Part shown: one piece after another, positions 1-64,000 of the stretch
Numbering within the stretch: the stretch's first letter is position 1
Layout of the letters: the number at the start of each line of letters is the position of its first letter
DNA from: Roseinatronobacter alkalisoli
GTDB lineage: Bacteria > Pseudomonadota > Alphaproteobacteria > Rhodobacterales > Rhodobacteraceae
Assembly (NCBI RefSeq): GCF_028745735.1
Contig: NZ_JAQZSM010000001.1
Coordinates: 1 to 64,000 of the forward strand
DNA length: 64,000 nucleotides
Reading direction: 5' to 3'
Notes under the pieces: generated by a model
The model's input: the letters and a program-made list of their open reading frames with translations, nothing else
Database searches by the model: none
What the model was told of the DNA's origin: nothing
Translations under genes and position numbers: made by a program

Positions 1-278
1 CCAAATTCGAAGCCGAAGCCTATATCCTGACCAAGGAAGAAGGCGGCCGCCACACGCCGTTCTTTGCGAACTACCGTCCGCAATTCTACTTCCGCACGAC
101 GGATGTGACCGGCATGGTGCAGCTTCCCGAAGGTACGGAAATGGTGATGCCGGGCGACAACCTGAAATTCGTGGTTGAACTGATCGCGCCCATCGCCATG
201 GAAGAAAAACTGCGCTTCGCCATCCGCGAAGGCGGCCGTACCGTCGGCGCCGGCGTCGTCGCGAAAATCATCGAGTAA
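1..278 (+). CDS. tuf: elongation factor Tu, C-terminal part (truncated by window start)
   Basis: The reading frame is open from base 3 to the TAA at 276-278 and encodes the last 91 residues of EF-Tu, the GTPase that brings aminoacyl-tRNA to the ribosome. The segment is domain III: it starts KFEAEAYIL and contains the [26 protein letters not shown] and [12 protein letters not shown] signatures. Its position directly before rpsJ is the classical tuf-rpsJ junction. The start, the GTPase domain and domain II lie outside the window. Confidence 0.97.
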
Positions 279-335
279 TCGAAACGCAGGCAGGGTGCGC
301 GGGTGACCGCGCCCCTCCCAGCCGAGGACAAGACA

Positions 336-644
336 ATGCAAGGTCAGAATATCCGCATCCGGCTTAAGGCATTCGATTACCGTGTTCTGGATGCCAGCAC
401 ACAGGAAATCGTCAATACTGCCAAGCGTACGGGCGCAACGGTTCGCGGGCCCATCCCGCTGCCGAACAAGATCGAAAAATTCACGGTTCTCCGTGGTCCG
501 CATATCGACAAGAAATCGCGCGACCAATGGGAAATCCGTACTCATAAACGTTTGCTCGACATCGTCGATCCGACCCCGCAGACCGTTGACGCGCTGATGA
601 AGCTCGATCTCGCTGCCGGGGTGGATGTCGAGATCAAAGTGTAA
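336..644 (+). CDS. rpsJ: 30S ribosomal protein S10
   Basis: This 102-residue protein binds 16S rRNA in the 30S head and, in its free form, takes part in NusB-dependent antitermination. It begins [19 protein letters not shown], which matches the family start. The frame is also open from a GTG at 303, but the ATG at 336 is preceded by GAGG at 324-327 and gives the normal S10 length. It opens the S10 operon 57 bases after tuf, and rplC follows after 12 bases. Confidence 0.97.
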
Positions 645-656
645 GGAGCCAGGACA

Positions 657-1493
657 ATGCGCTCTGGAGTTATCGCAAAAAAACTGGGGATGACCCGGTT
701 GTTCATGGAGGACGGGCGGCAAATTCCCGTCACAGTCCTTCAACTCGACGGTTTGCAGGTCGTGTCGCAACGCACTGCTGACAAGGATGGCTACACGGCT
801 GTTCAGCTTGGTGCTGGCGCCGCGAAAGCCAAGCGTGTGTCCGCGCCGATGCGTGGCCATTACGCCAAAGCCAATGTTGCGCCCAAGCGCAAACTGGCTG
901 AGTTCCGTGTCAGCCCTGAGAATCTGATCGAAATCGGTGAGGAAATCACCGCCGATCATTATTTCGAAGGTCAGTTCGTTGACATCGCGGGCACATCGAT
1001 TGGTAAAGGTTTTGCAGGTGCGATGAAGCGCCACAACTTTGGCGGTCTGCGGGCCAGCCACGGTGTGTCGATCAGCCACCGTTCGCACGGCTCCACCGGT
1101 CAGTGTCAGGACCCTGGCAAGGTGTTCAAAGGCAAGAAAATGGCCGGGCATATGGGTGCTGCGCGCGTAACCACGCAGAACCTGCAGGTTGTCAAAACCG
1201 ACAGTGACCGCGGCCTGATCATGGTCAAGGGTGCTGTGCCGGGTTCAAAAGGTGGCTGGGTGACGATCAAGGATGCGGTGAAGAAGCCCTTCCCTGAGAA
1301 CGCGATTCTGCCCGCCGCGCTGAGATCGGCTGCCGATGCTGCACGCAAGGCCGCTGAAGAAGCCAGCGCCGCCGCCGCCGCCGAGGAAGAAGCCGCACGT
1401 CAGGCCGCACTGGAAGCAGAAGCCGCAGAGCAGGAAACCGCTTTGCAAGAGGCCGAAGCTTCGATCGATGCCGATAAGAAGGAAGGCGAGTGA
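657..1493 (+). CDS. rplC: 50S ribosomal protein L3 with long Ala/Glu-rich C-terminal tail
   Basis: L3 is an early-assembly protein of the large subunit whose loop reaches the peptidyl-transferase centre. The conserved core covers about residues 1-215, including the [20 protein letters not shown] segment near 148-167 where the PrmB-modified glutamine lies in other bacteria. The protein has 278 residues against the usual ~210. Residues ~222-278 form a low-complexity, charged Ala/Glu/Gln tail that looks helical and should be solvent-exposed. An AGGAG-like site (648-652) precedes the ATG. rplD begins two bases after its stop. Confidence 0.96.
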
Positions 1494-1494
1494 G

Positions 1495-2115
1495 ATGAAA
1501 CTCGACGTTGTCAATCTGCAGGCAGGCACTGCCGGTGAGGTCGAGCTCAATGAGGCCATCTTTGGCCTTGAGCCGCGCGCCGACATCCTGCACCGTGTGG
1601 TGCGCTGGCAGCGGGCGAAAGCCCAGGCTGGTACCCACAAGGTAAAGACCCGTTCGGAAACCAGCTATTCCACCAAGAAGATCTATCGCCAGAAGGGCAC
1701 CGGCGGCGCACGCCACGGTGACCGTAATGCGCCGATCTTCCGCAAGGGTGGTGTGTACAAAGGCCCGACCCCGCGCAGCCATGCGTTCGACCTGCCGAAG
1801 AAAATCCGTGCACTTGGTCTGAAGCTGGCATTGTCGGCGAAGGCTGGTAGCGGCAAGCTGGTGGTTCTGGACACGACCGAAATGGCCGATGCCAGGACCG
1901 CGGTTCTGGCCAAGGCTGTCAAGGATATGGGCTGGAAAAAGGCCCTGATCATCGATGGCGCAGAGGTGAATGAGAATTTTGCCCGTGCCGCCCGCAACCT
2001 TGAGGGTGTTGATGTCCTGCCGTCGATCGGTGCGAATGTTTATGACATTCTGCGGCGTGATACGCTTGTCATCACCCGTGCGGGCCTTGAAGCACTGGAG
2101 GCTCGACTGGCATGA
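1495..2115 (+). CDS. rplD: 50S ribosomal protein L4
   Basis: L4 (206 residues) binds 23S rRNA, lines the exit tunnel and in some bacteria autoregulates the S10 operon. The start [11 protein letters not shown] at 1495 is the family start; the frame is open further upstream only because it runs through the rplC tail. The tunnel-loop region has the characteristic [19 protein letters not shown] segment near residues 62-80. The stop overlaps the rplW start as ATGA, suggesting translational coupling. Confidence 0.96.
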
Positions 2116-2408
2116 GCGTGAAAGCAACCCAATACGACGTGATCCGCAAGCCGGTCATCACTGAAAAAGCGACCATGGCATCGGAAGCGAATGCCGTGGT
2201 GTTCGAAGTGGCCATTGATGCCAGCAAACCCCAGATCAAGGATGCCGTTGAGGCCATCTTTGGTGTGAAGGTCAAGGCGGTCAACACCACGATCACCAAA
2301 GGTAAGACCAAGCGTTTCCGCGGCATCGCGGGTCGGCGCAAGGACGTCAAGAAAGCATATGTTACCCTCGAAGAGGGAAATGCTATCGACGTTTCGACTG
2401 GCCTTTGA
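2112..2408 (+). CDS. rplW: 50S ribosomal protein L23
   Basis: L23 (98 residues) sits at the tunnel exit and is the docking site for trigger factor and SRP. The N-terminus [14 protein letters not shown] and the loop [18 protein letters not shown] are characteristic. It overlaps rplD by four bases. It is followed by an unusually long 123-base gap before rplB that carries three hairpins. Confidence 0.96.
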
Positions 2409-2426
2409 TAAAGGACTGAACGACTC

Positions 2427-2508
2427 AGCGGCCCCGGCGCAATCGGGGCCGCTGGTTATTTGGCGCTAAGCTTGCGCCAGACTGACTGAAACCGGACCTT
2501 TTTGGTCC
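2427..2508 (+). promoter_or_regulatory. three consecutive hairpins between rplW and rplB
   Basis: Three inverted repeats follow one another. AGCGGCCCC at 2427-2435 pairs with GGGGCCGCT at 2445-2453 (9 bp). TGGCGC at 2461-2466 pairs with GCGCCA at 2474-2479. GGACC at 2494-2498 pairs with GGTCC at 2504-2508 around a T5 loop. No real U-tract follows the first stem (GGTTATTT), so it looks like an attenuator, processing or pause element rather than a full terminator. The function is inferred only. Confidence 0.6.
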
Positions 2509-2531
2509 AGAGCTGACGGAAGACAGAAAGC

Positions 2532-3371
2532 ATGGCACTCAAGTCGTATAAGCCGACGACGCCGGGCCAGCGTGGGCTGGTTCTGATCGACCGTTCGGAG
2601 CTTTGGAAAGGTCGCCCTGTCAAATCCCTTACTGAGGGTCTGACGAAATCGGGCGGTCGGAACAACACCGGACGGATCACTGCACGCCGCATTGGCGGTG
2701 GCGCAAAGCGTCTTTATCGTATCGTGGATTTCAAGCGTAACAAGCTTGACGTTCCGGCTGTTGTTGAACGGATTGAATACGATCCCAACCGCACTGCCTT
2801 TATTGCGCTGATCAAATATGACGATGGCGAGCAGGCATATATCCTGGCACCGCAACGTCTGGCGATTGGTGACAAGGTGATCGCATCCGCGAAGGCCGAC
2901 ATCAAGCCGGGCAACGCAATGCCGTTTTCGGGCATGCCCATTGGTACGATCGTTCACAACATCGAAATGAAGCCGGGCAAGGGCGGCCAGATCGCACGCG
3001 CTGCGGGCACCTATGCACAGTTCGTCGGCCGTGATGGCGGCTACGCGCAGATCCGTCTGTCGTCGGGTGAGCTGCGTCTGGTGCGTCAGGAATGCTTTGC
3101 CACGGTTGGTGCCGTGTCGAACCCTGACAATTCGAACCAGAATTTCGGCAAGGCCGGTCGCACCCGTCATCAGGGCAAGCGTCCGTCGGTGCGTGGTGTT
3201 GCCATGAACCCGATCGATCACCCGCATGGTGGTGGTGAAGGGCGCACTTCAGGGGGCCGCACGCCGGTTACGCCCTGGGGTAAGGACACCAAGGGTCGCA
3301 AGACGCGCTCCAACAAGCAGACCGACAAGTATATTCTGCGGTCACGTCACGCGAAGAAGAAGGGTCGCTAA
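2532..3371 (+). CDS. rplB: 50S ribosomal protein L2
   Basis: L2 (279 residues) binds 23S rRNA and is needed for subunit association and the peptidyl-transferase centre. It begins [17 protein letters not shown]. Near its end it contains the [21 protein letters not shown] segment with the conserved histidine implicated in peptidyl transfer. The GGAAG upstream of the ATG at 2532 serves as ribosome-binding site. rpsS follows after three bases. Confidence 0.97.
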
Positions 3372-3374
3372 TCC

Positions 3375-3653
3375 ATGGCACGTTCAGTTTGGAAGGGCCC
3401 TTTCGTCGATGCTTACGTCTTGAAAAAGGCCGAGAAGTCGCGCGAATCGGGTCGCAATGAAGTTATCAAGATCTGGTCCCGCCGTTCCACCATTCTGCCC
3501 CAGTTCGTCGGGCTGACTTTTGGTGTATATAACGGCAAGAAGCACATTCCCGTGAATGTGACCGAGGACATGATCGGCCAGAAGTTCGGTGAATATTCAC
3601 CGACCCGTACCTATTACGGGCATGCGGCCGACAAAAAAGCGAAACGGAAGTAA
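3375..3653 (+). CDS. rpsS: 30S ribosomal protein S19
   Basis: S19 (92 residues) pairs with S13 in the 30S head and contacts t[15 protein letters not shown] at the start and [22 protein letters not shown] at the end match the family. It is tightly packed between rplB and rplV, with three bases on either side, so it should be translated from the same transcript. Confidence 0.97.
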
Positions 3654-3656
3654 GCC

Positions 3657-4037
3657 ATGGGTAAAGAGAAAAATCCGCGCCGCGTGGCCGAAAACGAGGC
3701 CATGGCCAAGGCGCGCATGCTGCGCACCTCGCCGCAGAAGCTGAACCTTGTTGCGGCAATGATCCGCGGTAAGGCGGTTGACAAGGCACTGAGCGATCTG
3801 ACCTTCTCCAAGAAGCGTATCGCTGCTGACGTCAAGAAATGTCTTCAGTCGGCGATTGCCAACGCTGAAAACAATCACGGTCTGGACGTCGATGAACTCG
3901 TCGTTGCGGAAGCCTGGGTCGGCAAGAACCTTGTGATGAAACGCGGTCGCCCGCGCGCACGGGGCCGCTTTGGCAAGATCATGAAGCCGTTTTCAGAGCT
4001 GACCATCACGGTTCGCCAGGTCGAGGAGCAAGCATAA
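3657..4037 (+). CDS. rplV: 50S ribosomal protein L22
   Basis: L22 (126 residues) lines the peptide exit tunnel; its beta-hairpin loop is a macrolide-resistance site in other bacteria. The core starts at [23 protein letters not shown], and the hairpin is in the [13 protein letters not shown] region near residues 92-105. The stop TAA shares its last base with the ATG of rpsC (TAATG). Confidence 0.96.
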
Positions 4038-4738
4038 TGGGTCAGAAGGTTAATCCGATCGGTATGCGCCTTCAGGTGAACCGCACCTGGGACAGCCGTT
4101 GGTTCGCTGAAAGCAAGGATTACGGCGATCTGTTGCTGGAGGATCTCCGGATCCGTGATTTCATCAAGGATGAATGCAAGGCAGCAGGCATCAGCCGCGT
4201 GATTATTGAACGTCCGCATAAGAAATGCCGCGTGACGATTCACACTGCACGTCCCGGCGTCATTATCGGCAAAAAAGGCGCCGATATTGAAACGCTGCGC
4301 AAGAAGCTTGCCAATCTGACATCGTCAGATCTGCATCTGAACATCGTTGAAATCCGCAAGCCGGAACTGGATGCACAATTGGTGGCAGAAAGCATCTGCC
4401 AGCAGCTGGAGCGTCGTGTCAGCTTCCGCCGTGCGATGAAACGGTCCGTGCAGAACGCAATGCGCATGGGTGCCCTGGGTATCCGTGTGAACCTGGCGGG
4501 TCGTCTTGGCGGTGCCGAGATTGCGCGGACGGAGTGGTACCGCGAAGGGCGCGTGCCGCTGCATACGCTGCGTGCAGATATTGACCACGCGCATTCCGAA
4601 GCCCACACGGCTTATGGCATCATCGGTGTGAAGGTCTGGATCTTCAAGGGTGAGATCATGGAACATGATCCGCAGGCCCGTGACCGCCGGCATCAGGAAC
4701 TTCAGGACAGCGGCGGCGCACAGCGCCCGCGTCGCTGA
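4037..4738 (+). CDS. rpsC: 30S ribosomal protein S3
   Basis: S3 (233 residues) forms part of the mRNA entry channel and its helicase. It begins [12 protein letters not shown]. It carries a KH domain with the GXXG-type loop in [17 protein letters not shown] (near 72-88) and the C-terminal [13 protein letters not shown] motif. Its start overlaps rplV by one base, implying coupled translation. Confidence 0.97.
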
Positions 4739-4759
4739 TCCGACTGAAGGAGAGACACC

Positions 4760-5173
4760 ATGTTGCAACCGAAACGGACCAAGTTCCGCAAACAGCACAA
4801 GGGCCGCATCAAAGGCGACGCAAAGGGCGGGTTTGACCTGAACTTTGGCAGCTATGGCCTGAAAGCTGTTGAGCCAGAACGCATTACCGCGCGCCAGATC
4901 GAAGCAGCGCGGCGTGCCATGACGCGCCACATGAAACGTCAGGGCCGTGTCTGGATCCGGATTTTCCCCGATGTCCCCGTCACCTCAAAGCCAACCGAAG
5001 TACGGATGGGTAAAGGTAAAGGGTCGGTGGATTTCTGGGCAGCGAAGGTCAAACCTGGCCGCGTGATGTTCGAAATCGACGGCGTGAACGACGCCATCGC
5101 CCGTGAAGCACTGCGTCTGGCGGCAATGAAGCTGCCGATCAAGACGCGCGTTGTGGTTCGCGAGGACTGGTAA
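4760..5173 (+). CDS. rplP: 50S ribosomal protein L16
   Basis: L16 (137 residues) stabilises A-site and P-site tRNA. It begins [16 protein letters not shown] and includes the [18 protein letters not shown] segment that carries the hydroxylated arginine in E. coli. An AAGGAGAGA site precedes the ATG. It is the last gene before the operon is interrupted: a GC-rich terminator lies eight bases after its stop, so rpmC cannot be assumed to share its transcript. Confidence 0.96.
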
Positions 5174-5180
5174 TACTGCT

Positions 5181-5212
5181 CGGGCGGGGTAAAACCCGCC
5201 CGTTCTCTTAAA
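5181..5212 (+). terminator. intrinsic terminator after rplP
   Basis: CGGGCGGG at 5181-5188 and CCCGCCCG at 5195-5202 form a perfect 8-bp GC stem around a 6-base loop, followed by TTCTCTT. This would end or attenuate the upstream S10 transcript in the middle of the usual S10-spc run. Confidence 0.7.
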
Positions 5213-5229
5213 ATATTCAGTTTTTTAAC

Positions 5230-5475
5230 TTACTCCGAAGCATCAGCCTCTTCGACAGCCATCAATAGCGCTTCCGCTAAATCCTGCACTTTGATTTGAC
5301 CTTCACATTTTGTTCCAGTGGGATCGCTGCACAGCTTTGCTTCTTGGATGATGACAGTACCACAGTAAACTTTTCCGCTGCCGGTGGCTACACATGTCAG
5401 CGCTTGAGATTCAGATGTGAAAGTAAACAAGCAGCAACAAGATACTCCGAAAACAAAACTGGTTTTTATGCTCAT
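5230..5475 (-). CDS. small secreted four-cysteine protein, unknown function
   Basis: This 81-residue reading frame lies on the strand opposite to the surrounding ribosomal genes. It has a plausible signal peptide (MSIKTS, hydrophobic core with CCC at 13-15, cleavage near SQA/LT at 25-26). The predicted mature part has four cysteines (28, 38, 49, 57), enough for two disulfides, and an acidic C-terminus. GGAGA lies seven bases before the ATG. Base composition is clearly more AT-rich than the neighbours. I recognise no family. Its placement between rplP and rpmC breaks the operon. Coding status rests on the signal peptide, cysteine pattern and ribosome-binding site. Confidence 0.6.
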   Translation of the reverse strand: MSIKTSFVFGVSCCCLFTFTSESQALTCVATGSGKVYCGTVIIQEAKLCSDPTGTKCEGQIKVQDLAEALLMAVEEADASE

Positions 5476-5578
5476 TGATGATCTCCATAATCACTAAGTT
5501 AGGTATAATAGCTTAACACGAAACGCGGATTTTCGGATAACTATTCATGTTATTTCCGACATCCCTTCTGCCGGGCTA

Positions 5579-5607
5579 TTGCATTGAGCTAGCTATACGC
5601 CTATACG
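5579..5607 (+). promoter_or_regulatory. possible promoter for the rpmC-rpmD segment
   Basis: TTGCAT at 5579-5584 and TATACG at 5602-5607 are separated by exactly 17 bases, a weak sigma-70-like pair. It lies between the reversed small gene and rpmC. The segment downstream of the rplP terminator needs its own promoter or read-through. Match quality is modest (3/6 and 4/6). Confidence 0.3.
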
Positions 5608-5690
5608 GCACGCTCATCCACCTCCGCCGGGAATCAGGGTGACCCTGTCACAGGGGGCTCTCCGGTGATTGTTGACTGAAGGAAATGGCC

Positions 5691-5894
5691 ATGAAAGCCG
5701 AAGAACTACGTTCGAAAACGCCGGACCAGCTGCGTGACGAACTGGTATCGCTGAAGAAGGAAGCGTTTAACCTGCGCTTCCAGAAGGCAACGAACCAGTT
5801 GGAAAACACTGCACGTGTCCGCAAGGTCCGTCGTGACGCTGCGCGCGTTTCGACCATCCTCAACGAAAAAGCCCGCGAAGCGGCGGCGAATTAA
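5691..5894 (+). CDS. rpmC: 50S ribosomal protein L29
   Basis: L29 (67 residues) lies next to L23 at the tunnel exit. [18 protein letters not shown] and the [24 protein letters not shown] core are typical. An in-frame ATG at 5685 exists, but AAGGA ends at 5683, leaving only one base to it. The ATG at 5691 has a seven-base spacing and yields the normal L29 start. It is the first gene after the operon interruption. Confidence 0.95.
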
Positions 5895-5905
5895 GGAGCT
5901 GGCAC

Positions 5906-6145
5906 ATGCCCAAACGCATACTGCAAGGCAAAGTGACAAGCGACAAGAACGATCAGACCGTAACGGTTCTGGTAGAGCGCCGCTTCACGCACCCTGTCAT
6001 GAAGAAAACGGTTCGTAGCACGAAGAAATACCGTGCCCACGACCCGCTGAACCAGTTCAAGATTGGTGATACGGTTCGCATCAGCGAATGTGCGCCAATT
6101 TCGAAAACCAAGCGCTGGGAGGTTGTGACCGAAGCTTCGGCATAA
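5906..6145 (+). CDS. rpsQ: 30S ribosomal protein S17
   Basis: S17 (79 residues) is an OB-fold primary 16S rRNA binder. It starts [21 protein letters not shown], and [20 protein letters not shown] is the conserved loop. A GGAG site seven bases before the ATG is visible. It follows rpmC after 11 bases. A 63-base gap with a short GGGCA/TGCCC hairpin separates it from rplN. Confidence 0.96.
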
Positions 6146-6208
6146 GGTCACGCTTTTCCGGACTTATCGAAACCCTGGGCAAGATGCCCAAAGGTCGGGA
6201 GCAACCAA

Positions 6209-6577
6209 ATGATCCAGATGCAGACCAATCTGGATGTAGCTGACAACTCCGGCGCACGCCGGGTGCAGTGCATCAAGGTTCTGGGCGGTTCCAAACGACG
6301 CTATGCGTCGGTCGGCGACATCATCGTGGTGTCCGTCAAGGAAGCCATCCCGCGGGGCCGCGTGAAAAAAGGCGACGTGCGTAAAGCTGTCGTCGTGCGC
6401 ACCGCAAAAGAAGTCCGTCGCGAAGACGGCACCGCAATCCGTTTTGACCGCAACGCTGCTGTCATTCTGAACAACAACAACGAACCGGTCGGCACCCGTA
6501 TTTTCGGGCCGGTGGTGCGTGAGTTGCGCGCGAAGAACTTCATGAAGATCATCTCGCTCGCGCCGGAGGTGTTGTGA
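6209..6577 (+). CDS. rplN: 50S ribosomal protein L14
   Basis: L14 (122 residues) is at the subunit interface and binds the silencing factor RsfS in other bacteria. It begins [33 protein letters not shown], and [24 protein letters not shown] ends it. CGGGAG upstream provides a ribosome-binding site. Its stop overlaps the rplX start as TGATG. Confidence 0.97.
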
Positions 6578-6882
6578 TGGCTGCGAAACTGAAAAAAGGC
6601 GACAAGGTCGTCATTCTTACTGGCAAGGACAAGGGTAAGACCGGCGAAATCAGCCGTATCATGCCTCAGGACAACAAAGCCGTGGTTGACGGGCTGAACA
6701 TTTCGATCCGTCACACCAAGCAAAGCCAGAACAGCCAGGGCGGCCGTGTGCCACAAGCTATGCCGATTGATCTGTCCAATCTGGCGCTGGTTGATGGGAA
6801 CGGCAAGGCCACACGCGTTGGCTTCCGTATGGAAGACGACAAGAAAGTGCGCTTCGCCAAAACAACCGGGGAGGCGATCTGA
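6577..6882 (+). CDS. rplX: 50S ribosomal protein L24
   Basis: L24 (101 residues) initiates 50S assembly and contains a KOW motif ([20 protein letters not shown] near residues 5-24). A GTG one codon upstream (6574) is in frame. GGAGG at 6565-6569 is seven bases from the ATG at 6577, so I chose that start. rplE follows with a TGATG overlap. Confidence 0.96.
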
Positions 6883-7442
6883 TGCTTGACGCAGCCACCT
6901 ATACCCCCCGCCTGAAGTCGGTCTACAAGGACCAGATTCGCGCGGCGCTGAAAGAAGAATTCGGCTATAAGAACGACATGCAGATCCCCAAGCTCGATAA
7001 GATCGTGCTGAATATGGGCATCGGCGAAGCCGTCAAGGACAGCAAGAAAATCAAATCGGCGCAGGCTGATCTGACCGCGATTGCTGGCCAGAAGGCTGTC
7101 ATCACCAAAGCGCGCAATTCGATCGCGGGGTTCCGTGTTCGTGAAGAAATGCCGCTGGGCGTGAAGGTCACCCTGCGTGGTGCGCGCATGTATGAATTCC
7201 TTGACCGCCTGATCACCATCGCCCTGCCGCGCGTGCGCGACTTCCGCGGTGTGAAAGGCACGTCATTTGACGGTCGTGGCAACTATGCCATGGGCATCAA
7301 GGAACATATCGTGTTTCCGGAAATCAACTTCGATCAGATCGACGAAGTCTGGGGCATGGATGTGATCATCTGCACCACCGCGAAAACCGACGCGGAAGCA
7401 AAGGCGCTGTTGAAAGCTTTCAACATGCCCTTCAATAGCTGA
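6882..7442 (+). CDS. rplE: 50S ribosomal protein L5
   Basis: L5 (186 residues) binds 5S rRNA and contacts P-site tRNA. The sequence contains [41 protein letters not shown] and RDFRGV with the conserved C-terminal region. Its ATG overlaps the rplX stop by one base; rpsN follows after 19 bases. Confidence 0.97.
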
Positions 7443-7461
7443 CGCGAGAGGGAGAGATCAA

Positions 7462-7767
7462 ATGGCTAAAAAAGCAATGGTCGAGCGCGAAAAGAAGCGT
7501 CAGAAGCTGGTGGCGAAATATGCCACCAAGCGTGCTGAGCTTAAAGCAATCGCTGCCGACGCCGAACGCCCGATGGAAGAGCGCTTCAAGGCGAACCTGA
7601 AACTGGCAAAGCTGCCGCGGAATTCGTCAGAGACCCGCCTGCACAACCGCTGCCAGCTGACAGGCCGTCCGAAGGCTTACTATCGTAAATTGAAACTGTC
7701 GCGGATCGCGCTGCGTGATCTGGCCTCCAAGGGTCAGATTCCGGGCATGGTCAAGTCGAGCTGGTAA
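7462..7767 (+). CDS. rpsN: 30S ribosomal protein S14 (zinc-free type)
   Basis: S14 (101 residues) is in the 30S head. It begins [27 protein letters not shown] and ends near [11 protein letters not shown]. The length and absence of CXXC zinc ligands mark it as the long, zinc-independent form typical of proteobacteria. GGGAGAG precedes the start at a suitable distance, and rpsH follows after 12 bases. Confidence 0.96.
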
Positions 7768-7779
7768 GGAGATCGCAAG

Positions 7780-8178
7780 ATGTCGATGAACGATCCTCTC
7801 GGCGATATGCTGACGCGCATTCGCAACGCACAGATGCGTGGCAAGTCTACCGTGCGCACCCCTGCGTCCAAGCTGCGTGCCTGGGTTCTGGATGTGCTGA
7901 AGGAAGAAGGCTACATCCGTGGTTATGAGAATGTGACTGCAGCTTCCGGGCATGCTGAACTGGAAATTTCGCTGAAATATGCAGATGGCCAGCCGGTTAT
8001 CCGTGAGTTGAAGCGCATTTCCAAGCCCGGTCGCCGCGTCTATTCCGGTGTGCAGGAAATCCCGCAAGTCCGTAACGGTCTGGGTATTTCTGTCGTTTCG
8101 ACGCCCAAAGGTGTCATGTCCGATGCAGCAGCACGGGCCGCCAATGTTGGTGGCGAAGTGCTCTGCCGCGTGTTCTGA
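7780..8178 (+). CDS. rpsH: 30S ribosomal protein S8
   Basis: S8 (132 residues) is a primary 16S rRNA-binding protein and the translational repressor of the spc operon in E. coli. [16 protein letters not shown] at the start, [13 protein letters not shown], and the [14 protein letters not shown] region identify it. AAGGAG precedes the ATG by eight bases. Confidence 0.97.
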
Positions 8179-8189
8179 GGAGGGCTGAA

Positions 8190-8723
8190 ATGTCTCGTAT
8201 TGGCAAAAAGCCTGTTGAACTGCCTTCGGGTGTGTCAGCGCAGGTGTCGGGCCAGACTATTGAAGTCAAGGGGCCGAAAGGTTCCCGCAGCTTCACCGCT
8301 GGCGATGATGTGGATATCATCCTTGATGGCAATGTTGTCACTGTCAAACCGCGTGGTTTGTCCAAACGCGCACGTCAGCAATGGGGGATGACCCGTTCGA
8401 TGGTTGCGAACCTTGCGCAAGGTGTGACCGGTGGTTTCAAGAAGGAACTGGAACTGGTCGGTGTTGGTTACCGTGCCGCGATGCAGGGCAAGGATCTGAA
8501 ACTTTCGCTGGGTTATAGCCACGAAGTGATCTTCGAGGTTCCGGCAGGTGTGACTGTTTCCACACCGAAGCAGACCGAAGTCATCATTGAAGGCATTGAC
8601 CAGCAACTGGTTGGTGAAACTGCAGCAAATATCCGCAAGTGGCGTTCACCTGAACCCTATAAGGGCAAAGGTATCCGCTACAAGGATGAGTATATCTTCC
8701 GTAAGGAAGGCAAGAAGAAGTAA
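8190..8723 (+). CDS. rplF: 50S ribosomal protein L6
   Basis: L6 (177 residues) sits near the GTPase-associated centre. [15 protein letters not shown] and the C-terminal [26 protein letters not shown] are diagnostic. GGAGGGC precedes the ATG, and rplR follows after 11 bases. Confidence 0.97.
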
Positions 8724-8734
8724 GGGCGCGAAAG

Positions 8735-9094
8735 ATGGCGAACACAAAGCATAAGCTGTTCCAAAAACGCCGCCTGCGCGTTCGGAACAAACTGAAGAAA
8801 CTGGCCAACGGGCGTGCGCGCCTGTCCGTGCACCGTTCAAACAAGAACATCAGCGTTCAGCTGATCGACGATGTGAACGGCGTCACGCTGGCTTCGGCCT
8901 CGACGCTGGAAAAAGATTTTGGTGTCGTGGGTGTCAACAACAAGGACGCTGCTGCCAAGGTTGGCGCCGCGATTGCCGAACGTGCGAAAGCCGTCGGCAT
9001 CGAGGAATGCTATTTCGACCGCGGCGGTTTCATCTTTCACGGTAAAGTCAAGGCCCTGGCCGACGCTGCACGTGAAGGCGGCCTGAAGTTCTGA
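8735..9094 (+). CDS. rplR: 50S ribosomal protein L18
   Basis: L18 (119 residues) binds 5S rRNA in the central protuberance. It has a basic N-terminus ([18 protein letters not shown]), the [18 protein letters not shown] strand and the C-terminal [25 protein letters not shown] signature. It is followed after ten bases by rpsE. Confidence 0.97.
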
Positions 9095-9104
9095 GGAGAC
9101 GATT

Positions 9105-9659
9105 ATGGCAGAAAGAGATAACCGCCGGGACCGTCGCGAACGCGATGAAACCCCGGAATTCGCCGATCGTCTGGTCGCGATCAACCGCGTGTCGAAAACC
9201 GTAAAGGGCGGCAAACGCTTCGGCTTTGCTGCACTTGTCGTGGTTGGTGACCAGCGTGGTCGTGTGGGCTTCGGCAAAGGCAAGGCCAAAGAGGTGCCCG
9301 AAGCAATTCGCAAGGCTACCGAACAAGCCAAGCGTCAGATGATCCGCGTGCCGCTGCGCGATGGTCGCACCCTGCATCATGACATCGAAGGACGTCATGG
9401 CGCTGGCAAGGTGATCATGCGTCAGGCAGTTCCGGGGACCGGTATCATTGCCGGTGGTCCGATGCGCGCCGTGTTCGAGATGCTGGGCCTTCAGGATGTT
9501 GTGGCAAAGTCGCAAGGCAGCCAGAACCCCTATAACATGGTTCGGGCAACATTCGATGCGCTGCGCAATTCTGCAAGCCCGCGTCAGGTGGCACAGCGTC
9601 GCGGCAAGAAAGTGGCCGAGATCCTGCGCAAGCCCGAAGCTGAAACCGCAGACGCGTAA
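9105..9659 (+). CDS. rpsE: 30S ribosomal protein S5
   Basis: S5 (184 residues) helps form the mRNA entry channel and decoding fidelity site. After a charged N-terminal extension ([14 protein letters not shown]) it has the dsRNA-binding-like domain with [18 protein letters not shown] and the conserved [18 protein letters not shown] loop. GAGGAG precedes its ATG. rpmD follows. Confidence 0.97.
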
Positions 9660-9673
9660 GGGGAGCAATGGAC

Positions 9674-9862
9674 ATGTCGAAAACCATCGTGGTCAAACAG
9701 ATCGGGTCACCGATCCGTCGCCCCGCTGTACAGCGTGCAACCCTGAAAGGGTTGGGCCTGAACAAGATGCATCGCGTGCGTGAACTTGAAGATACACCAT
9801 CCGTTCGCGGCATGGTTGCCAAGATCCCGCATCTGGTCGAGATCATCGAAGAACGCGGATAA
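9674..9862 (+). CDS. rpmD: 50S ribosomal protein L30
   Basis: L30 (62 residues) binds 5S/23S rRNA. The core is [17 protein letters not shown] followed by [32 protein letters not shown]. An ATG at 9668 is in frame, but the GGGAG at 9661-9665 is only two bases away from it. It is eight bases from the ATG at 9674, which also gives the family start. It is the last gene of the cluster here, whereas rplO normally follows. Confidence 0.95.
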
Positions 9863-9890
9863 GGGGCTTCACGCCCTGTTGAAAGAATTA

Positions 9891-9929
9891 AAACCGCCCC
9901 GCATGTGAATGCGGGGCGGTTTCATTTTC
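9891..9929 (+). terminator. strong intrinsic terminator after rpmD
   Basis: AAACCGCCCCGCAT at 9891-9904 pairs perfectly with ATGCGGGGCGGTTT at 9909-9922 around a GTGA loop, followed by CATTTT. It ends the ribosomal-protein transcript and can also act on convergent transcription from the minus-strand thioesterase. Confidence 0.9.
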
Positions 9930-9945
9930 TGGCACACGCGCGTTG

Positions 9946-10479
9946 TCAGTCCCGAGAAGGTGGCCATGGCCGTTCGCTGTCAGCGGCAATCCATGCCTGA
10001 ACCCAGCCGGGCAGGGGCGGGCTTTCGTTGCGATGGCCCAGATGCTCGACCACCTTTGCAGGTGGGACTATCCCTTGCGCGCTGGTAAATGCGGACCGGA
10101 TGAGGATGTGATTTGCGCAGACCTCCCCCTTCCACATGCTTTGTTCAACATAGATGAACCGCGCGTCCCAACCCATGCACCGGCTGCGCAGCTCGAACCG
10201 TTCAAATGCACGGATACGCTGACGATAGCGCGTGCTGTTCCCCGCAACGGTAATGCCCCAGCGATTGCGCCGCAGCACGTCTGTCAGGCCCGTGCGCATG
10301 GCCATCGGGATGCGCCCCAGATCATACAATGTCAGCGTGCGGCCATTGTTCAGTTCCGCCCATGGATCCAGATCCCACGGCCAGCAGCGGTGATATGACA
10401 CATGCGTTTCCAGCAAGCCCAGTTTAGGGGCGTTGCGGTATTTCAGTGCTTCTTTGGCAAAACGCAGGAAGGGGTACAT
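9946..10479 (-). CDS. hotdog-fold acyl-CoA thioesterase (THEM6/4HBT-like)
   Basis: This 177-residue protein resembles thioesterases of the hotdog superfamily. The motif WDLDPWAELNNGRTLTLYDLGR (residues 35-56) contains the D-x(5-6)-NN-GR pattern of THEM6-like and 4-hydroxybenzoyl-CoA thioesterase-like proteins, where the Asp is catalytic. No signal peptide is visible, so it should be cytoplasmic and hydrolyse acyl-CoA thioesters of unknown chain type. It stands alone, 66 bases downstream of recQ on the same strand. Confidence 0.72.
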   Translation of the reverse strand: MYPFLRFAKEALKYRNAPKLGLLETHVSYHRCWPWDLDPWAELNNGRTLTLYDLGRIPMAMRTGLTDVLRRNRWGITVAGNSTRYRQRIRAFERFELRSRCMGWDARFIYVEQSMWKGEVCANHILIRSAFTSAQGIVPPAKVVEHLGHRNESPPLPGWVQAWIAADSERPWPPSRD

Positions 10480-10545
10480 TTCTGGCGCTCCTTTTGGTGC
10501 AAAGCCTGACCTGCGGTTCCAGGCGGGTCAAGGCGCGCCGTGGCG

Positions 10546-12606
10546 TCACATCGCGTGAATGCGCGAGAGGATGGCGTCACCAAAACGCACGACGCGCCCA
10601 TCATCCATCCCTTTGATCCGCGTCAGCGCGGCCAGCGTCGCGGGCTTGTTCTCGGCGATGGCGCGCAGCGTCCCGGGCGACAGTGTCAGCAATTTCTGCG
10701 TGCCGTCCGCACCGCGTTCCAGTTCGCGTACAAGATCGGCGATGTCGTCATAGACAGCGCCCGCATCGCGCCCGGCTAATTTGCGGCGGGCCGGGTGGTG
10801 GGGCGCGGGCGTGTCACCGGTGATGACTTGCAGGAAGGCGGCACCATAGCGTTCCAGCTTCGTGGCACCTACTCCGGTAATCTGGGCCATGGCATCCATG
10901 CTGTCAGGGCGACGTTCCGTCATTTCGATCAGCGTGCGATCCGTGAAAATGACATAAGCGGGCACACGGGCTGCTTCCGCCAGCGCGCGACGTTTTGCCT
11001 TCAGCGCCGACAGCAAGGGCGCATCTTCTTCGGATACCAGCATCTTCGGCGCCGGACCATCGCGCGCGGTGCTTATGCTGTCTTCGCGCAGGTGAATTTC
11101 GGCGTCGCCGCGCAAAATGGGGCGTGCCGCTTCGGTCATGCGCAGCGCGCCGTGGCGTTCGGGGTCCGGGCGCACCAGATCCCGGCCCATCATCTGGCGG
11201 AACACTGCTTGCCATTTCGCACGGCTAAGGTCTTTGCCAACCGCGAAGGTCGGCAACTGGTCATGCCCGCGATCGCGCACCTTCGGGGTTGCCGTGCCGG
11301 TCAGAATATCGACCAGATGCCCGACCCCGAAGTTTTCACCAGTGCGCAGAATGGCGGACAGCGCCTTGCGCACCGGGGTGGTCGCGTCAAACAGCCTGGC
11401 AGGGGTGGTACACAGGTCACAATTACCGCAAGGCGATGACACTTCGCCAAAATAGGACAGCAGCACCTGACGGCGACATGCGGTCGCTTCGGCCAGTCCC
11501 AGCAGGGCGTTCAGGCGCGCATGGTCTGCGGATTTGCGTTCTACGGGGGCCGGGCTTTCGTCAATCTGGGCGCGGCGCAGCCGGATGTCATCCTGTCCGA
11601 ACAGGGTCATTGTATCAGCGGGTGCCCCGTCGCGCCCGGCCCGGCCGATTTCCTGATAGTAGGATTCGATTGATTTGGGCAGATCGGCATGGGCAACCCA
11701 GCGGATATCAGGCTTGTCCACGCCCATGCCAAAGGCGATTGTGGCAACCACGATCAGGTCATCATCGCGCTGGAACAGTTCTTCGACCATGCGGCGGGTA
11801 TGCGCGTCCATTCCGCCATGATAGGCGCGCGCGTTATGGCCCGCATCTGACAAGGCCTGCGCAATGGACTCGGTCCGCGCGCGGGTCGCACAATAGACGA
11901 TACCGGATTGGCCGCGCCGGGCCTGCGCATAGGCAAGTATCTGGTCGCGCGGGCGGTTCTTGACCATGAAATTCAGCCGGATATTTGGCCTGTCAAACCC
12001 GCGCAGAAAGATTTTCGGACTGCCCGCGCCAAACAGCCGCTTGATAATCTCGGCGCGGGTTTCGGCATCTGCTGTGGCTGTAAACGCCGCAAGGGGCACG
12101 TCCAGTGTACGGCGCAATTCGCCGATACGCAGGTAATCGGGGCGGAAATCATGGCCCCATTGACTGACGCAATGCGCTTCATCCACCGCAATCAGGCTGC
12201 ATCCGGCCCGGCGCAACATGTCGATTGTCCCGGCCGATGCCAGTCGTTCGGGTGCGATATACAGCAGTTTCAGCGCCCCCTGCGCAAGGGCAGAATAGAC
12301 TGCATCGGTTTCTGCTTCGGTATTGCCGGATGTCAGCGCGCCCGCAGCAACACCAACTTCCTGCAGACCGCGCACCTGATCGCGCATCAACGCGATCAGT
12401 GGGGAAATAACCAATGTCAGCCCGTCGCGACACAGCGCAGGCAACTGAAAGCACAGCGACTTGCCGCCGCCTGTAGGCATTATCGCCAGCGTGTCCTGCC
12501 CCTGGCGCACGGCCTCGACGATTTCGGCCTGACCGGGGCGAAAATCCGGAAAGCCGAAAACGCGCGCAAGCAGGGTTTCAGGTGTGTCGCTGATATCTGT
12601 CTGCAT
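10546..12606 (-). CDS. recQ: ATP-dependent DNA helicase RecQ
   Basis: This 3'-5' superfamily 2 helicase (686 residues) unwinds recombination intermediates and stalled forks. Walker A is MPTGGGKS at 43-50 and the DEAH box is at 142-145, followed by HCVSQWGHDFRPDYLR. Then come the helicase C domain and the zinc-binding cysteines in the CRRQVLLSYFG...CGNCDLC region. A HRDC domain lies at about 525-600 (VFTDRTLIEM...ITGVGATKLERYG), and a second HRDC-like C-terminal repeat ends LTRIKGMDDGRVVRFGDAIL. The length exceeds E. coli RecQ (609) because of that extra repeat. Confidence 0.95.
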   Translation of the reverse strand: MQTDISDTPETLLARVFGFPDFRPGQAEIVEAVRQGQDTLAIMPTGGGKSLCFQLPALCRDGLTLVISPLIALMRDQVRGLQEVGVAAGALTSGNTEAETDAVYSALAQGALKLLYIAPERLASAGTIDMLRRAGCSLIAVDEAHCVSQWGHDFRPDYLRIGELRRTLDVPLAAFTATADAETRAEIIKRLFGAGSPKIFLRGFDRPNIRLNFMVKNRPRDQILAYAQARRGQSGIVYCATRARTESIAQALSDAGHNARAYHGGMDAHTRRMVEELFQRDDDLIVVATIAFGMGVDKPDIRWVAHADLPKSIESYYQEIGRAGRDGAPADTMTLFGQDDIRLRRAQIDESPAPVERKSADHARLNALLGLAEATACRRQVLLSYFGEVSSPCGNCDLCTTPARLFDATTPVRKALSAILRTGENFGVGHLVDILTGTATPKVRDRGHDQLPTFAVGKDLSRAKWQAVFRQMMGRDLVRPDPERHGALRMTEAARPILRGDAEIHLREDSISTARDGPAPKMLVSEEDAPLLSALKAKRRALAEAARVPAYVIFTDRTLIEMTERRPDSMDAMAQITGVGATKLERYGAAFLQVITGDTPAPHHPARRKLAGRDAGAVYDDIADLVRELERGADGTQKLLTLSPGTLRAIAENKPATLAALTRIKGMDDGRVVRFGDAILSRIHAM

Positions 12607-12612
12607 GTTACG

Positions 12613-12900
12613 TCAGACGAACATGCCTATATTGTTGATCAGAATGATACGCAGGCCATAGATGATCAGCAATGCAATCAGCGGTGCAAGGTCGATGCCG
12701 CCCAGATCGGGCATGAACTGGCGGATACGGCTGTAGGCGGGTTCCAGAAGCCGGTTCAGCCCATCCCAGATAGAGCCAACGACAGGTGAATTCAGACTCA
12801 GAACCTGAAAATTTATCAGCCAACTCAGGATAATATGCGCAAGGATGATGAATTGTGCCACGTTCAGAACAAGCAGAATAATCTGGATCAGGGACAGCAT
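12613..12900 (-). CDS. YggT family membrane protein
   Basis: This 95-residue protein has two hydrophobic segments, one at the start (MLSLIQIILLVLNVAQFIILAHII) and one at the end (APLIALLIIYGLRIILI). Between them is the family core LEPAYSRIRQFMPDLGGIDLAP. YggT proteins are associated with cell division or membrane homeostasis in several bacteria, but their biochemical role is unclear. The frame is open to 12984; I chose the ATG at 12900 because GAGG lies a few bases before it and it gives the family start. It is six bases upstream of recQ and could be co-transcribed with it. Confidence 0.88.
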   Translation of the reverse strand: MLSLIQIILLVLNVAQFIILAHIILSWLINFQVLSLNSPVVGSIWDGLNRLLEPAYSRIRQFMPDLGGIDLAPLIALLIIYGLRIILINNIGMFV

Positions 12901-13035
12901 TTTTTGCCTCGTGCTTGGGTTTACGGGGAAACTAGGGGTTGGGCGCAGGAAGGGCAACCATTTACGACAATGCTGGCTGGACAAATCCCCGCCTTTGGCT
13001 AGGTAGTCAGGCGCTGATTATCGGAAAGGGTTTCC

Positions 13036-13809
13036 ATGCTTGTGATCTTGTCCCCTGCGAAAAAGCTGGATTGGTCCGTCACCGGGCAACCGCGCCCATT
13101 GACCAGACCACTGTTTCAGGACAAGGCCGCCGAACTGGCGCAGCTTGCGCACGGGCTTGGCGCGGATGGTCTGAAGAAGCTGATGCATATTAGCGACAAA
13201 CTGGCCGAACTGAACATGGATCGTCTGGCAGTGTTTTCTGCCGATCCCGCACCGGAGCAAACGCGCGCCGCCATTTATGGTTTCGCGGGTGACACCTATA
13301 CCGGGCTGGATGCGCGTTCGCTGGACGCGGATGCGCTGGACTGGGCGTATGGGCATTTGCGTATCCTTTCGGGATTATACGGCCTGTTGCGCCCGTTCGA
13401 TGCGTTGCAACCCTATCGTCTGGAAATGGGCAGCCGCCTTGCCGGGGCGCATGGGAAAAACCTGTATGACTATTGGGACAGCCGGATTTCGGACGCACTG
13501 AATGCCGCAGCCGAAGCGGCCCGGACGCGGATATTGGTGAACTGCGCATCGCAGGAATATTTTGGTGCCGTCGATCTGGCGCATCTCGACTTGCGCGTGA
13601 TCACACCTGTGTTCATGGAAACCCGCGATGGGGACGACCCGAAGGTTGTCAGTTTCTATGCCAAGAAAGCGCGGGGTGCGATGGCGCGCTATATTCTTGA
13701 AAACCGGCTGCAAGACCCGGCTGATTTGAGTGATTTCACCACTGCGGGCTATGCGTTCGATCCGGAAGCGTCAGGGCCGGACAGGCCGGTTTTCATACGC
13801 GCCATATGA
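13036..13809 (+). CDS. yaaA: peroxide stress protein YaaA (UPF0246)
   Basis: This 257-residue DUF328 protein starts MLVILSPAKKLDW and has the family motifs SDKLAELNMDR, RAAIYGFAGDTYTGLDA and ILSGLYGLLRPFDALQPYRLEMG, plus the C-terminal VSFYAKKARGAMARYI. In E. coli YaaA lowers intracellular free iron and limits oxidative DNA damage; the family also binds DNA. Its last 61 bases overlap, on the opposite strand, the 3' end of the histidine kinase gene. Confidence 0.95.
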   Translation: MLVILSPAKKLDWSVTGQPRPLTRPLFQDKAAELAQLAHGLGADGLKKLMHISDKLAELNMDRLAVFSADPAPEQTRAAIYGFAGDTYTGLDARSLDADALDWAYGHLRILSGLYGLLRPFDALQPYRLEMGSRLAGAHGKNLYDYWDSRISDALNAAAEAARTRILVNCASQEYFGAVDLAHLDLRVITPVFMETRDGDDPKVVSFYAKKARGAMARYILENRLQDPADLSDFTTAGYAFDPEASGPDRPVFIRAI

Positions 13810-16007
13810 TGCGGGTTCATATCCGGGCTGTGGCGCTGGATGGCGTCGATCAGGGCCGACTTGCGCAAGGGTTTGGTAAGTGCCTCGCTCATGCCCGCAG
13901 CAAGCATTTTTTCTGTTTCTTCGCTTAGCGCATGCGCGGTCAGGGCAATAATCGGCACAGCCTGCCCTTCGGGCATGGCGCGTATGTGGCGCGTCGCTTC
14001 TCGCCCGTCCATTTCAGGCATGGATACATCCATAAAGATAATGTCGGGCTGCATGGATGTGAATTTTTCGACCGCCTCGCGCCCGTTCACAGCGTATTGC
14101 AGTTCCAGATCCAGCCCTTTCAGCATTTTGCCGAAAACCAGCCGGTTGGTTGCATTATCTTCGGCGTATAGCACCTTTAGCTGCCGGACATGCGGCGCAA
14201 GGCGCATTTGCGGTTGGTTGGCGGGGGCGCTTTCCTTGCCCGGCGGCGCGGCTTCTGTGAAAATCCCGCAGATGGCCAGCGCGACGTCCCGCCATAAAAG
14301 CGGCTTGGGCAGTGGATGAAGCGGAACACCGGTTGCGGAAAATTCAGTATGTTCCCCCATGGCCGAGCACAACATGATCATGGGGCATCCGGGGGCGTTT
14401 TCGTGAATGGCGCGGACAATATGCATAGGATCATCGGATGTCAGGTCCTGGTCGATAAGCGCAAGATCAACTTTGTGCTGCGCCAGCAAGCGGATTGCGG
14501 GCTGGGATTGCGTGGTTGTCAGGATCCTGACTCGCGCAGACTGAAAATGTCGTTCCAGAATTGCGCGGCTGATCAGATGATCGCTGATCAGCAGGATCTG
14601 GTTCAACTGCGATGGTAATGGGGGCGGGAAGCTATGGCTTGCCTCTGTCGCGATTTCCAGATTCAGTGAACACCCGAAACAAGAACCGACACCCGGTTCG
14701 GATTCAAGCCAGATATTCCCCCCCATCATTTCGACGATGCGTCTTGAAATCGCAAGGCCAAGCCCCGACCCCTCGAACCGTCGGTTTGATGCGTCTTCGA
14801 CCTGTTGAAATTCGGAAAAGACATGTTCGCGGTCTTCTGGCGAAATACCGATGCCGGTATCCTCAACCGTTATGTGGATAAGCTGGTGCTCTGCGGATTT
14901 ACTGACACCCAGGGCGCGCACCAGCACATAACCGGTTTCGGTGAACTTGACGGCATTTCCAATCAGATTTGTCAGCACCTGCCGCACACGGCCCGGATCG
15001 GCGTGAAACTGGCGCGGCAGAAAGATGTCATAGTCCAGAATAAGTTCTATCAGTTTGCCGCGCGCCGCAGGTGCCAGCAATGTCAGAACTTCATGTATGG
15101 TTTTTTCCAGATCGAATATTTCCGGATGCAATTCCATCTTGCCAGCATCCATTTTGGAGAAATCCAAAATGTCATTGATGATGGTGACCAGCGCCTGCCC
15201 GCTGTTGCGTATGGTTTCGGCATAGATGCGCTGTTCATTGTCAAGCCGGGTTTCCGCCAGAAGCTCGGCCATGCCGACGACGCCGTTCATTGGTGTGCGT
15301 ATTTCATGGCTCATATTCGCAAGAAACGCGGATTTGGCCTGCGCCGCGGTTTCGGCCTGCGCCTGTGCCGCGATCAGTTCCGCCTGATAGCGCAAGCTGC
15401 GCGTGATATTGCGCACAAGGCTGACAAAATCGCCATTGGGCACGCGCCGGTCCATCAGCCGCACACTGATTCCATTGGTAAAATGCATTTCAAGCGGTGT
15501 GATTTGGGGTTTTCCCCAGCGTGCCAGCATGGATTGCACCCATTCCCCGGATTCCGCGCCTTGCAGATCGACCAGCCCTTCATAGGCGCAGATTTCAAGA
15601 ATGCGGTTATATCCGATACCTTGCGTGACTTCTGCAAACCCGTCAAAGACGCTCAGATAAGCCTGATTTGCCAGAACCAGCTTCTGCGCGTTGTCAAAAA
15701 CGGCGAAGCCATCGGCGATGGTTTCGATGGCTTCGCGCAACCGCATATCGGCCAGATCCGCAACGGAATGTGCAATCTGCAATTCCTGAGAAGCCTGTGT
15801 ATTTTTCCCTGCGAGTTCTTCAGCAATGCTGCGCATATCCTGCAATTCGGCACGCTGTTCAATAATCTGGTCAGACAGGTTGAACGCATGGGCTTTCAGG
15901 CGGTCATTGGCAGCGCGCAATTCCATCCGGGCGTGTTCCAGCAGACGTTCCGCGCGCAAACGCGCACGACGTTCCCGTATGACCTGATCTGAAAGACGAG
16001 TGGCCAT
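13749..16007 (-). CDS. hybrid sensor histidine kinase with PAS domain and two receiver domains
   Basis: This 752-residue kinase has no membrane segment, so it senses a cytoplasmic cue. Domains in order: coiled coil (about 5-90), PAS-like domain (95-200), HisKA with SHEIRTPMNG (phospho-His 234), and HATPase with N-box NLIGNAVKF (~351), DTGIGI (~383) and GSGLGLA (~413). A first receiver follows at ~470-585 and a canonical second receiver at ~611-724 (phospho-Asp 660 in FMDVSMPEMDG, Lys 712). The first receiver is degenerate: it reads LISDHL where an acidic pair is expected, and only ALIDQDL resembles the phospho-site. The frame is open to 16220, but MATRLSDQVIRERRARLRAERLL is the likely start. 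No response-regulator partner is adjacent. Confidence 0.9.
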   Translation of the reverse strand: MATRLSDQVIRERRARLRAERLLEHARMELRAANDRLKAHAFNLSDQIIEQRAELQDMRSIAEELAGKNTQASQELQIAHSVADLADMRLREAIETIADGFAVFDNAQKLVLANQAYLSVFDGFAEVTQGIGYNRILEICAYEGLVDLQGAESGEWVQSMLARWGKPQITPLEMHFTNGISVRLMDRRVPNGDFVSLVRNITRSLRYQAELIAAQAQAETAAQAKSAFLANMSHEIRTPMNGVVGMAELLAETRLDNEQRIYAETIRNSGQALVTIINDILDFSKMDAGKMELHPEIFDLEKTIHEVLTLLAPAARGKLIELILDYDIFLPRQFHADPGRVRQVLTNLIGNAVKFTETGYVLVRALGVSKSAEHQLIHITVEDTGIGISPEDREHVFSEFQQVEDASNRRFEGSGLGLAISRRIVEMMGGNIWLESEPGVGSCFGCSLNLEIATEASHSFPPPLPSQLNQILLISDHLISRAILERHFQSARVRILTTTQSQPAIRLLAQHKVDLALIDQDLTSDDPMHIVRAIHENAPGCPMIMLCSAMGEHTEFSATGVPLHPLPKPLLWRDVALAICGIFTEAAPPGKESAPANQPQMRLAPHVRQLKVLYAEDNATNRLVFGKMLKGLDLELQYAVNGREAVEKFTSMQPDIIFMDVSMPEMDGREATRHIRAMPEGQAVPIIALTAHALSEETEKMLAAGMSEALTKPLRKSALIDAIQRHSPDMNPHHMARMKTGLSGPDASGSNA

Positions 16008-16175
16008 TCTATTGCTACAAACCAACCTGACTGATGCTTGTGCAATACTATCGGGTTCATCGGTGAATATGGGCTTAACGCTGTCGGCTTTCACCCGCGA
16101 TGGCGCAATATGTCCGGACTGGACAACAATGGTCATTTGCCTGAAACATATGCAGACCATCGTGAAAGTGCCCCT

Positions 16176-17297
16176 ATGACCGACCCCCTTGTCCGCCTGC
16201 GCCACGATCTGCACCGCCATCCGGACCTGTCAGGGAACGAGGGGCCGACAGCGCGCCGGATTACTGCCTTTTTGCACGAATGCGGCCCCGCCCGGATCGT
16301 GGATGGTCTGGGCGGGCATGGTGTGGCCGCAATCTTTGAGGGGCCAGAGGACGGACTGACCGTCATGTTCCGCGCCGAACTGGATGCGCTGCCGATACAG
16401 GAACGCGGCGATATTTTCCACCGTTCGGGCAGGGAGGGCGTGGCGCATCTATGCGGGCATGACGGGCATATGGCGATACTGGCGGGGCTGGCACGCAATC
16501 TGGCGGATGATCCACCGCGCGCAGGCCGCGTTATCTTGTTGTTTCAACCCGCCGAGGAAACCGGCGAGGGCGCGCGCGCGGTGCTGGCCAACCCGCGCTT
16601 TACCCCTTTGCGCCCGGATTGGGCGTTCGCACTGCATAACATGCCGGGGCTGGCGCTGGGGCATCTGGCCGTGGCGGCGGGGCCTGCGGCATGTGCATCG
16701 GTGGGGCTGCGGCTGCGGCTAAACGGGCGCGAAGCCCATGCTGCCCAGCCGGAAACGGGCCAATCGCCTGCGCCGGTCCTGCAGCAGTTGCTGGCATGGG
16801 TTCAGCAGTTTCAGCCGGGGCAGGATGGGCGGCTTGCGACTCTGTGCCATCTGAACATGGGACAACCAGCGTTCGGAATTGCCCCTGCACAGGCGGAACT
16901 CTGGATAACCCTGCGCACAATCACCGACCCTGCGCTGGACGCCTTTGAGCGGGAATTGCGCGGGCTGACCGAAACGCTTGCCCGCCAATACCGGCTGGAT
17001 GTGCGGATCAGTCGCCATGACCATTTCAACGCCAGTATAAACGACCCCGCCGCCGCCGCCATTGTGGCGCGTGCCGCAGCAAAACTGGACATGCCACCGG
17101 GGGATTTCACCTTGCCCATGCGCGCATCAGAGGATTTCGGGGCGTTCAGCGCCACAGCGCGCACGGCATTGTTCTTTCTGGGTGCAGGGCTGGATGTTCC
17201 TAGCCTGCACAACCCGGATTACGATTTTCCGGATGCATTGATCGCGCCTGCCGTGCGATTGTTCCGCACTATTCTGGATGAATGCCAGCAGGTATAG
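16176..17297 (+). CDS. M20 family amidohydrolase (hippurate hydrolase-like)
   Basis: This 373-residue metallo-amidohydrolase has RHDLHRHPDLSGNE near the N-terminus, HLCGHDGHMAIL (metal ligands, ~88-99), LLFQPAEETGEGARAVL (Glu pair, ~118-134), and a C-terminal MRASEDFG motif. This pattern is the M20D peptidase/aminoacylase/hippurate hydrolase group, which removes acyl groups from amino acids or indole-acetyl conjugates. The frame is open from 16038; I chose the ATG at 16176 because it gives the usual start MTDPLVRLRHDLHRHP. Substrate is not predictable. Confidence 0.85.
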   Translation: MTDPLVRLRHDLHRHPDLSGNEGPTARRITAFLHECGPARIVDGLGGHGVAAIFEGPEDGLTVMFRAELDALPIQERGDIFHRSGREGVAHLCGHDGHMAILAGLARNLADDPPRAGRVILLFQPAEETGEGARAVLANPRFTPLRPDWAFALHNMPGLALGHLAVAAGPAACASVGLRLRLNGREAHAAQPETGQSPAPVLQQLLAWVQQFQPGQDGRLATLCHLNMGQPAFGIAPAQAELWITLRTITDPALDAFERELRGLTETLARQYRLDVRISRHDHFNASINDPAAAAIVARAAAKLDMPPGDFTLPMRASEDFGAFSATARTALFFLGAGLDVPSLHNPDYDFPDALIAPAVRLFRTILDECQQV

Positions 17298-17312
17298 GCT
17301 GGGCGCGCGGCG

Positions 17313-18278
17313 TCAGATTTCGCGTGGGGCTGCGGCGCGGCGCAGCCGGTCATTGATGGCCAGCCCCAGCCCGTGTTCCGGCACAGGGGCCACGGCAATC
17401 GGTCGGCCTGTGGCGTCGGCCTTGTGCAGGATCGCGAAAAGCTGCGATGCGGCCTCGGCCAGATCGCCCTTGGCGGACAGGGTGAAATCCGCACCTGCGC
17501 AATCCGGGCCGAACCCTATCCAGACTTCAGAACCTTCGGGCGCGCGCGCGTTCAGGCGCACGGACGCGCGCGGGGCGTAATGTGATGCCAGCTGTCCGGG
17601 GGCCGTGATGCTGGTTACCTGCGCTGGTACAGGCATATAGCCCAGCACATCGGCCATCATTTCGGGACTGATGCCACCCGCGCGCAGCACGACGGTGCGG
17701 TCTGTGTCATCCGTGCCGATGATGGTGGATTCCACGCCGACCGGGCATGCCCCGCCATCCAGAACTGCCGCAATGCGCCCCGACAGACCTGCCATGACAT
17801 GCGCGGCGGTTGTCGGGCTGATCTGGCCGGACGGGTTCGCCGAAGGTGCGGCTACCGGCCCGCCGAATGCCGCCAGCAATGCCTGCGCTGCGGGATGCGC
17901 GGGCATACGCAGCGCAACCGTATTCAGGCCCGCCGTCACCGCAGGGGCCAGCCCGTGCCCGTCCCGCAACGGCGCAACCAGCGTCAGGGCACCGGGCCAG
18001 AAATGCTGCGCCAGCGCACGCGCGGTTGTGTCCGGCCGCGCCAGTGCCAGTGCCATGTCCAGATCGGCAACATGGACAATCAGCGGGTTATGCGCAGGCC
18101 GCCCCTTGGCCGCAAAAATGGCGCTGACCGCTGCGGGATTGCGCGCATCGCCTGCCAGCCCATAAACGGTTTCCGTGGGAATAGCGACCAGTCCGCCGCC
18201 GCGCAGAATGGTGCCGGCGCGGGAAATGCCTGCGGGCGTCGCATCCAGTATTTCGGTCTGATCGCATTGCGAAGTCAT
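17313..18278 (-). CDS. tsaC: L-threonylcarbamoyladenylate synthase, Sua5 type
   Basis: This 321-residue protein makes threonylcarbamoyl-AMP from threonine, bicarbonate and ATP, the first step of t6A modification at A37 of ANN-decoding tRNAs. The YrdC domain contains GGGLVAIPTETVYGLAGDA and the KGRPAHNPLIVHV motif (about 58-70). The C-terminal ~100 residues form the Sua5 domain, seen in QVTSITAPGQLASHYAPRASV. It stands convergent with the M20 hydrolase and divergent from the acyl-CoA dehydrogenase. Confidence 0.93.
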   Translation of the reverse strand: MTSQCDQTEILDATPAGISRAGTILRGGGLVAIPTETVYGLAGDARNPAAVSAIFAAKGRPAHNPLIVHVADLDMALALARPDTTARALAQHFWPGALTLVAPLRDGHGLAPAVTAGLNTVALRMPAHPAAQALLAAFGGPVAAPSANPSGQISPTTAAHVMAGLSGRIAAVLDGGACPVGVESTIIGTDDTDRTVVLRAGGISPEMMADVLGYMPVPAQVTSITAPGQLASHYAPRASVRLNARAPEGSEVWIGFGPDCAGADFTLSAKGDLAEAASQLFAILHKADATGRPIAVAPVPEHGLGLAINDRLRRAAAPREI

Positions 18279-18407
18279 GTTGTGACGTGGCGTCCTTGTT
18301 TGGGAATCCGCTGCGGCGGGCTAGAACAGCGTTCATAGGGTGCATGGCGTGCCTTGCCAAGCGCCGCCGCACCCGCAACAGGATACAGCACCTTGTCAGG
18401 AGGCCCC

Positions 18408-20114
18408 ATGCCCTATCGTGCCCCGCTTCAGGATTTCGATTTTCTACTGGACCATATCGTTGCCTTTGATCAGGTGCGCCGGACCGATCGCTTTGCCGAA
18501 GCCAGCCCGGAAACGACGACTGCCATTCTGACCGAAGCCGCGCGCCTGTGCGAAGAAGTCATGTCGCCGCTGCAACGCGCGGGTGACCTGAACCCCGCCC
18601 GGCTGGAAAACGGCATCGTGCGCACTGCGCCCGGCTATGCGGACGGGTTCCGTGCCATTGCCGAAGGCGGCTGGCTGGGTATTGCTGCAGACCCCGAATA
18701 TGGCGGCATGGGCCTGCCGCAGACATTGGCTGTGGTGCTCAATGACATGATGTCCTCGGCCTGTTTGTCGCTGGAACTGTGCCCGCTGATGTCGCAGGGC
18801 CAGATAGAGGCGCTGGAACACCATGCTGATGACTGGATGAAGGCGCTGTACCTGCCGAAGCTGATTTCAGGCGAATGGACCGGCACAATGAACCTGACCG
18901 AACCGCAGGCAGGCAGTGATGTCGGCGCGCTGCGCAGCAAGGCAGAGCCGCAGCCGGATGGCAGTTTCCGCATTTCCGGGCAGAAAATCTACATCAGCTG
19001 GGGCGATCATGACATGGCTGAAAATGTCTGCCATCTGGTCCTTGCCCGACTGCCGGGCGCGCCGGAAGGCACAAAAGGGATCAGCCTGTTCATGGTGCCG
19101 AAAATCATCCCGGATGCCGATGGTAGCCTTGGTGCGCGCAACAGCTTGCGGGTGGTGTCACTGGAACACAAGATGGGCCTGCATGGGTCGCCCACGGCGG
19201 TGATGGAATATGACAATGCCATTGGCTGGATGGTGGGCGCCCCCAACAAGGGGATGGCTGCGATGTTCACCATGATGAACAATGCCCGCGTAGGCGTGGG
19301 CGTGCAGGGGATTGGTGCTGCCGAAGGTGCATTCCAGCACGCGCTTGCTTATGCGCGCGAACGCAGGCAGGGTCGCACGCCGCAGAACGCGGCAGGGGCC
19401 ATCATTGAACATGCGGATGTCCGGCGCATGTTGTCGATGATGAAAGCCGAGATATTTGCCGCCCGCGCCATTGCGCTGGCCAACAGTGTTGCAATTGATA
19501 TGGCGCGCGCCACCGGGGCTGATGAATGGGCGGCGCGTGCGGCGCTTCTGACCCCCATCACCAAGGCGCAGGGCACCGATACCGGGATCGAGGTTGCAAG
19601 CACCGGCATCCAGGTTCATGGTGGCATGGGGTTCATAGAGGAAACAGGCGCTGCGCAATATCTGCGCGATGTGCGGGTGACCGCGATCTATGAAGGAACG
19701 AACGGGATTCAGGCCATGGACCTTGTCGGGCGCAAGATGATGGATGGCGGTGAAGCGGCCTTCCGGCTGTTGCAGGAAGTCGAGGATTTCGCCGAATCCG
19801 CGCGCGCATCTTTCCCTGATCTGGCCGATGATGTCTGGCAGGCCGCCGAAAGCCTGCGCGAAACAACCGAATGGCTGGTTGCACAGGATATGACAGACCG
19901 TGCGGCAGGGGGCGCGGCGTATTTGCGGGCTTTTGCGCGTGTTCTTGGTGCGCATTTCCACCTGAAAGCTGCCATCGAAGGGGACAATGCCCGCCAGATG
20001 CTGGCGCGGGTGTTCATCCAGCGTATTCTGCCGGAACATGCGGGTTTGCTGATGCAGGCGCGGGCGGGCGCGAAGGTGCTTTATGCCTTGTCCGATGACG
20101 ATCTGGCCGCTTGA
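18408..20114 (+). CDS. acyl-CoA dehydrogenase, DmdC-like
   Basis: This 568-residue flavoprotein oxidises an acyl-CoA to the 2-enoyl-CoA and passes electrons to ETF. It begins MPYRAPLQDFDFLLDHIV. FAD-binding segments are TMNLTEPQAGSDVGALRS and GQKIYISWGDHDM, and the active-site region is VTAIYEGTNGIQAMDLVGRK with the catalytic Glu. A ~120-residue C-terminal extension follows. Length and N-terminus place it with the long dehydrogenases that include DmdC, the 3-methylmercaptopropionyl-CoA dehydrogenase of DMSP demethylation. No dmdA, dmdB or dmdD is adjacent, so that substrate is unproven. AGGAGG precedes the ATG; the frame is open from 18354. Confidence 0.85.
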   Translation: MPYRAPLQDFDFLLDHIVAFDQVRRTDRFAEASPETTTAILTEAARLCEEVMSPLQRAGDLNPARLENGIVRTAPGYADGFRAIAEGGWLGIAADPEYGGMGLPQTLAVVLNDMMSSACLSLELCPLMSQGQIEALEHHADDWMKALYLPKLISGEWTGTMNLTEPQAGSDVGALRSKAEPQPDGSFRISGQKIYISWGDHDMAENVCHLVLARLPGAPEGTKGISLFMVPKIIPDADGSLGARNSLRVVSLEHKMGLHGSPTAVMEYDNAIGWMVGAPNKGMAAMFTMMNNARVGVGVQGIGAAEGAFQHALAYARERRQGRTPQNAAGAIIEHADVRRMLSMMKAEIFAARAIALANSVAIDMARATGADEWAARAALLTPITKAQGTDTGIEVASTGIQVHGGMGFIEETGAAQYLRDVRVTAIYEGTNGIQAMDLVGRKMMDGGEAAFRLLQEVEDFAESARASFPDLADDVWQAAESLRETTEWLVAQDMTDRAAGGAAYLRAFARVLGAHFHLKAAIEGDNARQMLARVFIQRILPEHAGLLMQARAGAKVLYALSDDDLAA

Positions 20115-21154
20115 TGGGGCATATGAGCAGATCAGGCTTGCGCTACCCGTTTCCAACGCCACCCCCTGCGGGGCAGGTGACTTGCGTTGCGGACAGGGTG
20201 TTCTGGCTGCGGCTGGCCCTGCCGATGGCGCTTGATCATGTGAATGCCTTTGTGTTGGATGACGGCGATGGCTGGACCCTGTTCGACACCGGCTTTGATG
20301 ACACGGCCACGCGCGATACCTGGGCCAGCCTGCTGGCCGGGCCATTGCAGGGCAAGCCCGTCCGGCGGGTTATCGCAAGCCATCATCACCCTGACCATAT
20401 TGGCCTTGCGGGCTGGTTTCAGGCGCAGGGCGCAAACCTGTGGACCAGCCGCACCGCATGGCTGATGGCGCGGATGATGGTGCTGGATGAGCAGCACCGC
20501 CCGAACCCGGAAACACTGGAATTCTGGAAGCGTTCGGGCATGGAACCGGGCGTTCTGGCGCAGCGTGCGCAGGAACGGCCGTTCAATTTCTGTGATCGCG
20601 TTGCGCCGCTGCCATTGGGGTATCACCGGGTGGCAGACGGGGACGTGCTGCATGCTGGCGGGCGGGACTGGGTGGTGCGTCTGGGGCAGGGGCATGCCCC
20701 GGACCAGATTACCCTGTGGTCGCAAAGCTGCAATCTGGTTCTGGGCGCGGACCAGTTGCTACCATCTATTTCAGCCAATCTGGGGGTCTATGCGACCGAA
20801 CCGGATGCTGACCCGGTTGCCGAATGGCTGGCGAGTTGCGTGCGGTTTAAGGAATTTGCGCGCGACGACCAACTGGTTCTGCCGGGGCATAAGCTGCCTT
20901 TTACCGGTTTGCCATTGCGGTTGAATCAGATGATTGAAAACCACATTGGCGCGCTGAATCGCCTGCATCAGCATCTGTCCGAACCGCGCAAGGCGGGTGC
21001 GTGCTTCGGACCCCTGTTCAAGCGCGAGATTACGGGCGCGGTCTATGGGTTGGCGCTGGTCGAAGCTGTTGCGCATCTGAACCACCTTACCGCTACGGGG
21101 CGGGCGCGGCGCTGGATGGGCGAAGATGGTGTCTGGTTGTGGCAGGCGGTCTGA
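20114..21154 (+). CDS. metallo-beta-lactamase fold hydrolase
   Basis: This 346-residue MBL-fold protein has the metal-binding motif SHHHPDHIGLAGWF (~93-106), an upstream strand LDHVNAFVLDDGDGWTLFDTGFDD, and later His/Asp ligands in LGQGHAPDQI and VLPGHKLPF. It belongs with the glyoxalase II-like hydrolases and may cleave a thioester or lactone. Its ATG overlaps the dehydrogenase stop as TGATG, so the two are translationally coupled. The likely substrate is therefore an acyl-CoA-derived thioester; that is an inference. Confidence 0.85.
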   Translation: MGHMSRSGLRYPFPTPPPAGQVTCVADRVFWLRLALPMALDHVNAFVLDDGDGWTLFDTGFDDTATRDTWASLLAGPLQGKPVRRVIASHHHPDHIGLAGWFQAQGANLWTSRTAWLMARMMVLDEQHRPNPETLEFWKRSGMEPGVLAQRAQERPFNFCDRVAPLPLGYHRVADGDVLHAGGRDWVVRLGQGHAPDQITLWSQSCNLVLGADQLLPSISANLGVYATEPDADPVAEWLASCVRFKEFARDDQLVLPGHKLPFTGLPLRLNQMIENHIGALNRLHQHLSEPRKAGACFGPLFKREITGAVYGLALVEAVAHLNHLTATGRARRWMGEDGVWLWQAV

Positions 21155-21244
21155 AATACGGGTATCAATCGGTGTTGAAGCGGGGGTGACAGATCGCCTG
21201 CGATATTATATCGAAAACCGGAATCCAACGAACAGGAGCACCCG

Positions 21245-21379
21245 ATGGCCGAACATGAGCATGGTAAAATGGATATCCGGGAACAGGAAAAGACCTTCGC
21301 GGGCTTTATCCGGTATTCAGTCTGGGTCGCCGCGATTTCCATCGCGGCGCTGATCTTCCTTGCCCTGGCAAATGCCTGA
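21245..21379 (+). CDS. aa3-type cytochrome c oxidase subunit IV (44 aa)
   Basis: The short frame encodes [20 protein letters not shown], then a single transmembrane helix ([24 protein letters not shown]). It matches the bacterial aa3-type oxidase subunit IV family of Paracoccus and Rhodobacter, a one-helix subunit of the terminal oxidase with no known essential role. AGGAG lies six bases before the ATG. No other oxidase gene is near, consistent with its usual stand-alone location. It is easily missed because of its length. Confidence 0.88.
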
Positions 21380-21430
21380 CGGCAGCGTGCCCGGTAATTG
21401 CGGGTTCCGTATTTGTAAATGAGGTTGTGG

Positions 21431-22069
21431 ATGCCGGTAAATGTTATGCCCTTGGGCCGACGTCAGGGCGCAATTCCTGCTGCGTTTCTGGTATTCGCGT
21501 TCCTGTTTTTGACCGCCTGCGGGGGCCAGCAAATCTGGGCCAGCGATGAAGCTGTCGCTGCAGCGCGCCATGTGCATGGCGGTGCGCCGGAACTGACCCT
21601 TGTGACCATCATGCATCATCAGTCCGGGAACGGGCATCATACGGCGCTGTTCATAAATGGTGCGGAACGGGTTTTGTTCGACCCTGCCGGAAGCTGGCAT
21701 CTGGATGCCGCCCCCGAACGCAATGATGTGCATTACGGGATGACGCCTGCGGTTGGCGCGTCATTCTTTCTTAGCCATGTGCGGGAATCGCATTATGCCG
21801 TGGTCCAGCGCCTGCGGGTAACCCCGGACGTTGCTGCACAGGCGATGGCGCTTGTGCAGCAGGCCGGACCTGTTGGTTCGGCGCGATGTGCTATTTCTAC
21901 ATCGGGGATATTGCAGCAGCTTCCCGGACTGGAAGGGATAAGCCGCAACTGGCATCCACACCGCCTGATGCAGGATTTTGCGCAGCTTCCCGGCGTCACC
22001 ACTGTTGAGTTGCACCATAACGACCCGGATGTACTGCGCAAAGCCTATGCGGTGCAGCAACCGCTGTAA
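21431..22069 (+). CDS. putative lipoprotein, unknown function
   Basis: The predicted 212-residue protein has a hydrophobic signal ending in a lipobox, FLTACGG, with Cys30 as the lipidated residue. The rest contains several His residues (MHHQSGNGHHTALFING, WHLDAA, NDVHYGM, ELHHNDPD) and one later Cys (ARCAIST). I do not recognise the family. Start is uncertain: ATG codons at 21419, 21431 and 21446 are in frame, and GAGG at 21422-21425 favours 21431. It converges on the L,D-transpeptidase gene four bases away. Confidence 0.7.
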   Translation: MPVNVMPLGRRQGAIPAAFLVFAFLFLTACGGQQIWASDEAVAAARHVHGGAPELTLVTIMHHQSGNGHHTALFINGAERVLFDPAGSWHLDAAPERNDVHYGMTPAVGASFFLSHVRESHYAVVQRLRVTPDVAAQAMALVQQAGPVGSARCAISTSGILQQLPGLEGISRNWHPHRLMQDFAQLPGVTTVELHHNDPDVLRKAYAVQQPL

Positions 22070-22073
22070 GCGT

Positions 22074-22583
22074 TCAGCCTGCCAGCGTGCCTGGCACGAT
22101 CAGGCGCGTTTCATACCGGATAAGCGGCGCAATCCTGTGCAGGCTGTTGCGCGACAGGCCAATGCATCCGGCAGTGGGGAAGCCTGGCCTGCGCCATTGA
22201 TGGATGAAGATGGCCGACCCACGCCCGCATTCCGCGTGGGGCCAGTTCCAATCCGTCAGAATGACCAGATCATATAACGGGTCCGCGCGGCGCAGTGCTT
22301 CGTGACTGAACGGATAGGGCGCGCGCACAATCAGGTTATAATCTTCATGCGCGGGATCATCCGACCACAGGTCGCGCGGGCCAATGGGCGTTGCCCAGTC
22401 CGTGGGTCGCGCAATCCGGTCGGGCCGGTATAGCATGCCCACCAGCCGATGAACGCCTGTGGGTGTTGCACCATCGCCTTCGTGCTTGTCATGGCGCACG
22501 CCGCCGCGACCGATGGTGCAGGGCCACATCCGCCCCATGAAACGCAACCCCTGCCGCGTCAGAACCATATCGTAGCGCGTCAC
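22074..22583 (-). CDS. L,D-transpeptidase catalytic (YkuD) domain protein
   Basis: This 169-residue protein carries the YkuD signature: IFIHQW with His128, then [11 protein letters not shown] with Cys140. L,D-transpeptidases form 3-3 peptidoglycan crosslinks or attach proteins to the wall. No signal peptide or membrane segment is visible at its N-terminus ([17 protein letters not shown]), so export is unexplained, or the protein may act on another substrate. It overlaps ribA by four bases (ATGA) and is probably translated from the ribA transcript. Confidence 0.85.
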
Positions 22584-23668
22584 AGCAAATGCCCTGACTT
22601 TGCGGCTTTTGTGGCCAGATAGGCGCGGTTTTCATCCGTTTCGCCCACGCGCAGCGGGACACGTTCGATGACGCTCAGGCCGTGGTCATTCAGCATGTCC
22701 ACCTTGCGCGGGTTATTGGTCAGCAGCCGCACCTGTTGAAAACCCATCTTGCGCAGCAATGCAGCGCCGATGCGGAAATCACGTTCGTCATCTTCAAATC
22801 CCAGCCTGTGGTTTGCCTCTACCGTGTCGAAACCCTGATCCTGCAAGGAATAGGCCCGCATTTTGTTGGCCAGCCCGATACCGCGCCCTTCCTGATTCAG
22901 ATATAGCAGAACACCGGCCCCTTCGCGCCCCATCTGCGTCAGTGCCGCCTGCAATTGCGGTCCGCAATCGCATTTCAGGCTGCCCAGCACATCGCCAGTG
23001 AAACACGCCGAATGCAATCGTGCCAGAACCGGCGCGCTGCGGTCCGGCTGGCCGATTTCGATTGCATAATGTTCAACCCCGCCATCACGCGGGCGGAAAA
23101 TATGCACGCGGCCCGCTTGTGCGGCGGCCATGGGCAGGCGCGCGCTGATGACGGCTGACAGCTGTGTTTCGCTTGCCAATGCGGTGTTCAATTCTGCAAT
23201 CGGCAGTTCGGTCAGGCCCGCGTTTTCCACTGCTGCGATAGTGTCCAGTGTCAGGACCAGTGCGGCAGGCAGTAGCTGCGCAGATTTCGCCAGTGCAAGG
23301 GCCGCACGATGGAAATCGGCCGCGCCGTCGCGTTCGGTGCGCAACGGTCCCTTCATCGGGTGGCGCAGGTCATCTGCCGGATCCGCCAGCGCGCGTATCC
23401 AGCCTACCTGCGCGCCTGCGGGCACGACAACGCGCGCAAGATCGCCATCATAGGCGCGGGCCTTCAGCGTGTCGGCACGGTGGCGTGTCAGTGCCAGCAC
23501 CAGCGCCGGCCCCAGCATCTGCAATTCTGCCAGTCGTGCGGGTGTGGCCATTTCGGCGGCCAGAATAATTGCGGCTGCAGGGCCGTCACGCAGGATGACA
23601 GGCACCCCCAACCGCAAATCCGCGCGGGCGCGGTTAATCAGTTCCACCGGTGTCAGGCCAAGTATCAT
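22580..23668 (-). CDS. ribA: GTP cyclohydrolase II with DHBP-synthase-like N-terminal domain
   Basis: GTP cyclohydrolase II opens GTP's imidazole ring in riboflavin synthesis. The C-terminal half (~178-362) carries zinc ligands Cys222, Cys233 and Cys235 in [19 protein letters not shown] and the [14 protein letters not shown] and LLTNNPRK motifs. The first ~175 residues resemble a degenerate RibB-like domain, but I do not see the acidic motif needed for 3,4-dihydroxy-2-butanone 4-phosphate synthase activity. The N-terminal domain is thus probably inactive. It is coupled to the L,D-transpeptidase gene and divergent from the response regulator. Confidence 0.9.
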
Positions 23669-23829
23669 GCGCTATTCCGCTTCGCTGTCGTCTTTCACAT
23701 AGACCGATGTCAGGGAAATTGAAACATATTGCCCGCATCCGACACGTCCGCGTGAGTCTGTTGTAGCAAATCTTGTCCTTGGCAATACGCCCTCACATTT
23801 ATGAGAGAGAAAGAACTGGAGGATATTCA

Positions 23830-24516
23830 ATGCCCAAGCTGAACAAGGTGCTGTTGGTTGATGACGATGACGATCTGCGCGAAGCGCTGTCGGAACAACT
23901 TGTCATGACCGACGAATTCGATGTGTTCGAGGCCGCGAACGGTGCCGAGGCGATGGACAAGGTCCGCACCGGCCAGTTTGATCTGGCGATTCTGGATGTC
24001 GGTTTACCTGACACGGATGGCCGCGAATTGTGCAAACGCATGCGCAAGGCCGGTTTCAAGTCACCGGTCATCATGTTGACAGGACATGATTCGGATGCAG
24101 ACACCATTCTGGGGCTGGATTCGGGCGCGAATGATTACATCACCAAGCCGTTCAAACTGCCGGTTCTGCTGGCCCGCCTGCGCGCACAATTGCGCCAGCA
24201 CGAACAGTCGGAAAATGCGGTGTTCCAGCTTGGACCCTATCTGTTCAAGCCCGCGCAGAAAATGCTGATCGATGAGAATGAGCGCAAGATCCGCCTGACG
24301 GAGAAGGAAACCAATATCCTGAAATTCCTGTATCGCGCGCCCGAAGGGGTGGTTCCGCGCGATGTGCTGCTGCACGAAGTGTGGGGTTATAACGCCGGGG
24401 TCACCACGCATACGCTGGAAACCCATATCTACCGCCTGCGCCAGAAGATTGAACCTGATCCGTCCAATGCAAGCCTGCTGGTGACGGAATCGGGCGGGTA
24501 TCGTCTGGCAGCCTGA
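23830..24516 (+). CDS. OmpR-family response regulator, CenR-like
   Basis: This 228-residue regulator has a receiver domain with acidic patch VDDDDDL (10-16), phospho-Asp56 in LAILDVGLPDTDG, and Lys106 in NDYITKPF. The winged-helix DNA-binding domain (~125-228) contains VTTHTLETHIYRLRQKIEPD. The sequence and stand-alone position resemble CenR of alphaproteobacteria, which governs cell-envelope genes, but this identification is from resemblance only. The frame is open from 23773; GGAGG at 23818-23822 is seven bases from the ATG at 23830. No sensor kinase is next to it. Confidence 0.88.
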   Translation: MPKLNKVLLVDDDDDLREALSEQLVMTDEFDVFEAANGAEAMDKVRTGQFDLAILDVGLPDTDGRELCKRMRKAGFKSPVIMLTGHDSDADTILGLDSGANDYITKPFKLPVLLARLRAQLRQHEQSENAVFQLGPYLFKPAQKMLIDENERKIRLTEKETNILKFLYRAPEGVVPRDVLLHEVWGYNAGVTTHTLETHIYRLRQKIEPDPSNASLLVTESGGYRLAA

Positions 24517-24608
24517 ACACTGAGAAACTGCCTTATTGTTGCCCATATTGGCGGCAATACTGGCATACAGAAGCGATTGTTTCTTTCTCTCCTCCCTCCC
24601 TCCCTGAT

Positions 24609-24640
24609 GGTCCGGACATTATGTCCGGACCTTTTTCTTT
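24609..24640 (+). terminator. strong intrinsic terminator after the CenR-like gene
   Basis: GGTCCGGACA at 24609-24618 and TGTCCGGACC at 24622-24631 form a perfect 10-bp stem around a TTA loop, followed by TTTTTCTTT. A CT-rich tract (TCTCTCCTCCCTCCCTCCCT) precedes the stem. Confidence 0.92.
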
Positions 24641-24703
24641 GCGGTTCAGGGTTGTCGCGCGGGCCTGCACTGTGCATGAAGGGGCAATCAGCCGGAGTTT
24701 ACC

Positions 24704-25492
24704 ATGCCCTTTACCCTTGCCACCTGGAATATCAATTCTGTTCGGCTGCGCGCTGAACTGGTTCTGAAATTGCTGCGCGAAGAAGCGCCCGATATCCTGT
24801 GTCTGCAGGAATGCAAAAGCCCTGTAGACATGATTCCATTCGATCTGTTTGCGCAGGCGGGCTACGGGTATTGGGCCGCGCGCGGGCAGAAAGGGTATAA
24901 CGGGGTTGCCATCCTGTCGCGCCTGCCGCTGGCGGATGCGGGGCATATCGACTGGTGCACAAAGGGCGATGCGCGGCATGTGGCAGCGCGGCTGGAAAAC
25001 GGGGTCATCATTCACAACTGCTATATTCCGGCAGGCGGCGATGTGCCTGATCGCACCGTGAATGAAAAATTTGGTCACAAGCTGGATTACTTGACAGAAT
25101 TGCGCGACCATTTTGGCGCAAACCGGCCCGAAAAATCGATTCTGGTGGGTGATCTGAACATCGCACCACGTGAAGATGACGTCTGGTCGCACAAGCAGCT
25201 TCTGAAAGTGGTCAGCCATACCCCGATCGAGGTGGCGCATCTGGCGGATGCGCAGGAATCCGGCGCATGGGTGGATATCACCCGCGCGGATATTCCCGAA
25301 GGGCAGCTATATTCGTGGTGGTCCTATCGCGCGCGCGACTGGGACGCTGCGGACAAGGGGCGTCGGCTGGACCACATCTGGGCCAGTCGTGACATATCGG
25401 CGGCAGGGCACGGGTCGCGCATTCTGCGGGATGCACGCGGCTGGACACAACCATCCGACCACGCGCCAGTTTTCGCGACCTTCGATCTGTAG
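24704..25492 (+). CDS. xthA: exodeoxyribonuclease III
   Basis: This 262-residue AP endonuclease / 3'-5' exonuclease acts in base-excision repair. It begins MPFTLATWNINSVRLR. Metal and catalytic residues are in LCLQECKS (Glu), VGDLNIAP (Asp, Asn) and WTQPSDHAPVFATF (Asp-His). GDARHVAARLE and GRRLDHIWAS are also family motifs. It follows the strong terminator upstream, so it has its own promoter. Confidence 0.95.
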   Translation: MPFTLATWNINSVRLRAELVLKLLREEAPDILCLQECKSPVDMIPFDLFAQAGYGYWAARGQKGYNGVAILSRLPLADAGHIDWCTKGDARHVAARLENGVIIHNCYIPAGGDVPDRTVNEKFGHKLDYLTELRDHFGANRPEKSILVGDLNIAPREDDVWSHKQLLKVVSHTPIEVAHLADAQESGAWVDITRADIPEGQLYSWWSYRARDWDAADKGRRLDHIWASRDISAAGHGSRILRDARGWTQPSDHAPVFATFDL

Positions 25493-25525
25493 GTCGCGCA
25501 AACCGGCAGATCGGGCATATGCCCG

Positions 25526-25996
25526 TCAGAAATAATCCGCGGTGAAATTCTCTAGCACGATGCGCCACCAATCGAAGGTGTCGTCCAGATTTTGCGTACT
25601 GACACCACCGAACAGGTTTACGTCCCATTCGATGACAGGATCGTCTTCAAAGTCCAGATAGGCTTTGCCGAAGCGCTTGTCCTGATTCCACAGGTTCATG
25701 TCGTCAAGTGTGATGTCACCGGGGTTTTTCCAGCCCGCCCGGAACTGAACCGTCGTGCAATCTGCCCCGTTGGTGCAACCATAGAAATTGACCGTATACA
25801 TAACCCCGTCAATCCGACCCAGGATCTGCGGATCCCCGACATTGTCGGACTGGATGGTGGCGGACCCGTAGCCGCGCGCGATATTGGCTATGGCATCGAC
25901 ATCGCCCGCGTCGATCAGGGATTGGGCTATGGCGGCAGGGGCAAGGGCAAGACTGCCCGCAAATGCAATAAGTGTCGGGATCGCGGACATACGCAT
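25526..25996 (-). CDS. secreted YbjN-domain protein
   Basis: The 156-residue product has a signal peptide (MRMSAIPTLIAFAGSLALAP, cleavage after AIA at ~24). It then has a YbjN-like domain seen in DVDAIANIARGYGSATIQSD, GRIDGVMYTVNFYGC and FGKAYLDFEDDPVIEWDVNL. In YbjN proteins this fold resembles type III secretion chaperones; the role of periplasmic members is unknown. Two cysteines (FYGCTNGADCTT) may form a disulfide. AGGA nine bases before the ATG at 25996 favours this start over the longer frame to 26035. Confidence 0.8.
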   Translation of the reverse strand: MRMSAIPTLIAFAGSLALAPAAIAQSLIDAGDVDAIANIARGYGSATIQSDNVGDPQILGRIDGVMYTVNFYGCTNGADCTTVQFRAGWKNPGDITLDDMNLWNQDKRFGKAYLDFEDDPVIEWDVNLFGGVSTQNLDDTFDWWRIVLENFTADYF

Positions 25997-26126
25997 GAGA
26001 TAAAATCCTTGTGATGAGTACCTAATGCGTAGCACCGCCTGTCGGTATCAGGCAAGTGGCATTTGATCGCCGTGGTGCAGGAATGCCCCTTGTGCTGCAG
26101 GGCCTTGCTGCGCCATGGTCTGGCGC

Positions 26127-26777
26127 ATGTCAGATTTTGTTTACGCCCCGCCCCCCGACGCGCCAGTGATCCTGCATCAGGATGAGGATGTCGTTTTTGT
26201 CGATAAACCCGCGGGCCTGTTATCCGTGCCCGGCCGGGGGCCGGACAAGGCGGATTGCATGATTAGCCGTCTGGCGCGGATTTACCCTGACATCCTGTTG
26301 GTACATCGGCTGGATCTGGATACATCGGGGGTTATGGTTTTCGCGCGCACATCTGCCGCACAAGCCCATCTGGGGCAGCAGTTTGAGGGGCGCAAGACCC
26401 GCAAGTATTATATCGCGCGTGTCGCAGGTCATGTTGACGGGACCGAAGGGCATGTGGACCTGCCCTTGATTGTGGACTGGCCCAACCGTCCGTTGCAGAA
26501 AGTCTGCCACGACACCGGGCGCCCCGCCCAGACGGACTGGAAACTGATCCGCCATGAAGAGGGTGCATCGCGCTTGCGTCTGACGCCGCTGACCGGGCGC
26601 AGCCATCAGCTGCGCGTTCATATGCTGGCCATCGGGCATGTCATTCTGGGGGATACGCTATATGCGACCGGGGACGCGCTTGGATATCCGCGACTGATGC
26701 TGCATGCGCAATCCTTGCGGCTGAAACACCCGGCGACGGGGCATAGCATGACGATAGCGGCCCCGGTTCCGTTCTGA
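26127..26777 (+). CDS. RluA-family pseudouridine synthase
   Basis: This 216-residue enzyme isomerises uridine in structured RNA. The catalytic motif LLVHRLDLDTSGVMVFAR has the invariant Asp, the N-terminus has VVFVDKPAGLLSVPGRG, and the C-terminus GRSHQLRVHMLAIGHVILGDTLY. The small size without an S4 domain matches RluA itself (tRNA U32 and 23S U746), but other family members cannot be excluded. ATG codons at 26115 and 26127 are in frame without a clear ribosome-binding site; the second gives the family-like start. Confidence 0.88.
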   Translation: MSDFVYAPPPDAPVILHQDEDVVFVDKPAGLLSVPGRGPDKADCMISRLARIYPDILLVHRLDLDTSGVMVFARTSAAQAHLGQQFEGRKTRKYYIARVAGHVDGTEGHVDLPLIVDWPNRPLQKVCHDTGRPAQTDWKLIRHEEGASRLRLTPLTGRSHQLRVHMLAIGHVILGDTLYATGDALGYPRLMLHAQSLRLKHPATGHSMTIAAPVPF

Positions 26778-26804
26778 ATGCCTGACGGGCACGCGATACG
26801 AAAA

Positions 26805-26825
26805 AGGGGCGCAATTTGCGCCCCT
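26805..26825. terminator. bidirectional terminator between RluA-like and DEAD-box genes
   Basis: AGGGGCGCA at 26805-26813 pairs with TGCGCCCCT at 26817-26825. On the minus strand the stem is followed by a T-rich tract (TTTTCG), on the plus strand by GATTGTATT. It mainly serves the helicase gene. Confidence 0.8.
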
Positions 26826-26837
26826 GATTGTATTGGA

Positions 26838-28160
26838 TCAAGCTGACCGGCGGTGACGGTCTTTGCCGCCGGATTGCCCGGCGGGTTTGCCCGGTCCCGT
26901 GCGCTTGCCAAAGCTTTTCTGGCGCGGTTTGCGGTTTTGCCCTTCATCGCCGGCGCGTTGCTGCGGGCGGCCACCACCACGCTGCGGACCACGTTTCCGC
27001 GCTGCTGCGCGCGCCGGGCCTGCCAGATCATCGGCCCATGGTGTGCCACCGGCTACAGCCAGTTCAATCCGCATCAGTTTTTCGATGGCGCGCAGATCGC
27101 CCATTTCGGCGGGCGCGCAAAACGCGATGGCGCGACCCGTCGCACCTGCGCGGGCTGTGCGGCCAATGCGGTGAACGTAGTTTTCCGGCACTTCCGGCAG
27201 GTCATAGTTATAGACATGGCGCATGTCGGGAATATCGATGCCGCGTGCCGCAACATCGGTTGCGACCAGAACCTTGACCTTGCCTTCGCGGAAGCCCTGC
27301 AATGTGCGTTCGCGTTGCCCCTGACTTTTGTTGCCATGAATCGACCCGGTCGGAATGCCCCAGTCGTTCAGCAGCTTCATCAGTTTTTCGGCACCGTGCT
27401 TGGTGCGTGAAAACACCAGCGCCAGTTCGTCGGGATGGGTTTTCAGATACCCTTCCAGCACGCGCGCCTTGTCACCCTGAGGCACAAAATGCACGGATTG
27501 GTCGATCTTGTCGGCGGGGCGGCCCGGCGCGGATACCTGAATGCGCTCAGCGCGGTCCAGATAGGCATCTGCGATTTCGTTCATCTGCTTGTTCATCGTC
27601 GCCGAGAACATCAGCGTCTGGCGTTCCTTCGGCAACAGCGACGCGATTTTGCGCAGCGCATGGATAAAGCCCAGATCAAGCATCTGGTCAGCTTCGTCCA
27701 GAACCAGCATCTGCGTTGCGTGCAGGGTCAGCGCGCGCCGTTCCAGCAGGTCAAGCAGACGGCCCGGTGTCGCCACCAGAATATCGCAGCCCTTGGCCAG
27801 TTTCTGGATTTGCGGGTTCAGGCCCGCGCCACCGACAACGCGCTGAACCTTCAGCGGGGTCTTGCGGGCAAAGCCATCGAGTGTTGTCGCAATCTGGGTA
27901 ACCAGTTCGCGCGTCGGCGCAAGGATCAGCGCGCTTGTGGTTTTGGGTGCGGGGCGTTCGCTGCCCAGCAGCGCATGCATGACAGGCAGGCCAAAGGCCA
28001 GCGTTTTGCCGGTGCCGGTCTGGGCAAGCCCCAGAATGTCGCGGCCTTGCATGATCATCGGGATCGCGCGGGCCTGAATTGGGGTTGGGGTGCCGAAGCC
28101 CTGGGCTTCAAGGCTTGTCATCAGCACGGGGCGCAGCCCGAACATGGTAAAATCAGTCAA
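26838..28160 (-). CDS. DEAD-box RNA helicase, RhlE-like
   Basis: This 440-residue ATP-dependent RNA helicase has the Q motif (FGTPTPIQ), AQTGTGKT, PTREL, VATPGRLLD, VLDEADQMLDLGF (DEAD), SATMN, and the second-domain motifs VATDVAARGIDIPD and HRIGRTARAG. The last ~70 residues form a basic Arg/Gly/Lys/Gln-rich tail for RNA binding. The start is uncertain: GTG at 28175, TTG at 28160 and ATG at 28145 are in frame. AGAGGA sits six bases before the TTG, which also gives the family start MTDFTMFGL, so I chose 28160. It may act in ribosome assembly or cold adaptation. Confidence 0.92.
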   Translation of the reverse strand: MTDFTMFGLRPVLMTSLEAQGFGTPTPIQARAIPMIMQGRDILGLAQTGTGKTLAFGLPVMHALLGSERPAPKTTSALILAPTRELVTQIATTLDGFARKTPLKVQRVVGGAGLNPQIQKLAKGCDILVATPGRLLDLLERRALTLHATQMLVLDEADQMLDLGFIHALRKIASLLPKERQTLMFSATMNKQMNEIADAYLDRAERIQVSAPGRPADKIDQSVHFVPQGDKARVLEGYLKTHPDELALVFSRTKHGAEKLMKLLNDWGIPTGSIHGNKSQGQRERTLQGFREGKVKVLVATDVAARGIDIPDMRHVYNYDLPEVPENYVHRIGRTARAGATGRAIAFCAPAEMGDLRAIEKLMRIELAVAGGTPWADDLAGPARAAARKRGPQRGGGRPQQRAGDEGQNRKPRQKSFGKRTGPGKPAGQSGGKDRHRRSA

Positions 28161-28176
28161 AATCAGTCCTCTCACG

Positions 28177-28252
28177 GCCTGTCCGCACAGGCGTAGTGCC
28201 CCTGACAGGGCAGGGGCGGGTTTGGGGGCGCATGTCGGATGCGCCGCCCCCC
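28177..28252 (-). promoter_or_regulatory. hairpin-rich leader upstream of the DEAD-box helicase
   Basis: Three stems lie just upstream of the TTG start: GCCTGT 28177-28182 with ACAGGC 28187-28192; GCCCCTG 28198-28204 with CAGGGGC 28211-28217; and GGCGCAT 28227-28233 with ATGCGCC 28239-28245, the last flanked by further G/C runs. Such a structured leader could make translation temperature- or helicase-dependent. The function is inferred. Confidence 0.45.
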
Positions 28253-28389
28253 ACGCGTGATGTCGGGAAGCAATGGTCGGGCCTCATGCCCTGCCCACAA
28301 CGGATCGAATGCTCACGCGGCAAGTTGTAGGTGCGTTGCAAATGGGGGGCATGCGCCCGAAAGTCAAGGCTTTATACCATCGGGGCGGG

Positions 28390-28746
28390 TCAATGCGGGT
28401 CCGGCTGGCGTGCGGAAAGGGCCAGAATACCGGCCAGCGCGCACATGGAAATGGGGAACATGGTGAAAACACCAAAGCCGAATGTGACATACATGCCAAT
28501 GCAGGAAATCAGCAGCAAAACCCCGCCCACCACATTTGACGACCGCGCCATAGCGCCGCCCGCGATGGCCAGAACCGGCGCAACAAGGCTCATCACGCGG
28601 ATCAGGCCCATATTTGCCACGCCGCCCGTGATATCGGCAAGTTCGGGATAGCGAATCAGCAAATCCGTGTACCCGAAGCTGAAAAAGCCGATCAGCATGC
28701 CCCAAAGTCCGCCGATAAGGCCCAGTACCAAAGCCGCGTTACGCAT
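28390..28746 (-). CDS. small integral membrane protein, unknown function
   Basis: The 118-residue protein has four hydrophobic segments: AALVLGLIGGLWGMLIGFF, GLIRVMSLVAPVLAIAGGAM, VVGGVLLLISCIGMYVTFGF and FTMFPISMCALAGILAL. It resembles DUF4064-type small membrane proteins, but I cannot assign a role. AAGGA nine bases before the ATG at 28746 supports that start over the open frame to 28806. It is followed by the 214-base leader region of the helicase gene. Confidence 0.68.
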   Translation of the reverse strand: MRNAALVLGLIGGLWGMLIGFFSFGYTDLLIRYPELADITGGVANMGLIRVMSLVAPVLAIAGGAMARSSNVVGGVLLLISCIGMYVTFGFGVFTMFPISMCALAGILALSARQPDPH

Positions 28747-28955
28747 AATCAGGCATCCTTCTGAAAAATTGGTCATTTGGCCGTCATGCCTGTCACATAT
28801 ACGCAAAACTCTTGCGTTTTAACCCGCATATGGCAGGATCAGGCTGGGATGACAGACTTTCTACGACCGCCTCTGTTTTCGCAGCCGGCACTAGAAGACC
28901 TGGCTGAACGACCCGAAGGCAATTCCGCCAAGGGACAGAAATGCGGAGTGAACAG

Positions 28956-29162
28956 ATGCCCACAGGCACAGTCAAATGGTTCAACACCACCAAAGGATTC
29001 GGTTTTATCGCACCTGACGGGGGCGGCAAGGACGTATTCGTGCATATTTCTGCGGTGGAGCGTGCGGGCCTTACCGGTCTGGCCGACAACCAGAAGATTG
29101 CATATGAACTGAGCGCCGGGCGGGACGGCCGTGAATCGGCGAGTGATCTGAAACTGCTGTAG
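28956..29162 (+). CDS. cold-shock domain protein
   Basis: This 68-residue CspA-like protein binds single-stranded RNA and DNA as an RNA chaperone. RNP1 is KGFGFI and RNP2 is VFVHI; the start is MPTGTVKWFNTTKG. GGAG lies seven bases before the ATG at 28956; an upstream in-frame ATG at 28941 lacks a ribosome-binding site. The 209-base divergent spacer from the membrane-protein gene would hold a long 5' leader, as is common for csp genes. Confidence 0.93.
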   Translation: MPTGTVKWFNTTKGFGFIAPDGGGKDVFVHISAVERAGLTGLADNQKIAYELSAGRDGRESASDLKLL

Positions 29163-29170
29163 CGGCACAG

Positions 29171-29209
29171 GCCCTTTCCCTTGCCGCTGCGGCGCGCAGG
29201 GGAAAGGGC
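29171..29209. terminator. hairpin between cold-shock and ArsC-like genes
   Basis: GCCCTTTCCC at 29171-29180 pairs with GGGAAAGGGC at 29200-29209 with a GC-rich loop that can fold again. There is no clear T-tract on either side. It lies between convergent genes and probably acts as a terminator or 3'-end stabiliser. Confidence 0.5.
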
Positions 29210-29222
29210 GTGCGACCCGTGT

Positions 29223-29543
29223 TCAGACCCCAAGCGCGGCCTGAACATCCGGTTTCCAGCCCAGAAATACAGCACTTCCCGTGTCGATGACCGGGCGTTT
29301 CATCAATGTGGGATGCCCGGCCAGAAGGTCTGCGGCAGGGCGGTTTCTGTCGTCGTCGGATAATCCGCGCCAGGTGGTCGATGATTTGTTGACCAATGCA
29401 TCCCCGAAAGCGTCCAGAAACCGTGCGATCGTTGCGCTGTCCAGCGGGCTTTCACGCATGTCGTGGAATTGCGCATCGGGCAGGGCCTTGCGGGCCTTGC
29501 GGCATGTGTCACAGGTTTTGATCCCATAGATTTTCAGTGTCAT
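29223..29543 (-). CDS. ArsC/YffB-family thioredoxin-fold protein
   Basis: This 106-residue protein begins MTLKIYGIKTCDTCRKARKAL, with Cys11 and Cys14 in a C-x-x-C pattern, and has RDDDR-like acidic/basic stretches and KRPVIDTG, the pattern around the cis-Pro. It belongs to the Spx/ArsC/YffB family. The small size and absence of the three-arginine arsenate site point to a YffB-like glutathione-dependent reductase rather than true arsenate reductase. Adjacent genes give no help. Confidence 0.85.
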   Translation of the reverse strand: MTLKIYGIKTCDTCRKARKALPDAQFHDMRESPLDSATIARFLDAFGDALVNKSSTTWRGLSDDDRNRPAADLLAGHPTLMKRPVIDTGSAVFLGWKPDVQAALGV

Positions 29544-29604
29544 GTCGTTCCCTTTGGCTGGATTTCGGGCGATATAGACGCGGCGAACAACTTATCGCAA
29601 CATA

Positions 29605-30540
29605 TCAGGGTTGCGCGGCGTCGAATGTCGCGCATGTCTGGTCCAGAAATCGCCCGCGGGCTGCCGGACGTTCCATCATCAGTTCATGCAAGGCACCGTC
29701 AAACATGTCCAGTTGCCCTTGCGGCCATGTGGCCATCCGCGCATGGATGGCATCGTCTGATACAACGCGTTCGCGCGTGCCCAGCCCGCAATAGGCCGCC
29801 ATTGCGGGCGATGGTGATCCGGCAAGGGCGGTCGTTTCAGCCAGTGCGGCCATCAGCCAGCGCAGCGATGGTGCCCCCAACCGCAATTCGGGGTGGGCCT
29901 GAACCTGCCGCTGCATCCATTCATAGGTGGCGCGGTCGCTGGTCAGGTCGTTGTTATCGAATGAATTTTCCCACAGCCGGAATTCTATCCCTGCGCCGGG
30001 CACTTCGCGCAGGACCAGTTTTGTCAAACCCAATGTGGGGCGCGATACCGCGATCATCCAGCGCAGGGTGTTGCTCAGGGGCAGACCCCACATTGGCGCG
30101 CTGAAGGACACGGCGCGCGCGGGAAAGCCATTCACAAGCGCCCGCAATGCGATGCAGCCACCCATCGAATGCGCCAGCACAAAGCGTTGGGCATCAGGGG
30201 CATGCAAGTCCAGAAACTGCCGGAAAACAGCAACATCGCGTTGAAAATCCGCAAAATCAGGGACGTCACCCAACAGGGGCGTGTCACGCAACCTGTCGGA
30301 CAGCCCCTGCCCGCGCCAGTCAATCACTGCCGCGCCATACCCCCGACCGGCAAGGTCGGTGACGATGCGGCCATATTTTTCGATTACTTCAGTCCGGCCG
30401 GGAAAAATGGCCACCATGCCGCGCGGACCGGCGGGCCATAAGGCCAGCCGTATGCGCGTGTCGTCATCGGCCTGCGCCCACACCACCCTTTCAGGAGGGG
30501 GGGCATCAGCAATTTCTGCGTGAAAGGGGGCGGGGGTCAT
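29605..30540 (-). CDS. alpha/beta hydrolase, lysophospholipase-like
   Basis: This 311-residue hydrolase of the serine aminopeptidase S33 / PldB group has its nucleophile elbow in LAHSMGGCIALRAL (Ser ~126), AVIDWRGQGLSDR as the oxyanion-loop region, and a C-terminal acid/His portion (FDGALHELMMER). It probably hydrolyses lysophospholipids or monoacylglycerols. No signal peptide is seen. It follows the SCP2 gene after only five bases on the same strand, suggesting a joint lipid role. Confidence 0.82.
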   Translation of the reverse strand: MTPAPFHAEIADAPPPERVVWAQADDDTRIRLALWPAGPRGMVAIFPGRTEVIEKYGRIVTDLAGRGYGAAVIDWRGQGLSDRLRDTPLLGDVPDFADFQRDVAVFRQFLDLHAPDAQRFVLAHSMGGCIALRALVNGFPARAVSFSAPMWGLPLSNTLRWMIAVSRPTLGLTKLVLREVPGAGIEFRLWENSFDNNDLTSDRATYEWMQRQVQAHPELRLGAPSLRWLMAALAETTALAGSPSPAMAAYCGLGTRERVVSDDAIHARMATWPQGQLDMFDGALHELMMERPAARGRFLDQTCATFDAAQP

Positions 30541-30545
30541 CAGCC

Positions 30546-30833
30546 TTAGCTGAGTGCTGCGCCAAGCTTCATCGCCATGCCCATATTCCCTTCGATCTTC
30601 AGTTTGCCGGACATGAAGGCCATGGTCGGGTTTACGTCCCCTTCGATAATGCCCTGGAATGTTTCCGCGCTGGCAATCATGGTCACATCGGTGTCGTCAT
30701 CGCCTTCGCGCACGCCCGATTCATCAACGACAATGCTGCCCTCGCCTTCGATCCGGAATTTTGCGCTGCCCTCAAACCCGTCCCCGAGTTTGTCTGACAA
30801 TGCGGCAATTGCGTGGGTCAGGATGTCGCTCAT
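30546..30833 (-). CDS. SCP2 sterol-carrier domain protein
   Basis: This 95-residue single-domain protein matches the SCP2 lipid-binding family (FRIEGEGSIVVDESG, DVTMIASAETFQGIIEGDVNPTMAFMSGKLKIEGNMGMAMKLG). SCP2 proteins bind hydrophobic ligands such as acyl-CoAs. Five bases separate it from the lysophospholipase-like gene, so they form a likely two-gene unit. The upstream region is shared with the divergent TPR gene. Confidence 0.9.
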   Translation of the reverse strand: MSDILTHAIAALSDKLGDGFEGSAKFRIEGEGSIVVDESGVREGDDDTDVTMIASAETFQGIIEGDVNPTMAFMSGKLKIEGNMGMAMKLGAALS

Positions 30834-30898
30834 GTTTTGCTCCGATTTGTGATCGCCGGGCAGTGGAAATACTGCTGCGATGCGTTACACTGCGTACT

Positions 30899-31456
30899 AT
30901 GACCATTCAGCGAAACATTCTCAATCCTGTCGTTGCGGCATTTGTGTTGCTTGCCCCTGCTGCGGCGGCGGACACACATGGTGGTGATGTCCCGGAATTG
31001 CTGGAACAGTTGCGCGATCCTGATCTGGAAAACTGGCAGCGCGTTGAACGGCAGGTTTTCCGCGAATGGTCGCGGTCGGGGTCTGCCAGCGCGGATTTAT
31101 TGCTGCAGCGAGGGCGCGATGCGCTGGAACGCGGCGATGCGGCTGCAGCTATTGATCATTTTTCCGCCCTTATCGACCATGCCCCGGATTTCGCCGAAGG
31201 CTGGAATGCGCGCGCCACGGCCTGGTTCATGGCGAGGAACTATGGCCTTGCGCTGAATGACATACGCGAAACACTGGCACGCAATCCGCATCATTTCGCG
31301 GCCCTTATCGGGCTTGGGCGTATCATGGAAGACCTTGAACGTCATGATGATGCCCGCCGCGCATGGGAAGCGGCGGCGGCTATACATCCGCATCGCCGTG
31401 ACGTAAAAGCGGCGCTGGAGCGGCTCACGCGGAAGCTGCAGGGCACCTCTCTCTGA
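30899..31456 (+). CDS. periplasmic TPR-repeat protein
   Basis: The 185-residue product has a signal peptide (MTIQRNILNPVVAAFVLLAP, cleavage after AAA at ~24) and two to three tetratricopeptide repeats in the segments GRDALERGDAAAAIDHFSAL, GWNARATAWFMARNYGLALNDI and AALIGLGRIMEDLERHDDARR. TPRs mediate protein contacts; no partner is evident. I chose the ATG at 30899 because it gives an obvious signal peptide; the frame is open further upstream over the divergent SCP2 gene. Confidence 0.8.
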   Translation: MTIQRNILNPVVAAFVLLAPAAAADTHGGDVPELLEQLRDPDLENWQRVERQVFREWSRSGSASADLLLQRGRDALERGDAAAAIDHFSALIDHAPDFAEGWNARATAWFMARNYGLALNDIRETLARNPHHFAALIGLGRIMEDLERHDDARRAWEAAAAIHPHRRDVKAALERLTRKLQGTSL

Positions 31457-31487
31457 CAGGGCAGGGGTGCAAGCCGGGGGTTGGCGG

Positions 31488-34307
31488 ATGAATATTCGCG
31501 CAAATGCGCGCGTGGTTGCCGTGCTTGGCCCGACCAATACCGGCAAGACCCATTACGCAATTGAACGTATGCTTGCCCACAGGACGGGGGTTATCGGTCT
31601 GCCGCTGCGCCTGTTGGCGCGCGAAGTCTATGACCGCATTCTTGCCCTGCGTGGCCCCGATTGCGTGGCCCTTATTACCGGCGAAGAACGTATCGTTCCC
31701 GACCGCACCCAATACTGGGTCTGCACCGTCGAGGCGATGCCGGTCGAGATTGGCGCCGATTTCGTTGCCGTGGACGAAATACAGCTCTGTGCAGACGCTG
31801 ACCGCGGGCATGTGTTCACCGACCGGCTGCTGCATGCGCGGGGCCTGCATGAAACGCTGTTCATGGGGTCAGACACGATGCGATCGGCGATCGCCGCGCT
31901 GGTTCCGGGCGTACAGTTCCAGCGGCGCGAACGTCTGTCGCAACTAAGTTATACAGGGTCAAAGAAAATCAGCCGCATGCCGCCGCGCAGCGCGATTGTC
32001 GGGTTCAGTGTTGAAAATGTCTATGCCATTGCCGAACTGATTCGCAGACAGAAGGGCGGCTGCGCTGTCGTCATGGGGGCGCTGTCGCCGCGCACCCGCA
32101 ACGCGCAGGTGGCGCTGTATCAGAATGGCGATGTCGATTTTCTGGTGGCGACTGATGCGATTGGCATGGGGTTGAATCTGGACATCAAGCATGTGGCCTT
32201 TTCGGCCACGCATAAATTCGATGGCCGCCGCATGCGCCCGCTGAACCCGGATGAACTGGCCCAGATTGCAGGCCGCGCCGGGCGCTACCAGACCAGCGGC
32301 AGTTTTGGTGTGACAGGCGAAGCGCGGCCCTTGGCTGATGAAGTGATCACTGCGATCGAGAATCATGAATTCCTGCCGGTGCGCAAACTGCAATGGCGCA
32401 ATGCGCGGCTGGAATTCGGGACAGTGGCGCGGCTTATTGCCTCGCTTGAAGGGCAGACGCAGAATGACTGGCTGACCCGTGCCCGCGATGCTGATGACCT
32501 GACCGCGCTGAAAACCCTTGTCGCACAACCCGAAACGCTGGACCGGCTGACTGGCCCGCCGGATGTGCGCTTGCTGTGGGATGTGTGCCGCATACCGGAT
32601 TTTCGTGGCATTTCAGGGGCTGAACATGCTGGTCTGCTGACGCAGGTGTTTGAATTCCTGCAAGGCGCCGGGCGCATCGATACCGACTGGCTTGCGCGCA
32701 ATATCCAGCGCATTGATCGCATTGATGGGGATATTGATGCATTGTCGCGCCGGTTGGCGTATATTCGCACATGGACATATATTGCGCAGCGCAAGGGCTG
32801 GGTCGATGACGAAAAGCATTGGCGCGGGGCGACGCGCGCTGTAGAAGACCGCTTGTCGGATGCATTGCATGACCGGCTGACGCAGCGATTTGTTGACCGG
32901 CGCACCTCGGTGTTGATGCGGCGGTTGAAGCAGAAGGAGAGCCTTGTGGCTGAGGTGAACGACAAGGGCGAAGTGACCGTTGAGGGCGAACTGATCGGAC
33001 GGCTGGAAGGGTTCCGCTTCCGTCAGGACAAGACCGACAGCCCGGACGAGGCAAAGACATTGCGTCAGGCGTCGCTTTCCGCGCTGGTACCGCTGTTCCA
33101 TCTGCGGGCAGACAAATTCTATAATGCCCCCGATACTGAATTCGACTTCACCGAACAGGGTGGGTTGATGTGGGGCGATACGGCTGTCGGCAAGCTGGTC
33201 AAGGGCGATGACGCCATGCGCCCGCAGATCACCGCATTCGTCGATGATGAAGCGGGCCATGACGTGGCCGAAAAGGTGCGCCGCCGCCTGCAGCATTTCA
33301 TGGATCGCAAGATCGCGGCGCTGTTTGAACCGCTTCTGAACATGTCGCGCGATGAAACCCTGTCGGGGCTGGCCCGCGGCGTGGCCTTTCAGCTGGTAGA
33401 GGCGATGGGCGTTATCCCGCGTGAACAGATCGCGCAGGACATCAAGGCGCTGGATCAGGATGCGCGCGGAATGTTGCGCAAGCATGGGGTGCGATTCGGC
33501 CAGTATACCGTTTTTCTGCCGTTGCTGTTGAAACCCGCGCCGACGCGGTTGCGGCTGGTGCTGAAATCGCTGGCTGAAGGGCTGGATGAATTCCCCGAAA
33601 GCCCGCCCGCCGGTCTGGTAACCATCCCGCATCTGCCGGAAATACCAACCGCGCATTACAATATGTCGGGCTATCGTCCAGCCGGTGCGCGCGCGATTCG
33701 CATCGACATGCTGGAACGGCTGGCAGATCTGCTGCGCGCCTGTGATAGCCGTGCCGGGTTTGAAGCAACGCCTGACATGCTGTCGATTACCGGCACCACG
33801 CTGGAACAGTTCGCTGACATGATGCAGGGGCTGGGCTACGCTGCCGAAAAGGGCGAGCGCGTGAAGGTGAAACCGGCTCCGGCACCCGCCAAACCTGCTG
33901 ACGCGGCCGCGGATACAGTGGAACCGCCCGCAGAAGGGGATGATGACCTGTCTGCAAGCGTGACGCCCGACAGCGCCCCCGCCGACACGCCAGATGCCGA
34001 AGAAGCTGCGCAGGCAACACCCCAGCCGCAGGCCGAAGCGCCCGAAGAACAGCATGAGGTGTTCTATACCTTCACCTGGGCACCCCGCCCGCGGCGTGAC
34101 GCGCGCGCCCCTGCGCGCAAACCGCAACAGGACGGGCGCAATGATCAGCGCAAATCGCAGGGACAAAAACCTAAAGGCGGCAAGCCCAAGGGCAAGAAAC
34201 CCGAAAACAAGCCCCGCGATTACAGCGCCGGTCCCCGCAAATCCGACCGCATCGATCCCGACAATCCTTTTGCAGCCGCGCTTATGGGGCTGAAAACCAA
34301 GGAGTGA
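31488..34307 (+). CDS. SUV3-like RNA helicase with disordered basic C-terminal tail
   Basis: This 939-residue superfamily 2 helicase is related to mitochondrial SUV3. Walker A is GPTNTGKT (14-21), the DEIQ box is at 96-99, and the C-terminal motor motif is QIAGRAGRYQTSGSFGVTGE. A large alpha-helical region follows. From ~795 to the end the protein is a Pro/Ala/Glu then Lys/Gly/Pro/Gln-rich tail, probably disordered and RNA-binding. An RNA turnover role is inferred from SUV3. GTG at 31467 is in frame; the ATG at 31488 gives the family start. The hslR start lies six bases beyond its stop. Confidence 0.9.
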   Translation: MNIRANARVVAVLGPTNTGKTHYAIERMLAHRTGVIGLPLRLLAREVYDRILALRGPDCVALITGEERIVPDRTQYWVCTVEAMPVEIGADFVAVDEIQLCADADRGHVFTDRLLHARGLHETLFMGSDTMRSAIAALVPGVQFQRRERLSQLSYTGSKKISRMPPRSAIVGFSVENVYAIAELIRRQKGGCAVVMGALSPRTRNAQVALYQNGDVDFLVATDAIGMGLNLDIKHVAFSATHKFDGRRMRPLNPDELAQIAGRAGRYQTSGSFGVTGEARPLADEVITAIENHEFLPVRKLQWRNARLEFGTVARLIASLEGQTQNDWLTRARDADDLTALKTLVAQPETLDRLTGPPDVRLLWDVCRIPDFRGISGAEHAGLLTQVFEFLQGAGRIDTDWLARNIQRIDRIDGDIDALSRRLAYIRTWTYIAQRKGWVDDEKHWRGATRAVEDRLSDALHDRLTQRFVDRRTSVLMRRLKQKESLVAEVNDKGEVTVEGELIGRLEGFRFRQDKTDSPDEAKTLRQASLSALVPLFHLRADKFYNAPDTEFDFTEQGGLMWGDTAVGKLVKGDDAMRPQITAFVDDEAGHDVAEKVRRRLQHFMDRKIAALFEPLLNMSRDETLSGLARGVAFQLVEAMGVIPREQIAQDIKALDQDARGMLRKHGVRFGQYTVFLPLLLKPAPTRLRLVLKSLAEGLDEFPESPPAGLVTIPHLPEIPTAHYNMSGYRPAGARAIRIDMLERLADLLRACDSRAGFEATPDMLSITGTTLEQFADMMQGLGYAAEKGERVKVKPAPAPAKPADAAADTVEPPAEGDDDLSASVTPDSAPADTPDAEEAAQATPQPQAEAPEEQHEVFYTFTWAPRPRRDARAPARKPQQDGRNDQRKSQGQKPKGGKPKGKKPENKPRDYSAGPRKSDRIDPDNPFAAALMGLKTKE

Positions 34308-34313
34308 TCGCGC

Positions 34314-34697
34314 GTGCCCGCTGCCATGTCCCGCGAAACGATTCGTCTGGACAAATGGCTGTGGCATGCCCGTTTTGTCAAAACCCGGTCGCTGGCCGTC
34401 AAACTGGTGTCCGGTCCGGGTTTCCGGGTGAATTCAGTGCCGGTGTCGAAACCTGCGGTGAAGGTGGGTGCAGATGACGTGCTCAGCTTTTCATTGGGTG
34501 CGCGGGTGGTGGTGGTGCGTGTGCTGGATTGTGGCACGCGCCGTGGCCCCGCACCTGAAGCGCAGTCCTTGTACGAAGATCTGTCACCACCGCCCCCACC
34601 CAAAGACCTGTCGCGCCCTGTGCCTGTTGCTGGCGGGCGGCCAGATAAGCGCGACCGTCGTCGATTTGCCGCATCTGCACCAGATCGGCTTGATTGA
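34314..34697 (+). CDS. hslR: S4-domain RNA-binding protein Hsp15
   Basis: This 127-residue protein has an S4 domain (IRLDKWLWHARFVKTRSLAVKLVSGPGFRVNS). Hsp15 rescues 50S subunits carrying nascent-chain tRNA after abortive translation in E. coli. A GTG at 34314 lies nine bases after GGAG at 34301-34304, while the ATG at 34326 is 21 bases away, so I chose the GTG. It is probably coupled to the SUV3-like gene, joining RNA and ribosome quality-control functions. Confidence 0.88.
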   Translation: MPAAMSRETIRLDKWLWHARFVKTRSLAVKLVSGPGFRVNSVPVSKPAVKVGADDVLSFSLGARVVVVRVLDCGTRRGPAPEAQSLYEDLSPPPPPKDLSRPVPVAGGRPDKRDRRRFAASAPDRLD

Positions 34698-34781
34698 TCG
34701 CAAGCGCTGGATTATGTCCCCTTCGACACTCTGCCCGTCATAGGCGGCAGGGGTGACGTTCAGACAGAAGGACCGGATCTG

Positions 34782-35120
34782 ATGACATATGTGGTGATCG
34801 ACAACTGCATTGCCTGCAAATACACCGATTGCGTGGAAGTATGCCCTGTCGATTGCTTCTATGAGGGCGAGAATATGCTGGTTATTCATCCGGATGAATG
34901 CATCGACTGCGGCGTATGCGAACCCGAATGCCCCGCAGATGCCATCCGGCCTGATACAGAGCCTGACATGGAAGACTGGGTTGAGTTCAACCGCAAATAT
35001 TCGGAAATGTGGCCTGTCATCGTCACCAAGAAAGACCCGCTTCCCGAAGCAACGGACCGCGACGGCGAACCGGATAAGCGCACCAAGTATTTTTCCGAAA
35101 ACCCCGGTGAAGGTGGATAA
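34782..35120 (+). CDS. fdxA: 7Fe-8S ferredoxin FdxA
   Basis: This 112-residue ferredoxin has Cys at 9, 12, 17, 21 and 25 and a second cluster motif C40-x2-C43-x2-C46-x3-C50-P, the pattern of Azotobacter-type ferredoxin I (one 3Fe-4S and one 4Fe-4S cluster). A C-terminal extension [25 protein letters not shown] is typical. It transfers electrons in the cytoplasm. An 84-base spacer separates it from hslR, and a weak terminator hairpin follows its stop. Confidence 0.95.
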
Positions 35121-35181
35121 GGCCCGCGTGGCACTATCGCGGCGTTTTTACCTGATATTTGCGGGCATTTGATCAAGTCGC

Positions 35182-35266
35182 TTTGATTCGCGGCAATTTT
35201 GTGATATAGAATCAATACAAGATGAAACCGTCCCGAACCGGCAGCGCTGTCACCTGCCGTTTTTTT
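35182..35266 (+). promoter_or_regulatory. promoter-like pair followed by intrinsic terminator (fdxA-carD gap)
   Basis: TTGATT at 35183-35188 and TATAGA at 35205-35210, 16 bases apart, resemble a sigma-70 promoter. About 30 bases downstream CGGCAG at 35239-35244 pairs with CTGCCG at 35254-35259, followed by seven T. The predicted transcript would be about 50 nt. It could be a small RNA, an attenuated carD leader, or simply a strong terminator behind a chance promoter. Confidence 0.4.
35239..35266 (+). terminator. intrinsic terminator between fdxA and carD
   Basis: A 6-bp GC stem (CGGCAG/CTGCCG) with a nine-base loop is followed by TTTTTTT. A weaker stem CCGCG/CGCGG at 35124-35142, with GTTTTT after it, lies nearer to fdxA. 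Confidence 0.8.
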
Positions 35267-35351
35267 GTCCGCGATTTGCAGATGCTTCAGGGAATTATTT
35301 TCCTGACGTGTTTCTTTTTGTGTGACATGGGGGCCTGAAGGGAAAAGCTGA

Positions 35352-35861
35352 ATGTCCAAATCGAAAAAGTCCGAGTTTCGCCCGAATGAATTTGTTGTCT
35401 ATCCTGCCCATGGGGTCGGACAGATCATTTCTATTGAAGAACAGGAAATTGCCGGTCTGAAACTGGAACTTTTCGTCATTTCCTTTGAAAAGGAAAAGAT
35501 GACATTGCGCGTGCCGACCAACAAGGCCGCCACAGTCGGCATGCGGTCGCTTTCCTCGCCTGAGATCGTGGACAAAGCGCTTGCAACCCTGAAGGGCAAG
35601 GCACGTGTCAAGCGGGCCATGTGGTCGCGCCGGGCGCAGGAATATGAACAGAAAATCAATTCCGGCGATCTTCTGGCGATTGCAGAGGTGGTGCGCGACC
35701 TGCACCGCAATGATGACCAGCGCGAACAATCCTATTCCGAGCGTCAGTTGTATGAAGCTGCGCTGGAACGTCTGACCCGCGAAGTTGCCGCTGTTGCCGG
35801 TGGTGATGAAGTGATTGCACAAAAGCAGGTCAGCGATGTTCTGGTGTCGCGCGCAGCCTGA
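35352..35861 (+). CDS. carD: CarD/CdnL family transcription regulator
   Basis: This 169-residue protein has the RNA-polymerase-interacting domain in its N-terminal ~70 residues (FRPNEFVVYPAHGVGQIISIEEQEIAGLKLELFVISFEKEKMTLRVP) and a helical C-terminal DNA-binding domain (VKRAMWSRRAQEYEQKI with the conserved Trp). CarD proteins bind the RNAP beta subunit and stabilise open complexes at rRNA and other promoters. A Lys-rich MSKSKKSEF start is typical. A strong terminator follows. Confidence 0.94.
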   Translation: MSKSKKSEFRPNEFVVYPAHGVGQIISIEEQEIAGLKLELFVISFEKEKMTLRVPTNKAATVGMRSLSSPEIVDKALATLKGKARVKRAMWSRRAQEYEQKINSGDLLAIAEVVRDLHRNDDQREQSYSERQLYEAALERLTREVAAVAGGDEVIAQKQVSDVLVSRAA

Positions 35862-35883
35862 ATCGCTGCCAATGTAATGAAAG

Positions 35884-35908
35884 CGCCCGCATTCGCGGGC
35901 GTTTTTAT
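35884..35908 (+). terminator. intrinsic terminator after carD
   Basis: CGCCCGC at 35884-35890 and GCGGGCG at 35895-35901 form a 7-bp stem around ATTC, followed by TTTTTATT. Confidence 0.9.
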
Positions 35909-36007
35909 TGGGCGCTGCTTTGCTGCATACCCCAGCGCAGGGCTTGCCTCGGCCCCGCGCCCTGGACTAAGAGAACCCGACAACCAGCATAATTCCGGAG
36001 TTCACAG

Positions 36008-36748
36008 ATGGCAGGCCATTCCAAATGGGCCAATATCCAGCATCGCAAGGGCCGTCAGGATGCGGTGCGCGCGAAGCTTTTTTCCAAACTGTCCAAGGAA
36101 ATTACCGTGGCCGCCAAGATGGGCGACCCGGACCCGGACAAGAACCCGCGCCTGCGTCTGGCCGTGAAAGAGGCCAAGGCCGTTTCAATGCCCAAGGACA
36201 ATATCGAACGCGCGATCAAGAAGTCGCAGGGCGGCGATGCCGAGAATTACGATGAAATCCGCTATGAAGGCTATGGGCCGGGCGGGGTCGCCGTTATTGT
36301 CGAGGCAATGACCGACAACCGCAATCGCACGGCATCCAACGTGCGGTCCACATTTTCCAAGAACGGCGGCAATCTGGGGGAAACCGGATCGGTTGCATTC
36401 ATGTTCGACCGCAAAGGCCAGATTGTCTATCCGGCCAGTGTCGGCGACGCGGATACTGTGTTGCTGGCGGCAATTGATGCGGGCGCAGAAGATGTCGAAA
36501 GCAACGAGGACGGGCACGTGATCTGGTGCGCTGATACCGACCTTGGTGCCGTGTCATCCGCGCTGGAAGATGCACTGGGCGAGTCTGAAAGCACCAAGCT
36601 GGTCTGGAAGCCGCAAACCACCACGGAGCTGGATCTGGACGGCGCCCGGACACTTATGAAATTGATCGATGCGTTGGAAGATGACGACGATGTTCAGAAT
36701 GTGACCGCGAATTTTGAAATCTCGGACGAGGTTATGGCAGAATTGTAG
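36008..36748 (+). CDS. yebC: YebC/PmpR family regulator
   Basis: This 246-residue protein begins [32 protein letters not shown] and contains the [30 protein letters not shown] signature. Bacterial YebC proteins were described as DNA-binding regulators, and homologues (TACO1) assist translation of polyproline stretches. The 17 terminal bases overlap the convergent EamA gene. Confidence 0.95.
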
Positions 36749-37676
36749 GCCCTTGTTTCGCGCCCGCCCCTGGATGGGTGGGCGCGGCCTCTGCGCGTCT
36801 GGTCTGCTGGCGCAACTGCGCCTCGCGCAATGTGATGAACAGTACCGACCCCATAATGACGCCGCCGCCCAGAATGACAAACAGGTCAACGTTTTCGCCA
36901 AATGCGATCGCGCCCAGCAACACGGCCCATACCAGTTGCAGAAAAGTGACCGGTTGCGTCACCGTGATGGGCGCTGCGGCGAAGGCCAGCGTCATCGCAA
37001 AATGCCCGCCGGTGGCAAACGCTGCGACCCAGAACAGCCAGAATATCTGTGTCCATGTGGGCGGCACCCAGACCGCCCATGCAAATGGTGCCAGAAAAAT
37101 AGTAACAGTGATGGATAACATCCCCACCACCACAGCAGCATTCACCTGATCCGACATGCGCTTGGCCATCAAATAGGATGCAGCGAACAGAATCGCTGTT
37201 CCGATCATGGCAATATGCCCGCTGGACACTTCGCGCAGACCGGGGCGCAGGATTACCAGCGCGCCGATGAACGCCACCAGAACCGCCAGAATGCGCCGCA
37301 TGGCCAGTTTCTCGCCCAGAAACAGGGCCGCGCCCAGCGTGACATAGATGGGTGACAAGTAGTTCATTGCCGTGACTTCGGCCAATGGAATACGGGTCAT
37401 GGCATAGAACCACAGGATAACCCCCAGGGCATGCAGAAATCCGCGCAAGGTGAATACGGTCATATTGCTGCGCGTGAGGGTCAGTGCGCGCAGCGATGGC
37501 AGCATCGGCAGCAGGAACACAAGCCCCAGCGCATAGCGTATAAACGCTGATTGCGCCGCAGGCATGTCATCGCCCAAGTATTTGACCAGCGCCGTGACCG
37601 CCACAAAGCAAATGCCTGTAACCAGCATCCAGAAAACGCCAAGCAGGGGGCGCGATGTGGCAGGGGTATTTATCAT
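36732..37676 (-). CDS. EamA-type DMT superfamily transporter
   Basis: This 314-residue inner-membrane protein has about ten transmembrane helices in two EamA repeats (first: [17 protein letters not shown] to [15 protein letters not shown]; second: [17 protein letters not shown] to [17 protein letters not shown]). The repeated GE motifs (FLGEKL, FGENVD) are typical. Members export metabolites or take up small solutes, but the substrate cannot be inferred. Its 3' end overlaps yebC by 17 bases in convergent orientation. Confidence 0.88.
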
Positions 37677-37727
37677 GTGCAGTATTTTGCACAGCCCATG
37701 AATGCAGACAAGGGAAATGGACGGGGG

Positions 37728-39395
37728 TCACGCTTTGGTAAGTTGCCTGACCGCGTAATCCGCCGCATCATCAAAGGGTTTCAGGATGACACTCGCCCCG
37801 CGCTTCAGCAAATCCTCGGCTTCTGCCATTTGCTGCACGGACAGGAAAACCTTGCCAGCGTAATTGGCGGATTTCAGACCATGCAACAGCGCAAGCTGCG
37901 GGTCCGTTTCTGTCAGGCTGCCACGTTCGCGCGGGACCGCTGACACCACCGCCTTGACAGCGCCCAGTTCCAGATGTGCCACGAATTCCGGATCGGTCGC
38001 GTCGCCAAACGCGGCGCTCAACCCCATCCTGCGCCAGTTTGTCAGGGCTTCGGGGTCAAAATCGATACCCAGGACCCTGAACCCCTGTTCATGCAGGCGC
38101 TGGCCAATACGGCACCCATACCTGCCAAGCCCGAAGATGACGAAATCATAATTCCGGTCCAGCGCATCGGCTGCGGTATCTTCGTTCTCGCGGTGGGCAT
38201 TGCGGCGCTCGAACATGCCCAGCCAAGGCTCGCAGATTTCATACAGTTTGTGCGACCAAGTGATCATGTAGACGGACAAGGCAATTGTCACCAACCCTAC
38301 CAGCGTCACAAGCCCCATTGCGCCTTGTCCGACATGGCCAATGGTAATGCCCATTGCCATGAAGATAAGCGAGAATTCCGATATCTGCGCAACGGTCAGC
38401 CCGGCCAGAAAACCCGTGCGCCTGCGGTATCCCATATACCCCATGATCGCCAGAACGATCAGCGGGTTGCCGATCAGCACAAACAGCGACAGCACAATCG
38501 CCGGACCGATCTGGTCGCCCAGCGTTGACAGGTCCAGTGACGCCCCAAGGTTGATGAAGAAAAACAGCAACAGGAAGTCGCGCAGGCTGGCAAGACGGGA
38601 ACTGATTGCTTCGCGGTATTGCGTAGACGCCAGCGACACCCCTGCCAGCAGCCCGCCCAGTTCCTTGCCAAAGCCAAGCGCGTCACCTGCCGCCGCCAGA
38701 CTGGCGGCCCAGCCCACGGCAAAAATGACCATCAGTTCGGGCGAGCGTGAAATCATGTTCAGCAGGGGTTCGGCCGCATATCGGATGAACAGGATGACAA
38801 ACACCACCATGCCCGCCCCGCCCGCAAAGACCAGCGCGATATCTGTAATCGACCCGGCCTCGTCGCCCATGCCGACACCCAGCGCCGACAATGTGACCAT
38901 TGCCAGAACAACGAAAATATCCTGAACAATCAGGAACCCCAATGCGATCTTGCCATGCAGGGCACCGATTTCCTGTTTGTCCGACAACAGCTTGACGATG
39001 ATGATCGTTGACGAAAACGTTAGGGCAATTGCGATGTAGAGTGACGTGACCGCATCAAGCCCCAGCGCAAGGCAGATCAGGAAACCAAAGAACGCGGTGA
39101 ATGTGACCTGCCCCAGCCCGGTGGCCACCGCGACCTTGCCCAGATTGCGCACAAGGCCAAGGTCAAGTTTCAGGCCGACCAGAAACAGCAGGACCGCAAT
39201 GGAAATCTGGCTGAGGGTTTCAATGAAATCAGTGGAAGAGACCAGTCCCAACGCATCCGGCCCCGCCAGAACCCCGACTGCAATAAAGGCCACGACCAAT
39301 GGCTGCCGGGCCAGCAACCCGAAAAAGCCCACGACCGACGCAAGCAGCACCAGCAGCGCTATTTCATAGAAGATAGAGGCAAAACTGGTATCCAT
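37728..39395 (-). CDS. CPA2 cation:proton antiporter with TrkA-N domain
   Basis: This 555-residue protein has an N-terminal Na+/H+ exchanger-type domain with about 12 transmembrane helices (FIAVGVLAGPDALGL, FLVGLKLDLGLV, FLIVQDIFVVLAMV, FFFINLGASLDL) and a C-terminal RCK/TrkA-N domain (~415-540) with the nucleotide fold FVIFGLGRYGCRIGQRLHEQG. The architecture matches KefB/YbaL-like potassium efflux or cation exchangers gated by nucleotide binding. No KefF/KefG ancillary gene is adjacent. Confidence 0.9.
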   Translation of the reverse strand: MDTSFASIFYEIALLVLLASVVGFFGLLARQPLVVAFIAVGVLAGPDALGLVSSTDFIETLSQISIAVLLFLVGLKLDLGLVRNLGKVAVATGLGQVTFTAFFGFLICLALGLDAVTSLYIAIALTFSSTIIIVKLLSDKQEIGALHGKIALGFLIVQDIFVVLAMVTLSALGVGMGDEAGSITDIALVFAGGAGMVVFVILFIRYAAEPLLNMISRSPELMVIFAVGWAASLAAAGDALGFGKELGGLLAGVSLASTQYREAISSRLASLRDFLLLFFFINLGASLDLSTLGDQIGPAIVLSLFVLIGNPLIVLAIMGYMGYRRRTGFLAGLTVAQISEFSLIFMAMGITIGHVGQGAMGLVTLVGLVTIALSVYMITWSHKLYEICEPWLGMFERRNAHRENEDTAADALDRNYDFVIFGLGRYGCRIGQRLHEQGFRVLGIDFDPEALTNWRRMGLSAAFGDATDPEFVAHLELGAVKAVVSAVPRERGSLTETDPQLALLHGLKSANYAGKVFLSVQQMAEAEDLLKRGASVILKPFDDAADYAVRQLTKA

Positions 39396-39659
39396 CAGGG
39401 GGTGTCCTGTACTGCTGATATCCGTGCTGGCAAAACCGCGCGGATCTGCGCGCCACCCGGTCGGATACAGCGCCCGTGCATGGTAGCTGCATAACCGCAG
39501 GCGTTCAACATGTCACGGGATATGCGGTCGCAGTTCGTTTGAAACCATGGGGTTGCAGCATCGCAGATGGCAAGGGTTGCGCGGGTCGCACCGATCCTTG
39601 TAGCTTGCGGTTCACGCACGGCGCGCAATGGATCTTGGCGAATGGAACAAGGCGAAGAC
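39396..39659. other. 264-base spacer without a supported gene
   Basis: The spacer separates divergent genes. A minus-strand frame (39395-39703) reads through it with several cysteines, but it runs into the neighbouring hydrolase start and has no convincing ribosome-binding site. No strong hairpin or promoter pair stands out. Confidence 0.5.
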
Positions 39660-40493
39660 ATGCAGGACCACACAGGTATTGACTGGGACGACGCATTTGC
39701 CAACCGGCCCTATATTGATCAGGCAGGCAGTTTCACTGATGCCTGGGCCACATGCGCGCGATCGTTTCGTGAAACCGCGCAGGATGCGCGCCTTGATCTG
39801 CGCTATGGCACCCCCCCGCGCGAGGCGTTTGACCTGTTCCTGCCTGCCGACACCCCGCCCAAAGGGGCAGTGGTCTTCGTGCATGGCGGCTACTGGATGG
39901 CTTTTGACAAATCCTCATGGTCGCATCTGGCGCAAGGGGCGTTGGCGCGGGGATGGGCGGTTGCGTTGCCGCAATACACGCTGGCGCCAAATGCCCGCAT
40001 TGACCAGATGACCGGTCAGATTGGCCGTGCGATCACTGAAATCGCGCGGCATGTGGTCGGTCCCATCATGCTGTCGGGCCATTCAGCAGGGGGGCATCTG
40101 GTCACCCGTATGGTTTGTGACGATACGCCCTTGCCGCCAGATGTGCGCGCGCGCATGCGCCATGTGCTGTCGATTTCCGGTTTGCATGATCTGCGCCCTT
40201 TGCAGATGACCGCGATGAATACCACGCTGGGCCTGACCGACCAGACCGCGCAAAGCGAAAGCCCCGCCTTGTTGCGCCCCTTGGGCGGGGTTGCAGTGAC
40301 GGTGTGGGTCGGCGGGCATGAAAGGCCGGAATTCCTGCGCCAATCCGCGCTGCTGCGCGAGGCGTGGTCGCGTTGCGGCACGCCTGTCCGGTTGGTCGTT
40401 GATGAAGGGCTGCACCATTTCAACGTCATTGACGGGTTGGAACACGCGGACAGCATGTTGACCCGCGCCTTGCTGCAACTGCCCGAGGGCTAG
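39660..40493 (+). CDS. alpha/beta hydrolase, arylformamidase-like
   Basis: This 277-residue enzyme has VVFVHGGYWMAFDKSSW, whose HGGYW oxyanion motif is characteristic of kynurenine formamidase-like and BD-FAE-like hydrolases. The nucleophile elbow is SGHSAGGHLV, and the C-terminal VDEGLHHFNVIDGL carries the catalytic His. It may hydrolyse N-formylkynurenine or a related ester/amide; kynurenine-pathway neighbours are absent. AAGGCGA precedes the ATG at 39660; other in-frame starts at 39567 and 39642 are less likely. Confidence 0.82.
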   Translation: MQDHTGIDWDDAFANRPYIDQAGSFTDAWATCARSFRETAQDARLDLRYGTPPREAFDLFLPADTPPKGAVVFVHGGYWMAFDKSSWSHLAQGALARGWAVALPQYTLAPNARIDQMTGQIGRAITEIARHVVGPIMLSGHSAGGHLVTRMVCDDTPLPPDVRARMRHVLSISGLHDLRPLQMTAMNTTLGLTDQTAQSESPALLRPLGGVAVTVWVGGHERPEFLRQSALLREAWSRCGTPVRLVVDEGLHHFNVIDGLEHADSMLTRALLQLPEG

Positions 40494-40730
40494 CGGCTGA
40501 TCAGATCAGGACGAAATATCCCGTTTGCGGGCGGTTGCGGCCTTTGCTCCGCGCCTTTGGGTGTCCGCAATAGGCCGGTTTCGTTCGGCCCTGCCGGTTC
40601 CCCTGATGCGGTTCCGGTTCGAACGCCGCGGGTTGTGAAATTCCGCCAAACGGTTACGGGAACTTTACTTTTCCTGCGGCCTTGCGCAAGACTGTCGCCA
40701 AAGACCAGATAAACAGGGGGACGGGAACGA

Positions 40731-41873
40731 ATGAAGGTATTCCAACATGCGGTATTTGCCGCAACATTGGCAGCGGGCGCTGCCACCATGGCACAGGCCG
40801 ATACTGTCAGCGTGGGCATGATCACAACACTATCGGGCGGTGGTGCCGGGCTGGGCGTCGATATGCGCGACGGGTTCCAACTGGCACTGGACATGGCAGA
40901 CGCGCAGAATATCCGTCTGGTGATCGAAGATGACGCGCAACGCCCCGAACTTGCTGTGCAGATTGCTGAACGCATGATTCAGTCTGAACGTGTGGACATT
41001 CTGACCGGTATCATCTGGTCCAATCTGGCAATGGCGGTGGTGCCGTCTGCGGTCGCACAGGATATCCTGTATCTGTCGCCGAATGCTGGCCCCTCGGCGC
41101 TGGCAGGGGCGAATTGTCACCCGAATTATTTCAATGTCGCGTGGCAAAATGATATGTTGCACGAAGGTGCTGGCGCATATGCCAATGAATTGCGCTATCA
41201 GAACACTTTCATCATGGCCCCGAATTACCCCGCAGGCACCGATGCGCTGAACGGGTTCAAACGCTACTATGAGGGGGAACTGGCGGGCGAGCTGTTCACC
41301 CAAGTGGGCCAGACCGATTACGCTGCCGAACTGGCGCAGATCCGTGCATCGGGTGCGGATTCCATCTTCATCTTCCTGCCCGGTGGCATGGGTATCAGCT
41401 TCATGCGCCAGTATGAACAATCTGGCCTGGATCTGCCAATTGTTTCGGCTGCGTTCACATTCAGTCAGGACATTCTGCCCGCTGTCGGGTCCGCCGCGCT
41501 GGGCGTGTTCAATGCAAGCCAATGGTCGCCTGATCTGGACAACGCGGCCAATCAGGAATTTGTTGCGGCGTTTCGCGCGGAATTCGGGCGTATCCCGTCG
41601 CTTTATGCCAGTCAGGGGTTTGATACGGCGAATCTGATCCTGTCTGCCGCGGCCAAGGCGGATGTCAGTGACCGAGCTGCATTCCGCGACGCCCTGCTGG
41701 AGGCCGATTTCGATTCAGTGCGCGGTGACTTTGCATGGGGCCCGAACCAGCACCCGATTCAACGGGTCTATATCCGCGAAGTGGTCGAGGTGGACGGCGA
41801 AATCACCAACCGTATTGTGGGAACCGCGTTTGAAGCGCATGCCGATGTGCATGGCGAAAACTGCAACATGTAA
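40731..41873 (+). CDS. ABC transporter periplasmic binding protein, branched-chain amino-acid type
   Basis: This 380-residue protein has a signal peptide (MKVFQHAVFAATLAAGAATM, cleavage after AQA at ~23) and a Leu/Ile/Val-binding type I fold: VSVGMITTLSGGGAGLGVDMRDGFQLALD, LYLSPNAGPSALAG and the NYPAGTDALNGFKRYYEGE region. Family members bind branched-chain amino acids but also amides, urea or aromatic acids, so the ligand is open. It leads a complete liv-type operon. A hairpin follows its stop. The 237-base upstream region contains no gene. Confidence 0.9.
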   Translation: MKVFQHAVFAATLAAGAATMAQADTVSVGMITTLSGGGAGLGVDMRDGFQLALDMADAQNIRLVIEDDAQRPELAVQIAERMIQSERVDILTGIIWSNLAMAVVPSAVAQDILYLSPNAGPSALAGANCHPNYFNVAWQNDMLHEGAGAYANELRYQNTFIMAPNYPAGTDALNGFKRYYEGELAGELFTQVGQTDYAAELAQIRASGADSIFIFLPGGMGISFMRQYEQSGLDLPIVSAAFTFSQDILPAVGSAALGVFNASQWSPDLDNAANQEFVAAFRAEFGRIPSLYASQGFDTANLILSAAAKADVSDRAAFRDALLEADFDSVRGDFAWGPNQHPIQRVYIREVVEVDGEITNRIVGTAFEAHADVHGENCNM

Positions 41874-41884
41874 AACACGCAAAC

Positions 41885-41908
41885 TAACCCCGGCGCCGAC
41901 CGGGGTTA
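41885..41908 (+). terminator. intercistronic hairpin after the liv-type binding-protein gene
   Basis: TAACCCCGG at 41885-41893 pairs with CCGGGGTTA at 41900-41908 around CGCCGA (9 bp). No T-tract follows. It probably stabilises the upstream mRNA or attenuates downstream genes so that binding protein exceeds permease. Confidence 0.7.
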
Positions 41909-41933
41909 CTTGCCCTTCCGCAAAAGGCTTTCC

Positions 41934-42851
41934 ATGACACTCGCGCTTGTGCTCGAGCAGTTGCTGAACGGTGTGCAATTCGGGCTGATGCTGTTTCTGA
42001 TGTCGGCCGGACTGACACTGGTTTTCGGCGTCATGGGGCTGATCAATCTTGCGCATGGGTCACTTTACATGATCGGCGCGTTTCTATGCGCGGCTGTGGC
42101 GGGCGCGACGGGCAATTTCTGGCTTGGGCTTCTGGCCGGAATTGCCGCCGCCGCCGCTGCGGGCGCGCTGATTGAAGTTGTGGTTATCCGCAGGCTGTAT
42201 GACCGTGACCATCTGGATCAGGTGCTGGCGACATTCGCGCTTATCCTGATCCTGTCGGAAGGCGTGCGCATGATTTTCGGGCCGTTCCCGCTATATCTGA
42301 ACGTGCCTGATCTTTTCCGCGGCACTGTCAGGCTGGGCATCGTCGATTATTCACTGTACCGGCTGGCGCTGATCGGGTTTGGGCTGGCCGTGGCGCTGGG
42401 CTTGTGGCTACTGATCGCGAAAACCCGACTAGGTATCCGCATTCGCGCAGGCGAATCGGACCGTGAAATGATTGCTGCGCTGGGGGTGAATATCCGCGCT
42501 CTTTATACGGTTGTTTTCGCGCTCGGGGCCGCGTTGGCGGGGCTTGCGGGTGCGTTGGTGGGCGCGATTCAATCGGTACAGGTCGGTATGGGCGAACCGG
42601 TACTGATTCTGGCGTTTGTTGTGATCGTCATTGGCGGTATCGGGTCGATCAAGGGCGCGATGGTCGGCGCATTGCTGGTGGGTGTCATCGACACGATGGG
42701 CCGGTTCCTGTTGCCCCGCGCCTTTGCGCTGTTTCTGGACACATCACAGGCGATGGGTGTGGGCGCCGCGCTGGCATCAATGCTGATCTATCTGCTGATG
42801 GCGCTGATCCTGATTTTCCGGCCCAAAGGACTGTTTCCCGCCCATGGATAG
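41934..42851 (+). CDS. livH: branched-chain amino-acid-type ABC permease LivH
   Basis: This 305-residue inner-membrane protein has about eight helices and the LivH core LEQLLNGVQFGLMLFLMSAGLTLVFGVMGLINLAHGSLYM; the cytoplasmic EAA-like coupling loop is seen in IRAGESDREMIAALGVN. The TTG at 41910 is in frame, but the ATG at 41934 with AAGG upstream is the likely start. It overlaps livM by eight bases. Confidence 0.92.
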   Translation: MTLALVLEQLLNGVQFGLMLFLMSAGLTLVFGVMGLINLAHGSLYMIGAFLCAAVAGATGNFWLGLLAGIAAAAAAGALIEVVVIRRLYDRDHLDQVLATFALILILSEGVRMIFGPFPLYLNVPDLFRGTVRLGIVDYSLYRLALIGFGLAVALGLWLLIAKTRLGIRIRAGESDREMIAALGVNIRALYTVVFALGAALAGLAGALVGAIQSVQVGMGEPVLILAFVVIVIGGIGSIKGAMVGALLVGVIDTMGRFLLPRAFALFLDTSQAMGVGAALASMLIYLLMALILIFRPKGLFPAHG

Positions 42852-43821
42852 CGCGCGCAGGGAATGGCTGTTGAATAGCGCATTGGCGCTGGCATTGTTC
42901 GTGGTGCCGCTTTGGGCGTGGATAGCAGGGGAGCCGTTCATTATTACACTCGCCACCCGCGTTGCCATATTGGCAATTGCGGCGGTGGGCCTGAACATTG
43001 CGCTGGGGCTGGGGGGTATGGTGTCATTCGGGCATGCGCTGTATCTGGGTATTGGTGGCTATGTTGCGGGTATTGCCGCGCATCATGCGTTCAATGGCAC
43101 GCCCGTTCTGGGATTGCCCGGCACCAACCAGATGCTGCCGGTCTGGGCGATTGCCATGCTGGTATCCGGGGGTGTTGCCGCTGTGGTGGGCGCGTTGTCG
43201 CTGCGCACATCGGGCATTTTCTTCATCATGATCACGCTTGCTTTTGCGCAGATGGGGTTCTTCTTTGCACTGTCATGGCCCGCTTATGGCGGCGAGGATG
43301 GCCTGCCCATATTCATGCGCAACCAGTTCCCGGGCATGAACACCAACCGCCCATGGGATTTGTTCCTGATCGCCTATGCTGTGTTGATGGCGGCGCTGCT
43401 GGTTTTCGCCCTACTGCGCGCGGCGCGGTTTGGCGCGGCACTAATGGCCATCCGGCAAAACCCGGACCGTGCGGCGGCGGTCGGCATTTCACCCTTCGGC
43501 ATCAGGCTGACGGCGTTTATTCTGTCGGGGATGATCACGGGCCTTGCCGGCGCGATGATGGCGGATCTGACACGCTTTGTCAGTCCGGCGATGATGGCAT
43601 GGACCATGTCGGGTGAGTTGATCGTCATCATCATATTGGGTGGCGTCGGGCGGTTGTTCGGCCCGGTTGCCGGTGCAGCGATCCTGGTGGGGTTCGAAGT
43701 GTTTTTCGGTGGCGTGACCGAGCACTGGAAACTGTGGCTGGGTCTTGTGTTGCTGGCGGTGGTATTGTTTGCGCGCGGCGGGCTGATCGGGCTGATTGCG
43801 GGACGGGCGCGGCATGGATGA
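42844..43821 (+). CDS. livM: branched-chain amino-acid-type ABC permease LivM
   Basis: This 325-residue permease has the LivM signature LGLGGMVSFGHALYLGIGGYVAGI and the coupling loop LMAIRQNPDRAAAVGISPFGIRL. About nine hydrophobic segments are present. It pairs with LivH to form the membrane channel. Its end overlaps livG by eight bases, showing tight coupling. Confidence 0.93.
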   Translation: MDSARREWLLNSALALALFVVPLWAWIAGEPFIITLATRVAILAIAAVGLNIALGLGGMVSFGHALYLGIGGYVAGIAAHHAFNGTPVLGLPGTNQMLPVWAIAMLVSGGVAAVVGALSLRTSGIFFIMITLAFAQMGFFFALSWPAYGGEDGLPIFMRNQFPGMNTNRPWDLFLIAYAVLMAALLVFALLRAARFGAALMAIRQNPDRAAAVGISPFGIRLTAFILSGMITGLAGAMMADLTRFVSPAMMAWTMSGELIVIIILGGVGRLFGPVAGAAILVGFEVFFGGVTEHWKLWLGLVLLAVVLFARGGLIGLIAGRARHG

Positions 43822-44569
43822 TCCGGTGCTGGAATTGCGCGGCTTGTGCCGGAATTTCGGGGCGCTGAAAGCCACCGACAATGTGTCCCTGACCCTGCGG
43901 CGCGGTGAAATTCACGCGCTTATCGGTCCCAATGGTGCAGGTAAAACCACGCTGATGGGGTTGATTTCGGGCAGGATCGCGCCGGAAGCGGGCAGTGTCT
44001 GGCTGGCGGGGCAGAACATAACCGGGCTGTCTGTCGCGCAGCGGGCGCGGCTGGGACTGGCGCGCAGCTTTCAGGTATCATCCCTGATCCCTGAATATTC
44101 GGCGCTGCGCAATGTGATGCTGGCGCTTCAGGCGAAGCAGGGCCACAGCTATCGTTTTCTGCGCCCTGTGGCATTGGACCGTGGTTTGCAAAGCGCGGCG
44201 CGCGACATGCTGGCGCGTGTGGGCCTTGTGCCGCGCGCATCGGTCGCGGCCGCATTCCTAAGCCATGGCGAGCGGCGCTTGCTGGAAATAGCCGTGGCGC
44301 TGGCATTGAACCCGCAGTGTTTCCTGCTGGATGAACCAATGGCGGGGCTTGGGGCCGAAGGCACGGCGCGGCTGGTGACATTCCTGCAGGAACTGAAACA
44401 GCAAGCGCCCATCCTGCTTGTCGAACATGACATGGATGCAGTGTTCCGGCTGGCGGACCGCATTTCGGTGTTGGTCTATGGCTGCGTTATTGCCACAGGG
44501 ACGGTTGCGGAAATCCGTGCAAACCCGGCGGTGCGCGCCGCCTATCTGGGCGAGGAGCCTGCGACATGA
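43814..44569 (+). CDS. livG: ABC transporter ATP-binding protein LivG
   Basis: This 251-residue ATPase has Walker A GPNGAGKT, a degenerate ABC signature LSHGERRLLEIAVAL in place of LSGG, Walker B CFLLDEPMAGL, and the LivG-type ending ANPAVRAAYLGEE. The ATG at 43814 (MDDPVLELRGLCRNFG) is preferred over the frame opening at 43796. It overlaps livF by four bases. Confidence 0.92.
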   Translation: MDDPVLELRGLCRNFGALKATDNVSLTLRRGEIHALIGPNGAGKTTLMGLISGRIAPEAGSVWLAGQNITGLSVAQRARLGLARSFQVSSLIPEYSALRNVMLALQAKQGHSYRFLRPVALDRGLQSAARDMLARVGLVPRASVAAAFLSHGERRLLEIAVALALNPQCFLLDEPMAGLGAEGTARLVTFLQELKQQAPILLVEHDMDAVFRLADRISVLVYGCVIATGTVAEIRANPAVRAAYLGEEPAT

Positions 44570-45255
44570 CCGCGCTTTTGCAACTTGAAGACCTGCACGT
44601 ATTTTATGGCGCGTCACAGGCGCTGGATGGCGTGACCCTGCAGGTGGACGAAGGGCAGGCGGTGGCGCTGATGGGCCGCAACGGCATGGGCAAGACGACC
44701 ACGATTTCCGCTGCCTGCCGCATGCTGCCCTTGCGCAAGGGGCGCGTGATCTTTGCAGGGCAGGATATCAGCAACTGGCCATCCTTCCGCGCCGCGCGTC
44801 TGGGCATCGGGCTGGTCCCTGAAGGGCGGCGGTGTTTTCCCAACCTGACCGTCCGTGAAAACCTGATTGCGGCGGCGCGTCCCGGTCGCTGGGACATGGC
44901 GCAGGTGCAGCGCCTGTTTCCCCGCCTGCGCGAACGCGCTGACCAGTATGCGGTCAGCCTGTCAGGGGGTGAACAACAGATGCTGGCCATCGGGCGCGCA
45001 TTGATGACCAACCCGCGATTGTTGATTCTGGATGAAGCAACCGAAGGGCTGGCCCCGGTCATCCGTCGCGAAATCTGGGCAGCTATCACCCGGCTGCGCG
45101 GGGATGGATTGTCCATTCTGCTGGTGGATAAAACGCTGTCTGAAATCCTGCCGTTTGCGGATGCCAGTGTTATTCTTGATCGTGGGCACGTGATCTGGCA
45201 AGGGGCGCCGGACGGTTTAACTGCAGATTTGCAGCACCGCTATCTTGGGGTGTGA
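44566..45255 (+). CDS. livF: ABC transporter ATP-binding protein LivF
   Basis: This 229-residue ATPase has GRNGMGKTTTI (Walker A), VSLSGGEQQMLAIGRALMTNPRLLILDEATEGLAP (signature and Walker B) and the LivF-like GLVPEGRRCFPNLTVRENL. The second signature-bearing ATPase compensates for LivG's altered LSHGE motif. It closes the liv-type operon; a 157-base spacer follows. Confidence 0.93.
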   Translation: MTALLQLEDLHVFYGASQALDGVTLQVDEGQAVALMGRNGMGKTTTISAACRMLPLRKGRVIFAGQDISNWPSFRAARLGIGLVPEGRRCFPNLTVRENLIAAARPGRWDMAQVQRLFPRLRERADQYAVSLSGGEQQMLAIGRALMTNPRLLILDEATEGLAPVIRREIWAAITRLRGDGLSILLVDKTLSEILPFADASVILDRGHVIWQGAPDGLTADLQHRYLGV

Positions 45256-45412
45256 TCCGGCGTGTTAAGGCGTTGATTATATATGTTGCATTGAAGCAGT
45301 TTCGACAGACCGAACATAATTTCTGCTTGCCACGGCACCTGCTTGCAGCTTTTCTTTACCACGGGAAAACGCTGGAACAAGCGCTCCGACAACACAGGAA
45401 GGAGAAATGCCA

Positions 45413-46939
45413 ATGCGCGCGCCTTTGCTGCGGCTTGACGGGCTTACCAAGGCTTATCCCGGTGTTGTTGCCAATGATGACGTGTCCTTTGAAATTGGCG
45501 AAGGGCAGATGCATGCGCTTCTGGGCGAGAATGGCGCGGGCAAATCCACATTGGTCAAAATGATCTATGGCCTCGTCAAACCCGACAAGGGACGGATGCA
45601 CTTGCACGGAAAACCCTTCGCCCCCGCCAAACCGTCAGAGGCCCGGCGCAATGGCGTGGCGATGGTATTTCAGCATTTTAGCCTGTTTGACGCGCTGGAC
45701 GTGGCCGAGAATGTCGCGCTGGGCATGGAAAACCCGCCGCCTCTGCGTGATCTGGCGCAGCGCATCCGCGACGTGTCCGAAGAATATGGCCTGCCGCTTG
45801 ATCCCGCGCGACTGGTGGGCGAATTGTCGGCAGGTGAACGCCAGCGCGTGGAAATCGTGCGCTGCCTGCTGCAGGATCCCAAGCTGCTGATCATGGATGA
45901 ACCGACATCGGTTCTGACCCCGCAGGAAGTGGATATCCTGTTCCTGACCCTGCGCAAATTGTCGGCAGAAGGGACTGCCATTCTGTATATTTCGCATAAG
46001 CTGGAAGAAATCCGCGCGCTATGCGATGAAGCCACGATCCTGCGTGGCGGGCGCAAGGTGGCGACATGTGACCCGCGCGAAAAATCCGCCCGGGAACTGG
46101 CGGAATTGATGGTGGGGCAGGTTCTGACACCGCCCGAACGCCCGGCCAAGCCCAAGGGCGATGTGGTGTTGCAGGTCGATAACCTGTCGCTGGCATCGAA
46201 TAATCCGTTCGGCACGTCGCTGAAGAATGTCAGCTTCACCCTGCGTAAGGGCGAAGTTCTGGGCATCGCGGGTGTGGCGGGGAATGGTCAGGATGAATTG
46301 CTGCTGATGCTGTCAGGTGAATTGCCCGCCCCGTCAGTGCGGGTGCAGCTGAAAGGCAAACCCGTCGGGCATCTGGGGCCGAACGGACGGCGTTTGCTGG
46401 GGCTTGTGGCTGCCCCCGAAGAACGTCTTGGCCATGCTGCCGCGCCTGATATGAGCCTGACCGCAAATGCGTTGTTGTCGGCGTCGCGCCGCAAGGGGCT
46501 GGCAAAACATGGCTTCATCGACTGGCGCAAAACGGAAAGTTTCGCACGCGACATCATCGCGCGGTTTGATGTGCGCACACCGGGGCCGCATGTGCTGGCA
46601 CGGGCGCTGTCGGGCGGGAATCTGCAGAAATTCGTCATTGGTCGCGAAATCGAACTTGATCCCGATGTCATCATCGTGAACCAGCCGACATGGGGCGTGG
46701 ATGCCGCTGCCGCAGCGACCATCCGGCAGGCGCTGCTGGATCTGGCGGGCAAGGGCGCGGGGGTACTGGTCATCAGTCAGGATCTGGATGAACTGCTGGA
46801 AATTTCAGACAGTTTCGCTGCCCTGAACGAAGGGCGGCTGACAGATACGCGCCCGGCCAAGGGACTGAGTGTGGAAGATATTGGTCTGATGATGGGGGGC
46901 GCGGGCGATATGCATGTTGCACATGAGGCAAGCGCATGA
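45413..46939 (+). CDS. BMP/nucleoside-type ABC transporter ATPase (two ABC domains)
   Basis: This 508-residue protein holds two ABC domains. The first is canonical: GENGAGKST (38-46), LSAGERQRVEIVRCLLQDPKLLIMDEPTSVL. The second has a degenerate Walker A (AGVAGNGQDELL) and LSGGNLQKFVIGREI, as in nucleoside (NupO/BmpA) and sugar importers. AAGGAG at 45399-45404 lies eight bases from the ATG at 45413 and only two from an ATG at 45407. It leads the second ABC operon, with the binding-protein gene last. Confidence 0.9.
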   Translation: MRAPLLRLDGLTKAYPGVVANDDVSFEIGEGQMHALLGENGAGKSTLVKMIYGLVKPDKGRMHLHGKPFAPAKPSEARRNGVAMVFQHFSLFDALDVAENVALGMENPPPLRDLAQRIRDVSEEYGLPLDPARLVGELSAGERQRVEIVRCLLQDPKLLIMDEPTSVLTPQEVDILFLTLRKLSAEGTAILYISHKLEEIRALCDEATILRGGRKVATCDPREKSARELAELMVGQVLTPPERPAKPKGDVVLQVDNLSLASNNPFGTSLKNVSFTLRKGEVLGIAGVAGNGQDELLLMLSGELPAPSVRVQLKGKPVGHLGPNGRRLLGLVAAPEERLGHAAAPDMSLTANALLSASRRKGLAKHGFIDWRKTESFARDIIARFDVRTPGPHVLARALSGGNLQKFVIGREIELDPDVIIVNQPTWGVDAAAAATIRQALLDLAGKGAGVLVISQDLDELLEISDSFAALNEGRLTDTRPAKGLSVEDIGLMMGGAGDMHVAHEASA

Positions 46940-48021
46940 TCCGGCTGGAAAAGCGCAAGGAGCCGTCAAAGTTCTGGCGCATTGCCAACCCGTTTCTGGC
47001 GGTCGTGCTGACCATGCTTGCGGGCGCGGTCATGTTCGCGATGCTGGGCAAGGATCCCGTGGTCGCCATCCGGCTTATTTTCTTTGATCCCATCTTCTCT
47101 GACACGTTCGGCAGCTACTCGCGCCCGCAACTGCTGATCAAATCAGCGCCCCTGATCCTGATTGCCGTGGGGCTGGCTGTCGGGTTCAAGGCCAATATAT
47201 GGAATATCGGCGCTGAAGGGCAGTATATCATGGGCGCGCTGTTCGGCGCCGGTGTCGCGCTGGCCTTCTTTCCCGCGCCGGGGTGGTATATTTTCCCGCT
47301 GATGGTGCTGGCGGGGGCGTTTGGTGGCTTCTTGTGGGCCATGATACCGGCCATTCTGAAAACCCGCTTCAATACGAATGAAATCCTTGTGTCGCTGCTG
47401 CTGGTCTATGTTGCCGAAAAAATACTGGCCGCGATGGCTTTGGGGGTGATGCGTAACCCCGACATTGCAGGTTTTCCCGGCTCACGCGATCTGCGCCGCT
47501 ATGAGGCCGCGCATAACGCAGAACTTTTCGCCAATACCGGCATTCACTGGGGTGTCGTTGCCGCGCTGATTGCTGTCATCTTTGCCTATGTCATGATGAC
47601 GCGGCACATGCTGGGCTTTCATGTCCAGCTTGCCGGTCAGGCCCCAAGGGCTGCGCGGTTCGCGGGTGTGTCGCCTGCGCGGCTGGTGGTCATCTGTCTG
47701 GGGATTTCGGGCGCGCTGGCCGGGCTTGCAGGCATGTTTGAAGTATCCGGGCCGGGTGGTCAGGTGCGCATTGAGTTCGCGACGGGCTACGGGTTTACGG
47801 CGATCATCGTGGCCTTTCTGGGCCGACTGAACCCGATTGGCATTGTGCTGGCAGGGTTGTTGCTGGGGCTTACCTATATCGGCGGGGAACTGGGGCAGAT
47901 GATTCTGCAATTGCCCGGTGCGGCGATCCAGGTGTTTCAGGGGATGCTGTTGTTTTTCCTGCTGGCGCTGGATTTCCAGACCAATTACCGGCTGCGGCTG
48001 TCCAAAGGGGTGCGGACATGA
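46936..48021 (+). CDS. BMP/nucleoside-type ABC permease 1
   Basis: This 361-residue permease has about ten hydrophobic segments and the family motifs LILIAVGLAVGFKANIWNIGAEGQYIMGAL, FNTNEILVSLLLVYVAE and VQLAGQAPRAARFAGVSPARLVV. It matches the first permease of purine nucleoside/BMP systems. It overlaps the ATPase gene by four bases and the next permease by four bases. Confidence 0.9.
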   Translation: MIRLEKRKEPSKFWRIANPFLAVVLTMLAGAVMFAMLGKDPVVAIRLIFFDPIFSDTFGSYSRPQLLIKSAPLILIAVGLAVGFKANIWNIGAEGQYIMGALFGAGVALAFFPAPGWYIFPLMVLAGAFGGFLWAMIPAILKTRFNTNEILVSLLLVYVAEKILAAMALGVMRNPDIAGFPGSRDLRRYEAAHNAELFANTGIHWGVVAALIAVIFAYVMMTRHMLGFHVQLAGQAPRAARFAGVSPARLVVICLGISGALAGLAGMFEVSGPGGQVRIEFATGYGFTAIIVAFLGRLNPIGIVLAGLLLGLTYIGGELGQMILQLPGAAIQVFQGMLLFFLLALDFQTNYRLRLSKGVRT

Positions 48022-48950
48022 TTCTTGGGTCAATCAATCCGGCCGTGCTGGTCGCGGCGCTGATGGTTGCTGCAACGCCCATCCTGCTGGCAGCCATTGG
48101 CGAGCTGATCGTCGAGAAGGCGGGCGTGCTGAACCTTGGCGTTGAGGGGATGATGATCATCGGTGCGGTGACGGGTTTCATCATCGCGGTGAATTCGGGC
48201 AGCCCGCTGATGGGCTTCATCGGTGCGGCGCTGGGCGGGATGGCGTTGTCATTGCTGTTTGCGTTGCTGACACAGGCATTGATGACCAATCAGGTGGCCT
48301 CCGGCCTTGCGCTGACATTGTTCGGGCTGGGGCTGTCGGCGCTGATCGGGCAGAAATACGTGGGCATCACACCGCCACGCACGCCAAAGCTGGATCTGGG
48401 CCTGCTGTCGGATATTCCGTTTCTGGGGCGTGCGGTGTTTTCGCATGACATTGTGGTATACCTGACAATTGCACTGGTCGGCGCGGTCTGGTGGTTCCTG
48501 AAATACAGCCGCGCCGGCATGATCCTGCGTGCGGTGGGTGAAAACCATGATGCGGCGCATGGTCTGGGCTATCATGTCAAGCGCGTGCGGGTGCTGGCCA
48601 TCATGTTTGGCGGGGCCTGCGCAGGGCTTGGGGGGGCGTATCTGTCACTGATCCGCGTGCCGCAATGGACCGAAGGCATGACCGTGGGCGCAGGCTGGAT
48701 CGCACTTGCGCTGGTCGTGTTTGCCAGCTGGCGTCCGTGGCGGGCCATGGCGGGCGCATATCTGTTTGGCGGTGTGGTCGTGTTGCAGCTGAATTTGCAG
48801 GCCGCCGGCGTGCGAATCCCGGTGGAGTACTTGTCAATGTCGCCCTACCTGATAACCATTCTTGTGCTCGTCATAATTTCGTCGGGTAAAGCACGCGGGA
48901 GTCTGAATGCACCCGGGTCGCTGAACCGGCCTTTCCATGCCTCTAGCTGA
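48018..48950 (+). CDS. BMP/nucleoside-type ABC permease 2
   Basis: This 310-residue permease contains AATPILLAAIGELIVEKAGVLNLGVEGMMIIGAVTGF, the signature of the second nucleoside permease, and GENHDAAHGLGYHVKRVRVLAIMFGGACAGLGGAYLSL. About eight helices are seen. It overlaps the first permease by four bases; the binding-protein gene begins 37 bases later. Confidence 0.9.
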   Translation: MILGSINPAVLVAALMVAATPILLAAIGELIVEKAGVLNLGVEGMMIIGAVTGFIIAVNSGSPLMGFIGAALGGMALSLLFALLTQALMTNQVASGLALTLFGLGLSALIGQKYVGITPPRTPKLDLGLLSDIPFLGRAVFSHDIVVYLTIALVGAVWWFLKYSRAGMILRAVGENHDAAHGLGYHVKRVRVLAIMFGGACAGLGGAYLSLIRVPQWTEGMTVGAGWIALALVVFASWRPWRAMAGAYLFGGVVVLQLNLQAAGVRIPVEYLSMSPYLITILVLVIISSGKARGSLNAPGSLNRPFHASS

Positions 48951-48987
48951 GGTCATAATTTCGCTGCCAACAGGGAGACTTCGAGAA

Positions 48988-50058
48988 ATGAGCTTCAAAA
49001 AACTTCTGACTGCCGGTGTGCTGGGCGCGACCCTTGCCGCCCCGGTATTTGCCGACACGACCAAGGTCGGCTTCGTCTATATTGGCCCCGTGGGGGATCA
49101 TGGCTGGACTTATACCCATGATCTGGCACGCATTGCGCTTGAAGAAGAATTCGGCGATGCGATTGAGACTTCCTATGTCGAGAATGTTGCCTATGGTGCC
49201 GATGCTGAACGCGTCATGACGCAAATGGCGCTGTCGGGCACAGACCTGATTTTCGCAACATCCTTTGGCTATGGGCCGGACATGAACACGGTTGCCGCAC
49301 GGTTCCCGAATGTCGCCTTTGAACATGCCACCGGCTATATTCAGGAAACCGACAATGTCAGCCTGTATAACGCACGCTTCTATGAAGGGCGCGCTGTTAT
49401 CGGGCATATCGCTGGCAAGATGACCCAGACCAACAAGGTGGGCTACATCGCGTCCTTCCCGATTCCCGAAGTGATCATGGGCATCAATTCGGCCTATCTG
49501 CATGCCAAGGCCGTGAACCCGGATGTCGAATTCAATGTGGTCTGGGCCTATAGCTGGTATGATCCCGCACAAGAAGCCGCCGCAGCCGAAGCGCTGATCG
49601 AACAGGGCGCGGATATCATCATGCAGCACACCGATTCGACCGCCCCTCTGACCGTGGCGCAGGATGCAGGTATCTTTGCCTTTGGTCAGGCGTCTGACAT
49701 GTCGGCCTTCGCCCCGCAGTCGCACCTGACCGGCATTCTGGATGTCTGGGCACCCTATTACATCGAACGGGTGCAGGCTGTGATTGACGGCACCTGGGAA
49801 GCCGGTGATGTCTGGCACGGGATTGTCGATGGCATGGTGGGCTTTGCCCCGTTCAGCGACACCATTCCGGAAGATGTGCGTGCAGAAGCAGAAGACATGA
49901 TCGCCGCCATCGCCGCAGGTGAATACCATCCCTTCACCGGCCCCATCAACAAACAGGACGGCACGCCCTGGCTGGCTGATGGCGAAGTTGCATCAGATGG
50001 CGATTTGCTGACGATGGATTTCTATGTTGAAGGGATCACTTCGGATATTCCGAACTGA
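48988..50058 (+). CDS. BMP-family ABC transporter binding protein
   Basis: This 356-residue periplasmic protein has a type I signal peptide (MSFKKLLTAGVLGATLAAPV, cleavage after FA at ~22; no lipobox Cys). The PnrA/BMP fold motifs are VGFVYIGPVGDHGWTYTHDLAR, SFGYGPDMNTVAARFPNVAFEHATGY and YEGRAVIGHIAGKMTQTNKVGYIASFPIPEV. Ligands of characterised members are purine nucleosides; here it is inferred. GGGAGA precedes the ATG at 48988, and the frame is open from 48937. Confidence 0.92.
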   Translation: MSFKKLLTAGVLGATLAAPVFADTTKVGFVYIGPVGDHGWTYTHDLARIALEEEFGDAIETSYVENVAYGADAERVMTQMALSGTDLIFATSFGYGPDMNTVAARFPNVAFEHATGYIQETDNVSLYNARFYEGRAVIGHIAGKMTQTNKVGYIASFPIPEVIMGINSAYLHAKAVNPDVEFNVVWAYSWYDPAQEAAAAEALIEQGADIIMQHTDSTAPLTVAQDAGIFAFGQASDMSAFAPQSHLTGILDVWAPYYIERVQAVIDGTWEAGDVWHGIVDGMVGFAPFSDTIPEDVRAEAEDMIAAIAAGEYHPFTGPINKQDGTPWLADGEVASDGDLLTMDFYVEGITSDIPN

Positions 50059-50081
50059 TCTGACAACAAATTCCTGCGCTC

Positions 50082-50113
50082 AGGCCCCCCGCTGCATGTC
50101 GGGGGGCCTTTTT
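50082..50113 (+). terminator. strong intrinsic terminator after the BMP operon
   Basis: AGGCCCCCCG at 50082-50091 and CGGGGGGCCT at 50100-50109 pair perfectly around CTGCATGT, with TTTT following. Confidence 0.93.
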
Positions 50114-50195
50114 GATTGGGTGATCGCCTCGCGCAGGTGAACCGGGTTCCGAGCGGTTTTGTTTTGGTTATTGCAAGTAGCAGATTTGACTGATA

Positions 50196-50210
50196 GTTAC
50201 CTTTGGTAAC
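50196..50210. promoter_or_regulatory. palindromic operator candidate upstream of the SDR/acyl-CoA dehydrogenase pair
   Basis: GTTACC-TTT-GGTAAC is a perfect inverted repeat with a three-base centre, flanked by TGA and TCA at nearly symmetric positions. It contains a T-N11-A core of the LysR type. It lies 150 bases before the SDR ATG in a 246-base spacer otherwise without a gene. Confidence 0.55.
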
Positions 50211-50359
50211 AGTTCACAATGGTGAGGGTTTGGGTCTTGTTCATTCACGCCCGCAGCGGCTGGCATGCGTCTGTCTGCGCGCCTTCATGCGGGTGATCCT
50301 GCCATACCGGGCGCGTATGGCAAGGTGATCCGGCACACCACTTTTCTGACGAGGTTAAG

Positions 50360-51127
50360 ATGGAAATTTCACAAAATATTGCATTGGTAACTGGTGGCGG
50401 CAGCGGTCTGGGGGCGGCAACGGCGCGCAGGCTGGCCGCAGCGGGCGCGAAGGTTGCCGTACTTGACCGCAGCATGGACGCTGCGGAACAGGTCGCAACG
50501 GAAATCGGGGGCCTGGCGGTCGCAGCAGATGTGTCGGACGCGACCAGTGTGGCCGCAGCGTTCGCGGCAACCGAAGCCGCGTTTGGTGCCGCCCCGCGCA
50601 TTGTGGTGAATTGCGCAGGCATTGGCACGGCATCGCGCATTCTGCCACGTGATGGCGACCTGCCGATTGACCTGTTTGAACGCACACTGCGCGTCAATCT
50701 GCTGGGCACTTATATCGTGCTGTCGCATGCCGCCAAGGGCATGGCCGCCATGGACCCGGTTGATGACGACGGCGCGCGCGGCGTAATCGTCAACACGACA
50801 TCTGTGGCATGGCAGGACGGGCAGATCGGACAGGCGGCCTACGCCGCGTCCAAGGGCGGCGTTGCGTCGCTGACCCTGCCTGCCGCGCGCGAACTGGCGC
50901 GGGTGGGCATTCGCGTCATGGCCGTCGCACCGGGCCTGTTTGAAACCGGGATGAGTGCGGGACTAACGCCCGAAATCCGCGCATCGCTGGAAGCAAGCCT
51001 GCCCTTCCCGTCGCGCCTTGGGCACCCTGACGAATTTGCCATGCTGGTGCAGCAGATCGTCGAAAACCCCATTCTGAACGGCGAAATCATTCGCCTGGAC
51101 AGCGCCGTTCGTCTGGCCCCCAAATAA
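50360..51127 (+). CDS. short-chain dehydrogenase (3-hydroxyacyl-CoA dehydrogenase type II-like)
   Basis: This 255-residue NAD(P)-dependent SDR has TGGGSGLG (11-18), NCAG (84-87), and catalytic Ser148, Tyr161 and Lys165 in AAYAASKGG. The closest architecture is the 3-hydroxy-2-methylbutyryl/acyl-CoA dehydrogenase (HSD10-like) group. It is followed after 11 bases by an acyl-CoA dehydrogenase, so both probably act in beta-oxidation of a branched, cyclic or aromatic acyl-CoA. There is no thiolase or hydratase nearby. Confidence 0.87.
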   Translation: MEISQNIALVTGGGSGLGAATARRLAAAGAKVAVLDRSMDAAEQVATEIGGLAVAADVSDATSVAAAFAATEAAFGAAPRIVVNCAGIGTASRILPRDGDLPIDLFERTLRVNLLGTYIVLSHAAKGMAAMDPVDDDGARGVIVNTTSVAWQDGQIGQAAYAASKGGVASLTLPAARELARVGIRVMAVAPGLFETGMSAGLTPEIRASLEASLPFPSRLGHPDEFAMLVQQIVENPILNGEIIRLDSAVRLAPK

Positions 51128-51138
51128 GGACATTGGCA

Positions 51139-52743
51139 ATGCTCCCGTTTGCAGCGCCTGTTGATGACATTCTGTGGTCGCTTGAATTCGCCGGTGCCGC
51201 CCGCATTCCCGATTGGGATGGCACGCTGACGGCCGAAATAACCCGGCATTTTGCGGCATTCGCCCAAGGGCGCATTGCGCCGCTGGATGAGGCGGGCGAC
51301 CGACAGGGGTGCCGTTTGCACAATGGCCGCGTATTTATGCCTGACGGGTTCGACGCGGTATTTCGTGATCTGGCGGATGATGGTTGGCTGGGCCTGACCG
51401 CGCCGGAAGAATTTGGCGGGCAGGGAATGGGTGCGGCTGTTCAGGCCGCAACATCGGAAATATTTTCGGGCGCGTGCCATTCCCTGCAGATGGTGACAGG
51501 GCTTGTGCCCGGTGCCATCCGTTTGCTTATGCATTTCGGCAGTGCCGATCAGCAGGCGCGGTTCATTCCGCCATTGGTGTCCGGTGACTGGCTGGCAACC
51601 ATGTGCCTGACAGAACCCGGCGCGGGGTCGGACCTGTCTGCCATCCGCACGAAGGCGGAAAGCACCGCGCAGGGCTGGCGTGTCACGGGTGAAAAGATCT
51701 TCATCTCTGGCGGGGATCAGAACCTGAGCGGGAATATCCTGCATCTGGTCCTGGCGCGCACTGGCCCTGACGGAACCAGGGATCTTGGCCTGTTTGCCTG
51801 TCCTGCCGTGCTGGCGGATGGGGTGCGCAACGCCGTGAGTGTCACGCGGATTGAAGAAAAGATGGGTCTGCATGCCTCGCCCACATGCCAGATGGCGTTT
51901 GACAGCGCGCAAGGTGAACTGATCGGTGCGCCGGGACAGGGGCTGGCGGCCATGTTCACGCTGATGAACCATGCCCGTCTGGACGTTGCCTTGCAGGGGG
52001 TGGCCCATGCGGCGCGCGCGCATGCGGTTGCATCTGCCTATGCGGCAGGGCGGGTGCAGGGACGTGGTGCGGACGGGCAGGCGGTCACGCTGGATCAACA
52101 TGCCGATGTGCGCCGCATGATCGACGAGGCCGATGCGCTGGCCCTGTCCGCGCGTGCGCTGACGCATTCTGCGTTGGTGGCATTGGAAACCGGCAACCAG
52201 GCGCTGGCGGATTTCCTGACCCCGGTTGCCAAGGTCTGCGGCTCCGATGCGGGAACACAGGCCGCCGAACTGGCGGTGCAGGTATTGGGGGGCTATGGCT
52301 ACTTGCACGAATACCGTGTTGAACAAACCTATCGCGATGCCCGTATCTGTGCGATTTACGAAGGCGCGAATGGCATTCACGCAGCCACACTTGCGACACG
52401 CGGGTTGAGCCATGGCGGCGGTGTTCAGGCGGATGCATTTGCCGCATGGATCGGCCAGATTGCCGATACCTTGAATGGCGACATATTGCATGATGCATTG
52501 CGCGAATGGACGGACCTGCGTGGCGTGACGGCTTCTGCCCCGCGCGATATTGCGCCGCTATTCATGCAAGTAACCATAGCGCTGGCGGAACTGGGCTTCT
52601 GGTTGCGGGTGGCGGATGATGATGCGACACCAGTGCGGATATGCGCCCTTGCGAAGGGGCGCTGTTCTTTGCTGCCGGGGCAGATTGCGCATTTGGCGGC
52701 ACAGGCGCGGATCATGGTGCAACTGGCGGGTGGCGGGGCCTAG
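51139..52743 (+). CDS. acyl-CoA dehydrogenase
   Basis: This 534-residue dehydrogenase has TMCLTEPGAGSDLSAIRTKAE and GEKIFISGGDQNLSG (FAD/substrate) and VLGGYGYLHEYRVEQTYRDARICAIYEGANGIHA, with the catalytic Glu in IYEG. A C-terminal helical extension is present. It is longer than ordinary acyl-CoA dehydrogenases (~380). The TTG at 51133 is in frame, but AAGGA at 51126-51130 is eight bases from the ATG at 51139. It forms an operon with the SDR and converges on the LysR gene. Confidence 0.87.
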   Translation: MLPFAAPVDDILWSLEFAGAARIPDWDGTLTAEITRHFAAFAQGRIAPLDEAGDRQGCRLHNGRVFMPDGFDAVFRDLADDGWLGLTAPEEFGGQGMGAAVQAATSEIFSGACHSLQMVTGLVPGAIRLLMHFGSADQQARFIPPLVSGDWLATMCLTEPGAGSDLSAIRTKAESTAQGWRVTGEKIFISGGDQNLSGNILHLVLARTGPDGTRDLGLFACPAVLADGVRNAVSVTRIEEKMGLHASPTCQMAFDSAQGELIGAPGQGLAAMFTLMNHARLDVALQGVAHAARAHAVASAYAAGRVQGRGADGQAVTLDQHADVRRMIDEADALALSARALTHSALVALETGNQALADFLTPVAKVCGSDAGTQAAELAVQVLGGYGYLHEYRVEQTYRDARICAIYEGANGIHAATLATRGLSHGGGVQADAFAAWIGQIADTLNGDILHDALREWTDLRGVTASAPRDIAPLFMQVTIALAELGFWLRVADDDATPVRICALAKGRCSLLPGQIAHLAAQARIMVQLAGGGA

Positions 52744-52749
52744 GCGCGG

Positions 52750-53670
52750 TCAGGTGGTGCTGGCGTCCGACACCGGAAACAGGCCCTGCAAGGCGTGCAT
52801 CATCGCGGTGCTTTCTGGGGTAGGCGGGGTATCAGCGCGAGTGCAAATGCCTACTGGCCCTGCCATCAGGCTGGTTCCCAGTTCCAGCGCGCATAAACTG
52901 CCCTGACGGATTTCATCTTCCACCACGCCTGCGGAAATGAACCAGACCGCATCTGACAGTTGCACCACCTTGCGCCCGAACGCCAGCGACACGCTTTCAA
53001 ACGCGGCGGGTTCATGCTGCAACCCGATGCTCAGCAGGTAGGACCGCACCGCCGGGGCAATGACCGCGCCGCTTGGCGGTAACAGCAGTGGAAATTTGCC
53101 CAAGCCGTCGGCAGTTGCGCCACTTCGGGTCAGTGGGTGGTCGGGGCGCACCACCAGCACCACCTGTTCTGCATAAAGCTGCTGAAACGCCAGCCCGGTC
53201 ATTTGTTCGGGGTTGGGCATGCGCCCGATCGTCAGGTCAAGCGATCCCTCGCGCAGTTGCGACAGCAGCAACCAGTTCGGCCCGGTGCTTACACGCAAGG
53301 TGCAGTTTGGCATATCCTGACGAAAGGCCAGTGCTGCGCGCGGAAATACATCTGTTGCGACGGTGGGCAGAATGCCGACCACCAGTCTGGTGACACGTTC
53401 AGGTGCGTTGCGCGCCAGGCTTTGGGCGCGTTCCAGCGCCAGCATCGCCCCGCCTGCATGTTGCTGGAACAGCTTGCCCGATGGTGTCAGAACCAAACGG
53501 CGGCCTGTGCGGTCGAACAGCGCGACGCCAAGAATGTCTTCCAACTCGCGAATGGTTTTTGACGCCGCAGGCTGCGACACATGCAAGGCGATTGCCGCAG
53601 CACTCAGGCTTTCCAGCCGAGCCGTTTCCAGAAAGCAGCGCAGATGGCGCAGGCGCAGGCGTGGGTCCAT
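52750..53670 (-). CDS. LysR-family regulator, PcaQ-like
   Basis: This 306-residue regulator has an N-terminal HTH (RLRHLRCFLETARLESLSAAAIALHVSQPAASKTIRELEDILGVALFDRTGRRLVLTPSG) and a ligand-binding domain. The pattern RLRHL...QPAASKTIRELEDILGV resembles PcaQ, the protocatechuate-pathway regulator of alphaproteobacteria. No pca genes are present here. It could instead regulate the SDR/dehydrogenase pair, with which it converges across six bases. The effector is unknown. Confidence 0.85.
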   Translation of the reverse strand: MDPRLRLRHLRCFLETARLESLSAAAIALHVSQPAASKTIRELEDILGVALFDRTGRRLVLTPSGKLFQQHAGGAMLALERAQSLARNAPERVTRLVVGILPTVATDVFPRAALAFRQDMPNCTLRVSTGPNWLLLSQLREGSLDLTIGRMPNPEQMTGLAFQQLYAEQVVLVVRPDHPLTRSGATADGLGKFPLLLPPSGAVIAPAVRSYLLSIGLQHEPAAFESVSLAFGRKVVQLSDAVWFISAGVVEDEIRQGSLCALELGTSLMAGPVGICTRADTPPTPESTAMMHALQGLFPVSDASTT

Positions 53671-54117
53671 CGGGTGCCCTTTGGGTTATGGCGTTGTACT
53701 CGCAGGTGTTTAGCGTGGTTTCAGCGGTTTTGCAAAATGCCGGAAGATCATGCAGGCACCGGTATAGGCCCTGCAGGCCACGGAAAACATCGCCCCATGT
53801 TTCCACATGCCGGTTCGGTCAGGCCGTGAGCATTCGGTATGTATCGGGGCCATGGGATACCCGACCGGAAACCGGGTAGCCTTGGTCGTTGAAGGATCGT
53901 TTCGTGCCATGTGTCGCGCAATGTCGCAGAAATAGAGAATAAGTTTTATTGATATAAATCAGATGCTTGGAATTATTTATGGGGCAAATTCCGGTTGTCC
54001 CGGATAAGGGCGTTCAAAAATACTTGCTGGATATAGGTAAGTATGCAAATATATTTGCATCGTGACTATAAGAAGCACGATAAAATTGCACGCACGTCAA
54101 ACTCGCAGGGAGATGAC
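53671..54117. other. 447-base spacer, AT-rich towards the ABC operon
   Basis: No gene is supported here; overlapping short frames lack ribosome-binding sites and consistent codon use. The left half is GC-rich and holds the LysR promoter. From about 53930 it becomes strongly AT-rich, and it ends with the 18-bp palindrome at 54043-54060 before the ABC operon. Confidence 0.6.
54043..54060. promoter_or_regulatory. 18-bp perfect palindrome upstream of the polar amino-acid ABC operon
   Basis: ATGCAAATATATTTGCAT is its own reverse complement. It lies 57 bases before the binding-protein ATG, in a promoter-like AT-rich stretch (TTGCTG about 17 bases upstream of its centre). It is a strong operator candidate, probably for the RpiR regulator encoded at the end of this operon (inference). 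Confidence 0.65.
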
Positions 54118-54858
54118 ATGAAAAACATTCTTCGCATTACCGCCGCTGCGGTATTCGCCCTTGGTGCAACCGCCGCGACAGCGGATAAGCTGGTTGTCGC
54201 CACCGATACCGCCTTTGTCCCGTTTGAATTTATGCAGGACGGCGAATATGTCGGTTTCGATATCGACATGTGGACGATGATCGCCGCGGAACTCGATCTG
54301 GAATTCGACCTGCGCCCGATGGATTTCAACGGCATTATTCCGGGCCTTCAGACCGGACAGGTTGATGTTGCGCTGGCGGGTATCACCATTCGTGATGACC
54401 GTGCCGAAGTTATCGACTTCTCGGACGGGTATTATGACAGTGGGTTCCTGATCATGGTGCCTGCGGACAGTGATGTCGAAAGCTCCGCTGATCTGGCCGG
54501 GAAAACGCTGGCTGTGCGCACCGGTACGTCGGCGTCAGATTATGCGCGCGAGAATTTCACCGACACTGAACTGCGCCTGTTCCCCAATATCGACAACGCC
54601 TATCTGGAATTGCGCACTGGTCGCGTTGACGCCGCCATGCATGACACCCCCAATGTGTTGTATTACATCGCCACCGCTGGCGACGGGCAGGTCAAGGCCG
54701 TGGGCGAACAGATGATGGCACATCAATATGGCATCGGTTTTCCCAAAGGGTCGGATCTGGTGGAACCGGTCAATCAGGTGCTGGCGAATATGCGCGCAGA
54801 TGGCCGCTATGACGAAATCTACATGAAATGGTTTGGCACCACACCGCCCGGCAACTGA
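54118..54858 (+). CDS. polar amino-acid ABC transporter binding protein (GlnH-like)
   Basis: This 246-residue periplasmic protein has a signal peptide ([20 protein letters not shown], cleavage after TA at ~22) and the type II fold of family 3 solute-binding proteins: [55 protein letters not shown] and [22 protein letters not shown] precedes the ATG; the frame opens earlier at 54043 within the palindrome. It leads a five-gene run. A hairpin follows its stop. Confidence 0.92.
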
Positions 54859-54884
54859 TCTTGCACATATCATGAAACTGGCGG

Positions 54885-54908
54885 GGCGGGACCGGCACTG
54901 GTCCTGCC
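54885..54908 (+). terminator. intercistronic hairpin after the GlnH-like gene
   Basis: GGCGGGACC at 54885-54893 pairs with GGTCCTGCC at 54900-54908, with one G-U pair, around GGCACT. No T-tract follows. The placement copies the hairpin behind the liv-type binding-protein gene and may favour excess binding protein. Confidence 0.6.
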
Positions 54909-54941
54909 GACACTGGCGCGCAAATCACGCGGGGGCGGATA

Positions 54942-55598
54942 ATGGAAGTTAACTGGCTGATCATCTGGGATTTCATCCCGCAACTTCTGAAAGGGGCGCA
55001 GGTCACGGTTCATATTACCGTTGTCGGCCTGCTGGGCGGTGTCATCCTTGGCGCTATAGCCGGGTTGATGCGGGCCTATGGCAATTCCGTGATAAATGCG
55101 ATTGCCTTTGTCTATATCGAAGTTATCCGCGGCACGCCGATTGTCGTGCAGGTGATGTTTCTGTATTTCGCGCTGCCGGTTCTGGCCTCGATCCGCATTG
55201 ACCCGATGACCACTGCGGTTCTGGCGATTGTCATCAATGCAGGTGCCTATATCGCCGAAATCGTGCGCGGGGCGGTGCTGTCCATTTCCAAAGGGCTGAG
55301 CGAGGCAGGATTGGCCATCGGTCTGCCGCGCTGGAAGGTCATTCGCTATATTGTCGGGCCGCTGGCATTCCGCCGCCTGATTCCGCCCCTTGGCAACCAG
55401 TTTATTGTCAGCCTGAAGGACACGTCCTTGTTCATTGTCATCGGTGTGGGTGAGTTGACGCGCACCGGGCAGGAAATCATGGCGGCCAATTTCCGCGCGG
55501 TCGAAATATGGACAGCCGTTGCGGTGATGTATCTGATCATGACCGGTGTGCTGTCGCTGATGCTGCGGATGATCGAAAAACGCATGAGGATCCTATGA
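54942..55598 (+). CDS. polar amino-acid ABC permease (GlnP-like)
   Basis: This 218-residue inner-membrane permease has five or so helices and the coupling loop [35 protein letters not shown]; its N-terminus [30 protein letters not shown] is the HisM/GlnP pattern. There is only one permease gene, so it may form a homodimer. Its stop overlaps the ATPase start as ATGA. Confidence 0.92.
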
Positions 55599-56326
55599 CC
55601 GATGCAATCATTACATTCCGCAGCGTGTCCAAGCATTTTGGCCAGCTGAAGGTGCTGGATGAAGTTGATCTGGACATCCACAAGGGTGAAGTGGTCGTGC
55701 TGATCGGCCCTTCGGGGTCGGGGAAATCCACACTTCTGCGCTGCATCAACGGGTTGGAACAAATCACCGGCGGTGATCTGGTCGTCAACGGCATGAGCGT
55801 TCTGGGCGGCAACAAGGTTCTGCGCGAAATCCGGCAGGAAGCGGGCATGGTGTTCCAGCAGTTCAATCTGTTTCCGCAGATGACCGCCCTGCAGAATGTG
55901 GCCTTCGGTCCGCAGCAGGTGCGCGGCATGTCCGCGCGTCAGGCCCGCGAACTGGCCCGCGAATTGCTGGCCAAAGTGGGGCTGGCCGACAAGGCGGATC
56001 ATGAACCCGCTGAATTGTCGGGCGGGCAACAGCAGCGCGTGGCTATTGCGCGTGCGCTGGCGATCAAGCCAAAGGTGATGCTGTTTGATGAACCGACATC
56101 GGCACTGGACCCCGAACTGAAGCAGGAGGTGCTGAATGTCATGCGCGCGCTGGCGGCCGAAGGCATGACAATGGTGGTGGTGACCCATGAAATGTGCTTT
56201 GCCAAGCAAGTCGGCACAAGGCTGATCTTCATGGAACACGGCAAGATCGCAGTTGATGGCCGCCCGGGTGACGTGATTGACACGCCGCCCAATGACCGGA
56301 TGAAGGATTTCCTGCAGCATGTCTGA
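55595..56326 (+). CDS. polar amino-acid ABC ATPase (GlnQ-like)
   Basis: This 243-residue ATPase carries GPSGSGKST (Walker A), the [24 protein letters not shown]-loop, [16 protein letters not shown] (signature), and [13 protein letters not shown] (Walker B). GAGGA (55586-55590) precedes the ATG at 55595. The frame opens at 55508, but that part lies in the permease gene. It overlaps the C45 hydrolase gene by eight bases. Confidence 0.95.
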
Positions 56327-57347
56327 AGATGCGCCGTCCGAATTGCGCCGGGTGCGTATGGCCGGAGCACCGCATGATATAGGCCATGCACTGGGCCGCG
56401 CTGGCCGTGATGCGGTGCATGATGTGTTGCGGCCGCTGGATTATTGGGTGGCCGTGAATAGCCCTGCCCATGACCATGTAGTTGCGCGCATGGCCCTGCG
56501 CACGAAGGCCCTGTTTCCATGGATATTTGAAGAATTACAAGGGCTTGCTGATGGGCTTGGGTTGCCATTCGCGCAGGTCATGGCCTGGAACTGCCGTGGT
56601 GATCTGATGTCGAATGTGCCCGATGGCTGCACCACCCTTCAGTTTCCCGGTGATGTGCCTGTCATTGCCCATAACGAAGACGGGCTGCCGGATTTCCGGG
56701 GGCACGTCCTGCTGGTTGATGCCGCGCCGCTGGATGCGCCGGATTTCACGGCCTTGTGCTACCCCGGTTCAATTCCGGGCCATACATTTTCCGTCACCGG
56801 CGCGGGGCTGGTGCAGGCGGTCAATAACCTGCGCCTGCGCGACGTTCGCCCGCAGATCCCGCGCATGGTGCTTGGTCGTGCCGTGCTGGCGTGTCGCTCC
56901 GTCCGCGCGGCGATTGACCTGCTGGCGCGCGAAAACAACAGCGGCGGGTTTCATTTTACGCTGGCGCAAGCGGGGGAAGGGGTGGTCCATAGCGTTGAAT
57001 TCGGGGGTGGTGGCATGGTGCATCGGCAGATCGATACACCGTCTGCACATGCCAATCACGCGCTGCATCTTGATCACGCACAGGGGCAGATCGTTACCCA
57101 ATCATCGGCTGACAGGCAGCGCCGCGTGACTGACCTGATTGACGCGGGCGCGCGGAATGTGCTGGCCATGTTACGCGACACAGGCGAGCAGGGACTGCCT
57201 GTTCATCGCTGCCAGCCTGATGACCCGGATCATGAAAACACCCTTGCCACGGCTATCATTCACGTCGAAAAGGGTGGTTTAAGCTGGAAAGTCTATGACC
57301 AAAAGTCCACAGGGCCAGTCCATGCCGGATCAGACATCGCCAGATAG
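56319..57347 (+). CDS. C45-family self-processing Ntn hydrolase/acyltransferase
   Basis: The 342-residue protein resembles acyl-CoA:6-aminopenicillanate acyltransferase and carcinine hydrolase (Tan). The predicted autoproteolytic site is G103-C104 in [11 protein letters not shown]; Cys104 would become the N-terminal nucleophile of the beta subunit. HNEDG at 118-122 is the second motif. Such enzymes hydrolyse or form amide bonds of beta-alanyl amines, penicillins or N-acyl amines. It shares eight bases with the ATPase gene and 53 with the RpiR gene, so it is part of the importer operon. No signal peptide: it is expected to act in the cytoplasm on the imported compound. Confidence 0.85.
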
Positions 57348-58233
57348 CGTGCCGCAGACAGTTGCGGGGCTGCGCGAGATGATGCTGCGCATCGCCAAGG
57401 GCGAAGGGGCGATTACCCTTGGCCCCAAAGCGCGAGAGGCGCTGGCCCGTATCCTGGACCTGCAGGGCGACCCGGCGTTGCTGTCAATCACCACGCTGGC
57501 CGACAAACTGGGGGTCAACCCGTCCACGCTGACGCGGCTGTCGCGCAATCTGGGGTATTCCGGTTTTGGCGCGTTCCAGCAGGTGTTGCTGAATGCGTCC
57601 ATGGCGCCGCCGGGGTCGTTCTACAGCCGGCAGGCGGAAACGGCATTGCGTGGCGGGGACGGGACCGGTCTGAATGGCGTGGCCGCATTGTGTCGGGAAA
57701 GTCAGGCCAATATCGACCGGTTTCTGGATACGTGCAATCAAAGCCAGTTTCGCCATGCCACCGAACTTATTGCGGGCGCGCCGCGTGTCATGGTTTATGG
57801 GATACGGCAGTTTCACGCATTCGCCAGTTTTCTGGTCTATGGGCTGCGGATGATCCGGTCAGATGTGCATCTGCTGGATTCGAACGCGCTGGGCGTGGCC
57901 GAAGGCATTGCCTCCATGTCACCGCAGGATGTGCTGATCATTTCCAGCTGCGCCCCCTATTCGCGGCAGGTTGTCGACGTGGCGCGCGCGGCGGTGGACA
58001 AGCCGGTTTCGGTTGTGGCGATTACCGACCGCGCGGATTCACCCCTGATCATGGCGTCCAAGGCGGCATTGCTGGTCCCGCATGAAACCAGTTTCCTGTC
58101 GAATTCGCTGTCAACTTTCATTCTGGCGGCAGAATGCCTGATCAATGGTTGCGCAGCCGCCGACCCCGACACCGCCAAGGCTGCCTTGGCGGAACGGGAC
58201 CGGATGATTGGCCGCCTTGGCATTGAAATGTAA
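57295..58233 (+). CDS. MurR/RpiR-family regulator
   Basis: This 312-residue regulator has an N-terminal RpiR-type HTH (LSITTLADKLGVNPSTLTRLSRNLGYSGFGAFQQVLL) and a C-terminal SIS domain (~135-270) that usually senses a phosphosugar but may bind other ligands. The start at 57295 has GGAAAG six bases upstream. An ATG at 57322 is in frame, and either choice overlaps the C45 gene, by 53 or 26 bases. It closes the operon and probably controls it. Confidence 0.9.
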   Translation: MTKSPQGQSMPDQTSPDSVPQTVAGLREMMLRIAKGEGAITLGPKAREALARILDLQGDPALLSITTLADKLGVNPSTLTRLSRNLGYSGFGAFQQVLLNASMAPPGSFYSRQAETALRGGDGTGLNGVAALCRESQANIDRFLDTCNQSQFRHATELIAGAPRVMVYGIRQFHAFASFLVYGLRMIRSDVHLLDSNALGVAEGIASMSPQDVLIISSCAPYSRQVVDVARAAVDKPVSVVAITDRADSPLIMASKAALLVPHETSFLSNSLSTFILAAECLINGCAAADPDTAKAALAERDRMIGRLGIEM

Positions 58234-58245
58234 TCAGGTCTGTTG

Positions 58246-59427
58246 TCAGGCAATGACCTGCGCGATGGCATGCGCCACGACCGGCACTGTCTGGCCGTTC
58301 AGCCCCGCCATATTCGTGCGCCCGTCCGACAGCATATAGATGCCATGATCCGCACGCAGGGATTCAACCTGTTCCGCTGTCACAGGCAGCAGCGAAAACA
58401 TACCCTGTTGCCGCGCGATAACGTCAAAGCGGTTGGTCCCCGTTTCGCTGCGTAGCGCATCCGCGAGGGCGCGGCGGTTTTCGGCAACGCGCGCGCGCAT
58501 GCTGTCCAGTTCGCTCTGCCAGATGTGCTTCAGCGCCGGGTCGTTCAGAATCGTGCTGACAACGCGCCCGCCATGGTCGGGCGGAAAGGCGAAATTCTGG
58601 CGGTTCAGGCTGGCCAATGCGCCCGCCAGCCTGGGCTTTTGCGGTTCGGGGACAATTGCCATCGCCAGCCCCACACGTTCGCGGTACAGGCCGAAATTCT
58701 TGGAACAACTGGCCGCGACCAGCACTTCAGGCAAGCGCGCGGCCAGATGGCGCAGCCCGCCCGCATCGGCATTCAACCCTTCGCCAAAGCCCTGATAGGC
58801 CATATCGATGAAGGGAACAGCGCCGGTGCGATCCAGCACTGCGCCCATATCTGACCAATCCTGCACGCTCAGGTCTATGCCGGTGGGGTTATGGCAGCAG
58901 CCGTGCAACAGCACCACATCATCCGCTGTCGCCTGTGCCAGATCGGCGAACATGCCGTCGCGGTCCAGCATGCCGCTGCTTGCATCCTGATATCGGTAGG
59001 GCCGCGATTTCACGCCCGCTGCGGCAATCAGGGGGGCATGGTTCGGCCATGTCTGCGCACTTATCCAGATAGTGGCATCAGCACGCGCACGGCGTATCAG
59101 TTCGGCAATCTGGCGCACGGCGGTTGTGCCGCCCGGCGTGCCGACAGCGGCGACGCGCGCCTGTGGTACCGCCCCCCCCAGTAACAGCCCTTCCATCGCG
59201 TCCAGATATGCCGGGTCACCGGCCAGTGACAGGTAGGTCTTGCTTTCCTGTGTGGCGACGATATGCGACTCGGCCTGTTTCACGGCCTGCATGACAGGCG
59301 TGCGCCCCGCTTCATCACGGTAGACGCCCACGCCAAGGTCAATCTTGCCCATGCGCGGATCGGCAGCGAATGCCTGCATCAGGGCGATGATTCCATCAAG
59401 TCCGGGCTGGGGCAGGGTTTCGAACAT
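58246..59427 (-). CDS. aromatic/aspartate aminotransferase (class I)
   Basis: This 393-residue PLP enzyme has CHNPTGIDLS, the Asp208 region PFIDMAYQGF and PLP-Lys243 in ASCSKNFGLYRERVG, all of the AspC/TyrB subclass. It exchanges amino groups between aspartate or aromatic amino acids and 2-oxoglutarate. The ATG at 59427 is preferred over the frame to 59475: AAGG lies eight bases upstream and the start MFETLPQPGLDGI matches the family. It converges on the RpiR gene. Confidence 0.92.
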   Translation of the reverse strand: MFETLPQPGLDGIIALMQAFAADPRMGKIDLGVGVYRDEAGRTPVMQAVKQAESHIVATQESKTYLSLAGDPAYLDAMEGLLLGGAVPQARVAAVGTPGGTTAVRQIAELIRRARADATIWISAQTWPNHAPLIAAAGVKSRPYRYQDASSGMLDRDGMFADLAQATADDVVLLHGCCHNPTGIDLSVQDWSDMGAVLDRTGAVPFIDMAYQGFGEGLNADAGGLRHLAARLPEVLVAASCSKNFGLYRERVGLAMAIVPEPQKPRLAGALASLNRQNFAFPPDHGGRVVSTILNDPALKHIWQSELDSMRARVAENRRALADALRSETGTNRFDVIARQQGMFSLLPVTAEQVESLRADHGIYMLSDGRTNMAGLNGQTVPVVAHAIAQVIA

Positions 59428-59437
59428 CTTGCGGACC

Positions 59438-59998
59438 TTAGCTGAGGGCGGGGGACCAGTCACGCAGCAGAACACGAGTGCGGTCTTCCTGCCGGATCGG
59501 GGTGAATCCGTGTTTCTGATACTGAATCAAGGCGCGGGGATGGTCCAGCGTGCAGGTGTTTATGGTCAGCCGGGTCAGGCCCTCACGCTCCCATGCGGTC
59601 AGAATGGCAGTGCGCAACATCCATGTCCCCAGGCCGCGCCCCACGCTTCCGGGTACCAGCCCGAAATAGCATAATTCGCATTCGCCCGCTTCGCGCCAGT
59701 CCAGCAGGAAAAAGCCCTGCGGCCAGCCCTTGTCGATCAGCGAACAGAGGGCGATATCGGGTGAATTCAGCCAGTCCGCAAGCTCGGCATCTTCGCTGGC
59801 GTGAATATCTGTCCATGCATAATCCCGCCCGACCGCGTCATAAAGCGCGCGAAAATACCATACCGGCGGGTGTTCGGCTTTCAGCAACGCGCCTGACATG
59901 CCGTTCGGGGTGTGCGGCCAGCCATAGGTGGGGCGTTCCGTCATTTCCAGAAAGGTGACAGTATAAGGCACCGTGTCGCCCGCGCGGTAGGTGGTCAT
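59438..59998 (-). CDS. GNAT-family N-acetyltransferase
   Basis: This 186-residue protein has the acetyl-CoA-binding motif LVPGSVGRGLGTWMLRTAI (the V-x2-x-x-R-G-x-G pattern) and a C-terminal YQKHGFTPIRQED. The substrate is unknown. The ATG at 59998 overlaps the sseA stop as ATGA, so the two should be co-translated. The N-terminus (TTYRAGDTVPYTVTFLEMTERPTYGWPHTP) resembles other Rhodobacterales acetyltransferases of unknown role. Confidence 0.85.
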   Translation of the reverse strand: MTTYRAGDTVPYTVTFLEMTERPTYGWPHTPNGMSGALLKAEHPPVWYFRALYDAVGRDYAWTDIHASEDAELADWLNSPDIALCSLIDKGWPQGFFLLDWREAGECELCYFGLVPGSVGRGLGTWMLRTAILTAWEREGLTRLTINTCTLDHPRALIQYQKHGFTPIRQEDRTRVLLRDWSPALS

Positions 59999-60843
59999 CC
60001 CGTTTCCACCTTCAGGTCGGGGAACATGCCCCATTCCGCCCATGACCCGTCATAAAGCGCATGATTGCGGTGTCCCAGTATTTCCAGCCCAAGGCTAAGC
60101 ACCGCAGCCGTAATGCCGGACCCGCATGTGGTTATGACAGGGCGTTCCAGATCAACGCCCGCGTCATGAAATGCCGCGCGCAGGCTATCGCCGGTTTTCA
60201 GGGTGCCATCGGGTTTCAGCAGGGTTGAAAACGGCAGGTTCAGCGCGCCCGGCATATGACCTGCACGCAACCCTTCGCGGGGTTCGGGTTCATCGCCGCG
60301 AAAGCGGGCGGGGGAACGTGCGTCGACAATCTGCCAGTCCCCGAGTTTTACGGCTGCCGCCACCTGCGAGACATCCTTGACCAGATGCGCCTGCCGTTGG
60401 ACGGTCATGTGCCGTTCGCGCAACAGGGGGGGCAGGTCCTCTACGGCGCGGCCCTCGGCCTGCCATTTCGGAAAACCACCGTCCAGAACAGCCACATCGG
60501 TCTTGCCCATCAGGCGAAACAGCCACCAGACGCGCGCGGCGGAAAACAGCCCTGCACCATCATAGATGACCACCTGATGACCGTCGCCAACCCCCATCGC
60601 CCGCAGACGTGACATGAACTTTTCCACAGGGGGTGCCATATGGGGCAATGCGGACCGGTGGTCGCTGATATCGTCAATATCGAAAAACCGTGCGCCGGGA
60701 ATATGGCCTGCATCAAACTCCGCGCGGGCATCGCGGTTTTGCGCGGGCATATACCAGCTTGCATCCAGAATGCGCAGGTCAGGGTCATTCAGATGTGCGG
60801 CAAGCCAGTCGGTCGACACACGCGTTCTTGGATCATCGGCCAT
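59995..60843 (-). CDS. sseA: 3-mercaptopyruvate sulfurtransferase
   Basis: This 282-residue enzyme has two rhodanese domains (1-140 and ~160-282). The active Cys240 lies in TTCGSGITA, the CGSG loop of mercaptopyruvate sulfurtransferases (thiosulfate sulfurtransferases usually have CRxGx[RT]). It transfers sulfur from 3-mercaptopyruvate to acceptors. GGGGGA precedes the ATG at 60843; the frame is open to 60975 without a comparable signal. It is divergent from zapE. Confidence 0.93.
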   Translation of the reverse strand: MADDPRTRVSTDWLAAHLNDPDLRILDASWYMPAQNRDARAEFDAGHIPGARFFDIDDISDHRSALPHMAPPVEKFMSRLRAMGVGDGHQVVIYDGAGLFSAARVWWLFRLMGKTDVAVLDGGFPKWQAEGRAVEDLPPLLRERHMTVQRQAHLVKDVSQVAAAVKLGDWQIVDARSPARFRGDEPEPREGLRAGHMPGALNLPFSTLLKPDGTLKTGDSLRAAFHDAGVDLERPVITTCGSGITAAVLSLGLEILGHRNHALYDGSWAEWGMFPDLKVETG

Positions 60844-60955
60844 GAAATCCCCCAAGCCAGAAAGCATATGTGTAACACCTAGCGAGGGCGCGACCGCGTT
60901 GCAAGCATACAGGCGGGGCTTTTCCCCGGCTGCGGCATTGGATATGCAGATTCGC

Positions 60956-62038
60956 ATGAATGATAGTCTGATCACAATCTATGACCGTATGGTCGAACAA
61001 GGCGCGCTGCGCCCCGATGCCGCACAGCGCGCGGCGATGCCTTGTTTTGACCCGGTGCTGGCCTATCTGCGCAAACCTGCCCCCAAAGCGGGGTTGTTGG
61101 GGTTGCTGGGGCGGCGCAAGCCGGAACCGCCACCGGGCCTGTATTTATGGGGTGGGGTGGGGCGTGGGAAATCCATGCTGATGGACCTGTTTGTGGACCA
61201 TGTCGGTGATATACCCAAAAGGCGGGTGCATTTTCACGCCTTCATGCAGGAAATTCACGAAGGGATGCATGCCGCCCGCAAGACCGGTGCGCCTGACGCG
61301 CTTGCGCCCGTGGCCGACAAGGTTGCGCAGCAGGTGCGTTTGCTGGCCTTTGACGAGATGCAGATTACCGATATCACCGATGCGATGATCGTCGGGCGCC
61401 TGTTTGAACGGTTGATGGCGGCAGGCGTGGCGATTGTCGTCACGTCGAACAGGGTGCCGGATGATCTGTACAAGAACGGGTTGAACCGCGCGCTGTTTGT
61501 CCCCTTCATCGAAATGATCAACACCCGCATGACCGTGCATGAACTGGAATCGGAAACAGATTACCGCCAGCACCGACTGGCAGGTGCGCAGGTTTATTTC
61601 AGCCCCGCTGACAGTGCCGCGCGCGCAGAGATGGCGCGGATCTGGGATGAACTGACCGGGCATGACGGGGGCCAGCCGCTGAAACTGACGGTCAAGGGGC
61701 GGGATGTCGTGATCCCGCGCGCGCATAATGGTGTCGGGCGCGCTAGTTTCTGGGAATTATGCGGCCAGCCGCTGGGGGCTGCGGATTATCTGGCGATTGT
61801 GGGCGCGCTGCGGGTGCTGATGCTGGATGACATCCCCTATCTGACGGCCGCGAACTATAATGAAGCCAAGCGATTTGTCACATTGATCGACACGCTTTAT
61901 GAAGCGCAGGTGCGGTTGATTGCATCTGCTGCGGCTATGCCCGAGCAACTATATCGCGAGGGGACGGGCGCGTTTGAATTTGAACGCACTGCCAGCCGCC
62001 TGCGCGAAATGCAGGGCGCGGGTTGGGGCGCAGCCTGA
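60956..62038 (+). CDS. zapE: AFG1/ZapE-family cell-division ATPase
   Basis: This 360-residue P-loop ATPase has GGVGRGKSMLMDLF (66-79), Walker B with Asp133 in LLAFDEMQITDITDAM, and the HFHAFMQEIHEGMH segment characteristic of the AFG1/ZapE family. ZapE destabilises FtsZ polymers during constriction in E. coli, and AFG1 supports mitochondrial quality control. The frame is open from 60614; the ATG at 60956 (MNDSLITIYDRMVEQGAL) gives the family-like start. A ribosome-binding site is not obvious. Confidence 0.92.
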   Translation: MNDSLITIYDRMVEQGALRPDAAQRAAMPCFDPVLAYLRKPAPKAGLLGLLGRRKPEPPPGLYLWGGVGRGKSMLMDLFVDHVGDIPKRRVHFHAFMQEIHEGMHAARKTGAPDALAPVADKVAQQVRLLAFDEMQITDITDAMIVGRLFERLMAAGVAIVVTSNRVPDDLYKNGLNRALFVPFIEMINTRMTVHELESETDYRQHRLAGAQVYFSPADSAARAEMARIWDELTGHDGGQPLKLTVKGRDVVIPRAHNGVGRASFWELCGQPLGAADYLAIVGALRVLMLDDIPYLTAANYNEAKRFVTLIDTLYEAQVRLIASAAAMPEQLYREGTGAFEFERTASRLREMQGAGWGAA

Positions 62039-62052
62039 CCTGTCGGGGGGAA

Positions 62053-62085
62053 CGATCCCGCCCCCCATCGAAGGGGGCAGGATCG
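62053..62085. terminator. hairpin between zapE and queG
   Basis: CGATCC with GCCCCC at 62053-62065 pairs with GGGGGC and GGATCG at 62073-62085, leaving one C/A mismatch. It has no clear T-tract and lies between convergent genes. Confidence 0.55.
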
Positions 62086-62095
62086 TGGGCGCGCT

Positions 62096-63154
62096 TCACG
62101 CGCCCGTCCCCGCCGCAGATGTTGCGCGCAATCGCCCCACGGCCCAGCGCGCGGCGTCGGCAACTGTCGCGTCGGGGTCATTGCACAGGGCCTGCGCCGT
62201 GGGCAACAGCTGTGGCGTGTCGGAATTCCCGATGGCATAGAGCACGTTGCGCACAAAGCGGTTACGCCCGATCCGCTTGATGGGAGAGCCTGAAAACCGG
62301 TCCCGGAATGCCGCGTCATCCAGGCCCGCCAGCACGCCCAGATCCGGGGCAATCATGCCATCACGCGCCGCGTATTTCGTTTCTGCAGCGGTTTGCGCAA
62401 ACTTGTTCCACGGGCATACGGCAAGGCAATCATCGCAGCCATAAATGCGGTTGCCCAGTTTCGCGCGCAGTTCCAGCGGCACAGGGCCGTGATGTTCGAT
62501 TGTGAGATATGAAATGCAGCGCCGTGCATCCAGCTGGAAAGGCGCGGGAAAGGCGGCAGTGGGGCAAATGTCCAGACAGGCACGGCAGGATCCGCAATTT
62601 TCCCGCGCGGGCGTATCAGGCGGCAATTCCAGCGTTGTGAAAATCGCGCCCAGAAAAAACCAGTTGCCCAACTCGCGCGACAGCAGATTGGTATGTTTGC
62701 CCTGCCAGCCCAGCCCGGCGGCCGCAGCCAGCGGTTTTTCCATCACCGGGGCCGTGTCCACGAATACCTTGATTTCGCCGCCCTCGCGGTCAATCAGCCA
62801 CCGCCCCAGCCGTTTCAGGCGTTTCTTGACCACATCATGATAATCGCGCCCCAGCGCATAGGCGGAAATCACGCCCCGGTCGCGCAGGTCCAGCAGATCA
62901 AGCGGGTTGTAATCCGGCGTATAGGTTTCTGCCAGCATCACGACGGATCGCGCCGCTGGCCATAATGCTGAGGGATTGCCGCGCCATTCCATGCGCTCGG
63001 CCATCCAGCCCATCTGGCCATGCCGCCCCTGATCCACGAATTCAGCCAGCCGTTCAGGTGCCGCCGGGATGGACGCAGGCGTTGTCACGGCACAGGCTGT
63101 AAAGCCCATTTCCTGTGCCATATGCCGGATTTCGGATTTGAGCTCTGCGGTCAT
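62096..63154 (-). CDS. queG: epoxyqueuosine reductase
   Basis: This 352-residue enzyme reduces epoxyqueuosine to queuosine in tRNA using cobalamin and two 4Fe-4S clusters. The cluster motifs are [16 protein letters not shown] and C-x(~50)[14 protein letters not shown], preceded by the catalytic region with [40 protein letters not shown]. The C-terminal HEAT-like repeat region ends with a [24 protein letters not shown] unit. It lies 24 bases after the GST start region on the same strand. Confidence 0.95.
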
Positions 63155-63178
63155 ATGCCCCAGATGGGCTAAATCGTC

Positions 63179-63844
63179 TCAGAAATCCAGATCTGTATAA
63201 TGCGCGGGCGGCGGAAAGCCCGGCAACTGGTCGGCCAGCAGCGTGCGAAAGGCGGGGCGTGATTTCAATTTGGCATACCATTCATGCACCAGTGCCGAAC
63301 GCTGCCAGTCCACATCATTAATGTAATCCAGACAGGACAGATGTGCGGCTGCGGTGAAATCCGCCAGCGTCATGTCATTTCCCGCCAGCCAGCGGCGCTG
63401 GCCCAGTAACCAGTCCATGTAATCCAGATGAAACTTGATCCGGGCCGATCCGGTCTTGATGGCCTGCGAATCCGGATAGCCGCGCTTCATGATCTTCTTG
63501 TTTACCCGCTCATACAGCAGATTGGCCGTCACTTCGGCATGGAATTTATCGTCAAACCATGTGCACAGGCGGCGCATTTCATAGCGTGCTTCGGGGGCTT
63601 TCGGAATCAGCTGGGGCTGGGGCACCAGATCTTCGATATATTCGCAAATGGCGTGGCTTTCGGTCAGCAGTTTCCCTTCATAACGCAGCACCGGCACCTT
63701 GCCTGCCGGATTGCGGCGCATGAATTCGGCGCTGGGTTCCCAGAAGCGTTCCTCTATCAGTTCAACGTCGATACGCTTCTCCGCCAATGTCAGGCGCAGT
63801 TTGCGGCAAAAGGGGGAAAGCGGGACGTGATACAGGCGTGCCAT
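63179..63844 (-). CDS. glutathione S-transferase family protein
   Basis: This 221-residue protein has an N-terminal thioredoxin-fold domain (MARLYHVPLSPFCRKLRLTLAEKRID, with FCRK at the active site and LLTESHAICEYIEDLVP for the cis-Pro/SE motif) and a C-terminal alpha domain (GNDMTLADFTAAAHLSCLDYIND). Glutathione conjugation or redox function is probable, but no substrate can be assigned. It precedes queG. Confidence 0.9.
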   Translation of the reverse strand: MARLYHVPLSPFCRKLRLTLAEKRIDVELIEERFWEPSAEFMRRNPAGKVPVLRYEGKLLTESHAICEYIEDLVPQPQLIPKAPEARYEMRRLCTWFDDKFHAEVTANLLYERVNKKIMKRGYPDSQAIKTGSARIKFHLDYMDWLLGQRRWLAGNDMTLADFTAAAHLSCLDYINDVDWQRSALVHEWYAKLKSRPAFRTLLADQLPGFPPPAHYTDLDF

Positions 63845-63904
63845 GAATGTGAATATGCCTTCTGTCGGGGTTTGCCCATCTGTAGCTGCCGGGGTGGCAG
63901 AAGT

Positions 63905-64000
63905 TCAACCGCTTATACAATCCGCGCGGCCATCCCGGTCAATGGTTGCCGCCCCGTCCACAATGGACGCCGTGCGCCTGCGCAAAAAATCGCTGGGATT
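63905..64000 (-). CDS. possible C-terminal end of a gene continuing beyond the window
   Basis: On the minus strand the frame is open from the window edge to a stop at 63905-63907, with 31 codons reading NPSDFLRRRTASIVDGAATI and then ending near RADCISG. The codons are GC-rich and plausible, but this is too short to identify. It could also be non-coding. Confidence 0.3.
   Translation of the reverse strand, partial: NPSDFLRRRTASIVDGAATIDRDGRADCISG

Follow-up and report, generated by a model that had tools for sequence, protein, structure and literature searches.

The window examined here, a stretch of 64,000 nucleotides of Roseinatronobacter alkalisoli DNA, was found to contain one overlapping operon in which a GlnHPQ-type importer, a C45 family Ntn hydrolase and an RpiR regulator lie 3' of a perfect 18-bp palindrome (Table 1). 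The genes, their families, the predicted fold, the conserved gene order, the conserved sites and the presence of partner enzymes were computed directly. The reading that we favour, with somewhat better than even confidence, is a self-regulated operon for amide catabolism which would combine import, hydrolysis by the C45 enzyme, transamination of the released amine and repression by RpiR. GlnHPQ would take up a glutamine-like, zwitterionic amide and the C45 protein would cleave itself in the cytosol before Cys104 to give the active enzyme, which would then hydrolyse the amide. The released amine would pass to a class III aminotransferase of the PRK07483 type, encoded in the cluster in many relatives and at another locus in the Roseinatronobacter genome. 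RpiR would repress the operon via tandem palindromic sites overlapping the likely promoter, and an inducer would bind to its SIS domain.

Table 1. Features of the operon and its upstream region (positions in the window).
Feature	Position	Strand	Basis and remarks
Probable second, degenerate site, 9/12 bases	54013..54028		31 bp upstream of main site; offset analysis, 17 operons
Promoter-like hexamers TGGATA-16-TATATT	54028..54055	+	Second hexamer within palindrome; weak evidence
Main putative operator TGCAAA-N4-TTTGCA, perfect 18-bp palindrome ATGCAAATATATTTGCAT	54043..54060		Sequence; recurs 5' of glnH in relatives
glnH, GlnH-type periplasmic binding protein (SBP_bac_3)	54118..54858	+	NCBIfam equivalog profile
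glnP, GlnP-type permease	54942..55598	+	NCBIfam equivalog profile
glnQ, GlnQ-type ATPase	55595..56326	+	NCBIfam equivalog profile
C45 family Ntn hydrolase	56319..57347	+	NF040521 and PF03417 profiles; predicted model
RpiR/MurR-family regulator (HTH_6 + SIS)	57295..58233	+	Pfam profiles; start 57295 or 57322

The coordinates, overlaps, families and motifs given for this operon by an earlier, sequence-only reading were all confirmed. The three transporter proteins scored above their NCBIfam equivalog cut-offs (bits/cut-off: GlnH 377.8/303, GlnP 358.2/303, GlnQ 418.6/379) and the N-terminus of GlnH, as read from the sequence, resembles a signal peptide. An open reading frame that begins within the palindrome, at 54043, was rejected as the true start of glnH: it only prolongs the gene on its 5' side, and the alignment with the GlnH model begins at residue 1 of the protein started at 54118. 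The C45 gene overlaps glnQ by 8 bases and is overlapped by the regulator gene, by 53 bases with the start at 57295 or by 26 bases with the in-frame ATG at 57322. The regulator has the HTH_6 plus SIS domain pair of the RpiR/MurR family, SIS scoring 39 bits against a cut-off of 25 and HTH_6 falling marginally under its cut-off (28.2 against 28.3).

Annotations of C45 Ntn hydrolases are widespread in bacteria; among the literature matches listed, none assigned a natural substrate to any of them. The window protein scored 227.9 bits against C45_proenzyme NF040521 (cut-off 85) and 114.8 bits against Pfam AAT PF03417 (cut-off 23.2), above both curated cut-offs, and contains the motifs D102-G103-C104-T-T and H118-N-E-D. 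Cys104, His118, Glu120, Asp121 and Asn246 were invariant in 66/66 C45 rows and position 103, Gly in 63 rows and Ala in 3, is compatible with autocleavage. The closest solved fold to the predicted model (mean pLDDT 94.2) in Foldseek was the precursor, 2x1c, of the Penicillium isopenicillin N acyltransferase (IAT, MEROPS C45; TM 0.81, 352 alignment columns). The model, the Foldseek match and the conserved C104, D121 and N246 together give an Ntn fold with a Cys nucleophile and Asp/Asn partners; in IAT also the Cys follows a Gly, and the Asp and Asn occupy the same places. The two proteins differ in that their identity is only ∼18%, IAT has Ser and Ala aligned with R182 and H212, neither of which varies among the 66 bacterial rows, and CoA acyl transfer would not be expected of the window protein. 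No export signal was visible when the sequence of the hydrolase was read. The earlier suggestion of a cytosolic enzyme of an autoprocessing fold is supported. We infer that the protein cleaves itself before Cys104 (codon 56628-56630) and then hydrolyses an amide.

That the genes form one functional unit had been proposed from the single locus, and the proposal passed the test of gene order in relatives. GlnHPQ-C45 was contiguous in 21/52 related loci, the five-gene set was complete in 14/52, and the layout was present in both Alpha- and Gammaproteobacteria. The GlnHPQ set was missing from 31/52 C45 loci, some of which are truncated by contig ends. Three plasmid records without a gene table were read as ORFs, where the simple ORF caller overlooked some transporter genes. 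Distances between C45 proteins correlated with those between transporters and between regulators (r 0.76-0.92). In two separate C45 lineages a Liv-type (branched-chain) transporter replaces GlnHPQ, with an aminotransferase still nearby. The locus scan showed no aminotransferase, BKACE or GlnHPQ neighbour for distant C45 members (e.g. L042, L047-L049, L054-L058, L061). One C45 clade (4 rows, 99/95 support) lies directly behind an RND efflux pump and this, with the kinship to IAT, would be expected of a unit for detoxification of an amide-type antibiotic. Given that this clade is outside the operon's own, that an importer works in the wrong direction for defence and that C45 clusters contain catabolic partners, such a role is highly improbable.

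The binding protein indicates what kind of ligand may be imported. Residues D10, F13, F50, G68, T70, R75, H156 and D157 of the E. coli GlnBP pocket were conserved in 31/31 C45-linked binding proteins. The pocket is not identical to that for glutamine as G119 is replaced by Ser or Ala in all 31, and K115, Lys in 26, is Arg in 5 (the window protein and four relatives). The window transporter thus resembles the E. coli glutamine importer in passing the three equivalog models and in its nearly retained pocket, but differs at these two places and in being operon-linked to a hydrolase. A plain glutamine importer with a glutaminase-like C45 enzyme, converting L-glutamine to glutamate and ammonia for nitrogen supply, would explain the scores above the glutamine cut-offs and the eight kept residues with K or R at 115. 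We consider it distinctly unlikely given the altered G119, the presence of a class III aminotransferase and a BKACE as partners, which would be superfluous for glutamine, and its rarity (6/385 genomes of the class).

The conserved pocket residues include an Asp and an Arg which presumably grip a free amino-acid head group. Since the window binding protein retains these within a nearly whole glutamine pocket, N-acyl amino acids, one of the substrates suggested earlier, are disfavoured as its ligand. A variant of the favoured reading in which the C45 enzyme deacylates N-acyl amino acids is therefore unlikely, even though the L012 and L014 clusters (C45 56% identical) encode a histone-deacetylase-like protein and relatives of DgcN and DgcA, which we take to be enzymes of N-acetyl-D-glutamate racemisation. 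These clusters carry the Liv-type transporter, and the L012 relatives scored 229 and 191 bits, below the cut-offs of 480 and 400. A profile search of the window's genes neighbouring C45 found no equivalogs of DgcN or DgcA, the known D-glutamate route; dgcN is treated in PMC12363236.

Partner enzymes were found near C45 in many relatives. A class III aminotransferase (PRK07483 type) with at least 60% identity lay within 7 kb of C45 in 17/52 loci, a count that includes a fragment in L030 and excludes L012 and L014, which were matched only via the L012 copy, itself a query, and are both 45% identical to the others. BKACE was present in 9/52 C45 clusters. In two Burkholderia records, read as ORFs, the aminotransferase is directly 3' of C45. 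The window's own cluster has neither enzyme, and 9/21 GlnHPQ-C45 loci, including the nearest relative L010, have no close aminotransferase within 7 kb. In the Roseinatronobacter genome an enzyme 74% identical to the Rhizobium NXC14 aminotransferase (L076, 8270-9595) is encoded on another contig, in an RpiR-aminotransferase-CMD triad. Its presence there says little because the enzyme is common in the family (160/295 genomes), so that finding it in 8/8 C45-bearing genomes checked is a weak sign. The unlinked enzyme may act in the same pathway as C45. The best-scoring solved relatives of the aminotransferase were a mix of amine, GABA and unnamed class III transaminases, which point to no single specificity.

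The BKACE proteins resemble the beta-keto acid cleavage enzymes (KCE, DUF849): the Pfam match was far over the cut-off in the two relatives tested and the His pair, presumably the metal site, is retained in aligned rows with at least 41% identity. They differ in scoring below cut-off with each of the four NCBIfam models matched, in being missing from the window's cluster and in having Arg at the place of KCE Glu14 in 15/15 rows of C45 clusters with at least 41% identity, which suggests an anionic far end of the substrate. This Arg is absent from the distant 27% rows of L012 and L014 and from the 25-27% relatives in the Roseinatronobacter genome, where no close BKACE was found (27%, L075; 25%, L072; partial rows L071/L077).

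These partners bear on the nature of the amide. Beta-glutamine is a glutamine isomer accumulated by halophilic methanogens. A route for such a beta-amino acid amide would run from GlnH-type import through C45 amidase action to beta-glutamate, which the aminotransferase would convert to 3-oxoglutarate, to be split by the Arg-type BKACE into malonyl-CoA and acetoacetate. The route is in keeping with a glutamine pocket altered in one or two positions, with an amidohydrolase, with a step acting on a beta-amino acid and with a BKACE whose substrates are anionic; we know of no precedent for C45 action on an unsubstituted amide. With only distant BKACE relatives, the Roseinatronobacter genome would need a replacement for the last step, and we regard the route as quite improbable. 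Beta-alanyl amines, also suggested earlier as substrates, are cleaved by insect Tan, and beta-alanine is a substrate of class III aminotransferases. A Tan-like C45 activity would agree with this and with the naming of the plasmid relative H65 as carcinine hydrolase/isopenicillin-N N-acyltransferase family; it is very improbable as a BKACE step is unexpected downstream of beta-alanine and the Arg suggests an anionic far end.

A further variant, possible though only tentatively put forward, has an N5-substituted glutamine (gamma-glutamyl amide) as the substrate, which C45 would cleave to glutamate and an amine. The glutamine-like pocket for a free amino-acid head group and the closest solved fold, IAT, are consistent with this. 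IAT strips isopenicillin N of its L-alpha-aminoadipyl side chain, a reaction akin to gamma-glutamyl amide cleavage, the glutamyl chain being one carbon shorter. The C45 clusters L024, L025 and L030 also encode a C26 peptidase, a relative of gamma-glutamyl-GABA hydrolase that scored 95.6 bits against a cut-off of 266, but the transporter in these clusters is of another type and we know of no gamma-glutamyl activity in the operon's C45 subfamily.

The favoured reading places control of the amide operon at the palindrome. With up to 3 mismatches allowed, ATGCAAATATATTTGCAT occurs just once in the window, where shuffles expect 0.02, and it is the single exact copy in the whole genome; the stretch scanned for promoters contains 5 promoter-like sites against 2.8 expected in shuffles. 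The operons scanned comprised 22 with a 3' RpiR gene (including L136 and L137) and 16 without (including L130, L134, L135 and L138). TGCAAA-N3-5-TTTGCA with at least 11/12 bases was present 5' of glnH in 15/22 of the former versus 1/16 of the latter, counts which are no independent test as the pattern was drawn from the window and its relatives. This recurrence before glnH raises the window palindrome above chance, and on this ground a chance or mere hairpin origin was rejected. In many of the scanned operons a weaker second site lies ∼31 bp from the main one. Site and 3' RpiR were not strictly paired: seven of the 22 operons are sub-threshold (L015 with 10/12, five rhizobial operons and L129 with 9/12), the rhizobial ones being without a palindromic site, and two Paracoccus operons without a 3' RpiR have a site (L138, 11/12, p 0.015; L063, 10/12, p 0.01). 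Given these exceptions in both directions, the site tracks lineage as much as regulator. The earlier proposal of control at the palindrome is supported in that most non-rhizobial operons with a 3' RpiR have this conserved candidate control site upstream of glnH; a full or partial site also occurs in the two Paracoccus operons lacking that RpiR. RpiR is proposed as the binder from co-occurrence, with exceptions both ways, and its binding would repress the operon. Control of the unlinked aminotransferase triad by the same palindrome was rejected, no site of at least 10/12 being present before the triad in the Roseinatronobacter genome or L011.

Each part of the operon belongs to a known family while the combination is uncharacterised. 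Among the literature matches listed for layout or substrate, the combination turned up solely as flanking DNA of the mobile aphA1 gene, in Klebsiella michiganensis, where the results section of PMC12670165 names genes for a C45 peptidase, glnQ, glnP, glnH, yciW, aspC and rpiR in one region. We take this aspC to be the class III aminotransferase. In that account the segment figures purely as flanking DNA with no proposed function and, unlike the operon in the window, has no RpiR gene after C45. The sequence-only reading knew of no described system with this layout; the layout is annotated in public plasmids. The operon links one C45 subfamily to a transporter, to a regulator and its candidate sites and to downstream enzymes, and the substrate can therefore be sought by a ligand screen of the binding protein. 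Its function would also account for DNA travelling with a common kanamycin resistance gene, aphA1 (PMC12670165). The sequence-only reading had not picked up the two partner enzymes (aminotransferase and BKACE), the second site or the switch to a Liv-type transporter in two lineages.

The five genes and the 18-bp palindrome were found, by ORF and sequence reading, where a sequence-only reading had placed them, and the overlaps it described hold, being 8 bases for glnQ and the C45 gene and 26 or 53 for the C45 and RpiR genes. glnP and glnQ overlap by 4 bases. In profile searches all importer subunits passed the NCBIfam glutamine models and the hydrolase passed both C45_proenzyme and Pfam AAT. 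The final gene encodes an RpiR-type protein whose SIS domain scores over its cut-off and whose HTH_6 domain falls 0.1 bit below the Pfam one. Every component comes from a known family, and the plan, in which a polar amino acid importer is paired with an enzyme acting inside the cell, is comparable to that of the ectoine cluster. Upstream, on the opposite strand, is a PcaQ-like LysR gene. Convergent genes downstream encode a class I aminotransferase, a GNAT protein and a mercaptopyruvate sulfurtransferase, and among the related loci compared these three were found only in L010, the nearest relative.

Features of the window and of two related loci
Feature	Location	Positions	Strand	Remarks
GlnHPQ, C45 hydrolase, RpiR	window	54118-58233	+	
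Palindrome TGCAAA-N4-TTTGCA	window	54043-54060		putative operator
Candidate second site	window	54013-54028		TTCAAAAATACTTGCT; 9 of 12 bases
PcaQ-like LysR gene	window	52750-53670	-	321 bits, PcaQ cut-off 303.8; adjoins acyl-CoA dehydrogenase gene
Histone-deacetylase-like, DgcA-like racemase, DgcN-like, C45	L012	4678-9008		counterpart in L014
Tandem C45 genes	L035	3359-5688		40% and 35% identical to window's; behind single GlnHPQ set

The sequence-only reading took the five genes for one unit, and their order is indeed conserved. A search for relatives gave 52 loci, and since contig ends cut some of these the counts are lower bounds. GlnHPQ lies directly before C45 in at least 21 of the 52 and RpiR lies 3' of C45 in at least 14, all 14 of which have GlnHPQ (they include Paracoccus, Marivita, Rhodovulum, Amaricoccus, Natronohydrobacter, Rhizobium, Halomonas and Spiribacter). 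Additional five-gene cases are three genomes (L080, L081, L129) and three plasmids (L062, L065, L137). The window groups with other five-gene rows on the C45 tree (support 100/99), where the five-gene label needs 5 changes compared with 14 on average in shuffles, a figure helped by near-copies. C45 distances are correlated with distances for the binding protein (r 0.76), the permease (0.81) and the ATPase (0.89; 32 rows each) and for RpiR (0.92; 20 rows), each with Mantel p 0.0005, though shared descent alone would also yield such correlation. The C45 gene is rare. At 1e-5 it turned up in 8 of the 295 family genomes searched (six of them strong matches) and at 1e-40 in 6 of the 385 class genomes, counts that each include the window's own. 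Judging by the papers listed, searches of the open-licence PMC library yielded no description of this layout's function. PMC12670165 describes aphA1 of Klebsiella michiganensis as flanked by DNA with a C45 peptidase gene, glnQPH, yciW, aspC and rpiR. A C45 relative was present in 206 of 72,556 plasmid records, 103 of them Escherichia; among the matches listed, nearly all Escherichia, Salmonella and Shigella rows span residues 66-327 only, and these relatives are probably the aphA1-flanking piece.

The C45 Pfam model has one match in the host genome. A structure prediction built on a 47-sequence alignment that included the window's protein had a mean pLDDT of 94.2, and the closest solved folds were the precursor and mature forms of isopenicillin N acyltransferase (IAT; TM about 0.8) followed by acid ceramidase and NAAA. 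IAT and NAAA are autocleaving Ntn enzymes. Acid ceramidase is another, as stated in part of PMC5915598. Cys104, His118, Glu120, Asp121, Asn246 and Arg266 are constant in all 66 rows of the C45 alignment (one genome entered twice, as L007 and L028, and L035 giving two genes), while residue 103 is Gly in 63 and Ala in 3. R182 and H212 are also constant in the 66 rows, whereas IAT has Ser and Ala at these places in the sequence alignment. Family membership suggests that the hydrolase would cleave itself and hydrolyse an amide.

Among 31 C45-linked binding proteins (the window's included, duplicate L079 and the reference excluded) the E. coli ligand-pocket residues D10, F13, F50, G68, T70, R75, H156 and D157 are retained in every one. 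K115 is kept as Lys by 26 proteins and replaced by Arg in 5, the window's among them, and G119 is replaced throughout, by Ser (24) or Ala (7). The pattern may point to a ligand that combines a free amino-acid head with a glutamine-like side chain, only as a lead because binding proteins can surprise. The pocket would favour glutamine, N-substituted glutamines or an isomer and speaks against N-acyl amino acids. Our overall ranking of substrates is N5-substituted glutamine, N-acyl amino acid, glutamine, beta-amino acid amide and beta-alanyl amine, even the first being individually unlikely. The boldest reading, a beta-glutamine pathway in these bacteria, is conjecture; beta-glutamine is a solute of Methanohalophilus (part of PMC1224877).

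Annotation places BKACE, a second RpiR and a class III aminotransferase beside the importer in Shinella and Rhizobium, and BKACE and aminotransferase in Paracoccus pantotrophus. In Pantoea and Phytobacter a CMD-like gene, weak at 20.0 and 16.4 bits against a Pfam cut-off of 23, accompanies RpiR and aminotransferase. Of the 52 loci, 17 have an aminotransferase of at least 60% identity no more than 7 kb away (from 19 listed; L012 and L014, matching their own query only, were left out, and L030 is a fragment), while 9 have BKACE, 7 CMD and 13 an upstream RpiR. In two Burkholderia records the aminotransferase is directly 3' of C45 (4-base overlap in L134, 3-base gap in L135). Against its being a partner, 9 of 21 GlnHPQ-C45 loci, L010 included, have no such aminotransferase within 7 kb. 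The host's aminotransferase (74% identity to the Rhizobium NXC14 enzyme) sits on a different contig, flanked by an RpiR gene (SIS 47.1 and HTH_6 35.9 bits, both over cut-off) and a CMD gene (38.5 bits, over 23). Glu14 of KCE holds the substrate's 5-amino group (part of PMC10470551), and some BKACE groups take negatively charged substrates (part of PMC4922564). In C45 clusters all 15 BKACE rows with at least 41% identity carry Arg in place of this Glu, so the far end of the beta-keto acid is probably anionic. The distant rows of L012 and L014 (27%) have Ile there and L021 is only a fragment. A search of the host genome for BKACE gave only distant relatives (27% and 25%), both full-length and without this Arg, and partial rows.

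An inverted-repeat scan showed that the palindrome recurs before glnH in relatives. Matches to TGCAAA-N3-5-TTTGCA (maximum 12) were scored over 250 bp, with p from 200 shuffles. In the first set, 13 of 17 operons with a 3' RpiR scored 11 or 12 (each p 0.005-0.03), L015 scored 10 and three rhizobial operons 9, against none of 12 without RpiR reaching 11 (L063 scored 10, p 0.01). Three further operons with RpiR scored 12, 11 and 9. A wider scan added two rhizobial operons with RpiR (9 and 9) and four loci without, L130 (7), L134 (9), L135 (9) and L138 (11, p 0.015). The totals at 11 or above, 15 of 22 with RpiR and 1 of 16 without, are descriptive because window and relatives themselves supplied the pattern. 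Both L063 and L138 are plasmids of Paracoccus and may have lost the regulator; in L138 transposition genes lie behind C45. The site clearly tracks both lineage and the RpiR gene. In 12 of 17 operons a second site scoring at least 9 lies 29-32 bp upstream of the best site. Best scores average 7.7 at offset -30, compared with 3.8 (sd 1.05) across every offset, but offset -12 is high too (7.3). The second hexamer of a promoter-like match falls inside the palindrome, a weak hint that repression may occur there. In L062, L013, L033 and L046 the sites lie between divergent aminotransferase and glnH genes, thus one regulator may serve both. The site scan found no such site at the host's RpiR-aminotransferase-CMD triad. 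Import of a glutamine-like amide, C45 hydrolysis, transamination of the released amine and RpiR control is a mechanism we hold to be somewhat better than evenly probable, a shade less so since the wider scan (L130, L134, L135, L138 and the two rhizobial operons).

A Liv-type importer replaces GlnHPQ in L012/L014 and in L024/L025/L030, both of them lineages nested among rows with all five genes. L025 still has the aminotransferase (83%) along with BKACE. The aminotransferase of L012 and L014 is more distant (45%) and is accompanied by DgcN and DgcA relatives, those of L012 scoring under their cut-offs. Since these lineages exchange the importer yet have an aminotransferase, C45 and aminotransferase look like the core and the importer the changeable part. 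The L012/L014 cluster is possibly a racemisation route via an N-acyl intermediate for another amino acid. A separate, supported C45 clade (L028, L029, L031 and L066; 47-48% identical) lies directly behind an RND efflux pump, without importer, and need not share the function of the operon's C45. L066 is a conjugative Thioclava plasmid.
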